A stretch of 59,319 bases of DNA from Flavobacteriia bacterium (lineage in GTDB: Bacteria; Bacteroidota; Bacteroidia; Flavobacteriales_D; Crocinitomicaceae), in NCBI GenBank assembly GCA_947446925.1, contig CANFHU010000016.1, positions 1 through 59,319 on the forward strand, given 5' to 3'. The position numbers were made by a program, and so were the translations under genes. Under the pieces are notes generated by a model. The model was not told the origin of the DNA. It worked only from the letters and a program-made list of their open reading frames with translations, and ran no database searches. Positions 1 to 59,319 of the stretch are shown here, piece by piece. The stretch's first letter is position 1; each line of letters opens with the position of its first letter.

Positions 1-657
1 AATCGCTGCTGTTGGTGCAGTGTTATCTTTGGTGATGGTGATGCTTTGAGTTGCTGTACATCCATTAGAACCAGTTACTGTTACTGTATACGTACCATTT
101 GTTCGAACAATAGTAGTATCGTTCGTAGAACCTGTGGACCATGCATAAGAACTACCTCCTGTTGCCGTAAGCGTGATAGAAGGTGTTGTACACGTAATAG
201 CGGTGGTTACTGGTGTTGTAATCGCTGCTGTTGGTTGCGTGTTAACTTTGGTGATGGCGATGCTTCGAGTTGCTGTACATCCATTAGAACCAGTTACTGT
301 TACTGTATACGTACCATTTGTATTAACGATGGTTGTATCGCTCGTAGAGCCTGTGGACCATGCATAAGAACTACCTCCTGTTGCAGTAAGCGTGATAGAA
401 GGTGTTATACATGTAATAGCTGTGGTTACTGGTGTTGTAATCACTGCTGTTGGTGCAGTGTTATCTTTGGTGATGGCAATAGAGGTTGTATCCGTACAGC
501 CATTAGATCCCGTTACCACAACACTATAAGTACCATTTGTTCGAACAATAGTAGTATCGTTTGTAGAACCTGTGGACCATGTATAAGAACTACCTCCAGT
601 TGCTGTAAGCGTGATAGAAGAAGTTGTACACGTAATGGCTGATGATAACGAATTTAT
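1..657 (-). repeat. Three tandem 219-bp repeats inside the giant gene
   Basis: Units begin at about 1, 220 and 439, with an exact 219-base (73-codon) period and only scattered differences. Each codes for one Ig/PKD-like module with a WSTGSTxDTTIV core followed by NGTYxVxVTGSNGCT. The array continues to the window edge, so the full copy number is unknown. The high DNA identity contrasts with the older, diverged SprB repeats upstream and points to recent duplication. Confidence 0.9.
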
Positions 658-3600
658 AGCAACAATAGGTAATTGATTGATTGTAACTACAACCGGAGAT
701 ATTGTATACCCTCCAAGCGAATTGGTTGCCTTAATGTAGTATGTACCGTTACTAGCAGTTGAAGGTGTAGTAAACGGAATAGTTGCAAAAACATCCGTCC
801 AATAGGTATAGGTTAATCCAGATGCTGAACCTGATGTAATTGCAGGAAGTGTGATATCCTTTGTTGCAGGGAAACAAGAAGCTGTAGGATTAGTAATAAC
901 CAAATTAGGTTTTGGAATGATAGAAACACTCGAACTATTATTACTAGCATTTAAATCATCTGTTGTTGAACTTACAATTGCAGTGTTTAAATAATCACCA
1001 CTACTATTTACACTAGCAGTTATTACTAGAGAAGCACTAGCTCCATTCGATAGGGATCCTATTGACCAAATACCAGTAGCATTTGAAAAACTTCCCTGTG
1101 TAGGCGCTGTATTACTTACATAAGAATAACCGGAAGGTAAAACATCGCTTACTTGAACATTGCTTGCAGAACTACTTCCATTATTAGAAACACTTAATGT
1201 AAATTGGACGTTAGTTCCTACCGTTGGCGAAGATGAGTTTACTGTTTTAACAATACTTAGATCTGCTTGCGGAATAACCGAAATCGTGACACTGGAAGTA
1301 TTATTAGACAAATCAGAATCTGGTTGATCAGTGGTAGCAATACTAGCGGTATTCGTATAAACACCTGAATTGTTAATACTAGCATAAATTTTTAATGAAG
1401 TAGTCGCAGAACTCGCCAATGTACCAATACTCCAAATTCCTGAATTAGCAATATAAGCCCCTGCACCATTATCAGAAATATAAGTATAACCTGATGGTAA
1501 CAAATCATTTACTTTAACATTTGTAGCCGAATTTGATCCTAGATTAGACGCCGTCAAAGTAAATTCAATAACGCTTCCGCTGTATGTAGAACTTGTATTT
1601 GCAGTTTTTATAATTTTCAAATCTGCATTAGCTCCTGGTACGATTGTACTTGAACTTGTGTTGTTCGGGATATTTGAATCAGTAACGGAAGAAGTTACAC
1701 TGGCAGTATTTACATAATTACCGGATGCTAATACGGTACTAGTAATTGTTAGGCTAACAGAATCTTTATTTGCAATAGTTCCTATTGTCCATTCTCCTGT
1801 TACATTATTAAAACTACCTGCTGAAGGTGCAGTATTAGAAACAAAACTAAATCCTGTAGGAAGCGCATCGGTTACTACAACATTAGATGCATCACTCGGT
1901 CCATCGTTATAAACTTTTAGTGTAAAAATAACATTGCTACCTACAATTTGTGACGGGTTGTTCACTGATTTTACAATTCGAAGATCAGAAACTGGAACAG
2001 GAGTAGTAGTTACAGAAGCGGTATTATTTGATAAATCTGGATCTGGCTGTAAATTAGTACTTGTAACTGTTGCGGAATTAGTATAATTTCCTGTAGAATT
2101 TACCTTAGCAGTTATTTGTAAGGAAGCAGTTGTTCCTGTCAACATATTACCTATAGTCCAAACATGTGTAGTCGTATCATATTTTCCAGAACTATTATCT
2201 GAAACATACGAATAACCAGCAGGTAAATTATCTGTAACAGAAGCTCCTAAAGCTAAATTTGTACCCAAATTCGTTGCCGTTAAAGTAAATACAACATTTT
2301 CACCAACATTTGGAGTAGGAGTATTAACTGTTTTAGTCAATTGCATATCAGCTTTTCCATCTACGGATATAGATACTAATGCATCTTCACAAACACTATT
2401 ATTTGGAGAAGGAAGACAAACTCTATAGGTAAAACTGTCATCTCCAAAATAACCGGTATTCGGAGTATAGGTAAAAGTTCCATCTGAATTAAAAACTAAA
2501 GTACCATGACTTGGATTTGAAATAGAACTATAGGTTGAACCTACTTCATAATAATCATTTGTTTTGACTGTATCTGAAATTGCAGTATTAATAGGTGTAC
2601 CATATGCGTCATCTATTGCACTCGGTCCCACGGTAATTGTATATTTTCCATTTGCACTTAAACCGGTTGCATCTATTACGCGATAATCTAAAGTAAAAGT
2701 ACCTGCATAACCAGTTTTAGGTACAAATGTAAATGTTCCGTCACCAGATCCCCATGTTAAAGAACCTTGTGAAGGTGTTGGTGCAGAAAAATTGAAAAAC
2801 TCTAAATCAGTTAACAATCCATCCGCATCACTATCATTTCCAGCAACAGATGCTGTTAATGGTGTATTGTAATTTGTCTTTAATGTATCATTTAAAGCGA
2901 TAGGTGGCACACAACTAATTGATGCTACGGAAGCACTTCCGTTAGTAGTACATCCATTTGCATCCGTTACACCTACGGAATAGGATCCTGCACTTAAATA
3001 GGATAATGCTTGTGTTGTTATACCATTACTCCAATTATACGTATATGGTGCAACACCACCTGTAACAACAGCAAATGCAGAACCACTTGGATAAGTACAA
3101 CCTGTAGCATACGTAGTAACAGCAACGTTTAATGATGGTGCTGTTCCAACTATTACTGGTAAGGTTTCTGAACATCCTTTACTGTCTGTTATAGTTACGG
3201 TATATGTTTTTGGGGTAAGATTTAATGGATCTTCTACAATTTGTGAAGTGTTTGTCCAAGAATAATTAAATGGTGCTGTTCCATTTTGAATTGCTAAATC
3301 TATCGATCCTGTCGGACCACCACAAGAAGAAGCGGGAGTGACAGTAGCAAACAATTCGATTTTAGTAGTAGGCTCATTAACAATTGAACTCAAGGTATCT
3401 GTACACCCTTTATTATCTGTAACTATTAAATTGTATGTACCTGCAAATAAACTAGAAATGGTTGATGTAGTAGCTCCTGTTGACCAATTATAAGTTAATG
3501 GCGCTGTTCCTCCTGACGCAGTTGCAACAATTTCACCAGTAGAACTACCTAAACACACTACATCCGAAATAGTAGATCCTACCGTTAAGGAGGAGGCTGG

Positions 3601-6600
3601 CTGCGTTAATGCACTAGATGCTAACGACTTAGAACAACCGTTAGCGTCTGTAACTGTTGCTGTATAAATACCTACTGGTATACCATTTAAATCTTGGTTG
3701 GTAGATGCATAACTATTTGGTCCAGACCATGAAAAAGCATAGGGTGCCGCACCACCAGTTACAGATAAAGTGATTGTTCCATCTGAACCATTGGTACATG
3801 AAATGTTTTTATTCAACATATTCAATGCGATCACTGGTGATTCTGAAATATCAAAATTAGATACGGTAGATGTACAATTATTAGCATCTTTCACAACTAC
3901 GGAATAACTTGCTGCACCCAAAGAAGTTCTATCTTCTGAATTAGTTGTTCCTACAATATCAGACCAATCATAAGTATATGGACTTGTTCCTCCTGTTACA
4001 GATATATTAATTGCTCCTGAATTTTGACCATTACATAAAACGGAAGTAACATTCCCTGAAATACTTAATGCAGATATTTCTGTAATTGCAGTTTGTAATA
4101 CCGTAGTACACAACTTTGCATCGGTTACTGTAACAGAATAAGTACCTTTACCTAAGCCTGTTGCGGTTGCACTTGTTTGACTTGCTGCTGCTACATCCCA
4201 AGCATAACTATATGGTGAAGTTCCTCCAGTAACGGAAACTGTAGCAGCCCCAGACGCACTTCCAAAACATAATACATTTGTTTGGGAAGAAATAGTCGAA
4301 GTCAAATCTGCTAATGGCTCTGTAATTGTATAGGTAGCTGTAGCTGAACAACCGTTATCATCCTGCACAATAACGGAATAACTTCCTGAACTAACTCCGG
4401 ATATATCTTGAGTAGTTGATCCATTATTCCATAAGTAGGTATTGCTACCTGTTCCACCTGTAACACTTAAATCAATAGCTCCATTCACTCCACTATGACA
4501 ACTAACATGTGTAAGATTTGAAGTTAAACTTAATAAAGCTGGCTCTGAAAGGGTTGCCGATGTGCTAAACGTACAGCCTAATGCATCTGTAACTGTTAAG
4601 TCATATATGCCTGAAGATAAACCGGATAAATCTTTCGTACTCGCTGTAAATAAACTACTTACTTTTGTCCATGCGAAACTATATGGAGCAGTTCCTCCAC
4701 TAACCGTTGTTCGGATAATTCCAGTTGAACCTCCATAACATGAAATATTAGTTATCGCTGCAGATGCCGTTAAACTAGTTGTTGGTTGTGTTAATACAAA
4801 AGAGGATGTCAACGAACACGCATTCTGATCAGATACCGTTAATTGATACGTATTTGCGGATAATGAACTTCTATCCTCAACGTTTGATGCACCTGCAATA
4901 TCATTCCAATCATAAGTGTAAGCACCTGTTCCACCCGTAACTGTGATATTAATAGAACCTGTTGAATTACCATTACATGAAATATTAGTATTGGTATTAT
5001 TTATCTGTAAAGCATTTGGTTCTGTCAAAGTAACTGTAGCGGAAGATAAACATCCATTATCTGTATCTGTTATCTCTGCATTATAAATTCCTGAAGACAA
5101 TCCTGAAATATCTTCAGACGTTGAACTATAACCACCTGTGGTTTTTGACCATTGATAACTAAATGGTCCTACTCCACCATTAACAGTAATTTGAATTTCA
5201 CCATCCAGAAGATTATAACAACTTATATTTTTGGTGAGATCTATAGTTACACTTGCACCATCACTATTCCCAACAGCATAATTTTTCACAATAGAACATC
5301 CTGTATTGTTAGTTACTTTAACAGTATAATTACCTGAAGAAATAGCACTTAAATCTTGTGTTGTAGCACTTGTATTCCACAAATAAGTAAAGGAAGATCC
5401 TCCAGACGGAGTAATATCAATTGCACCTGTCGTTGAGCCACAGGTAGAACCTGTTGTAGATTCAGTAACTGTCGGTGAAGTTGAAAGACTAACTACGACA
5501 TCTGCAGAGGCTGAACATCCCTTTTGATCAGTAACTAAAACAGAATAGGTTCCTTCATCCAATGGAGAAGTTGCATTATATACGATCGGACTTGCTTCAG
5601 ATGAAGAAAAACTATTTGGACCTGACCAAACATAGGAAATTCCTCCATTCGCGGATAATTGTAGGTTAGAACCAATACATGCAGCTCCTAAAACACTAGC
5701 TGTTGCACTTGGTGCATGAACATAAACAGTCAAAATGGTTTCCGAACTTTCTCCACATGTATTATTCGATTTTACTTTAATTGGATAGGAACCGATGGAT
5801 ACTGCATTCCAATTAACTTTTATTTCTGAAGTTCCTTGTCCACTTACAATAACTGCTCCTGTTGGAACTGTCCATGTATAACTTGTAATATCCACATCTG
5901 GTGTAACAGAAAATACTTTTGCAGCATCCGATTTACAAACATCCACTCCAATACAACCAACTGCATCTGCAATTACAATGGAACTAGAGGTAGTTATACA
6001 ATTATTAGCATCTTTAACAGTTATTGTATAAGAACCTGCTAATAAACCAACACGATCCTCTGCATTACTTGTCCCTGAAAGATCAGCCCAATCATAGGTA
6101 TATGGTGCAGTACCATTGGATGCTGTGATATCAATTGTACCGTTTGAAGTACAAGATACATCTGTAGATGAAACCGATAAATTTATCGAAGAAGGTAGTG
6201 TTATAGATTGTGAACCAAGTATGACTTCACAACCAATATCATCGGCATCTCGAATTTGTACACTATAAGTTCCAGCAGGTAGTGATGAAAAATTACCACT
6301 AGATTGCCATGAACTTGAATTCAATCGGTATTCATAATTTGTAGTACCAGAAGGGTTGGAAATAGAAATAGTACCTGTTCCATCACCACATGCGGTATTT
6401 GTTTTAGCTACTGTTGCTGTTAATGAACATGTACGTAATGCACCATGGCCAAACTGTCCAAAAGCGGATAATCCTTTTCGTGAAACGATTGGAGTAATAT
6501 AGCCTGTGATATCGTGTGTACCATTTAATGCCCAATCTGCTATATCACTCGTTCTTTGTATTACTCGAACTGTATTGTCTTCTGTATAGGTAGCAAATCC

Positions 6601-9600
6601 ATTTCCGGATAATTTCAAATCATAATTGGTGCTGGCCAAACTATTTGCTTCAGTTAACGTCCAGTAACCCTCAGGGAAAACATTTGTTACTGTTTTTGAA
6701 TTTTCAGTTAAAGAAGCTGTATTATTCCAACCTGGAGAAGATGCAATAAAACAAGCAGTTAATGAACCATTGGTTAAATTAACGAAATTTAATTCGGCTA
6801 AATTTGAATTTGTTGTTGTACCAACAGGAAATTGAATAGCTGTTCCAGTTGTATTTATCCAACGTTTAAAACAACCAATTATATTACCTGCTGTATAACT
6901 CAAAGTTCCAGCAGCAGAAGTAGATGTTCCAAGTTCAAAAGTTGAACCACTTGCAGAAACATCAATATTTCCGGATGTCATTGTTAATGTATTTGTAACC
7001 GTAACTGGTTTTAACAACACTAAACTTTTGGATGATTTTGCAAGCGTTAATTTATAAAATGACAAAGTAGCAGAACTTCCTCCAACCGATTGATCACTCG
7101 TAGTATTATTAAAAATAACTGTCCCACTATTCGGTGTAAACGTTCCTCCATTATTTAACCAATCTCCATTGACTGTTAATGTATTCGTACCTGAAATTGT
7201 TAATGTTGCACCACTACTTATTGTAATTGAATTACAAACACCTCCTTCAGCACCAATCGTTGGTTGATTTCCACCAGAAGGTATAATTACATTCGTTGCA
7301 GAGGTAGGTATAACAGATCCACACCAGTTAGTAGCAGTATTCCAATCTGTACTGGTAACTCCACTCCATGTTCCGGAAATACAAGAAGCCGTTACATTAA
7401 TAATTCCTGTCGCAGGTGCAAAATAGGTAGCATTCTTATTTGTTGCTGAGGAATTTGTATGACCCCAAGATCCATTAACTTGTTTGGTATTTACAAACGT
7501 TAGTGTATTAGCGGAAGATGTTAACCCTGTTCCTAAATTTAATAAAACACCACTCGCAATCGACAAATCTCCATTTACGGTTGTAGCCGAACTTATGGTT
7601 TTAGTACCTGAACCTGAAAACACTAAATTATTAAAAGTGGTAGATGAAGCAGACAAAATTTGACCTGCATTATTAAAGTTTACCGTACTTGTTCCTGGAA
7701 CAAAAACAGAGCCTATACCATCCCAAACTGTTGCTCCATTTGCATTCACATTTAAAGTACTTGAACCTCCATTCAAAGTACCAGTTGTTAAAGTGACATT
7801 TCCGGTAAACGTATGCGTCAGTAAATTACCTAAATTTAAAGTACCACCGGAGCCATTAATTGTCAATGCTCTTCCATTCACATTTCCATTAAATGTTGCT
7901 GTTCCTGAAGTTTTTGATAAAGTTATTGTTCCTGTTGTTGTAAATCCAGCAATGGACTGACTAGCAGATGTCCCTAAAATTGTAACACCGCCTGTACCAC
8001 TTGTTAAAGTACCTGAATTAATAAAATTTCCTCCTAATTTTAATAAAAAGGAAGAAGGTGTTAATGTTGCACCTGATTTTATTGTTAATGGTATTCCAGC
8101 ACTAAACTCTTTAATCTCATTTAAAGTAACTGAACCTGCAGTGTTCGCAATAACAACCCCGCCACTTGCTGCAAAAGGTGTTATCCATTCTTCAGAGGAT
8201 GCTGTTCGAGCATCTGTTGACTTATATTGCAATGTTGCGGAAGGGCCATATGTAACTACACCTGCACCAGTAACCGCAGGACTAGCTGACCCTTCTAAAG
8301 AAAAAGTACCATTTACTGTTGGTGTAGTAGCAAATGTTTTTACACTTGTACCTGATAAAGTTAAGTTTGTATATGTGGTAGGATAACAGGTTTGTGTACC
8401 AGATCTAGAATAATTTACAAGTGTATTAGTACCAGCAAAATTAATAGTATTTGTTCCATTTAAAGTAAAAATAGTTCCACCAGAACTTAAATTCAATACA
8501 CCTGTTTGTGCACCTGTTGCTAATGAAAAAGTAGTGGAATTTCCAGTTCCATTAACGGTTGTAACAGTACCATTTAAAGTTACGACACCACTTCCTATAT
8601 AGAACACTGCGTTCGCAAGTTTAGATGCTGTACTAGAACTTTTACTTGTCAAGGTGGTAGTACCAGAGACTGTTAAATTTGAAATGGTGGATGTTAAAGT
8701 ATGAGTAAAAGTTCCTGTTCCAGTGGTAGTATTACTTCCGACGTCTAAAGTATTACAGGTTAATGTACCATTACCAGAAATTGTAACTGCTCTATTTGTT
8801 GTTGAATTATTTAATTTAACACCATTAGATATTGCCAAAGTACCAGCAATAGAAAGTGTGGAAGAAGTTGTATTACTGAATGTTAGTGCATTTGCAGAAG
8901 AAGAACCAGAAAAATAAGCTGTTCCACTAGCCTTACTAAAAGTAAGCGTTCCTGTATTTGAAAATGCCCCTATATTTTGAGTAGCAGTTCCTGTAACCGT
9001 AATTCCACCTGAACCAGAAGTTGTTCCCCCATTATTTACAAAATCACCATTTAGTGTAATTGCATTACTAGAAGCAGCAAATGTAACACCACTATTTAAT
9101 GTTAAAGTTCCATTCATGGTTAAGGATGATGCTAGAGTTTTAGTTCCTGAACCAGAAAGTGTTAAATTATAAAATGTAGAATTTGTAATTGTTTGGGCTG
9201 TTCCATTAAATACAACCGTACTTGAATTACTAGTGAATGTGCCACTATTAGAAAAGTTTCCACTAACTGTCAATACATTAGTTCCTGTAATTGTTAATGT
9301 AGCACCTGTTTGAATAGTTAAGTTATTACAAACTGCACCTGCAGCACTAATATTAGGTTGATTACCCCCTGATGCTATTACTACATTGGTGGAAGAAGTT
9401 GGTAAGGTAGAATTACACCAGTTAGATGCTGTATTCCAATCAGTACTTGTAGCACCAGTCCATGTACCCAAAATACAGGTATTAACATTTATAATTCCCG
9501 TACTAGCTGCAAAATAAGTCGCATTTATAGTACCTGCGGAAGAACCTGTACCTCCATAACCTGCATTATCTGGCTGGGTTACACCATTAAATTTCAAGGA

Positions 9601-10581
9601 TAATGATTTATGTGTTAACCCTGTTCCTAAGTTTACTTTAGCACCACTAAGAATACTCAAACTTTGAGTAATTGTTTTTGCTGCATTAAAAGTTACGTTG
9701 GATCCACTGGTATTTGCAATGATAACACCACCTGAACCACTAAAAGTAGTTGGAAATTCAATTCCTGTAGTCTGTGCACCTGTACCTTTATATTGTATTG
9801 TAGATGCAGAACCATAGGTTGGTGCTGTACCTGTAATTGTTGCAGTACCTTCAATAGATAAAACCCCATTGATAGTAGAGCCGGTTAAAGTCTTAGCATT
9901 TGAACCAGATAAAGTAAGATTATTGTAGGTATAAGACCCTACTGACTGTGCTCCAGCACCATTAAATTCAACAGTTCCAAAACTACCACTTGAGTTTGAC
10001 AAAGTTCCTGTTGCTAAAAATGCACCACCAACTTTTAAAATACCATTGTCTGTAAAAACTACTGTTGCACTTGTATTAGAACCCGTTATATCACCTGTTA
10101 CATTAACCGTTCCAGTAGTAATTGTAATTTGATGTCTATTCGTACCCCCTCCACTAGTAAATGCAACACTTCCTGCATTTAAACTTCCTGCTCCTACTAT
10201 TATTTGATTAAAACTAGATGCAGATCTTGGTAATGTTATTGCACCACTAACATCTAGAGTATACGTACCCAATGTTAATGAAGTTGCTGTACTAGTAGTA
10301 AATGTAACACTCGCACAAGCCGCATTTGCAGTTAATGTGACATTAAATCCACCTTCAATTGTAACAACATCCCCAGCAACAGGATACACTCCCGTTCCAA
10401 CGGCTGAACCACCACTTGTAGTAGACCAAGTTGTATTAGAAGTCCAGTTACCTGATTGACGAGAGAAATAGGTAGCAGCAAAAGAGCTCGTAGATATCCC
10501 CACTAACAAAACCAAGAATAAAATTGTTCTAAAATTTATTTTGGATAAAGTTGGAATAGCGTTATGGAATTTTTTTCTCAT
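1..10581 (-). CDS. Giant SprB/DUF11-repeat surface protein, 3' end cut by window
   Basis: The frame stays open from an ATG at 10579-10581 to the left edge, at least 3,527 codons; the C-terminus, and any T9SS sorting domain, lie outside. Layout from the N-terminus: signal peptide (residues 1-35, ending SSFA); about 1,350 residues of Gly/Ser/Thr/Asn-rich beta-solenoid-like repeats containing STDWNTASNW-type motifs; about 12 SprB-like repeats (about 1385-2550; Cys near each start, then GG(T)xPY.Y.W and TVTDxNGC); two cadherin-like/Big_9-type domains (about 2560-2735); four DUF11 repeats (about 2740-3220); then three near-identical 73-residue Ig-like repeats at the edge. Proteins of this type in Bacteroidota are T9SS-exported adhesins used in gliding or attachment; that role is inferred. 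The gene starts 34 bases after the neighbouring SprB-repeat gene, so cotranscription is likely. I read most of the frame by translation and saw no stop. Confidence 0.9.
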   Translation of the reverse strand, partial: MRKKFHNAIPTLSKINFRTILFLVLLVGISTSSFAATYFSRQSGNWTSNTTWSTTSGGSAVGTGVYPVAGDVVTIEGGFNVTLTANAACASVTFTTSTATSLTLGTYTLDVSGAITLPRSASSFNQIIVGAGSLNAGSVAFTSGGGTNRHQITITTGTVNVTGDITGSNTSATVVFTDNGILKVGGAFLATGTLSNSSGSFGTVEFNGAGAQSVGSYTYNNLTLSGSNAKTLTGSTINGVLSIEGTATITGTAPTYGSASTIQYKGTGAQTTGIEFPTTFSGSGGVIIANTSGSNVTFNAAKTITQSLSILSGAKVNLGTGLTHKSLSLKFNGVTQPDNAGYGGTGSSAGTINATYFAASTGIINVNTCILGTWTGATSTDWNTASNWCNSTLPTSSTNVVIASGGNQPNISAAGAVCNNLTIQTGATLTITGTNVLTVSGNFSNSGTFTSNSSTVVFNGTAQTITNSTFYNLTLSGSGTKTLASSLTMNGTLTLNSGVTFAASSNAITLNGDFVNNGGTTSGSGGITVTGTATQNIGAFSNTGTLTFSKASGTAYFSGSSSANALTFSNTTSSTLSIAGTLAISNGVKLNNSTTNRAVTISGNGTLTCNTLDVGSNTTTGTGTFTHTLTSTISNLTVSGTTTLTSKSSSTASKLANAVFYIGSGVVTLNGTVTTVNGTGNSTTFSLATGAQTGVLNLSSGGTIFTLNGTNTINFAGTNTLVNYSRSGTQTCYPTTYTNLTLSGTSVKTFATTPTVNGTFSLEGSASPAVTGAGVVTYGPSATLQYKSTDARTASSEEWITPFAASGGVVIANTAGSVTLNEIKEFSAGIPLTIKSGATLTPSSFLLKLGGNFINSGTLTSGTGGVTILGTSASQSIAGFTTTGTITLSKTSGTATFNGNVNGRALTINGSGGTLNLGNLLTHTFTGNVTLTTGTLNGGSSTLNVNANGATVWDGIGSVFVPGTSTVNFNNAGQILSASSTTFNNLVFSGSGTKTISSATTVNGDLSIASGVLLNLGTGLTSSANTLTFVNTKQVNGSWGHTNSSATNKNATYFAPATGIINVTASCISGTWSGVTSTDWNTATNWCGSVIPTSATNVIIPSGGNQPTIGAEGGVCNSITISSGATLTISGTNTLTVNGDWLNNGGTFTPNSGTVIFNNTTSDQSVGGSSATLSFYKLTLAKSSKSLVLLKPVTVTNTLTMTSGNIDVSASGSTFELGTSTSAAGTLSYTAGNIIGCFKRWINTTGTAIQFPVGTTTNSNLAELNFVNLTNGSLTACFIASSPGWNNTASLTENSKTVTNVFPEGYWTLTEANSLASTNYDLKLSGNGFATYTEDNTVRVIQRTSDIADWALNGTHDITGYITPIVSRKGLSAFGQFGHGALRTCSLTATVAKTNTACGDGTGTISISNPSGTTNYEYRLNSSSWQSSGNFSSLPAGTYSVQIRDADDIGCEVILGSQSITLPSSINLSVSSTDVSCTSNGTIDITASNGTAPYTYDWADLSGTSNAEDRVGLLAGSYTITVKDANNCITTSSSIVIADAVGCIGVDVCKSDAAKVFSVTPDVDITSYTWTVPTGAVIVSGQGTSEIKVNWNAVSIGSYPIKVKSNNTCGESSETILTVYVHAPSATASVLGAACIGSNLQLSANGGISYVWSGPNSFSSSEASPIVYNATSPLDEGTYSVLVTDQKGCSASADVVVSLSTSPTVTESTTGSTCGSTTGAIDITPSGGSSFTYLWNTSATTQDLSAISSGNYTVKVTNNTGCSIVKNYAVGNSDGASVTIDLTKNISCYNLLDGEIQITVNGGVGPFSYQWSKTTGGYSSTSEDISGLSSGIYNAEITDTDNGCLSSATVTLTEPNALQINNTNTNISCNGNSTGSINITVTGGTGAYTYDWNDIAGASNVEDRSSLSANTYQLTVSDQNACSLTSSFVLTQPTTSLTASAAITNISCYGGSTGIIRTTVSGGTAPYSFAWTKVSSLFTASTKDLSGLSSGIYDLTVTDALGCTFSTSATLSEPALLSLTSNLTHVSCHSGVNGAIDLSVTGGTGSNTYLWNNGSTTQDISGVSSGSYSVIVQDDNGCSATATYTITEPLADLTSTISSQTNVLCFGSASGAATVSVTGGTSPYSYAWDVAAASQTSATATGLGKGTYSVTVTDAKLCTTVLQTAITEISALSISGNVTSVLCNGQNSGAINISVTGGTSPYTYDWSDIVGTTNSEDRTSLGAASYSVVVKDANNCTSTVSNFDISESPVIALNMLNKNISCTNGSDGTITLSVTGGAAPYAFSWSGPNSYASTNQDLNGIPVGIYTATVTDANGCSKSLASSALTQPASSLTVGSTISDVVCLGSSTGEIVATASGGTAPLTYNWSTGATTSTISSLFAGTYNLIVTDNKGCTDTLSSIVNEPTTKIELFATVTPASSCGGPTGSIDLAIQNGTAPFNYSWTNTSQIVEDPLNLTPKTYTVTITDSKGCSETLPVIVGTAPSLNVAVTTYATGCTYPSGSAFAVVTGGVAPYTYNWSNGITTQALSYLSAGSYSVGVTDANGCTTNGSASVASISCVPPIALNDTLKTNYNTPLTASVAGNDSDADGLLTDLEFFNFSAPTPSQGSLTWGSGDGTFTFVPKTGYAGTFTLDYRVIDATGLSANGKYTITVGPSAIDDAYGTPINTAISDTVKTNDYYEVGSTYSSISNPSHGTLVFNSDGTFTYTPNTGYFGDDSFTYRVCLPSPNNSVCEDALVSISVDGKADMQLTKTVNTPTPNVGENVVFTLTATNLGTNLALGASVTDNLPAGYSYVSDNSSGKYDTTTHVWTIGNMLTGTTASLQITAKVNSTGNYTNSATVTSTNLQPDPDLSNNTASVTTTPVPVSDLRIVKSVNNPSQIVGSNVIFTLKVYNDGPSDASNVVVTDALPTGFSFVSNTAPSAGSFNNVTGEWTIGTIANKDSVSLTITSTVLASGNYVNTASVTSSVTDSNIPNNTSSSTIVPGANADLKIIKTANTSSTYSGSVIEFTLTASNLGSNSATNVKVNDLLPSGYTYISDNGAGAYIANSGIWSIGTLASSATTSLKIYASINNSGVYTNTASIATTDQPDSDLSNNTSSVTISVIPQADLSIVKTVNSSSPTVGTNVQFTLSVSNNGSSSASNVQVSDVLPSGYSYVSNTAPTQGSFSNATGIWSIGSLSNGASASLVITASVNSSGDYLNTAIVSSTTDDLNASNNSSSVSIIPKPNLVITNPTASCFPATKDITLPAITSGSASGLTYTYWTDVFATIPFTTPSTASNGTYYIKATNSLGGYTISPVVVTINQLPIVAINSLSSAITCTTSSITLTATGGSSYTWSTGSTNDTTIVRTNGTYSVVVTGSNGCTDTTSIAITKDNTAPTAVITTPVTTAITCITPSITLTATGGSSYAWSTGSTSDTTIVNTNGTYTVTVTGSNGCTATRSIAITKVNTQPTAAITTPVTTAITCTTPSITLTATGGSSYAWSTGSTNDTTIVRTNGTYTVTVTGSNGCTATQSITITKDNTAPTAAI
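905..2370 (-). repeat. Four DUF11 repeats (about 120 codons each)
   Basis: Four successive coding units each open with a D(L/M)xIxKTxN-like motif and contain a (V/L)P(S/T/A)GYxYVS-like segment and a final NTAxV...DxxxxNN(T/S)(S/A)SV motif. This is the conserved-repeat (DUF11) pattern of bacterial surface proteins. Unit starts on the minus strand lie near 2362, 1985, 1630 and 1270. Confidence 0.8.
2900..6430 (-). repeat. Array of about 12 SprB-like repeats
   Basis: Units of 60-75 codons carry the SprB signature: a Cys near the start, G(S/A)I.(I/L)(S/T)V(T/S)GG(T)xPY.Y.W, then L.(A/S)G.Y.(V/L).V.D..GC. The copies are diverged at the DNA level. The array sits in the middle of the giant surface protein; the same repeat occurs five times in the upstream 888-residue protein. 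Confidence 0.85.
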
Positions 10582-10615
10582 AATATAATTTCTAAATTCA
10601 TGATCTAACCTTCTT

Positions 10616-13282
10616 CTAATAACCAATGGTAGCTGGTGCACTAGGCGAAGGATTAATAGTATTTATTGTAAATGTTTTAGTCTCTGTACAACCTACTGAA
10701 TCCGTAACCACTACAGTATAAATACCAGTTTTTAATCCAGTAATAGAAGCGGTAGTAGCACTGAATGCATTTGGACCAGACCAAGAGTAGGAATACCCTG
10801 AAGTTCCTCCAGAGACAGTTAATACGATGGAACCATCTAATGCATTAGAACAAGATTCATGTACTATAGTAGAACTAAGATTTAAAGCAGTTGCTTGAGA
10901 TAAAGCGGTAGTATAAGTTGAAGTACAATTTTTACTATCTGTTACGATCACACTATAATTGCCCGCTGGTAAACTTGTTCTATCTTGCGTTGTAATACTA
11001 GTACCCCAATTATAAACATACGGACTCGTACCACCGGAAACGATCAAATCAATGGATCCGGAGGAAACACTATAACATGCTATGTTTGTATTTACAGATG
11101 AAACTGTTAAAGTACTTACTGGTTCACTAATTGTAATCAAGGATGACGTTTTAACGCAATTGGATGCATCTGTAACTTGTAATGTATAAATTCCTGCTTT
11201 TAGATCCGTTCTGCCTACAGTGGAAACTCCATCATTCCATAAATATTTTAATGGAGAAATTCCGTTTGTTGTAGCAATAGAAATTACACCTGTAGCATCC
11301 CCATAACAATTAACATTGGTAAATGTTGGTGTTATTGAAATTTCTGCTGGTTGAGTAATTGTACTACTTGCAGAAACTTTACAACCATTTGCATCCGTTA
11401 CTGTCAAGGAATACGTACCACTAGCTAAACTATTTCTATTTTGCGTAGTTACTGCATCCGACCACAAATAGGTATAGGGTGCTGATCCTCCTGAAACAGC
11501 GGATACTAATATGGAACCAGTATTAATACCAAAACAGTTAATATTTGTAGGTGTTAATGTTAAAGGAGAAATTGCTGTATTCTGACCAATAACAACGGTG
11601 AACGATTTAACACATCCTGAACCATTACCAGTCGTAACAGTTACCGTATAATTACCTGGAGATAAATTTGAAATAGTTGTACCTGTTCCAGATCCAGTTC
11701 CACCTCCTGTTTTTACCCAAGACCACAAATATGGTCCGGATGCACCAGTAATGGTCATGACAATTTTACCATCTGAAGCACCAAAACAAGCATTCGAAAG
11801 TGAAGTAACAATAGATACATCGCAGGATACAACTGAAGTTTTTGAAGTGTTAAATACGCGACCACAAGCATCACCAATACTCACTGAAATTGGACAATCA
11901 ATCGTAGAAGAAGCTACTGGTGGAGTAAAAATTGCTTTGGTTTTATCGCCTGGGTAAGCAGGGTCTGCACTAAAACTACCTCCACAAGCAGAGGAAAAAC
12001 TTACGGTATAATCATTTGAGTTAATTCCTACTGGAAATGTAAAAGACACTGGTATTGGTGATCCTGATGTTACAGCACTAGGAAATCCACTAACATCTGG
12101 TGTGATGGTTGCATTCTTTCCAGTCATAAAAGAGAAATTAAAAAATATTCTTTGTGCTGCAATATTTGGTGGTAGTGTAGCCTTATTAAAGGAATGCGCT
12201 GCTTCAATCATAACATATCCTCGACTTTCATCACCAAATGCTCTTCCATAAGCAACTACTGCTGCTCTATGATTTAATGCCTTATCCACAGGTTTAACGT
12301 GATCCGGATCCCAAACTGCTATTGTAGTAGTAGGTCTCCAACCTGGCGCTAGTGGTATGTAAATTTGCTCAGATCCATTCTGTGTTGCTGCATCGATAGG
12401 TCCAATAAATTGCATATATGGATCACTATGATTATCGTAAAGATAAGGTGGTGTTCCACTTGTATGACTACTATATAAGAATAAGGCATTTTCCGAATAG
12501 GGACCAACTCCAGTAGCCGTTCCTGTTTTCTCCGCTAAAAAATTAGTCTGCTGTGAAGGATTTGCAGGATTAAACATATCTTCTAATGTACTACCAGCGT
12601 GACAATTAGTCCATATAGATCCATGATATGTTTGATTCCAAAAATACAAATTTTGATGTGTCGACCACTGAGGATCTGCATGTGGCATTACAAATATATC
12701 ATCACAATAACCTAACTGAGAAGGTAATTTTGTAATACTATATGCTGTAGTAGGAATGCCTGCATTTGCAAAATAAGGAACTGCAACAGGGCCATTTTGT
12801 AAATCTAAAGTCCAACGAGGTACAGATGTAACTAATAAAGTCTTGGCAACAGGAACACTTATAGGAGATGTAATTGTCGTACCAATTACCCCTTGAGTTT
12901 CCCAATATGTAATTCGTGCATTGACAGCTGTAGAGCGATACTCATTTAATATGATAAATGGTCCTCCTTTATAATCTACACCATTATAGGTAAAATCAAC
13001 TCCGTCTTTCACTTTACCTGGAGCAATCACCCATTTAATCGGTACTTTATAATTCGCAATCAAATCATAAATCATACCATAGGGTTTAAGTCCATTACCA
13101 ATCGTTTGAGGAACAACCCCCATATTGATAATATAGGAACCCGATGATATTGTCTCAGTTGTCGTTTGACCAAAAACAAAAGGACTAAAAAACAAAAGAA
13201 ATAAAATACTATGTATTCTTAATTTTAAATTTTTAGAAAAAAATTTTTCTAGGCTAGAATTGAACTTAAAATAATTGATCAT
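10616..13282 (-). CDS. Secreted SprB-repeat protein with unrecognised N-terminal domain
   Basis: 888 residues. A signal peptide (about 1-38, ending FVFG before QTTT) is followed by a domain of about 360 residues that I do not recognise, with conspicuous PHADP, WTNCHAGS and FGDESRGYVMIEAAH segments. A linker region with Cys-rich Ig-like features follows, then five SprB repeats (about 495-875). It ends ...SAPATIGY at a TAG without a visible T9SS sorting domain, so its export route or anchoring is unclear. The His/Asp/Cys-containing motifs could suggest an enzyme or ligand-binding domain, but no function is claimed. It is the first gene of a likely two-gene unit with the giant protein. The terminator of the atp operon lies just upstream. 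Confidence 0.85.
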   Translation of the reverse strand: MINYFKFNSSLEKFFSKNLKLRIHSILFLLFFSPFVFGQTTTETISSGSYIINMGVVPQTIGNGLKPYGMIYDLIANYKVPIKWVIAPGKVKDGVDFTYNGVDYKGGPFIILNEYRSTAVNARITYWETQGVIGTTITSPISVPVAKTLLVTSVPRWTLDLQNGPVAVPYFANAGIPTTAYSITKLPSQLGYCDDIFVMPHADPQWSTHQNLYFWNQTYHGSIWTNCHAGSTLEDMFNPANPSQQTNFLAEKTGTATGVGPYSENALFLYSSHTSGTPPYLYDNHSDPYMQFIGPIDAATQNGSEQIYIPLAPGWRPTTTIAVWDPDHVKPVDKALNHRAAVVAYGRAFGDESRGYVMIEAAHSFNKATLPPNIAAQRIFFNFSFMTGKNATITPDVSGFPSAVTSGSPIPVSFTFPVGINSNDYTVSFSSACGGSFSADPAYPGDKTKAIFTPPVASSTIDCPISVSIGDACGRVFNTSKTSVVSCDVSIVTSLSNACFGASDGKIVMTITGASGPYLWSWVKTGGGTGSGTGTTISNLSPGNYTVTVTTGNGSGCVKSFTVVIGQNTAISPLTLTPTNINCFGINTGSILVSAVSGGSAPYTYLWSDAVTTQNRNSLASGTYSLTVTDANGCKVSASSTITQPAEISITPTFTNVNCYGDATGVISIATTNGISPLKYLWNDGVSTVGRTDLKAGIYTLQVTDASNCVKTSSLITISEPVSTLTVSSVNTNIACYSVSSGSIDLIVSGGTSPYVYNWGTSITTQDRTSLPAGNYSVIVTDSKNCTSTYTTALSQATALNLSSTIVHESCSNALDGSIVLTVSGGTSGYSYSWSGPNAFSATTASITGLKTGIYTVVVTDSVGCTETKTFTINTINPSPSAPATIGY

Positions 13283-13339
13283 ACGCTATATCTTCAATAT
13301 TATATTTTCCAAAAAACTTAATTTTTGTTAAAAAAAATA

Positions 13340-13347
13340 CAAAACTA
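13340..13347 (-). promoter_or_regulatory. Putative -7 box upstream of the SprB-repeat protein
   Basis: The minus strand reads TAGTTTTG, matching the Bacteroidota TAnnTTTG consensus, about 58 bases before the ATG. The nearest TTG (13375-13377) is 27 bases upstream, longer than usual, so the -33 element is uncertain. Confidence 0.4.
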
Positions 13348-13410
13348 AAGATAATTATGACTGGAATTTTGATTCAACATTAAAGTAATAACATTAAAAT
13401 GTTGAAGCAG

Positions 13411-13443
13411 AAAAAAAGGCTACCCAAAATGGATAGCCTTTCT
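13411..13443 (-). terminator. Terminator of the atp operon
   Basis: On the minus strand GGCTATCC, a short AT loop and GGGTAGCC form a hairpin with one mismatch, followed by a T-run (plus-strand A-run 13411-13417). It starts about 20 bases after the atpG stop. Confidence 0.8.
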
Positions 13444-13461
13444 ATTATAATAAACTTAATA

Positions 13462-14334
13462 TTAATTATTTAGAGCTTCAGCACCACCAACAATCTCTAA
13501 AATTTCATTGGTAATCGCTGCTTGACGTGCTTTGTTATAACTTAATGTTAAAGAACGTTTTAATTCTTTCGCATTATCCGTCGCTTTATGCATCGCAGTC
13601 ATACGTGCTCCATGTTCGGAAGCATGAGAATCTAACAATGCTTTAAAGAACTGTGTTTTCAATGATTTTGGAATCAATTCTTCCACAATCTCTGATTTAG
13701 ATGGCTCAAAAATATAATCATTAGATACTGTTGTATCTTCTGAAACAGTCGCAACAATTGGCAATAATTGTTCTGCTTTAACATCTTGTACACTTGCATT
13801 AACAAAAGAGTTGTATACCACTACTACTTTGTCAAATTTACGATCCAAGAATAATTTAATCACATTTTCGGTGATTTCAGCAGCATTCGTAAATGTAAGA
13901 TTCGAAAAAATATCATTTACACCAACAGTATCGTTCTCAATACGCAATGGACTTCTTCTAAAAGAATCCGTAATCTTTTTCCCGAAACATAAAATGTTCA
14001 CATTAGAACCTTTATATTCTTTAGAAATCAATTGATTTACTTGTTTAAGTACATTGTTATTGAATCCACCACACAAACCACGATTCGAAGAAATTGCCAA
14101 AATCAAAACATTTGATTCTTCTCTAACTTCTGCAAACGCATTTTCAGACAAATCTAAAGTAGCACTTAAATTACCCAAAATTTCTTGCAACTTATTGGAA
14201 TAAGGCTTCATTTGCGTAATCGCATCTTGTGCTCTTTTCAATTTTGCAGCAGAAACCATCTTCATCGCAGAGGTAATCTGCATCGTAGAAGAAATGGAAG
14301 TAATTCTGTTTTTTATTTCTTTTAAGTTAGCCAT
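13462..14334 (-). CDS. atpG: F1 ATP synthase gamma subunit
   Basis: 290 residues, the normal family length. The N-terminus (MANLKEIKNRI.SI..T.QIT.AMKMV) and the C-terminal helix (SYNKARQAAITNEILEIVGGA) are the two halves of the gamma coiled-coil that forms the rotor shaft inside the alpha3beta3 head. The central RGLCGGFN motif is characteristic. It is the last gene of the operon; atpD and atpC do not follow, as is usual in Bacteroidota, where beta and epsilon are encoded elsewhere. A terminator-like hairpin separates it from atpA. Confidence 0.97.
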   Translation of the reverse strand: MANLKEIKNRITSISSTMQITSAMKMVSAAKLKRAQDAITQMKPYSNKLQEILGNLSATLDLSENAFAEVREESNVLILAISSNRGLCGGFNNNVLKQVNQLISKEYKGSNVNILCFGKKITDSFRRSPLRIENDTVGVNDIFSNLTFTNAAEITENVIKLFLDRKFDKVVVVYNSFVNASVQDVKAEQLLPIVATVSEDTTVSNDYIFEPSKSEIVEELIPKSLKTQFFKALLDSHASEHGARMTAMHKATDNAKELKRSLTLSYNKARQAAITNEILEIVGGAEALNN

Positions 14335-14341
14335 ACTGTAA

Positions 14342-14377
14342 CAAAAAAAGTGTAGCCTAATTTACTTAAACTACACT
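14342..14377 (-). terminator. Intra-operon terminator-like hairpin between atpA and atpG
   Basis: On the minus strand AGTGTAG pairs with CTACACT (plus-strand arms 14371-14377 and 14349-14355) across a 15-base loop that can itself fold, followed immediately by a run of seven T. It lies wholly between the atpA stop and the atpG start. It could act as an attenuator reducing atpG transcription relative to atpA. Confidence 0.5.
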
Positions 14378-14385
14378 AAAAATTA

Positions 14386-15960
14386 TTAATATTTTGAAGC
14401 GATTTCTTTTGCAACTTTCGTTAATACGTCTGTTGCTTCATCTGTATATTTACCTGCTTTCAAAGAAAGTAAAATATCTGCATGTTTTGCTTCTAAATAA
14501 TCTAAATACTCTTTCTCAAACGCTTTTACTTTATTCACTGGAACATTTTGGATTAACCCTTTTGTACCAACATAAATAATAGCAATTTGTTTTTCTACTG
14601 GGTAAGGATCACCATCTTGTTGTTTCAAGATTTCCACGTTACGTGCACCTTTATCCAATACATATTTTGTTGCAGCATCTAAGTCAGATCCAAATTTAGC
14701 GAACGCTTCTAATTCACGGTATTGTGCTTGGTCTAATTTCAACGTACCTGCTACTTTTTTCATGGATTTAATTTGCGCGTTACCCCCTACACGTGATACA
14801 GAGATACCCACGTTGATCGCTGGACGAATACCTGCGTTAAACAAGTCACCTTCCAAGAAAATCTGACCATCCGTAATAGAAATTACGTTAGTTGGGATAT
14901 ACGCAGAAACGTCACCACCTTGCGTTTCGATAATTGGTAAAGCAGTCAAAGAACCACCACCTTTTACGATACCTTTCATACATTCTGGTAAATCATTCAT
15001 CGTTGCAGCAATAGCGTCATCATTAATGATTTTCGCAGCTCTTTCTAATAAACGAGAGTGTAAGTAGAAAACGTCACCTGGGTATGCCTCACGCCCTGGA
15101 GGACGACGTAATAACAAAGAAACCTCACGGTAAGCAACCGCTTGTTTCGATAAATCATCAAATACAATTAATGCTGGTCTTCCTGAATCACGGAAAAACT
15201 CACCAACAGCAGCACCTGTCATTGGAGCATAGAATTGCATTGGAGCAGATTCAGAAGCATTAGCAGCAACAATTACTGTATATGCCATAGCACCTGCATC
15301 TTCTAATTTCTTAACGATTCCAGCAACAGTAGATCCTTTTTGTCCAACTGCAACATAAATACAGAAAACAGGCTCTCCTCTATCGTAGAATTCTTTTTGA
15401 TTAATAATGGTATCAATCGCAACAGTTGTTTTACCAGTTTGACGGTCACCAATGATTAACTCACGTTGTCCACGTCCTACAGGAATCATCGCATCGATTG
15501 ATTTGATACCTGTTTGTAATGGCTCAGTTACTGGTTGACGGAAAATAACCCCTGGAGCTTTACGCTCGATTGGCATTTCATATAATTGACCAGAAATTTC
15601 ACCTTTACCATCGATTGGGTTACCCAAAGTATCGATAACACGACCAACAAGTCCTTCACCAACTTTTACAGAAGCGATACGACCCAATCTTTTAACTGTG
15701 TCACCTTCTTTTACAAGCGTAGACTTACCTAAAAGTACTGCTCCTACGTTGTCTTCTTCTAAGTTTAATGCGATTCCTTGTAAACCTCCATCAAATTCAA
15801 TTAACTCACCGTATTGAACTCCATCTAGTCCATAAATACGAGCGATACCATCTCCAACTTGAAGTACAGTACCAACCTCTTGAAGCTCAGCTTCTGTACG
15901 GAAGCCTGAAAGCTGTTCTCTTAAAATTGCAGAAACTTCTGCTGGTTTTACATCTGCCAT
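14386..15960 (-). CDS. atpA: F1 ATP synthase alpha subunit
   Basis: 524 residues, full length. Walker A is GDRQTGKTT, the P-loop that binds non-catalytic nucleotide; [29 protein letters not shown] follows in the expected order, and [20 protein letters not shown] marks the C-terminal part (shown here only as family motifs). Three copies per F1 head alternate with beta. It is preceded by atpH at a 37-base gap and followed by a hairpin before atpG. Start [17 protein letters not shown] agrees with the family. Confidence 0.98.
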
Positions 15961-15997
15961 ATTGTTTTATTTTACGCCTACTTAAAGGCAAATCAAA

Positions 15998-16537
15998 CTA
16001 TCGTGTTAAACGTTGTTTTAAATTTTTAAATTGATTCGCTACAGAAGAATCAAATTGAGTATTCCCAATTTTTACTACAAATCCACCTAGCAATGATTCA
16101 TCAATTGTTTCAGTTAATTCGATAGTTCCTTTCACTGTTGGCTTCACCTTCGCTAAAATCGACTGAATAGTAGCTTCGTCTAATTTTTTAGAAGCAACTA
16201 ATGTTACAGGAACAATTCCTTGATGTTCTTTTAATAATACATCAAAAGATGCAGCGATTTCAGTCAAAATTCCTTCTCTTCTATTTTTGGTAATTAATGC
16301 CATAAAAGAAGTAGAAAGAACATCAAAGTTTTCAAACAATTGATTTAAAATAGAAATCTTTTTATCCGCTTGGATTAAAGGACTATTTAAAAACAATTGA
16401 AATTCGTTTGTTTCGTTTTTTGCAGCAACAATAGCACGCATATCAGAAGCTACCTTGTCAATCTTATTTTGTTCGATCGCAAGTTCTAATAATGCTTTTG
16501 CATATCTTGATGCTGATTTTGTACTATTGATAGCCAT
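15998..16537 (-). CDS. atpH: ATP synthase delta subunit (OSCP)
   Basis: 179 residues. The N-terminal SRYAKALLELA segment and the C-terminal DESLLGGFVVKIGNTQFDSS motif are standard for delta/OSCP, which joins the peripheral stalk to the top of the F1 head. It sits between atpF (8-base gap) and atpA, the usual order. Confidence 0.96.
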   Translation of the reverse strand: MAINSTKSASRYAKALLELAIEQNKIDKVASDMRAIVAAKNETNEFQLFLNSPLIQADKKISILNQLFENFDVLSTSFMALITKNRREGILTEIAASFDVLLKEHQGIVPVTLVASKKLDEATIQSILAKVKPTVKGTIELTETIDESLLGGFVVKIGNTQFDSSVANQFKNLKQRLTR

Positions 16538-16545
16538 ACAAACAA

Positions 16546-17046
16546 TTAATTCAAGTTAATATCTTCCGCTAATTTATTAGCCAATGCCTTTTGTTTATCG
16601 TCTGAAGAAAGTTCCGTACGAACAATTTTCTCAGCAATCTCGATAGACAAAGAAGCAACGTGTAATCTCAATTCAGAAATTGCAGCTGCTTTTTCTAATT
16701 CAATCGTATGACGTGCACTTGCTAATACTTTCTCCGCTTCAATTTTTGCATTGTTTTTAGAATCTTCCACCATTTTAGTTGCAGTTTCTTTTGCATCCTT
16801 AACGATGTTGTCTCTTTCTACACGAGCTTCTTTTAATAAGTTCTCATTAGCAGACTTCAACTCAGCAATTTCTTTTCTTGCTTGTTCAGCCAAATTTATT
16901 GCACTCTCAATTCCTTCTTCACGCTCTTGCAATGAATTCAAAATTGGTTTCCAAGCAAATTTTCTCATTAATAAAATCAATATTAATAAGATCACTGTTT
17001 GCATTACAAATAGCCCTGGCGAAAAGTCATTTAATAAAGTTTCCAT
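16546..17046 (-). CDS. atpF: ATP synthase Fo subunit b
   Basis: 166 residues: one N-terminal membrane helix (about 12-30, ending before FAWKPIL) and then a long charged alpha-helical region rich in Glu, Lys and Ala, the peripheral-stalk dimer. The FAWKPI..L..RE motif after the membrane segment is typical. It is separated from atpE by a 92-base gap holding a strong hairpin. Confidence 0.96.
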   Translation of the reverse strand: METLLNDFSPGLFVMQTVILLILILLMRKFAWKPILNSLQEREEGIESAINLAEQARKEIAELKSANENLLKEARVERDNIVKDAKETATKMVEDSKNNAKIEAEKVLASARHTIELEKAAAISELRLHVASLSIEIAEKIVRTELSSDDKQKALANKLAEDINLN

Positions 17047-17083
17047 GGTTGTTTATTTAAAAGTTGTTTTAATAAATCAAGGT

Positions 17084-17120
17084 TAAAAAAGGTTTTCCAT
17101 AACCAACCGTTATGGAAAAC
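17084..17120 (-). terminator. Intra-operon terminator-like hairpin between atpE and atpF
   Basis: A perfect 12-bp inverted repeat (arms 17092-17103 and 17109-17120) encloses a 5-base loop. On the minus strand it is followed one base later by six T. Both arms lie in the 92-base atpE-atpF spacer. It looks like a partial terminator or mRNA-stabilising stem that would raise atpE transcript over the downstream genes. Confidence 0.65.
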
Positions 17121-17138
17121 ACTTCGTTTCTTTTTGGA

Positions 17139-17366
<228 letters not shown>

Positions 17367-17375
17367 CTAAATAAA

Positions 17376-18485
17376 TTAATGATGATCGTGTTCTACAACA
17401 GCCATACCAATAAATAAAGAAGATAACATTGTAAAAATAAACGCTTGTAAGAACGCTACTAATAATTCAATAACAAAAATAAACGTTGAAAGTAACAAAG
17501 ACATCCCTGTTGAAGCAACTGGTCCGAAAGCAACTTTCATGGTAATCATCAAAGCAATCAAACTCATTAATACGAAGTGACCTGCTGTAATGTTAGCAAA
17601 CAAACGAATCGTTAATGAGAATGGTTTTGTAAACATACCCAACACCTCAATTGGTGCTAAAATAATTTTCATGATAACTGGTACACCTGGCATCCAGAAA
17701 ATGTGCCCCCAATATTCTTTGTTTGCACTAAACTGAACAATGATAAACGTAAACAATGCTAAACATAATGTCACTGCAATATTACCTGTAACGTTGAATC
17801 CAAGTGGAGTCAATCCTAATAAGTTCAAAATCCAAATAAAGAAAAATACAGTCAATAAATAAGGCATGAATTTTTTGTATTTTTTCTCACCAATGTTTGG
17901 ACGAGCAATCTCATCTCTAACATATAATACTAATGGCTCTAACACTCTACCTAAACCTGTTGGGATTGGACCTTTTTTATATCCTCTCGCTAAAGCACTA
18001 AAGAAAATCACCATTAACAAACCTGTTAATAACATTCCTAATACACTTTTAGTAATCGATAAGTCTAAAGGTCTATAATTAGCTGGATGCTCTCCGTGCA
18101 TGCGTAAGTGACCCTCTTTATTTGTTTTATAAATCTTTCCATGGTGTAATGTATAGAAAGAACCATTACTTGCAACAACTTTTTCTCCATGGTGAAATTC
18201 AGCAGCAGAAAAAACATGTAATCCACCATCTAATAAAATAACTGGTAAGTCAAACCCAACATGTTTTCCTGTTTTACCATCCGTATACAAAACAAAAGAA
18301 TGCGCGTCTTGTAAGTGGTGTTTGATATATGCGTTTATTTTCTCAGGAGTATCAATCGGACCTTCTTCATGACTTTTAGCATGTTTTTCACCTGAATGCG
18401 CAGCAGTATTTGCAAACGAGAAAGAGGTGATTATCATAAAGATAAAACCTAAAAATAAACCGAAATATTGTTTTGTGTTTTTCAT
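17376..18485 (-). CDS. atpB: ATP synthase Fo subunit a, with N-terminal extension
   Basis: 369 residues, longer than the 240-280 of most subunit a proteins. The first about 25 residues look like a signal peptide (MKNTKQYFGLFLGFIFMIIT...FANT), then comes a His-rich periplasmic segment of about 110 residues. From about residue 145 the usual membrane helices follow, with the essential Arg in SLTIRLFANITAGH and a final helix ending in VVEHDHH. A signal-bearing extension is common in Bacteroidota AtpB; its job is not known to me. Subunit a forms the proton half-channels next to the c ring. Confidence 0.95.
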   Translation of the reverse strand: MKNTKQYFGLFLGFIFMIITSFSFANTAAHSGEKHAKSHEEGPIDTPEKINAYIKHHLQDAHSFVLYTDGKTGKHVGFDLPVILLDGGLHVFSAAEFHHGEKVVASNGSFYTLHHGKIYKTNKEGHLRMHGEHPANYRPLDLSITKSVLGMLLTGLLMVIFFSALARGYKKGPIPTGLGRVLEPLVLYVRDEIARPNIGEKKYKKFMPYLLTVFFFIWILNLLGLTPLGFNVTGNIAVTLCLALFTFIIVQFSANKEYWGHIFWMPGVPVIMKIILAPIEVLGMFTKPFSLTIRLFANITAGHFVLMSLIALMITMKVAFGPVASTGMSLLLSTFIFVIELLVAFLQAFIFTMLSSLFIGMAVVEHDHH

Positions 18486-18527
18486 GTTTCTAGAATGAGA
18501 TAGTCAAACTTCACTTAAATTCGAGTG

Positions 18528-18535
18528 CAAAAATA
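18528..18535 (-). promoter_or_regulatory. Putative -7 box upstream of atpB
   Basis: The minus strand reads TATTTTTG (TAnnTTTG) about 43 bases before the atpB ATG, in the 140-base gap after the small membrane protein. No clear TTG is found at the expected -33 position. It could give atpB-atpG a second promoter. Confidence 0.35.
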
Positions 18536-18625
18536 CACATTTATTTAAAATAAAAAATCTTTTTTTGTAGAATGAAAAAAGGGATTTCAAGATTTTGTTG
18601 ATAAGTTGGAAGGAAAAGGAGGATT

Positions 18626-19024
18626 CTATTTTCGTAATCTAGTAATGATTGCAGCCGACTCAATCCCTAAAAAGGTGAAAAGAGGCAATAAAATACCTAT
18701 TTTCTCCGTGAAATTTAAAGGATGTTCAGCTAAACCTTTCGCAAAGAAAATCAACATAAACAACCCCATTTTTAAGAAAATACCAACTAAAAAAGCATAA
18801 GCTGCACTCGTAGGATTCACATCAAAAAGAAACTCAATACCAGTGATTAAGAGTAAAGAACAAATACCAAAAAACAAATAAATAGAAAAGAGACTAAAAG
18901 GTGCTTTCCAAGCTGTTTCATCTAAAACTAAATTGTGTGTAAAGTATAAAAGACAAAAAGAAATTAAAACAAGACTATTGTAAATTAATATTCGCTTTAG
19001 GGTGTTATTTTGCTTCATCGTCAT
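18626..19024 (-). CDS. AtpI-like small membrane protein
   Basis: 132 residues (or 130 from the second Met at 19018) with four predicted membrane helices, no recognisable catalytic motif, ending ITRLRK. It overlaps the preceding AtpZ-like gene by 20 bases and precedes atpB, where atpI sits in other bacteria. By position and topology it is an ATP synthase I-chain-like assembly or ion-supply factor. Sequence similarity to AtpI is weak by eye, so the call rests mostly on context. Confidence 0.7.
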   Translation of the reverse strand: MTMKQNNTLKRILIYNSLVLISFCLLYFTHNLVLDETAWKAPFSLFSIYLFFGICSLLLITGIEFLFDVNPTSAAYAFLVGIFLKMGLFMLIFFAKGLAEHPLNFTEKIGILLPLFTFLGIESAAIITRLRK

Positions 19025-19241
19025 TCGACATTTTAATTACTTGACGGATTACAGAAAATGTAGATCCAAATACTGCAAACAAAGTTAATACTTTATTGTA
19101 TGTGAATAGTTCTATCGGATAATTTTTGTCTAACCAAGTCCCTAATAAACTTGCTAAATAAATCGACAAACCCATTTGCAAACCTAAAGAGGAAAATTTC
19201 AACCAAACTGCTGGTTTGTTATCTTTTTTAGGGGTTTCCAT
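19005..19241 (-). CDS. AtpZ/AtpI-family protein
   Basis: 78 residues with two membrane helices: GLQMGLSIYLASLLGTWLD and a second (TLFAVFGSTFSVIRQV). The G.QMG..I.....G.WLD pattern is the signature of the small putative F0F1-ATPase subunit family (AtpZ/AtpI). It is the first gene of the atp operon and overlaps the next gene. AtpZ-type proteins are thought to help ion supply or c-ring assembly. Confidence 0.85.
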   Translation of the reverse strand: METPKKDNKPAVWLKFSSLGLQMGLSIYLASLLGTWLDKNYPIELFTYNKVLTLFAVFGSTFSVIRQVIKMSNDDEAK

Positions 19242-19315
19242 AATCTATTGTTTGACTTATCTAATAAAAATACAATTATGAAATGATATTTCCTAAATTT
19301 TGAAAAAGTATCTAT

Positions 19316-19323
19316 TATATTTG
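19316..19323 (+). promoter_or_regulatory. Putative -7 box very close to the polyprenyl synthetase start
   Basis: TATATTTG matches TAnnTTTG exactly and ends 8 bases before the ATG, so transcription would begin within a few bases of the start codon. A TTTTG at 19298-19302 is only 13 bases upstream, shorter than the usual spacing. Confidence 0.45.
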
Positions 19324-19331
19324 TAAGTACA

Positions 19332-20303
19332 ATGATGACTGTCGAAGAAATTTTAGCACCGATTGAACAGGAAATGAAAGAATTTGAAATTCATTTTCGC
19401 AACAATTTACAGTCAAAAGTCCCGTTACTAGATAAAATCACGCATTACATCATAAAACGAAAGGGTAAACAAATGCGCCCGATGTTTTTATTCTTAACCG
19501 CGAAAATGCTAGGAGAAATTAATGCAAAAACCTACCAAGCAGCTTCTTTAGTAGAATTATTGCATACTGCAACATTAGTTCATGATGATGTTGTGGATGA
19601 TTCCAATGAACGACGAGGTTTTTTCTCCATCAACGCATTATGGAAAAATAAAATTGCCGTATTAGTTGGAGATTACATGTTATCTCGCATTCTACTACTT
19701 TCCATAGAAAACAAAAATATTCGAGTATTAGAGATTGTTGCGCGTGCAGTTCGTGAAATGAGCGAAGGAGAATTACTACAAATAGAAAAAGCACGTAAAT
19801 TAGATATTACCGAAGAAGTTTACTTTGAAGTGATTCGCCAAAAAACTGCTTCCCTGATTGCAACCGTTTGTGAATCTGCGAGTGCTTCTGTGGATCGTGA
19901 AGACCAAGCAGAAAACATGCGAAAATTTGGAGAATTAGTAGGACTTGCATTCCAAATTAAGGATGATATTTTTGACTATGGGGATTCGAAAGAATTAGGT
20001 AAACCTACAGGGTTAGATATTCGGGAACAAAAAATGACGCTGCCATTAATCTATGCGATTGCAAATTCAGATAAATCAATCAAAAAAGAATTGATTTATA
20101 TCGTAAAAAATAAATATGACAATCCAAAAGCCATAAAACGAGCTATTGAACTTATACGTGATGCTGGAGGAATTGAATATGCTACAAGAAAAATGATTGC
20201 ATTAAAAAATGAAGCACTTACTTTACTAAATGAAATTCCAGAATCTCCAGCTAAAAAAGCGTTGATTGGATTAGTAGAATACTCTATCGAACGAAAAAAA
20301 TAA
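19332..20303 (+). CDS. ispB: Polyprenyl diphosphate synthase
   Basis: 323 residues. Both Asp-rich motifs of trans-isoprenyl diphosphate synthases are present: HDDVVDDSNERRG (about residue 80) and FQIKDDIFDYGD (about 210), which bind magnesium and diphosphate. The GKQMRP motif near residue 50 binds the homoallylic substrate. It elongates farnesyl diphosphate with isopentenyl diphosphate, probably to the menaquinone side chain in this lineage. Product chain length cannot be read here. The ATG at 19335 is an alternative start one codon later. The lipoprotein gene starts 7 bases after its stop. Confidence 0.93.
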   Translation: MMTVEEILAPIEQEMKEFEIHFRNNLQSKVPLLDKITHYIIKRKGKQMRPMFLFLTAKMLGEINAKTYQAASLVELLHTATLVHDDVVDDSNERRGFFSINALWKNKIAVLVGDYMLSRILLLSIENKNIRVLEIVARAVREMSEGELLQIEKARKLDITEEVYFEVIRQKTASLIATVCESASASVDREDQAENMRKFGELVGLAFQIKDDIFDYGDSKELGKPTGLDIREQKMTLPLIYAIANSDKSIKKELIYIVKNKYDNPKAIKRAIELIRDAGGIEYATRKMIALKNEALTLLNEIPESPAKKALIGLVEYSIERKK

Positions 20304-20310
20304 GTTATTT

Positions 20311-20721
20311 ATGAAACAAATTTCCATATTCTTACTTTGTAGTCTATGCATTCTTGTCGCTTGTTCACGCAATGAAAACAAACAAGTGAAAAAGAAAACA
20401 CCAAAAAAAGAATCACTTGTTGAAATACATAACGGTATTTTCACAGAGTACTATCCTGGAAAAAAACAGAAAAAATTTCAAGGAGAACAAGACGAAAACG
20501 GCCAAAGACAAGGAAAATGGACCTTTTACGGACCAGAAGGTTTAGAACTTAGTACCACCCATTACGAACATGGTATTCGCCATGGACATTCCATTGTGAA
20601 ATACCCAAATGGTGCAATCCATTATTACGGTGAGTATAATATGGATCAACAAATTGGTGTTTGGAAATCCTTCGATATGCAAGGAAATCTAGCAGAAGAA
20701 AAAGATTACGGACAAAAATAA
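20311..20721 (+). CDS. MORN/YwqK-like repeat lipoprotein
   Basis: 136 residues. Signal peptide with lipobox LVAC (Cys about 19), then a Lys-rich linker and two to three MORN-like repeats of the YwqK type (NGQRQGKWTFYGPEG, YPNGAIHYYGEY, IGVWKSFDMQGNL). Such proteins are common outer-membrane or periplasmic lipoproteins of Bacteroidota with unknown binding partners. Its TAA overlaps the dnaG ATG by one base (TAATG), so translational coupling is likely. Confidence 0.85.
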   Translation: MKQISIFLLCSLCILVACSRNENKQVKKKTPKKESLVEIHNGIFTEYYPGKKQKKFQGEQDENGQRQGKWTFYGPEGLELSTTHYEHGIRHGHSIVKYPNGAIHYYGEYNMDQQIGVWKSFDMQGNLAEEKDYGQK

Positions 20722-22694
20722 TGGCAAGAATACCTCCGCACATCATTGACGAAATCATGCAAACCTCTCGTATTGAAGAGGTTATTGGTGAATTCGTAAA
20801 TTTAAAACGTGCAGGTTCAAGTCTAAAAGGGTTAAGTCCATTCACAGACGAAAAAACACCTTCCTTCGTCGTTTCCCCGGCAAAACAAATCTTTAAATGT
20901 TTCTCGACCGGAAAAGGAGGTTCTGTAGTCACTTTCCTGATGGAAAAAGAGCACTACTCCTACCCTGAAGCATTAAAATGGCTTGCCAATAAATACAATA
21001 TCACCCTACCAGAAGAAGAGGAACAAACAGCAGAGCAATTAGCTGCCGTAACGGAAAGAGAAAGTTTACAAATCATTAATGAATTTGCTAAAACCCATTT
21101 CCATGATCGGATGCATGCCACAGAGGAAGGGAAAGCAATTGGTTTAAGTTATTTTGTTGAGCGAGGTTTCAGACAAGATATTATTGAAAAATTTCAATTG
21201 GGATATTGCCTGGAAAAAGGTAATGATTTTACAGAAGCTGCACTAAACAAAGGGTATAAATTAGAATACTTAGAAAAAATTGGGCTAGTCAAATCGAAAG
21301 AGGGACGTAATTTCGATTTTTTCCGGGGACGTGTCATGTTTCCAATCCATTCTGTAACTGGTCGCGTTCTAGGTTTTGGTGGGAGAACATTACTTTCGGA
21401 TAAAAAAATTGCAAAATACTTCAATTCTCCTGAAAGTATCATTTACAACAAAAGTGATATTTTATATGGATTATACTTTGCAAAAGGCGATATAATCAAA
21501 TACGATAATTGCTTTTTAGTAGAGGGTTACACCGATGTGATTAGTATGCATCAGGCAGGAATTACCAATGTTGTTTCTTCCTCTGGTACCTCTTTGACGC
21601 ATGGTCAAATTAAATTAATTCGTAGATATACTCCAAACGTTACGATACTTTACGATGGAGATGCTGCTGGTATCAAAGCATCCTTTAGAGGGATTGATTT
21701 ACTTTTAGAGGAAGGTTTAAATGTACGCGTGGTATTATTTCCAGATGGAGACGATCCAGATTCCTATTCTAAAAAAGTTAGTTCTTCAGAATTGGACGAC
21801 TACATTAAATCAAATACCAAAGATTTTGTAACCTTCAAAGCAGAAATCTTATTGCAAGGAACAACGGATCCTATTCAGCGCTCCAAGTTAATACACGATA
21901 TTGTTCATTCTATCTCGCTTATCCCGGATCAAATATCCAGAACTGTATATACGAAAGAAATAGCGAAACGCTTTGATATTGACCCGACAATCGTAGAACA
22001 AGAATTAGTAAAACTAAGAAAAACAGCCCTTGGAAAACAAAATTCCGAACCTGAACAAAATGCTACTGAAGTTGACTTTACGGTTGTAAGAAAACCCAAA
22101 ATTGAACAGCCAAATTCCAATGATCACGAGTTGGAAGGCCAACTCAATGCAACGGAATATGATTTGATACGTATACTTGTAAAATATGGTACATTAATAA
22201 TTCCTGACGAAAAAAGAGAATTATCTACAGAAGATGTCACAGTTGCGCAACTAATTTGCAATGAATTATTTCGGGACGAATTAACGTTTAATCACCCAAC
22301 ATTTCAAAAAATCTATGAATATGCGAATGAAGGGATTAACCAACAAAAAACTACCTTTCAAGCAAAACATTACCTTCGTTCGGAAGATCAAGATATTGTA
22401 AAAATTGTATCTGAAATTGAAACAGATAAACATGAACTAAGTCACAATTGGTTGAAAGAAAAGAACATAGAAACAAATTACGAAATAGATAAATTAAAAG
22501 CAGCTGTTTCAAGTTCAATCCTAGCTTTTAAAACAGATAAATTACAACAACGCATTAACGAAATACGCAAAAAAATAAGTCTATTAGGGGAAGATGAAAT
22601 TGATAAAATGGAAGAATTGTTAATTGACCAAATAAACTATGAACGTGCAAAAATGCGTTTTGCAGAACAATTAGGAAGAATAATTTTACGCTAA
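20721..22694 (+). CDS. dnaG: DNA primase with degenerate zinc ribbon
   Basis: 657 residues from the ATG at 20721 (MARIPPHIIDEIM); an upstream in-frame ATG exists but lies inside the lipoprotein gene. The N-terminal CHC2-type domain is recognisable (SPFTDEKTPSFVVSPAKQ), but the zinc ligands expected as C-x2-H and C-x2-C appear as Ser39, Thr42, Cys60 and Thr63, so zinc is unlikely to bind in the canonical way. The TOPRIM core is intact: VEGYTDV with the metal-binding Glu, and LYDGDAAG. The C-terminal helicase-binding part is diverged. It makes RNA primers at the replication fork with DnaB. Its stop overlaps the MscS gene start by one base. Confidence 0.96.
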   Translation: MARIPPHIIDEIMQTSRIEEVIGEFVNLKRAGSSLKGLSPFTDEKTPSFVVSPAKQIFKCFSTGKGGSVVTFLMEKEHYSYPEALKWLANKYNITLPEEEEQTAEQLAAVTERESLQIINEFAKTHFHDRMHATEEGKAIGLSYFVERGFRQDIIEKFQLGYCLEKGNDFTEAALNKGYKLEYLEKIGLVKSKEGRNFDFFRGRVMFPIHSVTGRVLGFGGRTLLSDKKIAKYFNSPESIIYNKSDILYGLYFAKGDIIKYDNCFLVEGYTDVISMHQAGITNVVSSSGTSLTHGQIKLIRRYTPNVTILYDGDAAGIKASFRGIDLLLEEGLNVRVVLFPDGDDPDSYSKKVSSSELDDYIKSNTKDFVTFKAEILLQGTTDPIQRSKLIHDIVHSISLIPDQISRTVYTKEIAKRFDIDPTIVEQELVKLRKTALGKQNSEPEQNATEVDFTVVRKPKIEQPNSNDHELEGQLNATEYDLIRILVKYGTLIIPDEKRELSTEDVTVAQLICNELFRDELTFNHPTFQKIYEYANEGINQQKTTFQAKHYLRSEDQDIVKIVSEIETDKHELSHNWLKEKNIETNYEIDKLKAAVSSSILAFKTDKLQQRINEIRKKISLLGEDEIDKMEELLIDQINYERAKMRFAEQLGRIILR

Positions 22695-23815
22695 TGATGA
22701 GTCAAACACTTTTTGAATTAGGACCATATAACGTCTGTTTATGGAATATTTTTGCACTTGCTATCATTTATTTAATAGCATTCATTCTTCGACGCGTCGT
22801 ACATCAATCCTTAAAACAATATTTAATTGGTGTAAATATTCGCGTAGAAGGAAGAAGAACAACCTGGTTACGTTTAGTAAGTCAAAGTATCTATCTGATT
22901 GCCGCATATGTAGCAATACTAAGCTTTAAAATCAATAATAATAATGTCTCATTTAAAGAATTTCTAAATTTTAAACTCGTTGAATCCAAAACAGTTAACA
23001 TCTCCTTTTTCCAAATTATTATCGTTATTGTACTGTTTTTTGCTGCTCGAATGTCGGTGAATTTTGTGAAATTATATTTTAACAGAAAATTCAGACAACA
23101 AAAAAATTACAATCCAAGTACAGAATACATCTATGTACAATTAAGTAAATACTCGATTTATATATTTTCGATATTATTTAGTTTAAATTTATTCAACATC
23201 AATCTTGGCCTATTATTAACTGGTTCAGCAGCATTATTAGCCGTTATTGGTTTTATCTTTCAAGAGGTCTTTAAAGATATGTTTTCAGGTCTTGTATTAC
23301 TATTTGAAGGAACTCTGAAAATTGGTGATATTATTGAAATACGTGATTCTAAATTTAAAGAACCAGTATTTGCACGAATACTTAAAATTAATGTTCGTAC
23401 CACACAAATTGAAACGCGTGACGGTAACGTATTCATTATACCAAATGCCAAATTGACGCAGGAATATGTAGAAAATTGGAGTCAGGGAAATGAGGCAACA
23501 AGAACAACAATTTTTGTAAATGTACAATATGGCACAGACACAGCATTAGTAAGCAATTTACTTAAACAAGCTGCTTTGAGTCATCCGAAAGTGAAAAAAT
23601 CCCACCCAATACAGGTAAGATTAAAAAACTTCGGCGAAAACGGACTAGAGATGGAACTATTATTTTGGGCAGAAAATACCTGGGATATTAATAATTATAA
23701 ATCGGAAGTGCGTTTAGAGATTGATCGCTTATTCCGTGACTATAAAGTAACTATTCCTTACCCACACAGAACTATTCACACACAATCAGATAAACATGCA
23801 GAAAATAATTTATAG
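22694..23815 (+). CDS. MscS-family mechanosensitive channel
   Basis: 373 residues. Four to five membrane helices precede the pore-lining TM3 region GSAALLAVIGFIFQEVFKD, then the MscS beta domain (FEGTLKIGDIIEI, IPNAKL) and a C-terminal alpha/beta domain ending near IPYPHRTIHTQ. These channels open under membrane tension to release solutes during hypo-osmotic shock. It is translationally coupled to dnaG (TAATG) and overlaps the next gene by 20 bases. Confidence 0.93.
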   Translation: MMSQTLFELGPYNVCLWNIFALAIIYLIAFILRRVVHQSLKQYLIGVNIRVEGRRTTWLRLVSQSIYLIAAYVAILSFKINNNNVSFKEFLNFKLVESKTVNISFFQIIIVIVLFFAARMSVNFVKLYFNRKFRQQKNYNPSTEYIYVQLSKYSIYIFSILFSLNLFNINLGLLLTGSAALLAVIGFIFQEVFKDMFSGLVLLFEGTLKIGDIIEIRDSKFKEPVFARILKINVRTTQIETRDGNVFIIPNAKLTQEYVENWSQGNEATRTTIFVNVQYGTDTALVSNLLKQAALSHPKVKKSHPIQVRLKNFGENGLEMELLFWAENTWDINNYKSEVRLEIDRLFRDYKVTIPYPHRTIHTQSDKHAENNL

Positions 23816-24383
23816 TTTCATTCTATTTATAACTTTCAGCAATTCAATAATTGCACAAAATGTAGATTTTAAAATCTTAAAGGATATCAATAGTTCATAT
23901 ACAACTACTGGTGGCAAAATACAATCTACTTTTTCTAATAGTGTTACACCATTAATGATTACAGTTCCTGCAAGTGTATTGGCTTATTCTTTATTTAGAA
24001 AAGATTCCGTTACACGTCAAAAATTTTACACCATTGTATCTTCTGAATTATTTGCTGGTATAATTACTACCTCAATAAAATTTGCAGTGCACAGAGAACG
24101 ACCTTTTAAAACCTATCCAAATGATATTATTAAATATTCTACCGCTGGCTCTCTCTCTTTTCCATCTGGTCATACAAGTGCAGCATTTTCAGTTGCGACT
24201 TCTTTAAGTTTGGCATTTCCTAAATGGTACGTGATTGCGCCATCCATGCTTTGGGCTAGTACAGTTGGATATTCAAGAATGTATTTAGGAGTTCACTACC
24301 CATCTGATGTGCTTGTTGGAGCAATAATAGGGGCTGGCACTAGTTATTTGTGCTACAAAGCAAATAAATGGCTACATCATTAA
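23796..24383 (+). CDS. PAP2-family phosphatase
   Basis: 195 residues. Signal peptide (about 1-20, ending IIAQ), then the three phosphatase motifs in order: KFAVHRERPF (KX6RP), SFPSGHTSA (PSGH) and SRMYLGVHYPSDV (SRX5HX3D). Such enzymes dephosphorylate lipid phosphates such as undecaprenyl diphosphate or phosphatidate on the periplasmic side. The start overlaps the MscS gene by 20 bases, so it is the last gene of the plus-strand unit, followed by a hairpin terminator. Confidence 0.93.
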   Translation: MQKIIYSFILFITFSNSIIAQNVDFKILKDINSSYTTTGGKIQSTFSNSVTPLMITVPASVLAYSLFRKDSVTRQKFYTIVSSELFAGIITTSIKFAVHRERPFKTYPNDIIKYSTAGSLSFPSGHTSAAFSVATSLSLAFPKWYVIAPSMLWASTVGYSRMYLGVHYPSDVLVGAIIGAGTSYLCYKANKWLHH

Positions 24384-24385
24384 AC

Positions 24386-24416
24386 AAGTAAAGCCGCAAT
24401 GTATTGCGGCTCTTGT
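24386..24416. terminator. Hairpin between convergent PAP2 and SBP genes
   Basis: A perfect 8-bp stem (GCCGCAAT/ATTGCGGC, arms 24393-24400 and 24403-24410) is extended by ACAAG/CTTGT outside a small bulge. It sits between two convergent genes, so it can end transcripts from either side, although T-runs are weak. Confidence 0.6.
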
Positions 24417-24464
24417 TGTAAAATCGTGAATCTACTTATGTAATCTAAAAATTTACAATCAATT

Positions 24465-26180
24465 TCAATTCTTTGGTTCACGAATGAACATACGAGAAAA
24501 ATCAATTATTTCCGTTGGATTAGTAACAAAGTTTTTAATTCTAAAATTTACCATTGTCATAAAATCCTGATGGAAAAGTGGCATGATAGCCGCATCATCT
24601 ATGATTTGTTGATCACATTTCACAAATAAATTTCTTCTAATATTAGCATCCCGTTCACGCATTGCTAACTTAAAGTTAGCATCAAACACTTTATTTGAAT
24701 ATTTAAATGGATTTGAAATAACAGAAGAATTTGAAATGTTTTCACTAAAAAATAAATTTAAAAAATTCTCAGGATCTGGATAATCTGCAATCCAACCTCC
24801 TCTCCACATTTTAGCTTCACCTGACTGAATTGCTCGGTCGCGATCCTCTATGGAACATAAATTCAAAATGACATTAACATTTAAATTCTTTTTTAACTGT
24901 TTACAAACGCCAACCGCTGCTTTATAAGGAGCTGTACCAATTTTTGCATTTACGAATAATTTAACGGTAGGGAAACCAGAACCATTTGGGAATCCAGCTT
25001 TTGCTAATAATTGTTTCGCTAATACCACATTAAACGGAAAACCTTTAACCAAAGTATCATTATAATCTAGTATTTGTGGAACAAAACCATAGATAGATGG
25101 ATTACCTTCTCCTTGTAACGTATTCTCAATTAAATCAATGCGATCAATTGCTAAATTAAAAGCTTTTCGTACATCTACATTATTGAATGGTTCAGAAGTG
25201 TTTGCAAAACCATAATAAGCAGAACCCAAAGCTTCCTTGATGTCAATCTTATGTTTAACTGTTTTACCAGCGATTGCAGTATTTAAATCCCCTAACATGT
25301 TTTCAATCTGATCAACTGGTATATCCATAACCAAATCAATCGATTTATTTCGAAATGCTAATAATTCAGATTTTTTATCTTTGGAATAACTAACCTCGAT
25401 ATTCGCTAAAAAAGGTAACTGATTTCCTAAATTATCCTTCATCCAATAGTTAGAATTTCGAGCAAGTACAATTTTATCTTCTGTCCATTCCTCTAAGCGA
25501 AAAGCACCAGAGCCAACAGGATGTTTACCTACTTCAACTCCATATTTATCAAAAGCCTCTCTAGGAAAGATTCCTAAACTGTAATGAACCAACAATTTAT
25601 CAAATCCTACGAAAGAATATTCTAAATCTATGCTCAAAGTTGTATTATCAATAACCTTAATGGAACTTAAACTTTTTGGTGCAACTCCTTTTTGAGAATT
25701 GGCATAATACGATTTTGCACCTTTAATTTTAGAAATTAATAACCAATAAATTTCATTATCAACCGCCTTACTACAAGCAAACTCTAATGTATTCTTAACG
25801 TCATGCGCTGTTAATTCTCTTCCTTTACCTCCTTCAAAACAAGCATCATCGTGAAAGAAAATACCTTTACGAATTTTAAAAGTAAACTTGGTAGCATCTT
25901 GATTCACTGTAAAACTTTCTGCTACACTTGGAACAATCTCATTCGAAATAGGATCTACTTTCAATAACGTTTCAAATATTTGACTTCCAACACGTTGGTT
26001 GTAAATACTAGAAGAAGATATAGGTAACAAAGTAGTTATTTTTTCAGCGGACATAAATCGGAAAACACCACCATATTTAGCATTTCCTTTTGCTTTTAAA
26101 TTTGAAATATCGCTGCTATCCGAACATGCTGTATGAAACAAAAGTGATAACAAGGTTCCAAAAAATATTATTTTGCGCAT
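24465..26180 (-). CDS. ABC transporter solute-binding lipoprotein, family 5
   Basis: 571 residues. Signal peptide with lipobox FHTAC (Cys about 20), then the SBP_bac_5 fold used for peptides, nickel or opines: YNQRVGSQIFETLLKVDP, FTFKIRKGIFFHDDACF, VGSGAFRLEEW and the RKAFNLAIDRIDLIE segment. No permease or ATPase genes are nearby; stand-alone members are common in Bacteroidota. Ligand cannot be inferred. An upstream TATATTTG box is present. Confidence 0.92.
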   Translation of the reverse strand: MRKIIFFGTLLSLLFHTACSDSSDISNLKAKGNAKYGGVFRFMSAEKITTLLPISSSSIYNQRVGSQIFETLLKVDPISNEIVPSVAESFTVNQDATKFTFKIRKGIFFHDDACFEGGKGRELTAHDVKNTLEFACSKAVDNEIYWLLISKIKGAKSYYANSQKGVAPKSLSSIKVIDNTTLSIDLEYSFVGFDKLLVHYSLGIFPREAFDKYGVEVGKHPVGSGAFRLEEWTEDKIVLARNSNYWMKDNLGNQLPFLANIEVSYSKDKKSELLAFRNKSIDLVMDIPVDQIENMLGDLNTAIAGKTVKHKIDIKEALGSAYYGFANTSEPFNNVDVRKAFNLAIDRIDLIENTLQGEGNPSIYGFVPQILDYNDTLVKGFPFNVVLAKQLLAKAGFPNGSGFPTVKLFVNAKIGTAPYKAAVGVCKQLKKNLNVNVILNLCSIEDRDRAIQSGEAKMWRGGWIADYPDPENFLNLFFSENISNSSVISNPFKYSNKVFDANFKLAMRERDANIRRNLFVKCDQQIIDDAAIMPLFHQDFMTMVNFRIKNFVTNPTEIIDFSRMFIREPKN

Positions 26181-26201
26181 AAACTTATTTAGTTAGTGTA
26201 A

Positions 26202-26236
26202 CAAATATATTAATAATAGCAAGATAATTATACCAA
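26202..26236 (-). promoter_or_regulatory. Putative promoter of the SBP lipoprotein
   Basis: The minus strand has TTG (26234-26236), 24 bases, then TATATTTG (26202-26209), about 22 bases before the ATG. The -7 box matches TAnnTTTG exactly; the spacing is slightly long. Confidence 0.5.
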
Positions 26237-26289
26237 TCTTTCTTGTTAGTTTATTTTTTTGCTAATTTAGAGATAGAAAAAATCAAACT

Positions 26290-27003
26290 ATGTTACAAAA
26301 AATTGCATTACACAAAATCCTGTTTTTAGACATCGAGACAGTTCCACAATTCCCAAACTTTTCAGAATTAGATGAAAAAACAAAACAACTTTACAGTCAA
26401 AAAACAAAATTTTTACAAAAAGACAATACGATCACTCCAGATGAATTATATGAAAGAGCTGGGATTTATGCCGAATTTGGAAAGATAATCTGTATCTCTG
26501 TTGGATATATACATGAAGGTAATTTAGGAGAACAAATTCGTCTAAAATCCTTTTCGAACGAGGATGAGGAAATATTATTGAGAGAATTTGTAAAACTATT
26601 AGAAGAAAATCATCAGTTTTCCATTTTATGTGGGCACAATGCGAAAGAATTCGACTTCCCTTACATCTGTCGTCGTTTATTAATTCATGGAATAACATTA
26701 CCAACTGTACTAGATATTGCTGGTAAAAAACCTTGGGAAATAAGCCATTTAGACACGATGGAATTATGGAAATTTGGGGATTATAAAGCATATACCTCCC
26801 TCGCTCTTTTATGCCATGTTTTTCAGATACCCACACCAAAAGATGATATTTCAGGAGAAGATGTAGCCCGTGTTTACTACGAAGAAAAAAACCTCGAAAG
26901 AATAAAGGTTTATTGTGAAAAAGATGTTGTTGCCTTAATTCAATTATTACGAAAAATGATGGGTAAATCCTTGATTAAGGAAGATAAAATTATATTCAGT
27001 TAA
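26290..27003 (+). CDS. PolB-type 3'-5' exonuclease
   Basis: 237 residues. The DEDD motifs are visible: FLDIET (Exo I, about residue 14-19), GHNAKEFDFP (Exo II) and YCEKDVVAL (Exo III, YX3D type). This matches the predicted 3'-5' exonuclease family related to the exonuclease domain of family B polymerases. It would remove 3' nucleotides from DNA or RNA using two metal ions; the biological substrate is unknown. It is a monocistronic plus-strand gene between two minus-strand genes. Confidence 0.92.
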   Translation: MLQKIALHKILFLDIETVPQFPNFSELDEKTKQLYSQKTKFLQKDNTITPDELYERAGIYAEFGKIICISVGYIHEGNLGEQIRLKSFSNEDEEILLREFVKLLEENHQFSILCGHNAKEFDFPYICRRLLIHGITLPTVLDIAGKKPWEISHLDTMELWKFGDYKAYTSLALLCHVFQIPTPKDDISGEDVARVYYEEKNLERIKVYCEKDVVALIQLLRKMMGKSLIKEDKIIFS

Positions 27004-27021
27004 GAATAAAGCAAGTAAATG

Positions 27022-27411
27022 CTACGTATTTTTTTTACGAATAATTACCTTAGCAGATTTATTAACTCCAGCCTCTAATTGCACATATGAGAAACCTTCA
27101 TATTCTACACCTCCAATAACAATTTCTCCTTTAATGTCTAAAACTGCTACACCTGCTTGCCCATCTTTGTAAATGTCTGAAAAATCAAATGCAATTACCC
27201 CGCTACCATTTGTATAACCACTATCTGCTAAATTAATATTAGCAGGTGTAGTTGTTTTAGATTGTGCACGTATTATTATTTTAACGTTCTCTAAAGGAAC
27301 TTTTGATTCATTTACAGCAGTTATTACAGTTTGTGTAGGTTCTACTTTGTAGCATCTAGTAAATAAAAAAGTGATAGCAACTAAAAGTAAAGAATAAATT
27401 AATTTCTTCAT
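27022..27411 (-). CDS. Small putative lipoprotein
   Basis: 129 residues. Signal peptide ending FLFTRC (Cys about 20) marks a probable lipoprotein. The rest is a single beta-rich domain with a carboxypeptidase-regulatory or Ig-like look (SKVPLENVKIIIRAQS, TNGSGVIAFDFSD). It starts 10 bases after the stop of a second 129-residue lipoprotein of similar layout; the two are probably diverged paralogues. Function unknown. Confidence 0.75.
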   Translation of the reverse strand: MKKLIYSLLLVAITFLFTRCYKVEPTQTVITAVNESKVPLENVKIIIRAQSKTTTPANINLADSGYTNGSGVIAFDFSDIYKDGQAGVAVLDIKGEIVIGGVEYEGFSYVQLEAGVNKSAKVIIRKKNT

Positions 27412-27421
27412 TTGGTAATAT

Positions 27422-27811
27422 TTAATTTGGTTTTAAAATAACGATTTGTACTTGAGTAGTTTGATAAGTAGCCCTTACAGAAGTAGTATCACCTGAAAAT
27501 TGATCTTCTTGAGTAAACACATCAAAATAACCGTCTCTAGATGTAGCAATTTGACTTTTAAAAAATGCATCTAGATTGAACGTGCAAAATCCAGCATTAT
27601 TGGACATTAATCTATCATTATATTTTACTGTGGGTGATGAAGAAGATGTACTTGATATAATTTTAACTTCAACTTTACCAGTTTTTATAAGATTTCCGCT
27701 AGAATCTCTTAAGAAAATTCTAAGTTGAGAAACTGGTTTTTCACAACTCGTGGTATTCAGTAACAATACTGCTACAAACAACATCAAAAAAGGTCTTAAA
27801 AATTGCTTCAT
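27422..27811 (-). CDS. Small putative lipoprotein
   Basis: 129 residues. Lipobox NTTSC (Cys about 23) and a single beta-rich domain (LRIFLRDSSGNLIKTGKVEVKI, SNNAGFCTFNLDAFF) that resembles a carboxypeptidase-regulatory-like fold. It is the first gene of a two-gene unit with the next lipoprotein. Pairs of small lipoproteins of this type are common in Flavobacteriales; no function can be assigned. Confidence 0.75.
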   Translation of the reverse strand: MKQFLRPFLMLFVAVLLLNTTSCEKPVSQLRIFLRDSSGNLIKTGKVEVKIISSTSSSSPTVKYNDRLMSNNAGFCTFNLDAFFKSQIATSRDGYFDVFTQEDQFSGDTTSVRATYQTTQVQIVILKPN

Positions 27812-27838
27812 CCGAATATTAAATTAAATCTAATAATT

Positions 27839-27846
27839 CAAAGTTA
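27839..27846 (-). promoter_or_regulatory. Putative -7 box of the lipoprotein pair
   Basis: The minus strand reads TAACTTTG, about 27 bases before the ATG. The same octamer appears on the plus strand at 27921-27928 for pheS, so the divergent intergenic region carries two outward-facing boxes. Confidence 0.45.
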
Positions 27847-27893
27847 CATATAAATTTAACGTTGCGTAAAAATTCAATCGTAAAATATTCAAA

Positions 27894-27928
27894 TTGTTCG
27901 TCTACAAATATAGATTTATGTAACTTTG
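27894..27928 (+). promoter_or_regulatory. Putative promoter of pheS-ytxJ-cyclotransferase
   Basis: TTG (27894-27896), 24 bases, then TAACTTTG (27921-27928), 42 bases before the pheS ATG. The -7 box matches TAnnTTTG. Confidence 0.5.
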
Positions 27929-27970
27929 AAATACAAAAAAAGGAAATAACACTTTCTTAATTCAAAACAT

Positions 27971-28993
27971 ATGAAAAATAAAATATCTGATGTTTCAATA
28001 CTAATCAACTCTTTTGAAATTAACAATATCTTACAACTTGAAGCATTTCGAATTCAATTTTTAGGCTCTAAAAGTGAAATAAAAAATTTATTTGGAGAAT
28101 TAAAAACAGTTCCCAATGAAGAGAAAAAATCAATTGGTAAAGATTTAAATGATTTACGAATTCAAGCAGAAGAAAAATATGCAGAACTCAAAGAGAAATT
28201 AGAAAACAATACAACTTCTAAAGAAGAAATCGATTTTTCAAAACCAGGTGAAAATTTTACCGTAGGTTCACATCACCCAATTTCATTAGTAAGAAGAGAG
28301 ATTATAGAGATTTTTAATAGAATTGGATTCGTAGTTTCAGAAGGTCCAGAGATTGAAGATGATTGGCATAATTTTTCTGCACTGAATTTCCCTCCAGAAC
28401 ATCCTGCGCGTGATATGCAAGACACCTTCTTCATCGAAAAAGGAGATAAAGAAATGGCATTGCGAACACACACTTCTTCTGTTCAAGTGCGCGTAATGGA
28501 AAATCAAAAACCACCAATACGAACTATCTCCCCAGGTAGAGTATATCGCAATGAAGCCATCTCAGCAAGAGCACATTGTTTCTTCCATCAAGTAGAAGGA
28601 CTATACATAGACAAAAATGTATCTTTTGCTGATTTAAAACAAACGCTTTTATATTTTGCAAAAGAAATGTTTGGAGAAAAAGCACAAATTCGCTTACGTC
28701 CTTCTTATTTTCCATTCACAGAGCCAAGTGCAGAAGTTGATGTATCTTGTTCCATTTGTAATGCAAAAGGGTGCAATGTTTGTAAATACACCGGCTGGTT
28801 AGAAATATTAGGTTGTGGAATGGTAGATCCTAATGTTCTAGAAGCTGCAGGGATAGATTCAACAATTTACACCGGTTACGCTTTCGGAATGGGTATTGAG
28901 CGTATTACACAATTAAAATACAAAGTAAATGATTTACGTTTGTACTCTGAAAATGATGTTCGTTTTCTAAAACAATTTACACCTTCAATTTAA
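27971..28993 (+). CDS. pheS: Phenylalanyl-tRNA synthetase alpha subunit
   Basis: 340 residues, normal length. N-terminal coiled-coil (about 1-85), then the class II catalytic core: GPEIEDDWHNFSALNFP, motif 2 (SPGRVYRNE.ISARAHCFFHQVEG) and motif 3 (GFGMGIERI-like YAFGMGIERI). The insert CSICNAKGCNVCKYTGWLEI, with Cys residues, is typical of the family. It charges tRNA-Phe together with PheT, which is not in the window; separate pheS and pheT are common in Bacteroidota. ytxJ begins one base after its stop. Confidence 0.97.
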   Translation: MKNKISDVSILINSFEINNILQLEAFRIQFLGSKSEIKNLFGELKTVPNEEKKSIGKDLNDLRIQAEEKYAELKEKLENNTTSKEEIDFSKPGENFTVGSHHPISLVRREIIEIFNRIGFVVSEGPEIEDDWHNFSALNFPPEHPARDMQDTFFIEKGDKEMALRTHTSSVQVRVMENQKPPIRTISPGRVYRNEAISARAHCFFHQVEGLYIDKNVSFADLKQTLLYFAKEMFGEKAQIRLRPSYFPFTEPSAEVDVSCSICNAKGCNVCKYTGWLEILGCGMVDPNVLEAAGIDSTIYTGYAFGMGIERITQLKYKVNDLRLYSENDVRFLKQFTPSI

Positions 28994-28994
28994 T

Positions 28995-29330
28995 ATGGCA
29001 CTAAACTGGACTGAAATACATTCTGTAGATGAACTACATGAAATTTGGGATAATTCCATAGAAAAACCAGCTGTTTTTTTTAAACATAGTACGAGATGTA
29101 GTATATCTTCGATGGCACTAAGAGCTTTTGAGCGTGACTGGGTGTCGGATGATACCCAATTATTTTTTATTGATTTAATTGCTAATAGAGATGTTTCTAA
29201 TCTTTTAGCCGAACTTAGTAATGTAGAACATCAATCTCCACAAATAATCGTCACAAATAATAAAACAGTTCTCTTTTCTGATTCACATGGAACAATTGAT
29301 GCAGAAAAAGTGCAAAAACTAATCCATTAA
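28995..29330 (+). CDS. ytxJ: Bacillithiol-system protein YtxJ
   Basis: 111 residues with a thioredoxin-like fold and the FKHSTRCSISSMAL segment, in which a single Cys replaces the CxxC of thioredoxins. This matches YtxJ, a monothiol bacilliredoxin-like protein proposed to remove bacillithiol from proteins. It implies that this organism makes bacillithiol. It lies between pheS and the cyclotransferase with one- and four-base gaps, so one transcript is likely. Confidence 0.88.
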   Translation: MALNWTEIHSVDELHEIWDNSIEKPAVFFKHSTRCSISSMALRAFERDWVSDDTQLFFIDLIANRDVSNLLAELSNVEHQSPQIIVTNNKTVLFSDSHGTIDAEKVQKLIH

Positions 29331-29334
29331 ACAC

Positions 29335-30423
29335 ATGTCAAAAGCAAGACGAATTTCAATTATTGTTATCCTTACACTACTTTTAGGAGCCTATTTTATT
29401 ATTCCATTAATTGATAATTTTGATCCGAAAACAACTACGCAAGAAAACGAAATTGTATTAGCGAATTTTAATTTTCCGGATGACATTTCTCTCAAATATG
29501 GCTCTACTAAAAAATTAAGTTTTTCAGTAAAAGATAAATCTGTATCCAAAATCGAATTGTTAATTTCTGATAACATTTTGCAAACTTGGAATTCTCCATC
29601 TGGAAAGATTGCATTTGAATTAAATTCTTCTCAATTATTACTTGGAGCACAAGAAATTAAAATCAATATTTTTTCAAATAATAAACTAGTTTCTGAGGAT
29701 AGTAGATTAATTCGCGTATTATCTGACGTAAAACCACAACAAGTAACAGCAAAAGTTATTTCATTAATTCCACATAATACACTTCACTTTACACAAGGAT
29801 TAGAATTTTACCAAAATGAATTATTCGAAGGTACTGGTCAATATAACGAAAGCAAAGTGTTAAAAATGGATCTTACTACGGGAAATACAAAGAAATCAGT
29901 TACTATTGATCCAACTTGTTTTGGAGAGGGTATAACGATTTTTAACGACAAATTATATCAAATTACTTGGAAAGAGCAAAAATGTTTTATCTACAATGTA
30001 AATACATTAGAACTTGAAAAAACGATCAATTATGTAGGAGAAGGTTGGGGATTATGTAACGATGGAAAGAATATTATCATGTCTGATGGATCCGAGAGGA
30101 TATACTTCAGAAATCCTAATACATTTGAAATTACAAAAACCATCGAAATTTACGATAATATTGGTCCAAAAATAAACCTAAATGAATTAGAATATGTAGA
30201 TGGTAAAATTTACGCAAATGTTTGGCAAGAAAATTACATCTTAGTCATTGATCCATCTATTGGAAAAATAGAACGCGTGATTAACTGTGCATCTATAATT
30301 GCTAAGGCAAGAGGAACTGGAGAAGTACTTAATGGAATTGCTTATAATAAAAACACCAAAAAATTATATTTCACCGGTAAAAATTGGAATAAGATAGCAG
30401 AAGTAATACTCACCGAAAAGTGA
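29335..30423 (+). CDS. Glutaminyl-peptide cyclotransferase, bacterial type
   Basis: 362 residues. A membrane anchor or signal helix (about 9-27) and an Ig-like segment (about 35-130) precede a five-bladed propeller with the glutamine cyclotransferase motifs: HFTQGLEF, EGTGQYNES, CFGEGITIF, GEGWGLC, SDGSERI, NELEYVDGKIYANVW and LNGIAYNKN. It converts N-terminal Gln of exported proteins to pyroglutamate. This fits with SprA/T9SS-type lineages in which signal peptides are often followed by Gln, as in several proteins of this window. Its stop is 4 bases from the convergent trpS stop. Confidence 0.93.
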   Translation: MSKARRISIIVILTLLLGAYFIIPLIDNFDPKTTTQENEIVLANFNFPDDISLKYGSTKKLSFSVKDKSVSKIELLISDNILQTWNSPSGKIAFELNSSQLLLGAQEIKINIFSNNKLVSEDSRLIRVLSDVKPQQVTAKVISLIPHNTLHFTQGLEFYQNELFEGTGQYNESKVLKMDLTTGNTKKSVTIDPTCFGEGITIFNDKLYQITWKEQKCFIYNVNTLELEKTINYVGEGWGLCNDGKNIIMSDGSERIYFRNPNTFEITKTIEIYDNIGPKINLNELEYVDGKIYANVWQENYILVIDPSIGKIERVINCASIIAKARGTGEVLNGIAYNKNTKKLYFTGKNWNKIAEVILTEK

Positions 30424-30427
30424 TTGT

Positions 30428-31405
30428 TTAATTTGGATAAAATCCAATTGCTTTTCTTGTTCTATTTAAAGTTACTCTAGCTATTTCTCTTGCTTTTTTA
30501 GCTCCTTGAGCAAGAATTTCATCTATTTTAGATGGATTATCTTGATAGTAATTAAATAATTCTCTCTCTTTTGTAAAATGGCTTAGAATTAATTGTAACA
30601 ATTCAGTCTTAGCATGCCCGTAACCATACCCTTTCGTTTTGTAATTTAATTCCATTTGCATACGTTGTTCTGGTGTAGCAATTAATTTATATAATTGAAA
30701 AACATTACAGGTAGTTGGATCTTTTTCATCATCTAAACCTTTAGTATCTGTAACAATTTTCATTATTTGCTTTTTCAACTCTTTTTCTGGTAAAAAGATA
30801 TCAATGTAATTGTTGCGTGATTTACTCATTTTTTGCCCATCAATCCCAGGAATAAGTTGTGTTTCTTGCTGTAAATCTTCTTTTGGAATTACAAAAACCT
30901 CCCCCATTTTATGATTAAAACGTGCTGCTACATCGCGTGTAAATTCTAAATGTTGCAATTGATCTTTTCCTACAGGAACAATCTCTGCATCGTATAACAA
31001 TATATCTGCAGCCATTAACATCGGATAATTAAATAACCCAGCATTAACATCTTCTAAACGATCTGCTTTATCCTTAAAACTGTGCGCCAAGTTTAATCGT
31101 TGGAAAGGAAAATGACACATCAAGTACCAAGTTAACTCCGTAGTTTCTGGAACATCACTTTGACGATAAAAAAATGTTTTACCTGGATCTAAACCAAAAG
31201 CTAACCAAGCAGCTGCAGTTTCTTGTGTATTCGCATGTAATTCCACCGGATTTTTTATTTGAGTCAACGAATGCATATCCGCGATAAATAAAAAAGCTTC
31301 ATTTTTAGGATTATTAGCCATTTCTATTGCTGGTCTAATTGCTCCTAATAAATTTCCTAAATGTGGTCTACCTGTACTTTGAACACCTGTTAATATTCTT
31401 GCCAT
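30428..31405 (-). CDS. trpS: Tryptophanyl-tRNA synthetase
   Basis: 325 residues, class I synthetase of the bacterial TrpS type. The HIGH-like motif is TGRPHLGNLLG near residue 11-21 and the KMSKS motif is GQKMSKSRNN near residue 190. It activates Trp and charges tRNA-Trp in the cytoplasm. It follows thioredoxin by 12 bases, as last gene of a DUF983-trx-trpS unit. No terminator is seen at its end, where the convergent gene stops 4 bases away. Confidence 0.97.
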   Translation of the reverse strand: MARILTGVQSTGRPHLGNLLGAIRPAIEMANNPKNEAFLFIADMHSLTQIKNPVELHANTQETAAAWLAFGLDPGKTFFYRQSDVPETTELTWYLMCHFPFQRLNLAHSFKDKADRLEDVNAGLFNYPMLMAADILLYDAEIVPVGKDQLQHLEFTRDVAARFNHKMGEVFVIPKEDLQQETQLIPGIDGQKMSKSRNNYIDIFLPEKELKKQIMKIVTDTKGLDDEKDPTTCNVFQLYKLIATPEQRMQMELNYKTKGYGYGHAKTELLQLILSHFTKERELFNYYQDNPSKIDEILAQGAKKAREIARVTLNRTRKAIGFYPN

Positions 31406-31417
31406 GCTATTAATGTT

Positions 31418-31714
31418 TTATAGTGCGTTTTTAATTTTTTGTTCTAATGCTTTAGCATCCATACCACCAGCTTGTCGCCATACTATCTCCCCTTTTTTAA
31501 ATAATAGTAAGGTTGGAACACTTCGAATTTTAAATTTAGATGCTACTTCTTGATTCTTATCTACGTCAATTTTTACAACGCGAATACTGCTTCCCATTTT
31601 AACTTTTAAATGGTCTAATATAGGATGCATTTGTTGGCATGGGCCACACCAAGTTGCATAAAAATCCACTAAAGTTGGCGTTTCAGACTGAATTATCTCT
31701 CTAAATTTTGACAT
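31418..31714 (-). CDS. Thioredoxin
   Basis: 98 residues with the redox-active WCGPCQQM motif near residue 22 and the cis-Pro loop in SVPTLLLFKKGE. It reduces protein disulfides in the cytoplasm; there is no signal peptide. The family is usually about 105 residues, so this is compact at the N-terminus. It starts one base before the end of the DUF983 gene region and precedes trpS. Confidence 0.94.
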   Translation of the reverse strand: MSKFREIIQSETPTLVDFYATWCGPCQQMHPILDHLKVKMGSSIRVVKIDVDKNQEVASKFKIRSVPTLLLFKKGEIVWRQAGGMDAKALEQKIKNAL

Positions 31715-31715
31715 T

Positions 31716-32096
31716 TTAATGTGTTTTTTGAGGATTAAACGAAGAAAACATATTCATCCATATCATTCTGCTCCAACGATAATTAATTGGTGCAAAAAGC
31801 AAAGATACTATAGAAATAATTATAATATGATACCAAGCATCTGTGTCCGGATAAATTAAATAAGTCAATATAAATGTTGTTATTGAAATTGCAACAGTTA
31901 AACCATAACTTACATACATTGCGCCTTGCCAAAAACCGCCTTCGATTTCAAACTTATGGTTACAATGGGAACATCTAACAGGCATTTTATGAAAATTCTT
32001 TAAATCATATTTTGCAGGAGTCAAAAAAGCATTTCCTTCGTGACATATGGGACACTTTTCATTCCATATACTATACATTTTAGATCCTTTTTTCAT
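31716..32096 (-). CDS. DUF983 membrane protein
   Basis: 126 residues. Two Cys pairs near the N-terminus (KCPICHEG and RCSHCNHKF) look like a zinc ribbon, then GGFWQGAMYVSYGLT leads into two membrane helices. This is the DUF983 family layout. Role unknown; it is first in a unit with thioredoxin and trpS. An internal Met six codons in is an alternative start. Confidence 0.85.
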   Translation of the reverse strand: MKKGSKMYSIWNEKCPICHEGNAFLTPAKYDLKNFHKMPVRCSHCNHKFEIEGGFWQGAMYVSYGLTVAISITTFILTYLIYPDTDAWYHIIIISIVSLLFAPINYRWSRMIWMNMFSSFNPQKTH

Positions 32097-32116
32097 AAAA
32101 ATAAATTAGTTGAAAT

Positions 32117-32147
32117 AAAAACGGCACCGTAAATACGGTGCCGTTTG
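32117..32147 (-). terminator. Strong terminator of the sdh operon
   Basis: A perfect 13-bp stem (arms 32119-32131 and 32134-32146), GC-rich in its centre (CGGCACCGT), is followed on the minus strand by a T-rich tail. It lies 18 bases after the sdhB stop. Confidence 0.9.
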
Positions 32148-32164
32148 ATTACGATAACCGTAAA

Positions 32165-32932
32165 TTATTTATTAGATACCAAAGATGCTTTTAAAAACTC
32201 TCTGTTTAATCTTGCAATGTTGTCTAATGAAATCCCTTTTGGACACTCTACTTCACATGCTCCTGTGTTTGTACAATTACCAAATCCTTCCTCATCCATT
32301 TGACGTACCATGTTTAAAGCTCGTTGCGTTGCTTCCACTCTACCTTGCGGTAATAATGCATATTGGGAAACTTTAGCACCAACAAAAAGCATCGCTGATC
32401 CATTTTTACACGTTGCTACACATGCACCACATCCAATACAAGCTGCTGCTTCAAACGCTTTGTCTGCATCCTCTTTTGGAATTGGAATAGCATTAGCATC
32501 CATCGTTCTTCCAGAAGTGTTTACAGATACGAATCCACCAGCTTGTTGAATACGATCAAATGCACTTCTATCCACAACTAAATCCTTTACTACTGGGAAA
32601 GCAGCAGATCTCCATGGTTCAACATAGATTGTATCCCCATCGTTAAACATACGCATGTGTAATTGACACGTTGTAGTACCTGTATCTGGTCCATGAGCAC
32701 GCCCATTGATATATAAAGAACACATTCCACATATTCCTTCACGACAATCGTGATCAAAAGCTACTGGTTCTTTTTTCTCATTAATTAATTGCTCGTTTAA
32801 TTGGTCAAGCATTTCTAAAAAAGAACTTGCAGTAGAAACATCGTTTAATGTATATGTTTCCATATTCCCTTTGGAATTACAGTTTTTCTGTCTCCAAATT
32901 TTCAGGGTAATATTAATTGTCTTTGCAGCCAT
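32165..32932 (-). CDS. sdhB: Succinate dehydrogenase/fumarate reductase iron-sulfur subunit
   Basis: 255 residues. The [2Fe-2S] ligands are in [15 protein letters not shown] with a further Cys in TTCQLHMR; the second half carries [15 protein letters not shown] and [15 protein letters not shown] for the 4Fe-4S and 3Fe-4S clusters. It carries electrons from SdhA to the membrane quinone site. The 31-base gap after sdhA and the terminator show it ends the operon. Confidence 0.97.
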
Positions 32933-32963
32933 AATAGTTTTATATTATTCTAACTAATAAATA

Positions 32964-34976
32964 TTATTTATAATTTCTTGCAGCGATTTTAATGAACTCA
33001 TATTTAAGTTCTTCTTTGTGTAATTGCTCCTGTTTAATATCATCTCCGTTATATTCCCAGGCTCCAACGAAAGAAAAGTTTACATCATCACGCAATGTTT
33101 CCCCTTCAGCGTCTTGGTACTCTTCACGGAAATGACCACCACAAGATTCTTTACGTTGCAATGCATCCATAGCCATTAATTGTCCTAGATCAATTAAATC
33201 TGCTACTCTAAGTGCTTTTTCTAATTGAGGATTTAGTTCATCATTACTTCCTGGCACATATACATCTGCGTAAAATTCTTTCTTCAATTGGTCAATCTCA
33301 TTGATTGCTTCTTGTAATCCTTCTGCGTTACGCCCCATACCAACTTTATTCCACATGATTAATCCTAATTTTTTGTGGAAGTAGTCAACAGATTTTGTAC
33401 CATTATTTGACAAGAATTTATCAATTTGAGATTTTACATTATTTTCAGCAATTTCGAATTCTGGAGAATCTGTAGCAATTTTACCAGTTCTAATTTCATC
33501 TGCTAAATAATTTGAAATTGTATAAGGTAAAACGAAATATCCGTCTGCTAATCCTTGCATTAATGCAGAAGCACCTAAACGATTTGCTCCATGGTCAGAG
33601 AAGTTTGCTTCTCCTGTCACAAAACATCCTGGAATAGTAGATTGTAAGTTGTAATCTACCCATACACCACCCATGGTATAGTGTACTGCTGGATAAATTT
33701 TCATTGGCGTTTCATATGGATTTTCATCTGTAATCTTTTGATACATTTGGAAAAGGTTACCATATTTTTCTTCCAACCATTTTTTACCTAATTCGATAAT
33801 TTTTTCTTCTGAAGGGTTGTGATCACCAGCAGCATAGGCAGCTTGTTTTCCTTTATTTTTGATTTCTGTAGAGAAATCTAAGTAAACACCTTCGTTTGTA
33901 TCATTTTCTTCGATACCACGTCCTTCATCACAAACTTCTTTTGCTGCTCTGGATGCAACATCACGTGGAACTAAATTTCCAAAAGCAGGGTATTTTCTTT
34001 CCAAGTAGTAATCTCTTTCCTCTTCTTTTAATTCAGTTGGTTTCAACTTACCAGCACGGATAGCTTCAGCATCTTCTTTTTTCTTAGGTACCCAAATACG
34101 TCCTGAATTACGTAATGATTCAGACATCAATGTTAATTTTGCCTGATTAGTTCCATGAACAGGAATACATGTTGGGTGAATTTGAACATAACAAGGATTC
34201 GCAAACAAAGCACCTTGCTTATGTACTTTCCAAGCAGCAGTTACGTTACTTCCCATCGCATTTGTTGAAAGGAAATATACGTTACCGTAACCACCTGTAG
34301 CCAAAACTACAGCATGCGCGGAGTGTCTTTCTAATTCTCCAGTTACTAAGTTACGTGCAATAATACCTCTTGCTTTGCCATCTACCTTAACGATTTCTAA
34401 CATTTCGTGGCGGTTGTACATTTTTACACGACCTAAACCTATTTGTCTAGATAAAGCGGAGTAAGCACCCAATAGTAATTGTTGACCTGTTTGTCCTGCA
34501 GCATAGAAAGTACGTTGTACCTGTGTACCACCAAAAGATCTATTATCCAATAAACCTCCATATTCACGTGCAAAAGGAACACCTTGTGCAACACATTGGT
34601 CAATAATACTTGTTGAAACTTCAGCTAAACGATGGACATTTGCTTCACGCGCACGGTAATCTCCTCCTTTAATTGTATCGTAGAATAAACGATAAACAGA
34701 GTCACCATCATTTTGATAGTTTTTCGCCGCATTTATTCCACCTTGTGCAGCAATCGAGTGCGCACGACGTGGTGAATCTTGAAAACAAAATGCTTTCACA
34801 TTGTATCCCATTTCACCTAAAGATGCCGCAGCAGATGAACCTGCTAAACCTGTACCAACAACAATGATATCGATTTTAGGTCTATTATTTGGTGCAACTA
34901 ACTTCAAATGATTTTTGTAGTCAGTCCATTTATCTGAAATATTACCTGCTGGTATTTTTGAATCTAATATTGACAT
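32964..34976 (-). CDS. sdhA: Succinate dehydrogenase/fumarate reductase flavoprotein
   Basis: 670 residues from the ATG at 34976 ([12 protein letters not shown]). A longer start at 35015 would overlap sdhC by 19 bases and adds no family residues. The FAD motif is [19 protein letters not shown], the histidyl-FAD segment is [15 protein letters not shown], and HPTCIPVHG and [17 protein letters not shown] are active-site regions. Long subunits of this type go with the single-subunit diheme cytochrome b anchor (B. subtilis/Wolinella style). It oxidises succinate to fumarate. Confidence 0.96.
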
Positions 34977-34996
34977 AGTAGTATATTTTAATTCGA

Positions 34997-35875
34997 TTAA
35001 TTGTTCAATTTCCAAATAATTACTGGAATAATAGCAAAAAGTAAAGGGATTAAAATTGCAAATCCATTTCCTATATTTTTAATTGTTTCCGTATATTTTG
35101 GATGTCTTAGACCCAAAGATTGGAAAGCAGAAGAAAAACCATGCATTAAGTGAAATGCTAACACCACCATAGCAATTACATAAAAGATAACCGCAAATAA
35201 GGCATTTTCATTTCCAGGTACTCCGTTTGTCTCTTTACCTGAGAAAAACGCAACAACAACCGAATGTAAATCTTTGTATCCTTCTCCGATTTTAATATTA
35301 GTTCCTTTAATGTATAACTCTGTCGTATTTTTTACATCAATCGCATTTGGATCTGCTGGGATCGGTTGTATAGAAGGTGTATGTGTGTAATAAATTTGAG
35401 GTGGAACATTTTGACCCAAATCTTGTGTAGATTCAATTTTGTAGGTATGTAACTGCATATCCGTTCTCACTTTTGCTTTATACCAAAAATGCGCTCCATG
35501 CATTACAATAAACACTAGAATCAAACTTCCCAATAGGGCCATGTTTCTAGAAGACCATGTAGAACTTTTTGTTCCTGCAGCATGTGCATATCCAATTGGA
35601 CGTGCTTTCTTATTTTCGATTGTCAATAAAACACCATCAATGATGTGAAATAAAATGGAAATGTACGTAATCCATGACATCACTTTAATAAGTGGATTGT
35701 GTGCCATAAAATAGGCATACTCATTAAAAGCTCTTCTTCCTGACTCGCCAGTATGCGTAATCAATTGAAGGTTACCTAGTAAGTGTCCCACCAAGAAAAG
35801 GCAAAGGAACAACCCCGTTGCAGCCATCCAATATTTTTTGGCTAGAGAGGATTTTAGAAGTACAGATTTACTCAT
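34997..35875 (-). CDS. sdhC: Succinate dehydrogenase cytochrome b subunit, with loop insertion
   Basis: 292 residues; the b558-type family is usually about 220-250. Five membrane helices are visible, with heme-ligand candidates in [25 protein letters not shown] and FHLMHGF. About 70 extra residues (about 137-208, containing [16 protein letters not shown]) lie in a loop between helices 3 and 4, which would face one side of the membrane. It anchors SdhAB and passes electrons to menaquinone. Confidence 0.93.
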
Positions 35876-35906
35876 AATTAGTTAGAAAATTGTTGAATAT
35901 TCATGA

Positions 35907-35914
35907 CAAATTTA
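35907..35914 (-). promoter_or_regulatory. Putative -7 box of sdhCAB
   Basis: The minus strand reads TAAATTTG about 31 bases before the sdhC ATG. A TTTTG lies 15 bases upstream, shorter than typical spacing. Confidence 0.4.
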
Positions 35915-35971
35915 ATGCTTACTTAAAGACAAAATTCGAATAAATGTTATTTAGATTGATTTTAAATAAAC

Positions 35972-37678
35972 TTATTCCAAATGGATATTTTGTTTTTTTA
36001 AAATCCTGCTTACAACCATAGCAAAAACAGCAAGATACACAAAACATAAACCTCCAATCACAAAAGATTTTTGTATCCCGATAAGATCACTTAATTTACC
36101 TTGTAAAGGAGGTATTATTGCTCCACCTAAAATCATCATGATTAAAAATGCTGAACCTTGTGCTTGGTATTTCCCTAAACCACCGAGGGATAATGAAAAA
36201 ATACATGGCCACATAATAGAACAAAATAAACCAACACTTAAAAATGCATAAATAGCAATTATACCAGTCGTAGTTAGACCAATAACAACCGCTAAAAGCC
36301 CTAACAAACTAAAAATCAACAAAGTTTTAGCCGGTTTATTTTTACCTACATAAAAACCTATAATTTGCACTATAACACATGCTACATAAAAATAAAGTTG
36401 TGAAACATCATGTCCAGCAATGTGCGTCAAAAACAATACGAGTCCAAAAGCAAGTAAAGGAATAACCGTCGTAAATACAGTTTTGGTAGATTCTTTTAAA
36501 TCAAAAGCATGTATTGCACTTGCCCATCTTCCTATCATTAAACTTCCCCAGTAAAGTGCAATAAAAGGAGCTATATTAGAAGAACTATAGGAACCGAATT
36601 CTTTTTGTTTTAATAATTCTGCTAAATTACTTCCAACCGCTACTTCAACTCCTACATAAATAAAAATAGCCAACATGCCTAAAATTAATTGTGGATATTG
36701 CATTGCACCCCAACCAACACTATTTTTTTTAGCACTTCTAAAAGCAAGTAATAGTCCTCCAACAATTACAAGTAAACCCATTGAAAGCCAAAACATACGT
36801 TCTTGTTCTAATGGAATCTTTAAATCTAACATTTCTTGTTCAAGTACTTTGATGACTTTAGAATTTGAAACTAAACTTTCCTCTGCTTTAATGATTTCAC
36901 TTTTACGCAAAATTTCTTTCGCTTCGGAACTACGATAGCTATTAAAAACAGGTGCAAAACACATAATTAATAATCCTGTTATAATCAATAAAGCTTTTAA
37001 AGCCTTATTGGCATTTTCTGTTTTTTCCTCATTTATTCCTGCAGGTAATTTTTTGGAAAGGGAAAATAAGGCCGCTATACCAACAAAAAGTAAACCAACA
37101 CAGATATAAAGGATTATTACTTTGTCTAGACTTAGGTCTTGAATTTGACTGTCACTCACTGCAACACTTCCAAACAAAGCAAGAGCAACTACTAAAGGTC
37201 CAATGGTAGTTCCTAAACTATTTATTCCTCCGCCTAAGCTAATTCGATTTGCACCAGTACTTTCATCTCCTAGTGAAATCATGAATGGATTTGCAGATGT
37301 TTGCTGCAATGAAAAGCCTAATGCAACAACAAACAAACCGAAAAGCATACCAATAAAAACATTGAAATACACAGATACAATCATCGCACCAGCACCTAAT
37401 GAAGAAAAAAGTAAACCATAAATAATACTTTTTTTATACCCCCATTTTCCAACTGGATTAATTCCTTTGTTTGAACCAATTGCAAATAAAATTAATGCTC
37501 CAAGGTAATAAGCAAAATAAAAAGCAAAATCAATTAACTGACTTTGAAACTGATCTAACTTAAAGAAATGTTTACAAAAAGGAATGAAAATACTATTTCC
37601 TGCAGCGATAAACCCCCAAAAAAAGAAAACAGTTATTAAGGTAAATAAAGCGCTATAATTCGTTTTTACTTTTGACAT
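35972..37678 (-). CDS. MFS transporter, sugar (FucP/GluP-like) type
   Basis: 568 residues from the ATG at 37678 (MSKVKTNYS); a -7 box lies inside the six-codon longer version. The N-terminal half matches FucP/NanT-like porters: FFFWGFIAAGNSIFIPF, FAFYFAYYLGAL and QQTSANPFMISLG. The protein is about 130 residues longer than usual. The excess is central: after helix 6-7 there is a soluble charged helix (about 255-300, SSEAKEILRKSEIIKAEESLV) between two extra hydrophobic stretches. It probably imports a sugar with protons; substrate unknown. Confidence 0.88.
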   Translation of the reverse strand: MSKVKTNYSALFTLITVFFFWGFIAAGNSIFIPFCKHFFKLDQFQSQLIDFAFYFAYYLGALILFAIGSNKGINPVGKWGYKKSIIYGLLFSSLGAGAMIVSVYFNVFIGMLFGLFVVALGFSLQQTSANPFMISLGDESTGANRISLGGGINSLGTTIGPLVVALALFGSVAVSDSQIQDLSLDKVIILYICVGLLFVGIAALFSLSKKLPAGINEEKTENANKALKALLIITGLLIMCFAPVFNSYRSSEAKEILRKSEIIKAEESLVSNSKVIKVLEQEMLDLKIPLEQERMFWLSMGLLVIVGGLLLAFRSAKKNSVGWGAMQYPQLILGMLAIFIYVGVEVAVGSNLAELLKQKEFGSYSSSNIAPFIALYWGSLMIGRWASAIHAFDLKESTKTVFTTVIPLLAFGLVLFLTHIAGHDVSQLYFYVACVIVQIIGFYVGKNKPAKTLLIFSLLGLLAVVIGLTTTGIIAIYAFLSVGLFCSIMWPCIFSLSLGGLGKYQAQGSAFLIMMILGGAIIPPLQGKLSDLIGIQKSFVIGGLCFVYLAVFAMVVSRILKKQNIHLE

Positions 37679-37693
37679 ACAAAATATTTTTGT

Positions 37694-37701
37694 CAAAAAT
37701 A
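37694..37701 (-). promoter_or_regulatory. Putative -7 box of the MFS gene
   Basis: The minus strand reads TATTTTTG. It overlaps the first codons of the longest possible reading frame, which supports the downstream ATG at 37678 as the real start. Confidence 0.4.
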
Positions 37702-37779
37702 GAAGATTAAACTAGTATAAACTATTGAAAAGAATTAATTTATGATATGTAAAATGTTAATAGACAAAGTGAAAATCTT

Positions 37780-38442
37780 CTACAATAATTTACGAATGTC
37801 GCGCGCCAATTTATCTACTTCTTTTGCAGAAGTACCGTCATAATATCCACGAATACGTTTATTTTTATCGATTAACACAAAATTATTTGTGTGTATGAAA
37901 TCACTATTTGCATCCCCTAAGTTTTGAGCTTCTGCAGGTTTAAGTAAAAAAAAGGACTTCCTAGCGAGAGCGTACAATTTTTTCTTTTCTCCTGTCAAAA
38001 AATGCCATTGTCCGTTTTGAGCGCCATATTCTTCCGCGTATTTTTTCAATAACGGCACAGAATCAATTTCAGGCTGGACCGTAAAACTCAATATTTTAAA
38101 GTTTTTTACCCCTTTAAATTTCTTTTGCAATACTTTCATTTGGGTATTCATTTTCGGGCATATTGTACTGCACGTAGTAAAAAAATATTCTACTACATAG
38201 ACAGAATTTTCAACATCCTTATTGGAAATTGTATTACCATATTGATTCAAAAACTCAAAAGATTGAATTTGATGGCCATATCCTTTTCTTCGCAAAGAGG
38301 AATCGACTAATTCATTAGTGAGATCTATCGGGTTAAGAATCGGTAAAGATTGATTTTTCTTATTCTTTTCAGAAAATGAGGTATAAGCAACAACAAAACA
38401 AATGGCTGCAATAAAAAGTAAAAGGTAGATACGTAATTTCAT
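37780..38442 (-). CDS. SCO1/SenC-family copper chaperone
   Basis: 220 residues from the ATG at 38442 (MKLRIYLLLFIAA), which puts the membrane anchor at the N-terminus; a start 12 codons upstream is possible. Thioredoxin-like fold with the copper ligands CSTICP and a distal His in DFIHTNNF. SCO proteins deliver copper to the CuA site of cytochrome c oxidase or act as thiol reductases. No oxidase genes are in the window. The QPEIDSVPLLKKYAEEYG segment is typical. Confidence 0.9.
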   Translation of the reverse strand: MKLRIYLLLFIAAICFVVAYTSFSEKNKKNQSLPILNPIDLTNELVDSSLRRKGYGHQIQSFEFLNQYGNTISNKDVENSVYVVEYFFTTCSTICPKMNTQMKVLQKKFKGVKNFKILSFTVQPEIDSVPLLKKYAEEYGAQNGQWHFLTGEKKKLYALARKSFFLLKPAEAQNLGDANSDFIHTNNFVLIDKNKRIRGYYDGTSAKEVDKLARDIRKLL

Positions 38443-38504
38443 AAAAAAGGATTGTATTAATAAAATAACACCTTTCAAATTTATGAACTATTTAATAGAA
38501 TAAA

Positions 38505-39059
38505 TTATTTTATTTCAATTTTTAAATGATTCAATAAACCAAGACAATTTTCTTTCGAAAATTTAGCTTTCGTTAATTGATTTCTACTCGGATCAATAGA
38601 AAAATTATAGGAAGTTCTGAGATTGACGTTTTTTAATATCGTTCCATCAAAAATAGAAGCACTAAAATCACAATTATCAAAATTGCTATCCGTTAAATCA
38701 GTTCCACTAAAATCTACTTCTTGCAATGAACAATTTTCAAATAAGGTTGATTTAAGTGTTAATTTGTAAAAAGATGCAAAATTTAAAGTACAATGATGAA
38801 ATGAAACGGTCAATAAAAAGGGATTCACCTCTTCGAATTTTAATCCTAGTAATTTGCATTGTATAAATTGAACATCCTTGAAACTTGTATTTGAAATCTT
38901 TACGTTACTCAAATCGCACGCTTCAAAAATACATTCTGAAAAAATGTAATTATTTAAGTTTATTTCGTTAAACGAACATTGTATAAAATGACAATTAACG
39001 TATTCCGCTTTCGCTAAGATTGTACTAGATTTAATCGTTTGATCTTCTACTCTACTCAT
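38505..39059 (-). CDS. Pentapeptide-repeat protein
   Basis: 184 residues. Repeats of A(D/N)LXX type, here with many Cys and Phe at the central position (FSECIFEACDLSNV, FSGTDLTDSNFDNCDFSASIF), predict a right-handed quadrilateral beta helix. Its ATG overlaps the stop of the YjbR gene (ATGA), so the two are coupled. Some relatives (Qnr/MfpA) mimic DNA and protect gyrase; resistance activity cannot be inferred here. Confidence 0.85.
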   Translation of the reverse strand: MSRVEDQTIKSSTILAKAEYVNCHFIQCSFNEINLNNYIFSECIFEACDLSNVKISNTSFKDVQFIQCKLLGLKFEEVNPFLLTVSFHHCTLNFASFYKLTLKSTLFENCSLQEVDFSGTDLTDSNFDNCDFSASIFDGTILKNVNLRTSYNFSIDPSRNQLTKAKFSKENCLGLLNHLKIEIK

Positions 39060-39421
39060 CCTAGTTCATTATTTACATCCAATGAAAATTGTAATTTCTT
39101 TGGTAAAGAATTAATAACACATTGATAGGAATGTAAGATTAGTTCTTTCAAGAAATTATCATCAATCGATCCGTCCAATACTATTGTATTCCAATGTTTT
39201 TTATGCATATGCCAACCTGGAATTATGGCAGAATATGTTTCCCGTAACTCCAATGCTCTATCAGGATTACACTTCAAGTTTACGCTTTCAAAACGGTCTA
39301 TATTTGTCAAAGCAAACATTTTGTCTTTCACTGTAAAAACAATTGTAACGTTATCAAAAGGTGTTTTCTCTCCTGTAAAAGGAAATGAAAGACATAAGTC
39401 TCGAAAAGATTCGATGTTCAT
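39056..39421 (-). CDS. MmcQ/YjbR-family protein
   Basis: 121 residues with the family features: MNIESFRDLCLSFPFTGEKTPF, KMFALTNI, CNPDRALELRE, and IIPGWHMHKKHWNTI near the C-terminal half. The fold is a double-wing type proposed to bind DNA. Role unknown. It is the upstream partner of the pentapeptide gene by a 4-base overlap. Confidence 0.9.
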   Translation of the reverse strand: MNIESFRDLCLSFPFTGEKTPFDNVTIVFTVKDKMFALTNIDRFESVNLKCNPDRALELRETYSAIIPGWHMHKKHWNTIVLDGSIDDNFLKELILHSYQCVINSLPKKLQFSLDVNNELG

Positions 39422-39442
39422 CTCCTTAATTTGAAAATTAGC

Positions 39443-39465
39443 TACCCTTCGACAAACTCAGGGTA
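39443..39465. repeat. REP-like palindrome
   Basis: TACCCT and AGGGTA arms flank TCGACAAACTC. The CCCTTCGACAAxCTCAGGG type is a palindromic repeat I recall from many bacterial genomes. It lies between the YjbR gene start and the TPR gene stop. Confidence 0.5.
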
Positions 39466-39493
39466 AAATTTGAAAATGAACATACTGGATATT

Positions 39494-41101
39494 CTACTTT
39501 ACTTTTGTGAAGAATGCTTTTGCTTGAGCGTCAGCAGGATCTAGTTCTTGAACTATCGAAAAGTAGGATTTAGCTTTCTCCACATCTTTAGCAGTTGAGT
39601 TAAAATAGTAATCCCCTAAATACTTACATGACTCTAGAACCATGGATTTATTGGCAGGAGTATTTCTTTCTTCCATTTTAATCATTTCGAATGTTTTTTC
39701 GTAATATGGTTTAGCAGCAAACGTTTTATCATTCAGATTGCCAAAGTAAATAGAACGAGCTTTCCAATAATAACCAGAAGTAAATGTCGGAGATTTAACA
39801 ATCACCTTTGAAAATGCACTATCAGATAAAGCATATTTTTTAGGCCCAAAGAAATAAGCTTTTCCTAAATCAAAATATTCCGCGGAAGTTAATCCACTTA
39901 CTTTTAATTTCTCTTCTAATACATCAATCCCTTTTTGATATTTCTTGGATTTTAAATATGCTTTCGCAATTACAGTTAATATTTCTCCTTTTTTAGATTC
40001 ATCTTTTGCAATTGCTTTTTCATATTCAAGAATTGCTAACGAGTCTTTGTTTGCCGCTTGTAATAATTGACCTCTGTATTTATAATCCAAGAAATTGATT
40101 TTATCTTGAGGAACTTTTTTAAAGAATATATCCGAAGCAGCTAAACCTTTATCAATATTTGCTTTATCTGCATTTGTCTCTGCATATGCGAAAGTCAACA
40201 TACGATCCAAATAAAAACTCGTAAAACCAGTTGCCATTAAATTATTAGCTTCAGTAATTACTTCTGTATATTGTTTCCCTTTATAGAGAGCAGTAATATA
40301 TCTGTAACGAGCTTCTTGACTATTATTTAATTCCAAATATTTTTTCCAGTTCTCAATAGCTTTATTGGCTTTGTTTTTATATTTCAAATACAATTCTGCA
40401 TTTTCACGATAAGCAGGAGCATAGGTTGGATCGATACTTATTGCTTTCGCGAAATTTACATTTGCAGCAGAATCCGAATTTACGCGGGTATATAATTTTC
40501 CAATACGAACTAAACCACGAGGAGATTTAGGATTTAAATCTAAAACATCATTGTAATTTTTAATTGCTTCATTCGGATTAATTGGATCGCTTGTAAGATA
40601 AGCATCCCCTAATAACAAGTAATTAAATTCATTTTTAGGATCTACCTTTACCGCCTGCGTTAATAACGCTATGGATTCAGTAGTATTTGGAAAATCAGAT
40701 GTCAAATACGCTTTTGCGATCATACGAATAATTTCAGCATTTTTGTTTTTAGTCTTAGTTAATACCTCTGTAAATAATGCTTTAGCTCCTGCAATATCTC
40801 CTTTAATTAATTTTGCTTTTCCAGCAGCAACAGAAGAAATAGGATTCATAGCATCTTTCTCCAATGCTTTGTTCCAATAAACAACGGCAGAATCAATCTC
40901 TTTTTGCGCATAGAAATTTTCTCCTAAATAAAAATAATTACTCGCGTTTGTTGGTTCCGTTGCAATTAGAATACGGAATTCTTTATCTGCTTCTGTAAAG
41001 AATTCGTTGTCAGTGTTTTTAGTTGCGTTTTGTAAACTTTGTCCAAATGCTGTACTAGTAGCAACAAGAAGAATACCACTAAAGATTTTATTTAATTTCA
41101 T
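39494..41101 (-). CDS. TPR-repeat exported protein
   Basis: 535 residues from the ATG at 41101 (MKLNKIFSGILLVATSTAFGQS), giving a signal peptide ending AFGQ; the longer frame begins at a TTG that coincides with a promoter box. The mature protein is a string of tetratricopeptide repeats (for example ASNYFYLGENFYAQKEIDSA and FNYLLLGDAYLTSD). It is a periplasmic or envelope scaffold of unknown partner. It lies downstream of the PstS-like and TonB genes. Confidence 0.88.
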   Translation of the reverse strand: MKLNKIFSGILLVATSTAFGQSLQNATKNTDNEFFTEADKEFRILIATEPTNASNYFYLGENFYAQKEIDSAVVYWNKALEKDAMNPISSVAAGKAKLIKGDIAGAKALFTEVLTKTKNKNAEIIRMIAKAYLTSDFPNTTESIALLTQAVKVDPKNEFNYLLLGDAYLTSDPINPNEAIKNYNDVLDLNPKSPRGLVRIGKLYTRVNSDSAANVNFAKAISIDPTYAPAYRENAELYLKYKNKANKAIENWKKYLELNNSQEARYRYITALYKGKQYTEVITEANNLMATGFTSFYLDRMLTFAYAETNADKANIDKGLAASDIFFKKVPQDKINFLDYKYRGQLLQAANKDSLAILEYEKAIAKDESKKGEILTVIAKAYLKSKKYQKGIDVLEEKLKVSGLTSAEYFDLGKAYFFGPKKYALSDSAFSKVIVKSPTFTSGYYWKARSIYFGNLNDKTFAAKPYYEKTFEMIKMEERNTPANKSMVLESCKYLGDYYFNSTAKDVEKAKSYFSIVQELDPADAQAKAFFTKVK

Positions 41102-41152
41102 ATCGATTGTTTTTAATGCTCTAAGCAAATTTCTTGCCGAAAAAATATTGCT

Positions 41153-41160
41153 CAAATTTA
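41153..41160 (-). promoter_or_regulatory. Putative -7 box of the TPR gene
   Basis: The minus strand reads TAAATTTG about 52 bases before the ATG at 41101. No TTG is seen at the expected -33 distance. Confidence 0.4.
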
Positions 41161-41174
41161 ATGGATTTTTCGTT

Positions 41175-42098
41175 TTATTGACCAGTAAATTGAATTAATC
41201 TTACAGGAGAATTTGTAGGTACTAATCCTGCTTGTTGAATGATCGTTTGTCCAATTTCATTTTTCATGAAAAGTACGAATCCAGCATGTAGGCCAGATCT
41301 TCTCCCTTTGTTAATCATCCAAATATCTCGCGTAAGCGGATATTCATGTGTATACATAAATCCATTATAAGGTTGGAAATAAGTAGAATTCTTATCCTTA
41401 GCAACGCCCATGACCTTGATGCCTTTTAAAAAATCTTGTGTATCAAAATCATCGTCATCACTAATCCAATTCAAGCCTATGATTCCCATTGCATTTGGAT
41501 TTTTCTTTACAAAATTGATTACTTCTTCGTTCGATTTCGCTGCAAATATTGCTTTATTGTTTGCCTGATCACCACACAATTTGGTCAAATAGTTAAAATT
41601 TGCAGAATTAGGTTTATCATAAACTACCTTAATTTGATTCCCGGAAGTTTTCCATTGGGAATTTTTACCCGTTAGCAAAGCTTTTAATTCATTTACGGTA
41701 ATTACCGTGTCTTTATTCGATGGGTGAACAATCAACGCAATTGCATCCACTGCCACTTTTTCACTACGCACTTCAATTTTAATGGAACGCAAGTACTTCC
41801 GTTCTTTTTCCTCTAAATCTCGAGAGATAACAATCGTTTTCGCTTTACGATCATACATCGCTTGCACGATATCGTTTTCTGTTTGGTAGTTTGGGATAAT
41901 CTTTGCCTTCGGGTATTGACCTTCGAAGGTAGAAATTGCCGTATTAAACAATGGTTTAAAAGCTTCTTCTATGTATACAACCGCTTTTCCTCTGCTATGT
42001 GTCTCTGTTTGATATGCTAAAGGATTTTGCGGATGATTACAGGCAGAGATAACAAATAAACCTATTACTAAGTGTACAAATAACATTACTTTAATCAT
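41175..42098 (-). CDS. PstS-like phosphate-type binding lipoprotein
   Basis: 307 residues. Lipobox VISAC (Cys about 20), then a periplasmic binding-protein fold of the PstS type: EEAFKPLFNTAISTFEGQYP, DRKAKTIVISRDL, VDAIALIVHPSN, NELKALLTGKNSQW, KSNEEVINFVKKNPNAMGIIG, and YTHEYPLTRDIWMINKG. No pstCAB genes are near. In this lineage such orphan proteins often sit beside exbB-exbD-tonB, which suggests a link with TonB-dependent uptake; that is inference. Confidence 0.85.
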   Translation of the reverse strand: MIKVMLFVHLVIGLFVISACNHPQNPLAYQTETHSRGKAVVYIEEAFKPLFNTAISTFEGQYPKAKIIPNYQTENDIVQAMYDRKAKTIVISRDLEEKERKYLRSIKIEVRSEKVAVDAIALIVHPSNKDTVITVNELKALLTGKNSQWKTSGNQIKVVYDKPNSANFNYLTKLCGDQANNKAIFAAKSNEEVINFVKKNPNAMGIIGLNWISDDDDFDTQDFLKGIKVMGVAKDKNSTYFQPYNGFMYTHEYPLTRDIWMINKGRRSGLHAGFVLFMKNEIGQTIIQQAGLVPTNSPVRLIQFTGQ

Positions 42099-42104
42099 AG
42101 ACTT

Positions 42105-42293
42105 TTACTTTTTAATTAATCGGTATACTTTATAAATTCTAAAAACAGCATAAACAGACAAAAGTATTGTAAGTACTGTTCTTTTAGTACCTACTAAACG
42201 GTCTGAAAATAATTCTGTAGCAGTCAAATAATAAACCAACACTAAACAAATCAAAATGGTAGTGGATGATAATAGGGCATTAATGTACTTCAT
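42105..42293 (-). CDS. Small membrane protein
   Basis: 62 residues from the ATG at 42293 (MKYINALLSSTTIL). The frame could begin nine codons earlier, but those codons fall in the terminator hairpin and T-run after tonB, so the later start is chosen. Two membrane helices (about 5-27 and 41-57) and a short basic tail (YKVYRLIKK). It starts 6 bases before the PstS-like gene. Function unknown. Confidence 0.7.
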   Translation of the reverse strand: MKYINALLSSTTILICLVLVYYLTATELFSDRLVGTKRTVLTILLSVYAVFRIYKVYRLIKK

Positions 42294-42300
42294 AGCTTTG

Positions 42301-42336
42301 AAAAAAAAATCCCCAAACAATTGCTCGCTTGGGGAT
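42301..42336 (-). terminator. Strong terminator after tonB
   Basis: An 8-bp stem (ATCCCCAA/TTGGGGAT, arms 42329-42336 and 42309-42316) is followed on the minus strand by nine T. It lies 20 bases after the tonB stop and separates exbB-exbD-exbD-tonB from the downstream genes. Confidence 0.9.
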
Positions 42337-42355
42337 AGATAAGATTTAAATATAC

Positions 42356-43186
42356 TTATTCTCCAATTAAGATTGGAAGACTAAATCTAGAACGAACTGC
42401 TTTACCGTTGTTTTTACCAGGTTTCCAGTGAGGCATAGAACGAACAACTCGAATTGCTTCTCTATTTGCTTCTGGAGATAAACCTCTTGCAACTTCAACA
42501 TTAGAAATAGAACCATCTAATTCTACTACAAATCGAACGATAATTTTACCTTCCACATCTGCTGCAGCATCCGGATTAAAGTGAGTACTTACGAAATCAC
42601 TTGGTCTTCCTCCAGGAAATTCAGCATCTTCTTCCACTGCTTCATGGATTATATCTGATTTCGGTGGTTCAACATCTGAAGAACTTGGACCAACAGCTGC
42701 ATTAAATGAATCATCACTACCATCTTGGTCTTTTGTTGATACAGTTGTACTTTCAACCTCAAGTTGCGTTTTTGGTTCGGTATCCACTTCTACATCCACA
42801 ATTACTGGCGGAGGAAATGCTACTAATTTTTCAACCTCAGGTACAGGTGGTTCAGGTGGTGGTGGTGGTAACTCTTCATCTGGTTTAGCAGGAGGAATAG
42901 TTGTAACATCCACTGGTTTAATTTCCACTATTTCATCTGGAATACTTTTGATATAATTAAAAATACCAAAAGTTAATCCCAGAGTAGCTACAAAACTCAC
43001 TAAAATAATTACCATACGCTTGTCGTAATCTCTACGCATCGTGTAGGCACCGTATTCTTTATTTCTGTCCGCAAAAACGATTTCGTTTCGGTCTGCAGAA
43101 GTTACTTGTTGCCAATTTCTCGCCGAGAAATAGTCGTAAAGGGAAATCCCTGCTACGATCAATGCAACTATTAATACTACTGTCAT
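42356..43186 (-). CDS. TonB energy transducer
   Basis: 276 residues. Two hydrophobic stretches, an N-terminal one (about 1-20) and the usual one (about 60-80), flank the NKEYGAYTMRRDYDKR motif seen in Bacteroidota TonB proteins. A Pro-rich spacer (PPPPPEPPVPEVEKL) leads to a C-terminal TonB domain (FPGGRPSDFVSTHF, GKIIVRFVVELDGSISNVEVARG, MPHWKPGKNNGKAVRSRFSLPI). It transmits the proton motive force to outer-membrane transporters. The extra N-terminal helix is unusual. Confidence 0.93.
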   Translation of the reverse strand: MTVVLIVALIVAGISLYDYFSARNWQQVTSADRNEIVFADRNKEYGAYTMRRDYDKRMVIILVSFVATLGLTFGIFNYIKSIPDEIVEIKPVDVTTIPPAKPDEELPPPPPEPPVPEVEKLVAFPPPVIVDVEVDTEPKTQLEVESTTVSTKDQDGSDDSFNAAVGPSSSDVEPPKSDIIHEAVEEDAEFPGGRPSDFVSTHFNPDAAADVEGKIIVRFVVELDGSISNVEVARGLSPEANREAIRVVRSMPHWKPGKNNGKAVRSRFSLPILIGE

Positions 43187-43192
43187 TCGCTT

Positions 43193-43834
43193 TTATAGTT
43201 TAGCTTTTAATAAATCTGCTTCACTTTTCATTAATTCTAACGGAGCAACCACACCAATTTGAGCAATTTTAACTTCATCTACTAAATCAATAAAGTTTTC
43301 ACATGTTGTTTTGTCGTCTGTTTTAATTAACACCTTTAAAGCTTCTTTTTTAGACATAAATTGATTCAACATTCTTTCGTACGTTGTATCGGCAATTTGT
43401 TTACGTTTTAACTTTTCATCTAGTAATAATTTTTCTTTTATTACAAACGCATTTTTGTCTGCTAAAAGTTTACGTAACCCTTTAGGATCTGAAGGACTAA
43501 AGTTTGTTTCTTCAAGTATAGTAACTGGTTTACCGTCAGGATTCCCTGGAGCATAAAATTGACCTGTGTAATAAAAAACTTTATCTTTCGTCAATAAGAA
43601 AGTAATACCATTATTAATTGGTAATGGTTTTTCAAGTGGTTTATCTTCAATTTTAGCTGGGTAAGTTAAACTCATTACTTTTGGTTTACTAAAGGTAGTT
43701 GTCATTACGAAGAACGTAAGCAACAAGAAACCTAAATCCACCATCGGAGTCATATCGATTCGCGTGGAACCTTTCTTGGGTCTTTTCTTACCGCCTTTGT
43801 CGTGGCCGCCGCCACCTTCTGCTATTTCTGCCAT
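43193..43834 (-). CDS. ExbD-type biopolymer transport protein (second copy)
   Basis: 213 residues. A charged basic N-terminus, one membrane helix with the motor Asp in IDMTPMVDLGFLLLTFF, and a periplasmic domain with an insertion of about 60 residues (around 90-155). It ends 6 bases before tonB. With ExbB it uses the proton gradient to drive TonB. Confidence 0.93.
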   Translation of the reverse strand: MAEIAEGGGGHDKGGKKRPKKGSTRIDMTPMVDLGFLLLTFFVMTTTFSKPKVMSLTYPAKIEDKPLEKPLPINNGITFLLTKDKVFYYTGQFYAPGNPDGKPVTILEETNFSPSDPKGLRKLLADKNAFVIKEKLLLDEKLKRKQIADTTYERMLNQFMSKKEALKVLIKTDDKTTCENFIDLVDEVKIAQIGVVAPLELMKSEADLLKAKL

Positions 43835-43846
43835 TTTAGTAAGTTT

Positions 43847-44509
43847 TTATTTAGGAGCTTTCTCCGCAGATGTAATAAAGTTCAAGTTATTCAAATTCAA
43901 ATCTCTGAAGATGTCTATCACTTGTTGTGCAAATATATATGCAGCTTTACCATCTACTTTTAAAATGAACTTTGGTTTAAAATCATTTGCATTTGGTTTG
44001 TCACCTTTCATTTCTGCTTCTAAGAATTTTGTTTGCCCTGTATTCAGTGCAGCAATATTCCCGTAATAGATCCAATCTTTCAATTCATTTTTCAATGAAT
44101 CAGTAGGAATTCCTATTGTATTAAATCGTTTACGTTCTTCACTAGTTAAATCCAAGTATTGAGGTAATTCTTTCATAGAACAACCAAAACTAGTCATGAT
44201 TGTAAACTTTTTGTTTTGTTCTTCTGTAAGACCTACTTTGTATTTGGAAGCCATGTTTTGTAACATTTCAGTTCTAGCATCCGCGTGGCTTAAATTTAAG
44301 AACACACGTCCACCTTTGTCAATTGTCACCGTCAAGTTATTTTCAGGAATGATTTTTTCACTGATACTTGAAGGAGTAGTTACATCTACTGGATCTGTTT
44401 CTCTTGGAATAGCAGCAAGCATAAAGAAAGTCACAAGCAAGAATGCCAAGTCAACCATCGGCGTCATGTCGATCGACGGTGAATGTTTTGGTACTTTTAT
44501 TTTAGGCAT
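43847..44509 (-). CDS. ExbD-type biopolymer transport protein (first copy)
   Basis: 220 residues, again longer than the about 140 of classical ExbD. IDMTPMVDLAFLLVTFFML holds the conserved Asp in the single membrane helix. The periplasmic part has an insert (about 75-150). Two ExbD copies in tandem, paralogous and different, may form a heterodimer in the motor pore. Twelve bases separate it from the second copy. Confidence 0.93.
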   Translation of the reverse strand: MPKIKVPKHSPSIDMTPMVDLAFLLVTFFMLAAIPRETDPVDVTTPSSISEKIIPENNLTVTIDKGGRVFLNLSHADARTEMLQNMASKYKVGLTEEQNKKFTIMTSFGCSMKELPQYLDLTSEERKRFNTIGIPTDSLKNELKDWIYYGNIAALNTGQTKFLEAEMKGDKPNANDFKPKFILKVDGKAAYIFAQQVIDIFRDLNLNNLNFITSAEKAPK

Positions 44510-44539
44510 TGTTTGTTGTATTTAAATTGCTAACTATTC

Positions 44540-45355
44540 TTATTTCTTTTTCGTTTTTGCGCTGAAATTTTGAGCAATTGAGTGACTTGCTTCATCCATA
44601 CTATAAGTCAAGGTATCGATTTTAGTAGAGAAGAAGTTATATGCAATAATTGCTAAAGTAGAAGCCAAGATACCTAAGAATGTATTAACAAGTGCTTCAG
44701 AAATACCTGTTGCTAACTCTGCTGGATCTGGAGCACCACCTGCCATTGCAGCGAAGGCTTTGATCATCCCTAATACAGTTCCAATCAAACCAATTAATGT
44801 AGACACAGAAGCAGAAGTAGAAAGAATACTTAAGTTTTTAGAAAGCATTGGTAACTCTAAAGCTGTAGCTTCTTCTAATTCAGACTTGATAGCCTCCACT
44901 TTTTGTTCGTTATCTAACGTCTCATCTGCAGAAACAGAATCAAATTTTGTTAAACCAGAACGAACAACGTTTGCTAAAGAACCTCTTTGTGCATCACATG
45001 CTTCGATTGCTTCGTTGATTTGGTTGTTGTCTAATTTTTCACGAATATCTTCTACGAATTTATCCGTTCTTCCTTTTCCTTTTCCTTTAGCTAAAGTAAT
45101 GAAACGCTCAATAGAGAAAATCAAAACGATTAAGTTCATTGCGATCAAGAAAGGTACGATAAATCCACCTTTGTGTGCAATTCCTAAGAAATTACCTTCT
45201 AAAGGTTCAGCTGTTGGGTCATTGTCTACGAAATTCGCAGGATTACCAAGTACGTATACGTACAAAATAATACCAATTAAAATACATAAGGCAACTGTAA
45301 CTGTTGCAACTAATGAAGTAAATCCTCCTGATGTCTTTTGTTTTGTGCTCATCAC
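44540..45355 (-). CDS. ExbB/MotA/TolQ-type proton channel
   Basis: 271 residues with membrane helices near 15-35, 65-85, 165-190 and 205-230. The ALELPMLSKNLSILSTSASVS and LIGLIGTVLGMIKAFAAM segments are the conserved part of the MotA/TolQ/ExbB family, with STFLGILASTLAIIAYNFFS-like residues in the last helix. It forms the channel ring around the ExbD dimer. First gene of the unit, preceded by the best promoter in the window. Confidence 0.95.
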   Translation of the reverse strand: MMSTKQKTSGGFTSLVATVTVALCILIGIILYVYVLGNPANFVDNDPTAEPLEGNFLGIAHKGGFIVPFLIAMNLIVLIFSIERFITLAKGKGKGRTDKFVEDIREKLDNNQINEAIEACDAQRGSLANVVRSGLTKFDSVSADETLDNEQKVEAIKSELEEATALELPMLSKNLSILSTSASVSTLIGLIGTVLGMIKAFAAMAGGAPDPAELATGISEALVNTFLGILASTLAIIAYNFFSTKIDTLTYSMDEASHSIAQNFSAKTKKK

Positions 45356-45401
45356 TTTTAAATTTTAATTTAAATTTTTAATTTTTTTCAATTTATGGTT
45401 A

Positions 45402-45433
45402 CAAACATACATAAAACTTTTTTATTGTTCAAA
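45402..45433 (-). promoter_or_regulatory. Promoter of exbB-exbD-exbD-tonB
   Basis: On the minus strand TTTG (45430-45433), 20 bases, then TATGTTTG (45402-45409), 46 bases before the exbB ATG. Both boxes and the spacing fit the Bacteroidota -33/-7 consensus, making this the clearest promoter in the window. Confidence 0.75.
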
Positions 45434-45666
45434 TTGCAAAAGAAATTTCCTACTTTTTTAATAGACCATATCCCCAACATTTAGTTAGTTATTTAATTAA
45501 CAGCGTTTTAACCTATTTCAAAGCGTTGAATAATTCTGAAAAATTCTATGAATTGATTCTGAAAATCCACATTTGAGAAATAAACTCAAAAAGTTTAATG
45601 ATTTCTTAATATAACGTTAGATTTCTATAAATAGTATAACTCGAAAGTCAATTAGATATTCGTAAC
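45434..45666. other. Intergenic region between exbB and ribE, no gene
   Basis: Together with the promoter region this 311-base gap (45356-45666) holds no open frame of note. I see no clear terminator for ribE, no tRNA and no repeat. The sequence is very AT-rich. Confidence 0.6.
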
Positions 45667-46248
45667 TTATTTAAGCATTAATTTTGCTACATATTTACCT
45701 ATAATATCAAATTCAAGATTTACATAGTCACCAACTTTCAATTGATGAAAATTGGTGTGTTCATAGGTATATGGTATAATACAAACGGAAAACGCTTGTT
45801 GTTTAGAATCTACTACCGTCAAACTTACTCCGTTTATGGTGATAGAACCTTTATCTACGGTCACGTGTGATGGAGCAGTATATTCAAACGAATATTTCCA
45901 ACTTCCATCCTGATCCTCAATAGATGTACAAGTTCCTTTTATATCCACATGACCTTGTACTATATGTCCATCGAGACGACCATTTAACTGCATGCAACGC
46001 TCTACATTTACTTTCGTATGCACATACCAAAATCCAATATTTGTTTTTTGAATTGTTTCTTGAATTGCAGTAACTGTATACGTGTTATTTTCGATGGCGA
46101 TAACAGTTAAACAAATACCATTATGTGCAACACTTTGATCAATTTTTAATTCATTTACAAAATCAGCATGTAAGGTTATATGTAGGTTTTCATTTTCTTT
46201 GACAATCTTTTTGATAGTTGCCAGTTGTTCGATAATTCCTGTAAACAT
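45667..46248 (-). CDS. ribE: Riboflavin synthase, alpha chain
   Basis: 193 residues, normal length. Starts MFTGIIEQLA and has two related lumazine-binding halves (for example SVAHNGICLTV and GSITINGVSLTVV). HIVQGHVD marks the end of the first half. It turns two 6,7-dimethyl-8-ribityllumazine molecules into riboflavin. No FMN riboswitch is visible upstream. It is alone here, away from other rib genes. Confidence 0.96.
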   Translation of the reverse strand: MFTGIIEQLATIKKIVKENENLHITLHADFVNELKIDQSVAHNGICLTVIAIENNTYTVTAIQETIQKTNIGFWYVHTKVNVERCMQLNGRLDGHIVQGHVDIKGTCTSIEDQDGSWKYSFEYTAPSHVTVDKGSITINGVSLTVVDSKQQAFSVCIIPYTYEHTNFHQLKVGDYVNLEFDIIGKYVAKLMLK

Positions 46249-46357
46249 ATTGAGTGACGAGTTAAGAGTGACGGGTTAAGAGTTTCGAGTTTCGAATTAT
46301 GCGTTAAAAGTTACGATTTAAGTCCCGATAACTATCGAGAGATGAATAAAAATCTGT
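46249..46357. repeat. Short repeats and REP-like palindrome between ribE and envC
   Basis: The gap has near-repeats of GAGTGACGAGTTAAGAGT (46252-46285) and of GAGTTTCGA, then TCCCGATAACTATCGAGA (46322-46339), an imperfect palindrome resembling the CCCGATAGCTATCGGG-type repeats of Bacteroidota. No coding potential. Confidence 0.55.
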
Positions 46358-47707
46358 TTAGCGCGTTATCCAACTACTTGGATTCATTCGATTTATTTGT
46401 CCATTAGACACTTGATGAATTTCAAAATGAGCAACAGAAAGTGCTTCACCATCAACAGACAGAAGTGAACCAACTGCTTGTTTTGTTTTTACTTTCGCAC
46501 CAACACTTACATATACTTCTTGCAAATTAGAATACACAGTTCTATAATTACCATGTTTAATTATCACAATTTTTCCAGCTCCAGGTATGGATAGCACACT
46601 TGTTACTTCCCCTTCAAAAACAGAACGAACATTGGAATTACGATGTGTACTAATATCTACGCCATTATTATTCGTATATATTTCTTTCAGTTTTGGATGC
46701 GGCTGTCGACCATATCCCTCAGTGATGGTTCCTTTTTCTACAGGCCAAGGTAATCTCCCTCTGTTACTTTCAAAATTTTGATTCAACTCTACCTCTCTGG
46801 TTTCAGAAATCGTGATATTTCTTTTTGGTGTCTCTGTTGTAGCAGTTAGATTAGTTGCACTGGAAGATTTATCACTGTTTGAATTAGATTTAGCTGAAAC
46901 AGTGTTGGCAGTTGTATTGTTTACCGTAGTTTTTTGAACGGATTTACGTTCATTTGCTCTTCTTCGCGATTCTTCCGCTGCTAATTCTGCACTAATTGCT
47001 TCCTTAATTCGTTGTTTTAGAATTATTTTTTTGTTTTCAATTAGTTTCATTTCAGCAGCGAGTTTATTTTCTGCTTTTTTTAGTTTATCGTAATTTTTTT
47101 CTTGTTCTTTTTTGTCGACTAGTAAATCTTCTTTTTCTAGTTTCTTTTGTTCCGCAATAGTAATTTTAGTTTGTTTTTCTTTTTCCAAGGTAGTTTTTTC
47201 GTTGGAAATAAGTCGCTGGTGTTGTAAAATTATTTGTTTTTGTTTGCGTTGTAATTCTGCGATTTTGATCAAATATTTTTTCCTCTTTATCGCTTCATTA
47301 TAGTTTTTTGCAGCGAATACATACATCCATTGACCTTCTTTGCTTCTATGTTTGTAAGCATACAACAATAATTCTTTGTACTGAAAAACCAATAGTTCTA
47401 ATTTTTCTTCTAATTGATCTATTTGTTGGTTTTTTTGATCAATTTTTAGTTCTGTAGAGCGAATTTGATTGTCAAAATTTTTGAGTAATTCTTCCCGATA
47501 TTTGACTTGATTTTCCAAGACACGCAATTCACTTAAAGTAGCCTCCGTATTTGATTTAGCTTTCTTGAGTAAGCCTTTCGTTATGGAAATACTTTTTTCT
47601 AAACGCTCTTGTTCTTTACGTAGTTTTTCACTGTTTTTTTGACTGAAACCAGCTACAGGTAGACCTAGCATGAAAGTCAAAAGCAATAATTTAATTACAA
47701 GCTTCAT
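46358..47707 (-). CDS. EnvC-like murein hydrolase activator (degenerate M23)
   Basis: 449 residues. Signal peptide (about 1-22, ending AGFSQ), long coiled-coil (about 25-240, Lys/Glu-rich), Ser/Thr-rich linker, and a C-terminal LytM/M23 domain (about 320-449). The zinc site is broken: HxGxD reads NNGVD, and the HxH of LHFE reads VAHFEIH without the first His. This is the EnvC pattern, an activator of amidases that split daughter cells rather than an enzyme. It overlaps the DUF4292 gene by 17 bases. Confidence 0.9.
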   Translation of the reverse strand: MKLVIKLLLLTFMLGLPVAGFSQKNSEKLRKEQERLEKSISITKGLLKKAKSNTEATLSELRVLENQVKYREELLKNFDNQIRSTELKIDQKNQQIDQLEEKLELLVFQYKELLLYAYKHRSKEGQWMYVFAAKNYNEAIKRKKYLIKIAELQRKQKQIILQHQRLISNEKTTLEKEKQTKITIAEQKKLEKEDLLVDKKEQEKNYDKLKKAENKLAAEMKLIENKKIILKQRIKEAISAELAAEESRRRANERKSVQKTTVNNTTANTVSAKSNSNSDKSSSATNLTATTETPKRNITISETREVELNQNFESNRGRLPWPVEKGTITEGYGRQPHPKLKEIYTNNNGVDISTHRNSNVRSVFEGEVTSVLSIPGAGKIVIIKHGNYRTVYSNLQEVYVSVGAKVKTKQAVGSLLSVDGEALSVAHFEIHQVSNGQINRMNPSSWITR

Positions 47708-48506
47708 AGTTTTCAGGTATCGTAAAATAAATTTCTTGTTCTTGATTCACTTCTATTTTTTCATAGTGAAGGGTAATGAAAATAGTGTTTTTCTTTGTAG
47801 ATATCTGAATTTCTACTTCTTGGGGAACTAAATAATTTTCGATATATTTTTTTGATTTATAATTTATTACAATAAAAGTAGAATCTTTATTGTTTTCAAT
47901 TTCAATTTTTTTAATCCCCAAACTGTCATTTGAAAAATGATATTTTAATATAAAATCATCAAAATTCTTGCGTTCCATCTTTTTAATCTCTCTTTTTCGA
48001 TGGGAGGAAATTATGTAGGTATATGGGTCATGAATTTGATAATATTTTTGTTGCGGATGATAACCAAGTGGATTTCCTAAAAGTAATTCTTGTATATTAT
48101 TCAAGTCAAAATCAACTCCAAATTCTTGCTTTAACAATTTCAAGTTTGTTTTCACATAACATCTCTCTTTTTTATTTGTGAATTGCAGTGAATCTTTTGT
48201 AATAATTGAATTTACTAGTGGGATACCAGCATACGTAATCATAGCTGTAATGGCACTATCCTTAATGATACGTACAGAAGTTTTAAAAGAAACTTCTTGA
48301 TTTGTGTCTTTATATGTCGTTGCGATTTTGGAATAAAATGTATTTGGTGTTTTTTTAGAAAGACTGTCTATAATACTCACTAAATCAGAAGTTCTTTTAC
48401 GTTCGACTTTCACTAACGGAGTATCTCCGATTATTTTTTTTGCACATGAAGTTACCCCAACACATACACACACCAAGATGATTAACGTGTTAATAGACTG
48501 CCTCAT
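47691..48506 (-). CDS. DUF4292 lipoprotein
   Basis: 271 residues. Lipobox VTSC (Cys about 21), then a single mixed beta domain (SITAMITYAGIPLVNSIITKDS, NIQELLLGNPLGYHPQQKYY). This matches DUF4292, a Bacteroidota family that I believe has a LolA/LolB-like fold. A role in moving lipoproteins or other envelope lipids is conceivable but unproven. It overlaps the genes on both sides by 17 bases. Confidence 0.85.
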   Translation of the reverse strand: MRQSINTLIILVCVCVGVTSCAKKIIGDTPLVKVERKRTSDLVSIIDSLSKKTPNTFYSKIATTYKDTNQEVSFKTSVRIIKDSAITAMITYAGIPLVNSIITKDSLQFTNKKERCYVKTNLKLLKQEFGVDFDLNNIQELLLGNPLGYHPQQKYYQIHDPYTYIISSHRKREIKKMERKNFDDFILKYHFSNDSLGIKKIEIENNKDSTFIVINYKSKKYIENYLVPQEVEIQISTKKNTIFITLHYEKIEVNQEQEIYFTIPENYEACN

Positions 48507-50193
48507 AATACTGTTTTTTTTCTATTTTTTTAGGTAAAATGCTATTTTTAGACCCCTTCTCCAAAGCTAATTTCCAATAAATTAATGCCTCATTACTATT
48601 TCCTAATTTAAATTGGCAATCGCCAATATGCTCTATTATTAGTGGCTCTTTTTGTGCTGTTTTTAATGCTTCTTGAAATGTTGTAAGCGCGATTGTATAT
48701 TTTCCTTGTTGAAAAAGCACCCAACCATAGGTATCTAAAAAATGGGAATCATATGGAGAAACAGTGAGTACTTCTTTTATCATTCGCTCGGCTTTCTCCA
48801 ATTCTAGTTTCTCACATGCTAAATAATATGCATAATTATTCAAATTTAATTGATTCGTTGGAGCAAGTTCAATTGCTCTGGCATAACTTTCATTTGCCTC
48901 CACTTGTTGTTTATTCTTAAAGTATGCTTGTCCTAACTGTGCATAAAATTCCGCTTTTAACTCTACATTTTTACCTGCATATTCCTTACCGATTTCTAAT
49001 AAATCAATTGCTTCTGTGTATTTTTTAAGTTGATTCGCACTTACACCTGCCAGTAAATACAACTTATTTTTTGTAGGAAAAAGTTCAATTGCTTTTTTGC
49101 AATCTAGATATAACAGTTGGTATTGACGGAATTCATATTCCATGATAACCACCTCTTCCCAGATAGAGTAATGGGAAGGATCCAATTCAATTGCTTTGTG
49201 GTAAGAAACTAATGCGGAAGTATCGTTGCCATTTTTACTTTGAATATCTCCTAATAATGTAAATACTTTTGCTTCCGTTGGATGATCTATTGTTAATTGG
49301 TTTGCCAACTCAATTACCTGTGAATCCACCGTTACTTGTTTATCTAGAAAATAAGTGATTGATTTAGTTTTCGTTTGCAGTGAAATTTCTGGACATTGAA
49401 AAGCTAACTTTAGTTCTTGATAGGTATTTAATTTATCTCCCCTTTCTAAATAATATTGTGCTAACGTAAGATGAACATTTCCATTTTTAGGGTCAGATTT
49501 AGCTAGTTTAAACAATAGTTTTACAGCAGCGTCATCATTTTTTGTTTCAAAATAATAATCTATTAATTGCGCTAATAACTCATTTTCAGTAGGAAATTTT
49601 TCAATCGCGTTTAATAATATTTGTTCTGCTTCTTTCTCTTGTTGTAAGTAGCGTTTAATCTTATATTTTTCAATTGCAATTTCAGGCGTTTCTCCTATCG
49701 CAACCTGCAATAACTCCATCGTTTCGAATGCTTCTTTTAACTTGTTCAACTTCAGTAAACATTCGGAGTAACTAATTAACCAATCCGGATTACGTGGATT
49801 AATTTTTAAAAGTTTTTGATAGGTTTGACTAGCAAGTTTATAATTATTTGTCGCTAAATATTTTATTGCTAAGTCTTGTGTATAATATTCATTTTTAGGA
49901 TCTATTGTCGTAGCTTTTTCAAGCGCTGCAATTGATTTTTCTTTTTGATTTGTATAACCATATAATTCTGACAAGGCGAAATATGCAGCATCGTCATTTT
50001 TGTTCTGCGAAATACAGGCTTCAAAGATGGTTATCGCATTTTCATATTGTCTGCGTTCTTTGGTTCTCACTCCCTCGTGAAATAATTCGATATATCGGGG
50101 TGAAAAAGCAGTTTTTTGGGGTGCCACTTTTTTAGAAGTACCACAAGCACTAATTAGTAATCCAACAAATACGAATAGTATAAAAAACCTCAT
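48490..50193 (-). CDS. TPR-repeat lipoprotein
   Basis: 567 residues. Lipobox LISAC (Cys about 17), then more than ten tetratricopeptide repeats (for example DAAYFALSELYGYTNQKEKSI and HFLDTYGWVLFQQGKY). It is an outer-membrane-associated scaffold. Its ATG overlaps the stop of the nucleotidyltransferase (TAATG) and its end overlaps the DUF4292 gene, so the order nucleotidyltransferase-TPR-DUF4292-EnvC is one tightly coupled unit. Confidence 0.9.
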   Translation of the reverse strand: MRFFILFVFVGLLISACGTSKKVAPQKTAFSPRYIELFHEGVRTKERRQYENAITIFEACISQNKNDDAAYFALSELYGYTNQKEKSIAALEKATTIDPKNEYYTQDLAIKYLATNNYKLASQTYQKLLKINPRNPDWLISYSECLLKLNKLKEAFETMELLQVAIGETPEIAIEKYKIKRYLQQEKEAEQILLNAIEKFPTENELLAQLIDYYFETKNDDAAVKLLFKLAKSDPKNGNVHLTLAQYYLERGDKLNTYQELKLAFQCPEISLQTKTKSITYFLDKQVTVDSQVIELANQLTIDHPTEAKVFTLLGDIQSKNGNDTSALVSYHKAIELDPSHYSIWEEVVIMEYEFRQYQLLYLDCKKAIELFPTKNKLYLLAGVSANQLKKYTEAIDLLEIGKEYAGKNVELKAEFYAQLGQAYFKNKQQVEANESYARAIELAPTNQLNLNNYAYYLACEKLELEKAERMIKEVLTVSPYDSHFLDTYGWVLFQQGKYTIALTTFQEALKTAQKEPLIIEHIGDCQFKLGNSNEALIYWKLALEKGSKNSILPKKIEKKQYYEAVY

Positions 50194-51200
50194 TAAGCGA
50201 TTATTGAGAAATCCCCTAAACTAATATCTGCAATCTTCCCTTGATATTTCGCTTGGTTTCCTATCATTGAATCCTGCAAAAGTGCATTAATGATCAAAGA
50301 TTTATTTTGAATAATTGTATTTTTCACAATCGAATTTTCAATTATTGAGTCTTTGCCAATAGCTACGTGAGGTCCAACAACCGAATTTACAATTTTGACG
50401 TTTTCACCGATGTAGCAAGGCAGAATTATAACTGAGTTTTCAGAAAGTACATCTTTAGCGATGTTATTTATTCCTTTCTCTAAATCATATTCAAGTACAC
50501 GTTGGTTCGTATGCACGGTTACTTCCTTGTTTCCGCAATCTAACCATTCTTCTACTTTACCTGGTTTAAATTTATTTCCAGCTTCTGTCAATCGACGTAA
50601 GGCATCTGGTAGTTGGTATTCACCACTTTTAATAATCTTATTTTCAAGTAAAAATTCGATTTCTTTCTTTAAATCTTCCCCTTTTTTGAAATAATAGATC
50701 CCAATCATTGCCAAGTCTGAAACAAAAGTTTGCGGTTTTTCAACGAAATCAATGATTTCATTGTTCTCATTTAATTGAATAACCCCAAACGCAGAAGGAT
50801 CTTCAATTTGTTTTACCCACAAAATTCCATCTACTGTAGCATCTAATTTAAAATCCGCTTTAAAAAGTGTATCTGCAAAAGCAACTACTACAGGCCCTTC
50901 CAAAAGTTCCTTTGCACAATATACCGCATGCGCAGTTCCCAATGGCTGTTCTTGGTAATGAATAGAACCTTTCGCCCCTAAATTTTCAGCAACTTGAATC
51001 AATTCTTGTTCAACTTCAGCGCCAAAATCACCAATAACGAATGCAATTTCTTCTATTTTATCCGAACAGATAGACGCAATATCTTCGACTAGTCTATGTA
51101 CAATTGGTTTACCTCCAACTGGAATTAATGGTTTTGGTATTGTTAAAGTATGTGGACGTAGACGGCTTCCTCGTCCAGCCATAGGTACGATAATTTTCAT
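50193..51200 (-). CDS. Sugar-phosphate nucleotidyltransferase
   Basis: 335 residues from the ATG at 51200 (MKIIVPMAGRGSRLRP); a longer frame would overlap dut and is rejected. The nucleotide-binding motif GRGSRLRPHTLTIPKPLIPVGGKP and the metal/sugar part (VVAFADTLFKAD, VEKPQTFVSDLAMIGIYYF, GEYQLPDALRRLTEAG) are those of RmlA/GlmU-like enzymes. A C-terminal segment with hexapeptide-like repeats (NSIVKNTIIQNKSLIINALL) follows. It likely makes an activated sugar; which one cannot be told. Confidence 0.9.
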   Translation of the reverse strand: MKIIVPMAGRGSRLRPHTLTIPKPLIPVGGKPIVHRLVEDIASICSDKIEEIAFVIGDFGAEVEQELIQVAENLGAKGSIHYQEQPLGTAHAVYCAKELLEGPVVVAFADTLFKADFKLDATVDGILWVKQIEDPSAFGVIQLNENNEIIDFVEKPQTFVSDLAMIGIYYFKKGEDLKKEIEFLLENKIIKSGEYQLPDALRRLTEAGNKFKPGKVEEWLDCGNKEVTVHTNQRVLEYDLEKGINNIAKDVLSENSVIILPCYIGENVKIVNSVVGPHVAIGKDSIIENSIVKNTIIQNKSLIINALLQDSMIGNQAKYQGKIADISLGDFSIIA

Positions 51201-51207
51201 AGTAGTA

Positions 51208-51642
51208 TTATTTTTTTCCGGTACTTCCGAATCCTCCTTCTCCCCTTTCGGTTTCGTTAAGAGATTCTGTTTCAAACCAGACTGCTTGTTCAACTTTAGC
51301 AAAAACTAATTGTGCGATACGATCTCCTGAATTAATTTCGAAATTTTCAGAAGAATGATTAATAAGTATAACACCAATTTCACCACGATAATCTGCATCG
51401 ATGGTTCCAGGTGAATTTAAAACAGTTATACCATTTTTAAGTGCTAAACCAGAACGTGGTCTAACTTGAGCTTCATATCCTTCTGGAATTTCCAAAAAGA
51501 GTCCAGTTTTAATTAATTTTCGTTCACCAGGGCTAAGTGTACATTTTTCCTCCATAAATGCACGTATATCTAATCCAGCAGAAGCAGACGTCTCATAGGA
51601 AGGTAATGCGTTATCCGATTTATTTATGATTGCGACTTTCAT
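51208..51642 (-). CDS. dut: dUTP diphosphatase
   Basis: 144 residues. All five motifs are visible: [43 protein letters not shown] and the C-terminal [12 protein letters not shown] arm that closes the trimer active site. It converts dUTP to dUMP and diphosphate, keeping uracil out of DNA. It lies 7 bases before the nucleotidyltransferase start and 24 bases after purE. Confidence 0.97.
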
Positions 51643-51666
51643 GTATAAAAAACGTTGATATACAAA

Positions 51667-52152
51667 TTAAACTTGTAGGTTCTTACCACTTTCTAATACA
51701 GCCTCTTTGAGCGATTGCATGTATATTTCTAGTGTTTTAAGTAAATTTTCATCACTAGTTGCAATCATTTTTGCGGCAAGAATTCCAGCATTTTTTGCTG
51801 CATTTAATGCAACTGTTGCTACAGGAATGCCATTTGGCATTTGCAGGATAGATAAAATACTATCCCAGCCATCTATTGAATTACTAGACTTTATTGGAAC
51901 TCCAATCACAGGAAGTGGAGTAAGAGAAGCTGTCATACCCGGTAAATGCGCAGCGCCACCGGCACCAGCAATAATCACTTTTATTCCACGTTTATGTGCA
52001 TTTTGTGCGTATTCAACCATTAATTCAGGCGTACGATGGGCAGAAACAACGTTGATTTCGTAGTCAACACCAAACTCTTTAAGAATATGTGCCGCTTCTT
52101 GCATAATCGGTAAATCCGATTTGCTACCCATAATAATTCCAACTTTTGCCAT
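51667..52152 (-). CDS. purE: N5-carboxyaminoimidazole ribonucleotide mutase
   Basis: 161 residues from the ATG at 52152 ([17 protein letters not shown]). A start 18 codons upstream is excluded because the promoter boxes lie within that stretch. GSKSD, SAHRTPE and [11 protein letters not shown] motifs line the active site of class I PurE. It moves the carboxylate in purine synthesis. First gene of the purE-dut-nucleotidyltransferase-TPR-DUF4292-envC unit. Confidence 0.97.
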
Positions 52153-52167
52153 TCTTGTATTTTTTAA

Positions 52168-52200
52168 CAAATGTAAGTACTTTCCAACGTGTTTACTCAA
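52168..52200 (-). promoter_or_regulatory. Promoter of the purE unit
   Basis: On the minus strand TTG (52198-52200), 22 bases, then TACATTTG (52168-52175), 15 bases before the purE ATG. It fits TTG-N(17-23)-TAnnTTTG and fixes the purE start. Confidence 0.65.
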
Positions 52201-52327
52201 TGTCAAAAGGAAGTTCTGAAAAGAAAAATGTTAGTATAATCGAATTTAAGGTTTATTAACAACCTTTTTATAAAATTACGTCTATTCAGAAATTAGTGAT
52301 TATATTCAATCAAAATTTAAATTTAGT

Positions 52328-54433
52328 ATGCAAAAAATACGCTTATTATTCCTTTTCACGGTAGTTTATTCAATAACCTTTGGTCAACAGCAACAGTTAC
52401 CTTGTGGTCAACATATTTATTTAAAAGAGCAATTAAAGGATCCTAACTTTAAACTAAAATATGATTTAGAACAAAAAGTTCAGCAGGAAGTATTAAAAGA
52501 AATGCTCAAAAATCCTAACCAAAAACGGGGTATTATTTACAAAATACCAGTTGTTTTTCATGTACTTCATTCGAATGGTGTAGAAAATATTTCGAGAGCT
52601 CAAATAATTGATCAACTTGCAATATTAAATAGAGATTTTAGGTTGAAAAACGCAGATGCAGCAAATGTACATCCCGACTTCAAAGGTCTACCCGCAGATG
52701 CTGAAATTGAATTTGTATTAGCGACTAAAGCTCCTGATGGAACTTGTTTCTCGGGAGTTACTAGAACTTATAAATCCACAACATTAACCACAAGTTATGA
52801 CCAAATCGATGCTATCGTAAACGAAAATGATGTTTGTCAAACAGGATGGGATGGCGATAAATATTTAAATATTTTTGTTTGTGCTGGCTTTGATATACAA
52901 GCCTCTGGTTATACCAATCTGCCTTGGTCAAATACTAATATGAGTAATGGAATTTTCATGTTACATAATTACATTGGTAGTATTGGTACAAGTTATTTAA
53001 GAAATAGTAGAGTTTTAACTCATGAAATTGGCCATTGGTTAAATTTATATCACACTTGGGGACCTACAAACGACGCTGGATTACTTACTAACTGTTCAAC
53101 AGATGATGAAGTAGAAGATACACCAAATTGTATTGGAGATAAGGGAACATGTAACTTAGATGATTTATCTTGTTCTACAAGAGCTAATATAGAAAATTAT
53201 ATGGACTACTCTTTTTGTAATAAAATGTTTACTCAAGGACAAGTTGACCGTATGCATGCAGCATTAAATTCTCCAATTGGTGGAAGAAATAATTTATGGA
53301 CCATTCAAAACTTGACAGAAGTAGGGGCAACTAGTTTGCCTCTTTGTAAAGCAGAATTTACAATTAGCAATTCACAAATCTGTGAAGGCGGACAAGTTAC
53401 TTTTTCGGATGTATCGTATAATTCTCCAGTGTCTTGGTTGTGGAGTTTTCCCGGAGGCTCCCCTAGTAGTTCAAATCTTCAAAACCCTTCAGTCACGTAC
53501 AACCATAAAGGTAATTACAATGTGACTCTGACGGTTTCTGATGGAACGAATTCGAAAACTATTACTAAAACAAACTTAATTAATGTGATCAATGACCAGA
53601 GATCATTGCCATTTATAGAAACATTTTCTTCCTATTCATCCCTTTCTAACGCAAGTTTTTGGAGTAGTTCAAATACGGGAAACAATGAAAGTTTTCAAAT
53701 ATATTCAGGAGCAGGGTTTTCGGATAATACTTGCTTAAAATTAGCGAATTTTCAAGAAAACACAATAAGTTCAGATGAACTAACTTCTAATACATTAGAT
53801 TTATCCAAAATTACCAATCAAGGATTAATCACACTTACTTTTCGTTATGCCTATCGTAAAAAAAACAGTGCTAATTCAGAAGTATTGCGTGTGTCCATGT
53901 CTGGAGATTGCGGTATGACTTGGAACTCAAGAAAAGTATTATCTGGTGCGAATTTATCTAGTTTAATAAGTACATCAGATTGGACTCCAACTTCTATTTC
54001 CGATTGGACAACTGTACACGTTACAAACATTAATAGTAGTTATTGGAGTCCAAATACTAGACTACGTTTTACTTTTGATGGTAGCGGTGGTAATAATTTC
54101 TTTCTGGATGACATTAACGTGTACCCATCAAGTCCTTCCTCTTCTTTATACTTATCGGTTGATGAATTAAATAAATCCGAGGAGATACGTGTTTTCCCAA
54201 ATCCAACTGACAATGAATTATCGTTAGAATTCCAACTAAATAACCAACAAATTGTAGATTATGCAATCATCAATATTTTAGGGAAAACTATAAGTAAGCA
54301 TGCTATTCAGGCAGGTGCAGGTAATAATTTAGTTGTAATACCAACCAAAGATCTGCAAGAAGGCAGTTATTTTATAAAACTGAATTTTGGTGGTGAAGCA
54401 GTCATAAAATATTTTCAAGTAGGAAGAGAGTAA
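52328..54433 (+). CDS. Secreted M43 metalloprotease with T9SS sorting domain
   Basis: 701 residues. Signal peptide (about 1-19, ending TFGQQ), propeptide, then the zinc-protease domain with HEIGHWLNLYH at 232-242 (His232, Glu233, His236, His242) and the Met-turn NYMDYSFCNKMF. This is the pappalysin/M43 pattern. A PKD domain follows (about 342-420), then a jelly-roll-like region, and a type A T9SS C-terminal domain (about 618-701) starting RVFPNPTDNELSL and ending AVIKYFQVGRE. It should be exported through T9SS to the surface or medium and cleave proteins. Confidence 0.95.
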   Translation: MQKIRLLFLFTVVYSITFGQQQQLPCGQHIYLKEQLKDPNFKLKYDLEQKVQQEVLKEMLKNPNQKRGIIYKIPVVFHVLHSNGVENISRAQIIDQLAILNRDFRLKNADAANVHPDFKGLPADAEIEFVLATKAPDGTCFSGVTRTYKSTTLTTSYDQIDAIVNENDVCQTGWDGDKYLNIFVCAGFDIQASGYTNLPWSNTNMSNGIFMLHNYIGSIGTSYLRNSRVLTHEIGHWLNLYHTWGPTNDAGLLTNCSTDDEVEDTPNCIGDKGTCNLDDLSCSTRANIENYMDYSFCNKMFTQGQVDRMHAALNSPIGGRNNLWTIQNLTEVGATSLPLCKAEFTISNSQICEGGQVTFSDVSYNSPVSWLWSFPGGSPSSSNLQNPSVTYNHKGNYNVTLTVSDGTNSKTITKTNLINVINDQRSLPFIETFSSYSSLSNASFWSSSNTGNNESFQIYSGAGFSDNTCLKLANFQENTISSDELTSNTLDLSKITNQGLITLTFRYAYRKKNSANSEVLRVSMSGDCGMTWNSRKVLSGANLSSLISTSDWTPTSISDWTTVHVTNINSSYWSPNTRLRFTFDGSGGNNFFLDDINVYPSSPSSSLYLSVDELNKSEEIRVFPNPTDNELSLEFQLNNQQIVDYAIINILGKTISKHAIQAGAGNNLVVIPTKDLQEGSYFIKLNFGGEAVIKYFQVGRE

Positions 54434-54601
54434 CGTGAGATTTGAGTGACGATAGACGCGTGACGAGATATGTTTAATGATAGATTTTGGATGCGAATAG
54501 CGTAATGTGATTTAGTAAAGATTGATATTTAGGGGTTGTAATTCAATCAGGAGACGAAAACTATCATGTTTAAAAATTTACAAGACGCAAGGTGTCATAA
54601 G

Positions 54602-54692
54602 GAGACTCAAAGCATTGCGAAAGATACGCAAAGCATTGATAAAGAGACGCAAAGCATTGATAAAGATAAAGAGACGCAAAGCATTGCGTCTC
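54602..54692. repeat. Four tandem 21-bp units ending in a palindrome
   Basis: Units begin at 54602, 54623, 54644 and 54671, each a variant of GAGACGCAAAGCATTG plus 5 bases, with a 6-base insert before the last. The last forms a perfect hairpin (arms 54671-54679 and 54684-54692), with the gpsA stop codon at its outer edge. On the minus strand a T-rich stretch follows, so it may double as the gpsA terminator. The gap 54434-54601 has no gene. Confidence 0.8.
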
Positions 54693-55690
54693 TAAGATAA
54701 TTTATCGGAAAGAATACGCATTTCTATTACAGGTGATATTTTTTCGTAAACGATATTATATACCGCTTCGATGATTGGCATGTCTACTTGAAACTTTTTA
54801 TTGATTTCCATCAAACATTTCACCGCGTAGTAGCCTTCTGCAATCATTTCCATTTCTAATTGGGCACTTTTAACAGAATATCCTTTTCCAATCATAAATC
54901 CAAACGAGCGATTTCGAGAAAATTTAGAATATGCTGTAACTAATAAATCCCCTAAATAGGCGCTGGACTTTACGTCTCGGTGTATTGGACTTACAACATC
55001 GATAAAATTCTCAATTTCTTGTATTGCATTCGAGATTAATACCGATTGAAAATTATCCCCATATCCTAAACCAGAACAAATACCGGAAGCAACTGCGTAA
55101 ACATTTTTAAGAACCGCAGAAAATTCCGTACCAAAAAGGTCATCCGAAACAGTAGTTTTGATATAACGACACGCTAATGCATGTGCCATGGTACTTGCTA
55201 TCAATTCATCTTGACAGGCAATCGTCAAATACGATAACCGCTCTAATGCAACTTCTTCTGCATGACATGGTCCGCAAATAATACCGATTTTGTGGTAAGG
55301 TACTCCAAAAGTTTTATGAATAAAACGAGCTGGAATTGCATTGTATTCAGGAATTATTCCTTTAACTGCTGAAAAAACGACTTTTCCTTCGAAAAGAGAT
55401 TTGTCTATATTTTCAAACAATTTTGTCAAAAATGCTGAGGGAGTAGCAATAATTATATACTGCGCTTCTTTCAGAATTTCTTCTAAATTACTTGATACTA
55501 CTAATTTTTCCGTATCAAATTCTACAGACTGAAGGTATTTTGGATTGTGTTTGAATTGCAATATATGGTTAACTTGTTCTTCAGATCGAACAAACCAATA
55601 TACTTTATTCAGATTATTACAAAGGATTTTAACTTGAGCAGTTGCCCAACTTCCACCTCCTATAACTGCTATTTTTTTGTCTTTTACCAT
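54692..55690 (-). CDS. gpsA: Glycerol-3-phosphate dehydrogenase [NAD(P)+]
   Basis: 332 residues, normal length. N-terminal dinucleotide motif AVIGGGSWATA, then AVKGIIPE, GPCHAEEVALER and the catalytic-domain segment FSAVLKNVYAVASGICSGLGYGDNFQS with the active-site Lys in LKNVYA. It reduces dihydroxyacetone phosphate for phospholipid synthesis. A -7-like TAAATTTG lies upstream. The stop codon touches a palindromic repeat. Confidence 0.96.
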   Translation of the reverse strand: MVKDKKIAVIGGGSWATAQVKILCNNLNKVYWFVRSEEQVNHILQFKHNPKYLQSVEFDTEKLVVSSNLEEILKEAQYIIIATPSAFLTKLFENIDKSLFEGKVVFSAVKGIIPEYNAIPARFIHKTFGVPYHKIGIICGPCHAEEVALERLSYLTIACQDELIASTMAHALACRYIKTTVSDDLFGTEFSAVLKNVYAVASGICSGLGYGDNFQSVLISNAIQEIENFIDVVSPIHRDVKSSAYLGDLLVTAYSKFSRNRSFGFMIGKGYSVKSAQLEMEMIAEGYYAVKCLMEINKKFQVDMPIIEAVYNIVYEKISPVIEMRILSDKLS

Positions 55691-55703
55691 AGTAATTCTG
55701 CTA

Positions 55704-55711
55704 CAAATTTA
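55704..55711 (-). promoter_or_regulatory. Putative -7 box of gpsA
   Basis: The minus strand reads TAAATTTG about 13 bases before the gpsA ATG. No TTG is seen at the usual upstream distance. Confidence 0.35.
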
Positions 55712-55819
55712 AACTTTTTATTTAAATGAGAAGTGTTAAATAAATAATGGATTACGAATTCAAAATTGTATATTAGCATAAGTAAACTACTTTTTTACGT
55801 TGTAAAATACGATTGTGCC

Positions 55820-57718
55820 ATGAAAAACTTAAAAATAACCTCTTTTTCAGAATATCAAAAACAGTATGAATTTAGTGTTACAAACCCAGAATTATTTTGG
55901 GATGGGGTAGCATCTACGTTTTTGTGGAAAAAGAAATGGGATAACACATTAACTTGGAATTTTACAGAACCAAGCGTACATTGGTTTGAAGGAGGTACAT
56001 TAAATATTACAGAGAATATTTTTGAACGAAACTTACTCGCTAAAAAAAATGCTCTAGCATTGATATGGGAAGCAAATACTCCTACAGAACCAAATAGAAC
56101 TTACACCTATGAAGAACTTTATCACGCTGTAAATCAATGCGCAAACGGACTAAAATCATTAGGGGTTACGAAAGGGGATCGTGTTTGTATCTATTTACCG
56201 ATGGTTCCAGAATTAACAATAGCAGTACTCGCTTGTGCTCGAATTGGCGCTGTGCATTCGGTTGTTTTTGCTGGCTTTTCAGCAACTTCATTAGCCGACA
56301 GAATTATTGATGCAGAGGCAAAAGTTGTTATCACAGCTGATGGATTAAATAGAGGTCCAAAGCAAATGTCTTTAAAAGATGTTGTCGACGAGGCGATTAA
56401 CGCAACTACCAGTGTAGAAAAAGTTTTAGTATTAAATGTTACCAATTCAGCGTGTCCGATGGATGCGACTCGAGATTTTTGGTGGCATGAATTAATTCCA
56501 ACACAAGAAAATATATGTCCAGCTACAGAAATGAGCAGTGAGGACAATTTATTTATATTATATACATCTGGTTCCACAGGAAAACCAAAAGGAGTTGTTC
56601 ATACTTGCGGAGGATATATGGTTTATACCGCTTATACCTTCATGAATGTGTATCAATATGAAGATGGAGATATTCATTGGTGTACCGCAGATATTGGATG
56701 GATTACTGGTCATTCGTATATTGTTTATGGTCCATTATTATGTGGTGCAACAACGGTTATGTTTGAAGGAATTCCTACTTATCCAGATGCAGGCAGATTT
56801 TGGGAAATTGTAGAAAAATATAAGGTCACTCAATTTTTAACTGCACCAACCGCTATACGTTCTTTAATGGCATTTGGCGAAGCTCCAATTCAACAATATG
56901 ATTTAAGTTCCTTAAAAATCATTGGAACGGTTGGAGAGCCAATCAATGAAGAAGCTTGGCATTGGTACCAAGATAATGTTGGTAAAGGGAAATGTCCCGT
57001 TGTAGACAACTGGTGGCAAACAGAAACAGGTGGTATCATGATTTCAGGGATTGGGGGTATTTCTCCACAAAAACCAACATTTGCGGGTTATCCATTACCA
57101 GGTATTCAACCAGTATTGTTAAATCAGGATGGAGAAGAGATAACAGAAAATGAGCAAGAGGGATATTTATGTATGAAAGCGCCTTGGCCATCCATTATTC
57201 GAACTACCTACGGAAACCATGCACGTTGTAAAGAAGCTTATTTTTCGAATTTTGAGGGGTACTATTTTACTGGAGATGGCGCCAAACGTGATAAAGATGG
57301 TATGTATCGTATTATCGGAAGAATCGATGATGTAATTAATGTATCTGGACATCGTTTTGGTACCGCAGAAATTGAGAATGCTATCAATGAAAATGAACTT
57401 ATCATCGAATCAGCAGTGGTTGGTTACCCACATCCAATTAAAGGACAATCGATATATGCATTCGTCGTATGTGAGCACACAATTACTGACCTAGAAGCTG
57501 CGCGCAAAGACATATTAGCAACTGTAACTAATGAAATTGGTAAAATTGCGCTACCAGAAAAAATTCAATTCGTAAGCGGATTACCTAAAACACGTTCTGG
57601 TAAAATCATGCGTAGAATTTTACGTAAGGTTGCAGAAGGAGATTTAGAGAATTTGGGAGATGTTTCCACCTTATTGGATCCGAGTATTGTAATTGAAATT
57701 GTAGCGAATAGAATCTAG
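55820..57718 (+). CDS. acs: Acetyl-CoA synthetase
   Basis: 632 residues from the ATG at 55820 (MKNLKITSFSEY); an upstream start adds 18 hydrophobic residues unlike the family. Motifs: YTSGSTGKPKGVVHT (phosphate-binding), WWQTETGG, YYFTGDGAKRDKDGMYRIIGRIDDVINVSGHR-type hinge region and the C-terminal PKTRSGKIMRR, whose Lys is the acetylation-controlled residue in Acs. It activates acetate to acetyl-CoA. It lies alone, between divergent gpsA and the next gene. Confidence 0.96.
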   Translation: MKNLKITSFSEYQKQYEFSVTNPELFWDGVASTFLWKKKWDNTLTWNFTEPSVHWFEGGTLNITENIFERNLLAKKNALALIWEANTPTEPNRTYTYEELYHAVNQCANGLKSLGVTKGDRVCIYLPMVPELTIAVLACARIGAVHSVVFAGFSATSLADRIIDAEAKVVITADGLNRGPKQMSLKDVVDEAINATTSVEKVLVLNVTNSACPMDATRDFWWHELIPTQENICPATEMSSEDNLFILYTSGSTGKPKGVVHTCGGYMVYTAYTFMNVYQYEDGDIHWCTADIGWITGHSYIVYGPLLCGATTVMFEGIPTYPDAGRFWEIVEKYKVTQFLTAPTAIRSLMAFGEAPIQQYDLSSLKIIGTVGEPINEEAWHWYQDNVGKGKCPVVDNWWQTETGGIMISGIGGISPQKPTFAGYPLPGIQPVLLNQDGEEITENEQEGYLCMKAPWPSIIRTTYGNHARCKEAYFSNFEGYYFTGDGAKRDKDGMYRIIGRIDDVINVSGHRFGTAEIENAINENELIIESAVVGYPHPIKGQSIYAFVVCEHTITDLEAARKDILATVTNEIGKIALPEKIQFVSGLPKTRSGKIMRRILRKVAEGDLENLGDVSTLLDPSIVIEIVANRI

Positions 57719-57773
57719 AAAATAGTCTATTGTTAAAAAATGCTAATTATAAAATCTAACTGTATAAATATTG

Positions 57774-57781
57774 TACATTTG
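57774..57781 (+). promoter_or_regulatory. Putative -7 box
   Basis: TACATTTG matches TAnnTTTG and ends 25 bases before the ATG at 57807. It lies inside the frame extended upstream to a TTG, so it favours the later start. No -33 TTG is visible. Confidence 0.4.
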
Positions 57782-57806
57782 GTTATACTCATTTAAGTTA
57801 GGCTTT

Positions 57807-58154
57807 ATGAATAGATGTAAAATAGCACGAATTTTAAGTATTTTGATTTGTTTCATATACTTGTATTCACCTATTTTTGCATTAAACTTAAGTTCAAAAA
57901 ATCTTCCTACTAAATGTGAACAAAAGTTACTTTTTCAAAGTATAAAAAAGGATGTGCCTACTTTATACGATGAATTAGAAGATTCTGAAGAGGAAACAGA
58001 TTTTATTCCGTTATCTATTTTTGAATATGAAGATTATTTTGTTCACAAAGCCTTTTTAGGTGAGATAATACCTAATCCTTTCCCTAAGGTTCAAACTTCT
58101 AAATTAAACGTACACTTACCAATATGGTTAGATGTACGACACATTATCCAGTAG
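57807..58154 (+). CDS. Small exported protein, unknown
   Basis: 115 residues from the ATG at 57807 (MNRCKIARILSILICFIYLYS). An N-terminal hydrophobic helix ending IFALN looks like a signal peptide. The mature part is short and acidic in its middle (DELEDSEEETDF) with IEYEDYFVHK-like and final PIWLDVRHIIQ segments. I do not recognise a family. It lies 121 bases before the SPFH lipoprotein. Confidence 0.6.
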   Translation: MNRCKIARILSILICFIYLYSPIFALNLSSKNLPTKCEQKLLFQSIKKDVPTLYDELEDSEEETDFIPLSIFEYEDYFVHKAFLGEIIPNPFPKVQTSKLNVHLPIWLDVRHIIQ

Positions 58155-58276
58155 CATTGAAAAATCTTGATTTCTAGATACTTTCAGATATTTAGAACTA
58201 AATTATCAAAAAGAAGATAATCATTCTTCATTTCCTTATAGGTAAGTTATATTACCATAATCAAAAAAAAATTGTC

Positions 58277-59065
58277 ATGAAAAAGTTAGTAAAAAACATT
58301 GCTATGTTTAGTGCATTAGCAATCGCAGTATCAAGTTGTGCCGTAATTCGTCCAGGTGAGATTGGATTTAAACAACGATTAGGAAAATTAGTTGGCGATC
58401 CAACTACGCAAGGGTTAAAAGGTTATAATCCTTTCATAAGCACAGTGATTCGTATGAATGTACGTACGGTAGAAGTAGTTAACAGTTTGATTCTACCTAC
58501 TCGAGAAGGCTTAAATGTACAAGCTGATATAGCATTATTGTATCATATAGACCCTGCAAAAGCACAAGAAATCTATACAAAATTTGGTCGAAATTATCAG
58601 GAAGTTATTGTATTAAGTAATTTCCGTGCAACAGCACGGGAGATTAGTGCGCGCTATGAAACAAAAGAGTTATATGCAACAGAAAGACAAAAAGTAGAAA
58701 ACGCAATTAAAGATGAATTAGTAGCACATATTTCACAACACGGATTTATTGTGGATGCTGTTTTATTGAAAGATTTTGTATTACCTACTCAAATGGTTCA
58801 AGCTATTCAAGATAAAGTAAATGCAGAGCAATCTGCTTTAAAAATGAATTATATCATTCAACAACAAAAAAAGGAAGCAGAACGATTAATTATAGAAGCA
58901 GAAGCTATTAAAAAAGCGCAAGATATAATTAATTCATCACTAACAGATAAGCTTTTACAATACAATAATATTGAAATGTTGAAAAGTTTAGTGAATTCTC
59001 CGAATGCTAAAATCATAATTACAGACGGGAAAACTGTACCAATGATAACTACTGATGGGAAATAA
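58277..59065 (+). CDS. SPFH/prohibitin-like lipoprotein
   Basis: 262 residues. The N-terminus ends in VSSC, a lipobox with Cys at about 21, and the SPFH/band 7 domain follows (GEIGFKQRLGKL, DIALLYHIDPAKAQEIYTKFG, FRATAREISARYETKELYA). The C-terminal part is a coiled-coil (QQQKKEAERLIIEAEAIKKAQDI as recognised pattern). Prohibitin-like proteins form large rings on membranes and control proteases such as FtsH. Here the lipid anchor replaces the usual membrane helix. Followed by a hairpin. Confidence 0.9.
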   Translation: MKKLVKNIAMFSALAIAVSSCAVIRPGEIGFKQRLGKLVGDPTTQGLKGYNPFISTVIRMNVRTVEVVNSLILPTREGLNVQADIALLYHIDPAKAQEIYTKFGRNYQEVIVLSNFRATAREISARYETKELYATERQKVENAIKDELVAHISQHGFIVDAVLLKDFVLPTQMVQAIQDKVNAEQSALKMNYIIQQQKKEAERLIIEAEAIKKAQDIINSSLTDKLLQYNNIEMLKSLVNSPNAKIIITDGKTVPMITTDGK

Positions 59066-59089
59066 ATAAATTGAATAATTGAAAAAAAT

Positions 59090-59123
59090 GAGGCTGTCTC
59101 AAAAGGACAGCCTCTTTTTTTTT
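59090..59123 (+). terminator. Terminator after the SPFH gene, or IS left end
   Basis: A perfect 9-bp stem (arms 59090-59098 and 59106-59114) with a 7-base loop is followed by nine T. The GAGGCTGTCTCAAAA part also resembles the terminal inverted repeat of IS1182-type elements, so it may be both. Confidence 0.8.
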
Positions 59124-59195
59124 GCTTAAAAATCAGAATAATATTTTGTTATTAAATTGATAATCAGTATATTTATTCTGTATTATTGATTTTAT

Positions 59196-59319
59196 ATGGC
59201 AAAACGTTTTCCTACATTCAAACCATACAACCAACATCAAATCATGATGTTACCACCATCTTTAGAAGAATTAATATCTAAAGACCATCCAGTAAGAATA
59301 GTTAATGATGTTATTAATA
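59196..59319 (+). CDS. IS1182-family transposase, N-terminal fragment
   Basis: Forty-one codons are in the window, reading MAKRFPTFKPYNQHQ and then MMLPPSLEELI and DHPVRIVNDVIN. The pattern FKPYxxxQ-xx-LPPSLEELI-xxxHxVRxVNxVI is the usual N-terminus of IS1182-family DDE transposases in Bacteroidota. The catalytic residues are outside, so intactness is unknown. Confidence 0.8.
   Translation, partial: MAKRFPTFKPYNQHQIMMLPPSLEELISKDHPVRIVNDVIN

Follow-up and report, generated by a model that had tools for sequence, protein, structure and literature searches.

Many proteins of the GATase/ThuA fold do not catalyse, and in the true GATases a Glu lies two residues past the His (HxE) near the C-terminus. 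A surface representative of this fold is Bt1761 (SGBPlev), whose C-terminal levan-binding domain is of ThuA-like fold according to the available part of its report (PMC7618045). With regard to gene arrangement, the accessible text of a study of gliding Flavobacterium describes sprC and sprD, which are encoded with sprB and sprF, as supporting the function of SprB (PMC5879114). On that description, sprCDBF is the nearest precedent for helpers that are encoded together with a giant protein.

Here we describe an 888-aa ORF with an ATG start (10616–13282, minus strand), referred to as the short gene, and the giant ORF beside it. Both lie in the window, i.e., the whole 59,319-nucleotide stretch of DNA that was analysed. 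Our best overall explanation, to which we assign a probability of roughly 0.45, is that the short protein bears an exported, enzyme-like head and is paired with the giant in a subfamily that lacks a T9SS sorting domain (CTD). Bt1761 is comparable in fold and layout, as its ThuA-like domain is borne on Ig-like domains in a surface protein of the Bacteroidota; unlike the short protein, it is lipidated, belongs to a glycan-uptake complex and carries the domain at its C-terminus, and the available part of the report mentions no SprB stalk (PMC7618045). The likeness to sprCDBF is one of gene arrangement. For example, the giant of G461 ends in CHU_C (a type B CTD), with a PorP/SprF ORF and then an OmpA-family ORF behind it.

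Organization of the short gene and its surroundings

The short protein begins with a signal-peptide-like N-terminus (residues 1–38; 13169–13282), recognized by eye from a hydrophobic stretch and a cleavage-like site. The head domain that follows is composed, in the predicted model, of a ferredoxin-like N-terminal half (residues 39–152; 12827–13168) and a GATase/ThuA-like half (residues 151–393; 12104–12832). Behind it lie a putative Ig-like linker region (residues about 401–482; 11835–12082), assigned by eye, five SprB repeats (10769–11794; Pfam PF13573, E 1.8e-36, 5 stretches) and a conserved C-terminal tail with the motif PxxPxxI near the stop (10619–10648). All of these features are on the minus strand. 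The giant partner ORF (1–10641, minus strand) has 3547 aa in view with DUF11, SprB, Big_9 and PKD_6 modules by Pfam, and its C-terminus lies beyond the contig end, outside view. The likely ATG of the giant, chosen by eye, is at 10584, 31 nt past the stop of the short gene, and the two-gene unit suggested in the preliminary description is plausible from this position.

Upstream, a terminator-like hairpin with 14 pairs and a T tail (13413–13443, minus strand) lies between the short gene and an atpG-like gene named by eye (13462–14334). The transcription unit of the short gene probably starts after this hairpin, with the short gene at its head; the whole region holds two terminator-like hairpins against a shuffle mean of 1.7, i.e., no excess. 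An atpG-like gene, likewise named by eye, is also found near the domain gene in two other loci, downstream of it in both (L020:5368–6297 and L026:5179–6066), and this neighbourhood in differing arrangements is probably due to chance.

The last 120 aa of the short protein match SprB alone and contain no sorting domain, as had been noted earlier from the sequence. An NCBIfam Por_Secre_tail match at residues 530–555 is taken as a look-alike because of its position amid the repeats. The SprB stretch (10769–11794) also has a match (E 8.5e-16) to phrog_2973, a family of Hoc-like phage head decoration proteins, which likely reflects the Ig-like repeat type in common.

The head domain is a new family with a predicted GATase/ThuA-like fold

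The preliminary description had found no known family for the residues ahead of the repeats, and our searches bear this out. Residues 39–400 gave no usable match in Pfam and no match in NCBIfam; against PDB sequences the best single-sequence E was 1.6, and a profile search returned none. Across 25 family members, Pfam yielded two matches to the head part (E 0.27 and 3.3, one member apiece), and the ThuA model PF06283 was unmatched by any of them at E up to 10 with HMMER filters on. A profile–profile comparison of ThuA with the head domain, using 23 of 26 ThuA loci after a start-motif filter had dropped three, gave no match either. BPL_N was set aside as a relative since it matches in 1/20 and 1/99 genomes, too few for a profile, and self-alignment gave no internal duplication of the two halves of the head. 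The stretch of about 360 residues is a genuine domain, as 46 full-length copies (the window included) and five distant relatives are alignable over it. No prior description was found in the literature searched, which has few subscription journals.

The AlphaFold2 model of the head domain, built from 25 sequences, has a mean pLDDT of 90.1 and a pTM of 0.90. Its top Foldseek match is a ThuA-like protein at an E of only 5.4e-3, and VIA-align superposes the same protein with a Z of 13.5 and an rmsd of 3.4 over 205 residues, followed by 8aa2_G (Z 13.1) and PLP-synthase glutaminases (Z 12.9 and 12.1). At a Z of at least 8, 227 of 1000 chains match; the 50 rows listed span Z 10.5–13.5 over 156–205 residues of the predicted model, and most of these chains are of the GATase-like alpha/beta fold. 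The top matches mostly cover model residues about 113 to 355, and the C-terminal half of the head is therefore very probably of class I GATase/ThuA-like fold, as modelled. The N-terminal half, when folded alone, reaches a pLDDT of 93 and looks ferredoxin-like; its best VIA-align match, UreE at Z 6.4, is too weak to name a relative and was not used. As judged from the model, the head domain is thus new at the level of the family but not of the fold, of which enzymatic and non-enzymatic members are both known.

Invariant Cys and His residues of the head domain

Conservation was assessed over the 46 full-length copies (the window included) and five distant relatives from loci of the G458 order, these five being the only rows taken into the alignment from among the weak or partial matches found there. 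In domain numbering, to which 38 is added for protein numbering, C155, H163, C189, S193, Q253, W277, H325, R340 and N344 are invariant in 46/46 copies. All of these except S193 (46/51) stay invariant in 51/51 rows once the distant relatives join, and E267 and W46 are then kept in 45/51 and 50/51, respectively. In the short protein, the Cys and His residues among them are Cys193 (domain C155; 12704–12706), His201 (domain H163; 12680–12682) at the end of predicted strand 158–161, Cys227 (domain C189; 12602–12604) and His363 (domain H325; 12194–12196) after predicted strand 318–322, all on the minus strand. The model places strand 184–188, C189 and helix 190–196 in an elbow arrangement, so that Cys227 would occupy the nucleophile-elbow position.

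The three polar motifs earlier suspected to form a site, PHADP, WTNCHAGS and GDESRGYVMIEAAH, each hold an invariant Cys or His (51/51). H201 of PHADP is accompanied by a Pro kept in 50/51 rows, C227 of WTNCHAGS by S231 in 46/51, and H363 of GDESRGYVMIEAAH by an invariant G355; the remaining positions of the motifs vary. Taken with the predicted fold, this conservation makes a putative active or binding site in the head domain well supported. The head resembles PLP-synthase glutaminase, TrpG-type subunits and ThuA in the predicted fold of its C-terminal half, the elbow Cys and the His past the last strand. It differs from class I GATase/ThuA proteins in having no Pfam or NCBIfam match, in its signal-peptide-like start, in the extra ferredoxin-like half and in a Cys-to-His stretch (C227 to H363) of 136 residues. 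At position 327 (His+2), moreover, Glu is not among the five commonest letters, and L, F, I, H, Y and others occur.

Two further cysteines bear on the state of C189. Cys154 and Cys181 are present in an identical set of 13/46 rows, the pattern of an optional disulfide. Such a bond, joining the starts of adjoining strands, would put C155 at the sheet end opposite C189. A C155–C189 disulfide is accordingly judged unlikely from the co-occurrence of Cys154 and Cys181 and the strand order, and C189 is probably a free thiol in the modelled fold. The same geometry bears on another explanation, in which the invariant Cys and His residues bind a metal or, alternatively, take part in a disulfide between molecules that tethers the protein to a partner, on the lines of SprF–GldK in gliding. 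The two invariant cysteines have no obvious partner within the domain, and disulfide attachment of outer membrane proteins in gliding is described in the available part of a published report (PMC12635249). However, the model sets C189 at the elbow, the nucleophile position of the fold, and C155 and H163 would lie at opposite strand ends, making one four-residue metal site unlikely. We consider this explanation improbable.

The structural matches also allow the head to be a glycan-binding (lectin-like) tip, with the short protein and the giant as two adhesins of one operon. The top matches include 8aa2_G (Z 13.1), and glycan enzymes (GH42, Agd3 and NDST1) are found among the other VIA-align matches. 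The aromatic residues W46 (50/51) and W277 (51/51) are conserved, and the stalk modules in the scanned domain proteins and giants are SprB, Big_9 or cadherin-like. A glycan-binding tip, however, has no need for an apparently unpaired elbow Cys and two His residues that are kept in 51/51 rows, and this alternative appears doubtful. On balance, whether the head is an enzyme rather than a binder is an even call, and catalysis by the domain is inferred.

SprB-ended copies that lack a sorting domain are paired with a large second ORF

Relatives of the short protein fall into two architectures. A C-terminal Pfam scan of 19 CTD-less proteins matched SprB in 17, and the 12 families listed include no sorting domain. 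By comparison, each of 16 relatives chosen as CTD-bearing has a sorting-family match at E up to 0.01, namely Por_Secre_tail in 15 (in L108 at an E of 2.5e-4, which falls short of the Pfam cut-off) and only CHU_C in L024. In the 17 SprB-ended proteins the stops align within a residue or two, and PxxPxx[IV] is present in the final 11 residues of 16 of them.

Pairing was counted over the 16 of 17 SprB-ended CTD-less copies with downstream DNA in view (in L006 it is not in view); L009 and L014, which are cut within the gene, were excluded. A second ORF lies downstream on the same strand in 16/16 copies, as the next gene in 15 and the next but one in G646, where a 549-aa gene lies between the two, 33 and 29 nt from its neighbours. 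This ORF has at least 1,600 aa in view in 14 of the 16; in L005 and L011 the contig stops after 225 and 578 aa of it, respectively, so that its full size is not visible. The second ORFs next to the short gene have a signal-peptide-like start, as judged by eye. By comparison, none of the 15 CTD-bearing genes with their downstream side in view (L116, where the stretch ended, is excluded) adjoins an ORF of more than 1500 aa; in G686, the next ORF has 1311 aa. A CTD-less copy of another type, in G775, has no SprB ending and no giant. The co-occurrence with a giant expected in the preliminary description thus holds for the SprB-ended CTD-less copies but not for the domain family at large, in which homologues are regularly found without one.

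Given this pattern, the short protein and the giant probably constitute a functional unit, and the two proteins may form a physical complex. A programmed frameshift between the two genes is judged unlikely, because the 15 giants that were read have a signal-peptide-like start of their own (by eye) and the gaps between short gene and giant range from –26 to 102 nt. The tail motif PxxPxxI was also considered as a common linker within the giants and rejected: the 15 giants contain 15 matches, seven have none, and the counts are mostly near the shuffled mean. Five of the matches fall in the two giants of G465 (four where shuffles average 1.6, and one where they average 1.3), linker-like between Ig-type modules, and the tail of the short protein may accordingly be a cut-off linker. 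The two short-plus-giant pairs of this genome, a member of the Saprospiraceae, stand in tandem (L031:2437–17021 and L032).

Composition of the giants

Pfam was run on four of the 16 giants, namely those of the window, L010, L017 and L013. SprB, Big_9, PKD_6 and cadherin-like modules make up this set, and DUF11, NHL and Big_2 each occur in a single giant. Within its first 1000 aa, the window's giant aligns partially with only eight of the 14 others, a result that speaks against a single specific substrate in this portion. The giants of L010 and L017, complete to the stop, gave no sorting-domain match at E up to 0.001, and this weakens the idea of a standard CTD on every giant. Two stop-complete giants without a Pfam sorting domain (L028:5718–18740 and L031:2437–13128) have in common a dockerin-like or calcium-repeat-looking end, seen by eye, that may be another anchor. 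The window's own genome has 11 PorP/SprF matches. In G646, contig 1 holds a 13315-aa open frame (near 1526000–1544000) with many repeats like those of the L011 giant.

A putative exported unit of short protein and giant

In the explanation that we favour, the GATase/ThuA-like domain and its ferredoxin-like half would be borne as a head on an Ig/SprB stalk, and the head would most likely act as an extracellular cysteine hydrolase or transferase. Cys227 would serve as the nucleophile and His363 as the base, with an oxyanion region near His201. Counting against this explanation are the missing Glu at His+2, the modest Foldseek E, the lack of a sequence link to ThuA by profile, the non-catalytic members of the fold such as the levan-binding domain of Bt1761, and the G775 copy without a giant. 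Many relatives would reach the surface by means of their own T9SS sorting domain; the CTD-less short protein and the adhesin-like giant would most likely reach it as one functional unit, in which the giant supplies an export or anchor function in trans. That export of the short protein depends on the giant is a tentative proposal, held with less confidence than the functional pairing itself. A much more specific scheme can be drawn, in which a new family of surface cysteine transferases or hydrolases is made with a giant T9SS adhesin and acts on it by cross-linking, trimming or anchoring, and the CTD-less form is exported by the giant with the PxxPxxI tail as docking strand; we regard it as a long shot.

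If correct, the favoured explanation would mean that Bacteroidota have put a widespread fold, its Cys/His site apparently intact, to use at the ends of their surface stalks. It would also mean that a protein linked to the T9SS can do without a sorting domain of its own if a giant is encoded beside it. The short/giant pair would then offer a direct test of T9SS cargo export in trans, and the site gives named residues to mutate in proteins that otherwise match repeats and sorting tails only. For a specialist, the surprise would lie in how consistently the CTD-less form is accompanied by a giant.

Distribution and phylogeny of the head domain

The head domain is rare and patchy in distribution, and has so far been encountered in Bacteroidota only. 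It was found in 2/59 genomes of near relatives, including the window's own, in 1/395 genomes of a phylum-wide sample, again the window's own, and in 35/396 genomes from the order to which the Saprospiraceae bin G458 belongs (matches at E up to 0.001, a few of them weak or partial). The phylum-wide figure indicates that, unlike sprCDBF, the domain does not belong to the standard gliding machinery. Genome contigs yielded 24 loci on scanning, all listed as metagenome bins or uncultured isolates. Plasmid or phage carriage was rejected, as none of 72,556 plasmid and 50,697 phage sequences matched at E 1e-5.

The tree comprises the 46 copies and two of the distant rows, the latter separated from the rest by about 3.9 changes per column (3.07 + 0.85 over the root as drawn). 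Fifteen split-type rows form one starred clade, of which 12 are paired, two are contig-cut and one is G646. Five rows that are fused or CTD-bearing cluster with the two G465 copies (99/99), and G637 stands alone at a third split-type place (94/99, not starred). Over the 29 rows that could be labelled, by hand, the label requires three changes. Independent pairs of CTD loss and giant presence number two on starred branches, too few for a test (p 0.5), and both are in the expected direction.

These relationships also bear on the view that the short gene is a stranded front part, left over from a single ancestral gene, which lost its CTD by splitting and whose product would be periplasmic with no role alongside the giant. 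Fused forms are indeed known. L018 encodes a 2506-aa form with no recognized CTD and 14 Big_9 stretches, followed by a 651-aa gene; L019 encodes 1898 aa with a CTD, and in G032 the domain is in frame with DUF11 repeats. In addition, a signal-peptide fusion without a CTD served as a control in an export assay, as stated in the available part of that report (PMC10994853). By comparison, the split form retains the site and the terminal tail (16/17) and occurs at three places in the tree, and the aligned copies are without visible decay, all of which makes a stranded front quite improbable next to the paired, enzyme-like head that we favour.

A distant sister family (L097, L099, L100, L101 and L103; about 590–730 aa) keeps the same Cys and His residues. 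A type A sorting domain was detected in L097 and L101, and the head part has no Pfam or NCBIfam name in the three members scanned (L097, L101 and L103). Domain genes also occur in tandem, at about 650–700 aa each and with sorting domains of their own, in two loci (L025:7223–11368 and L107:6592–10654).
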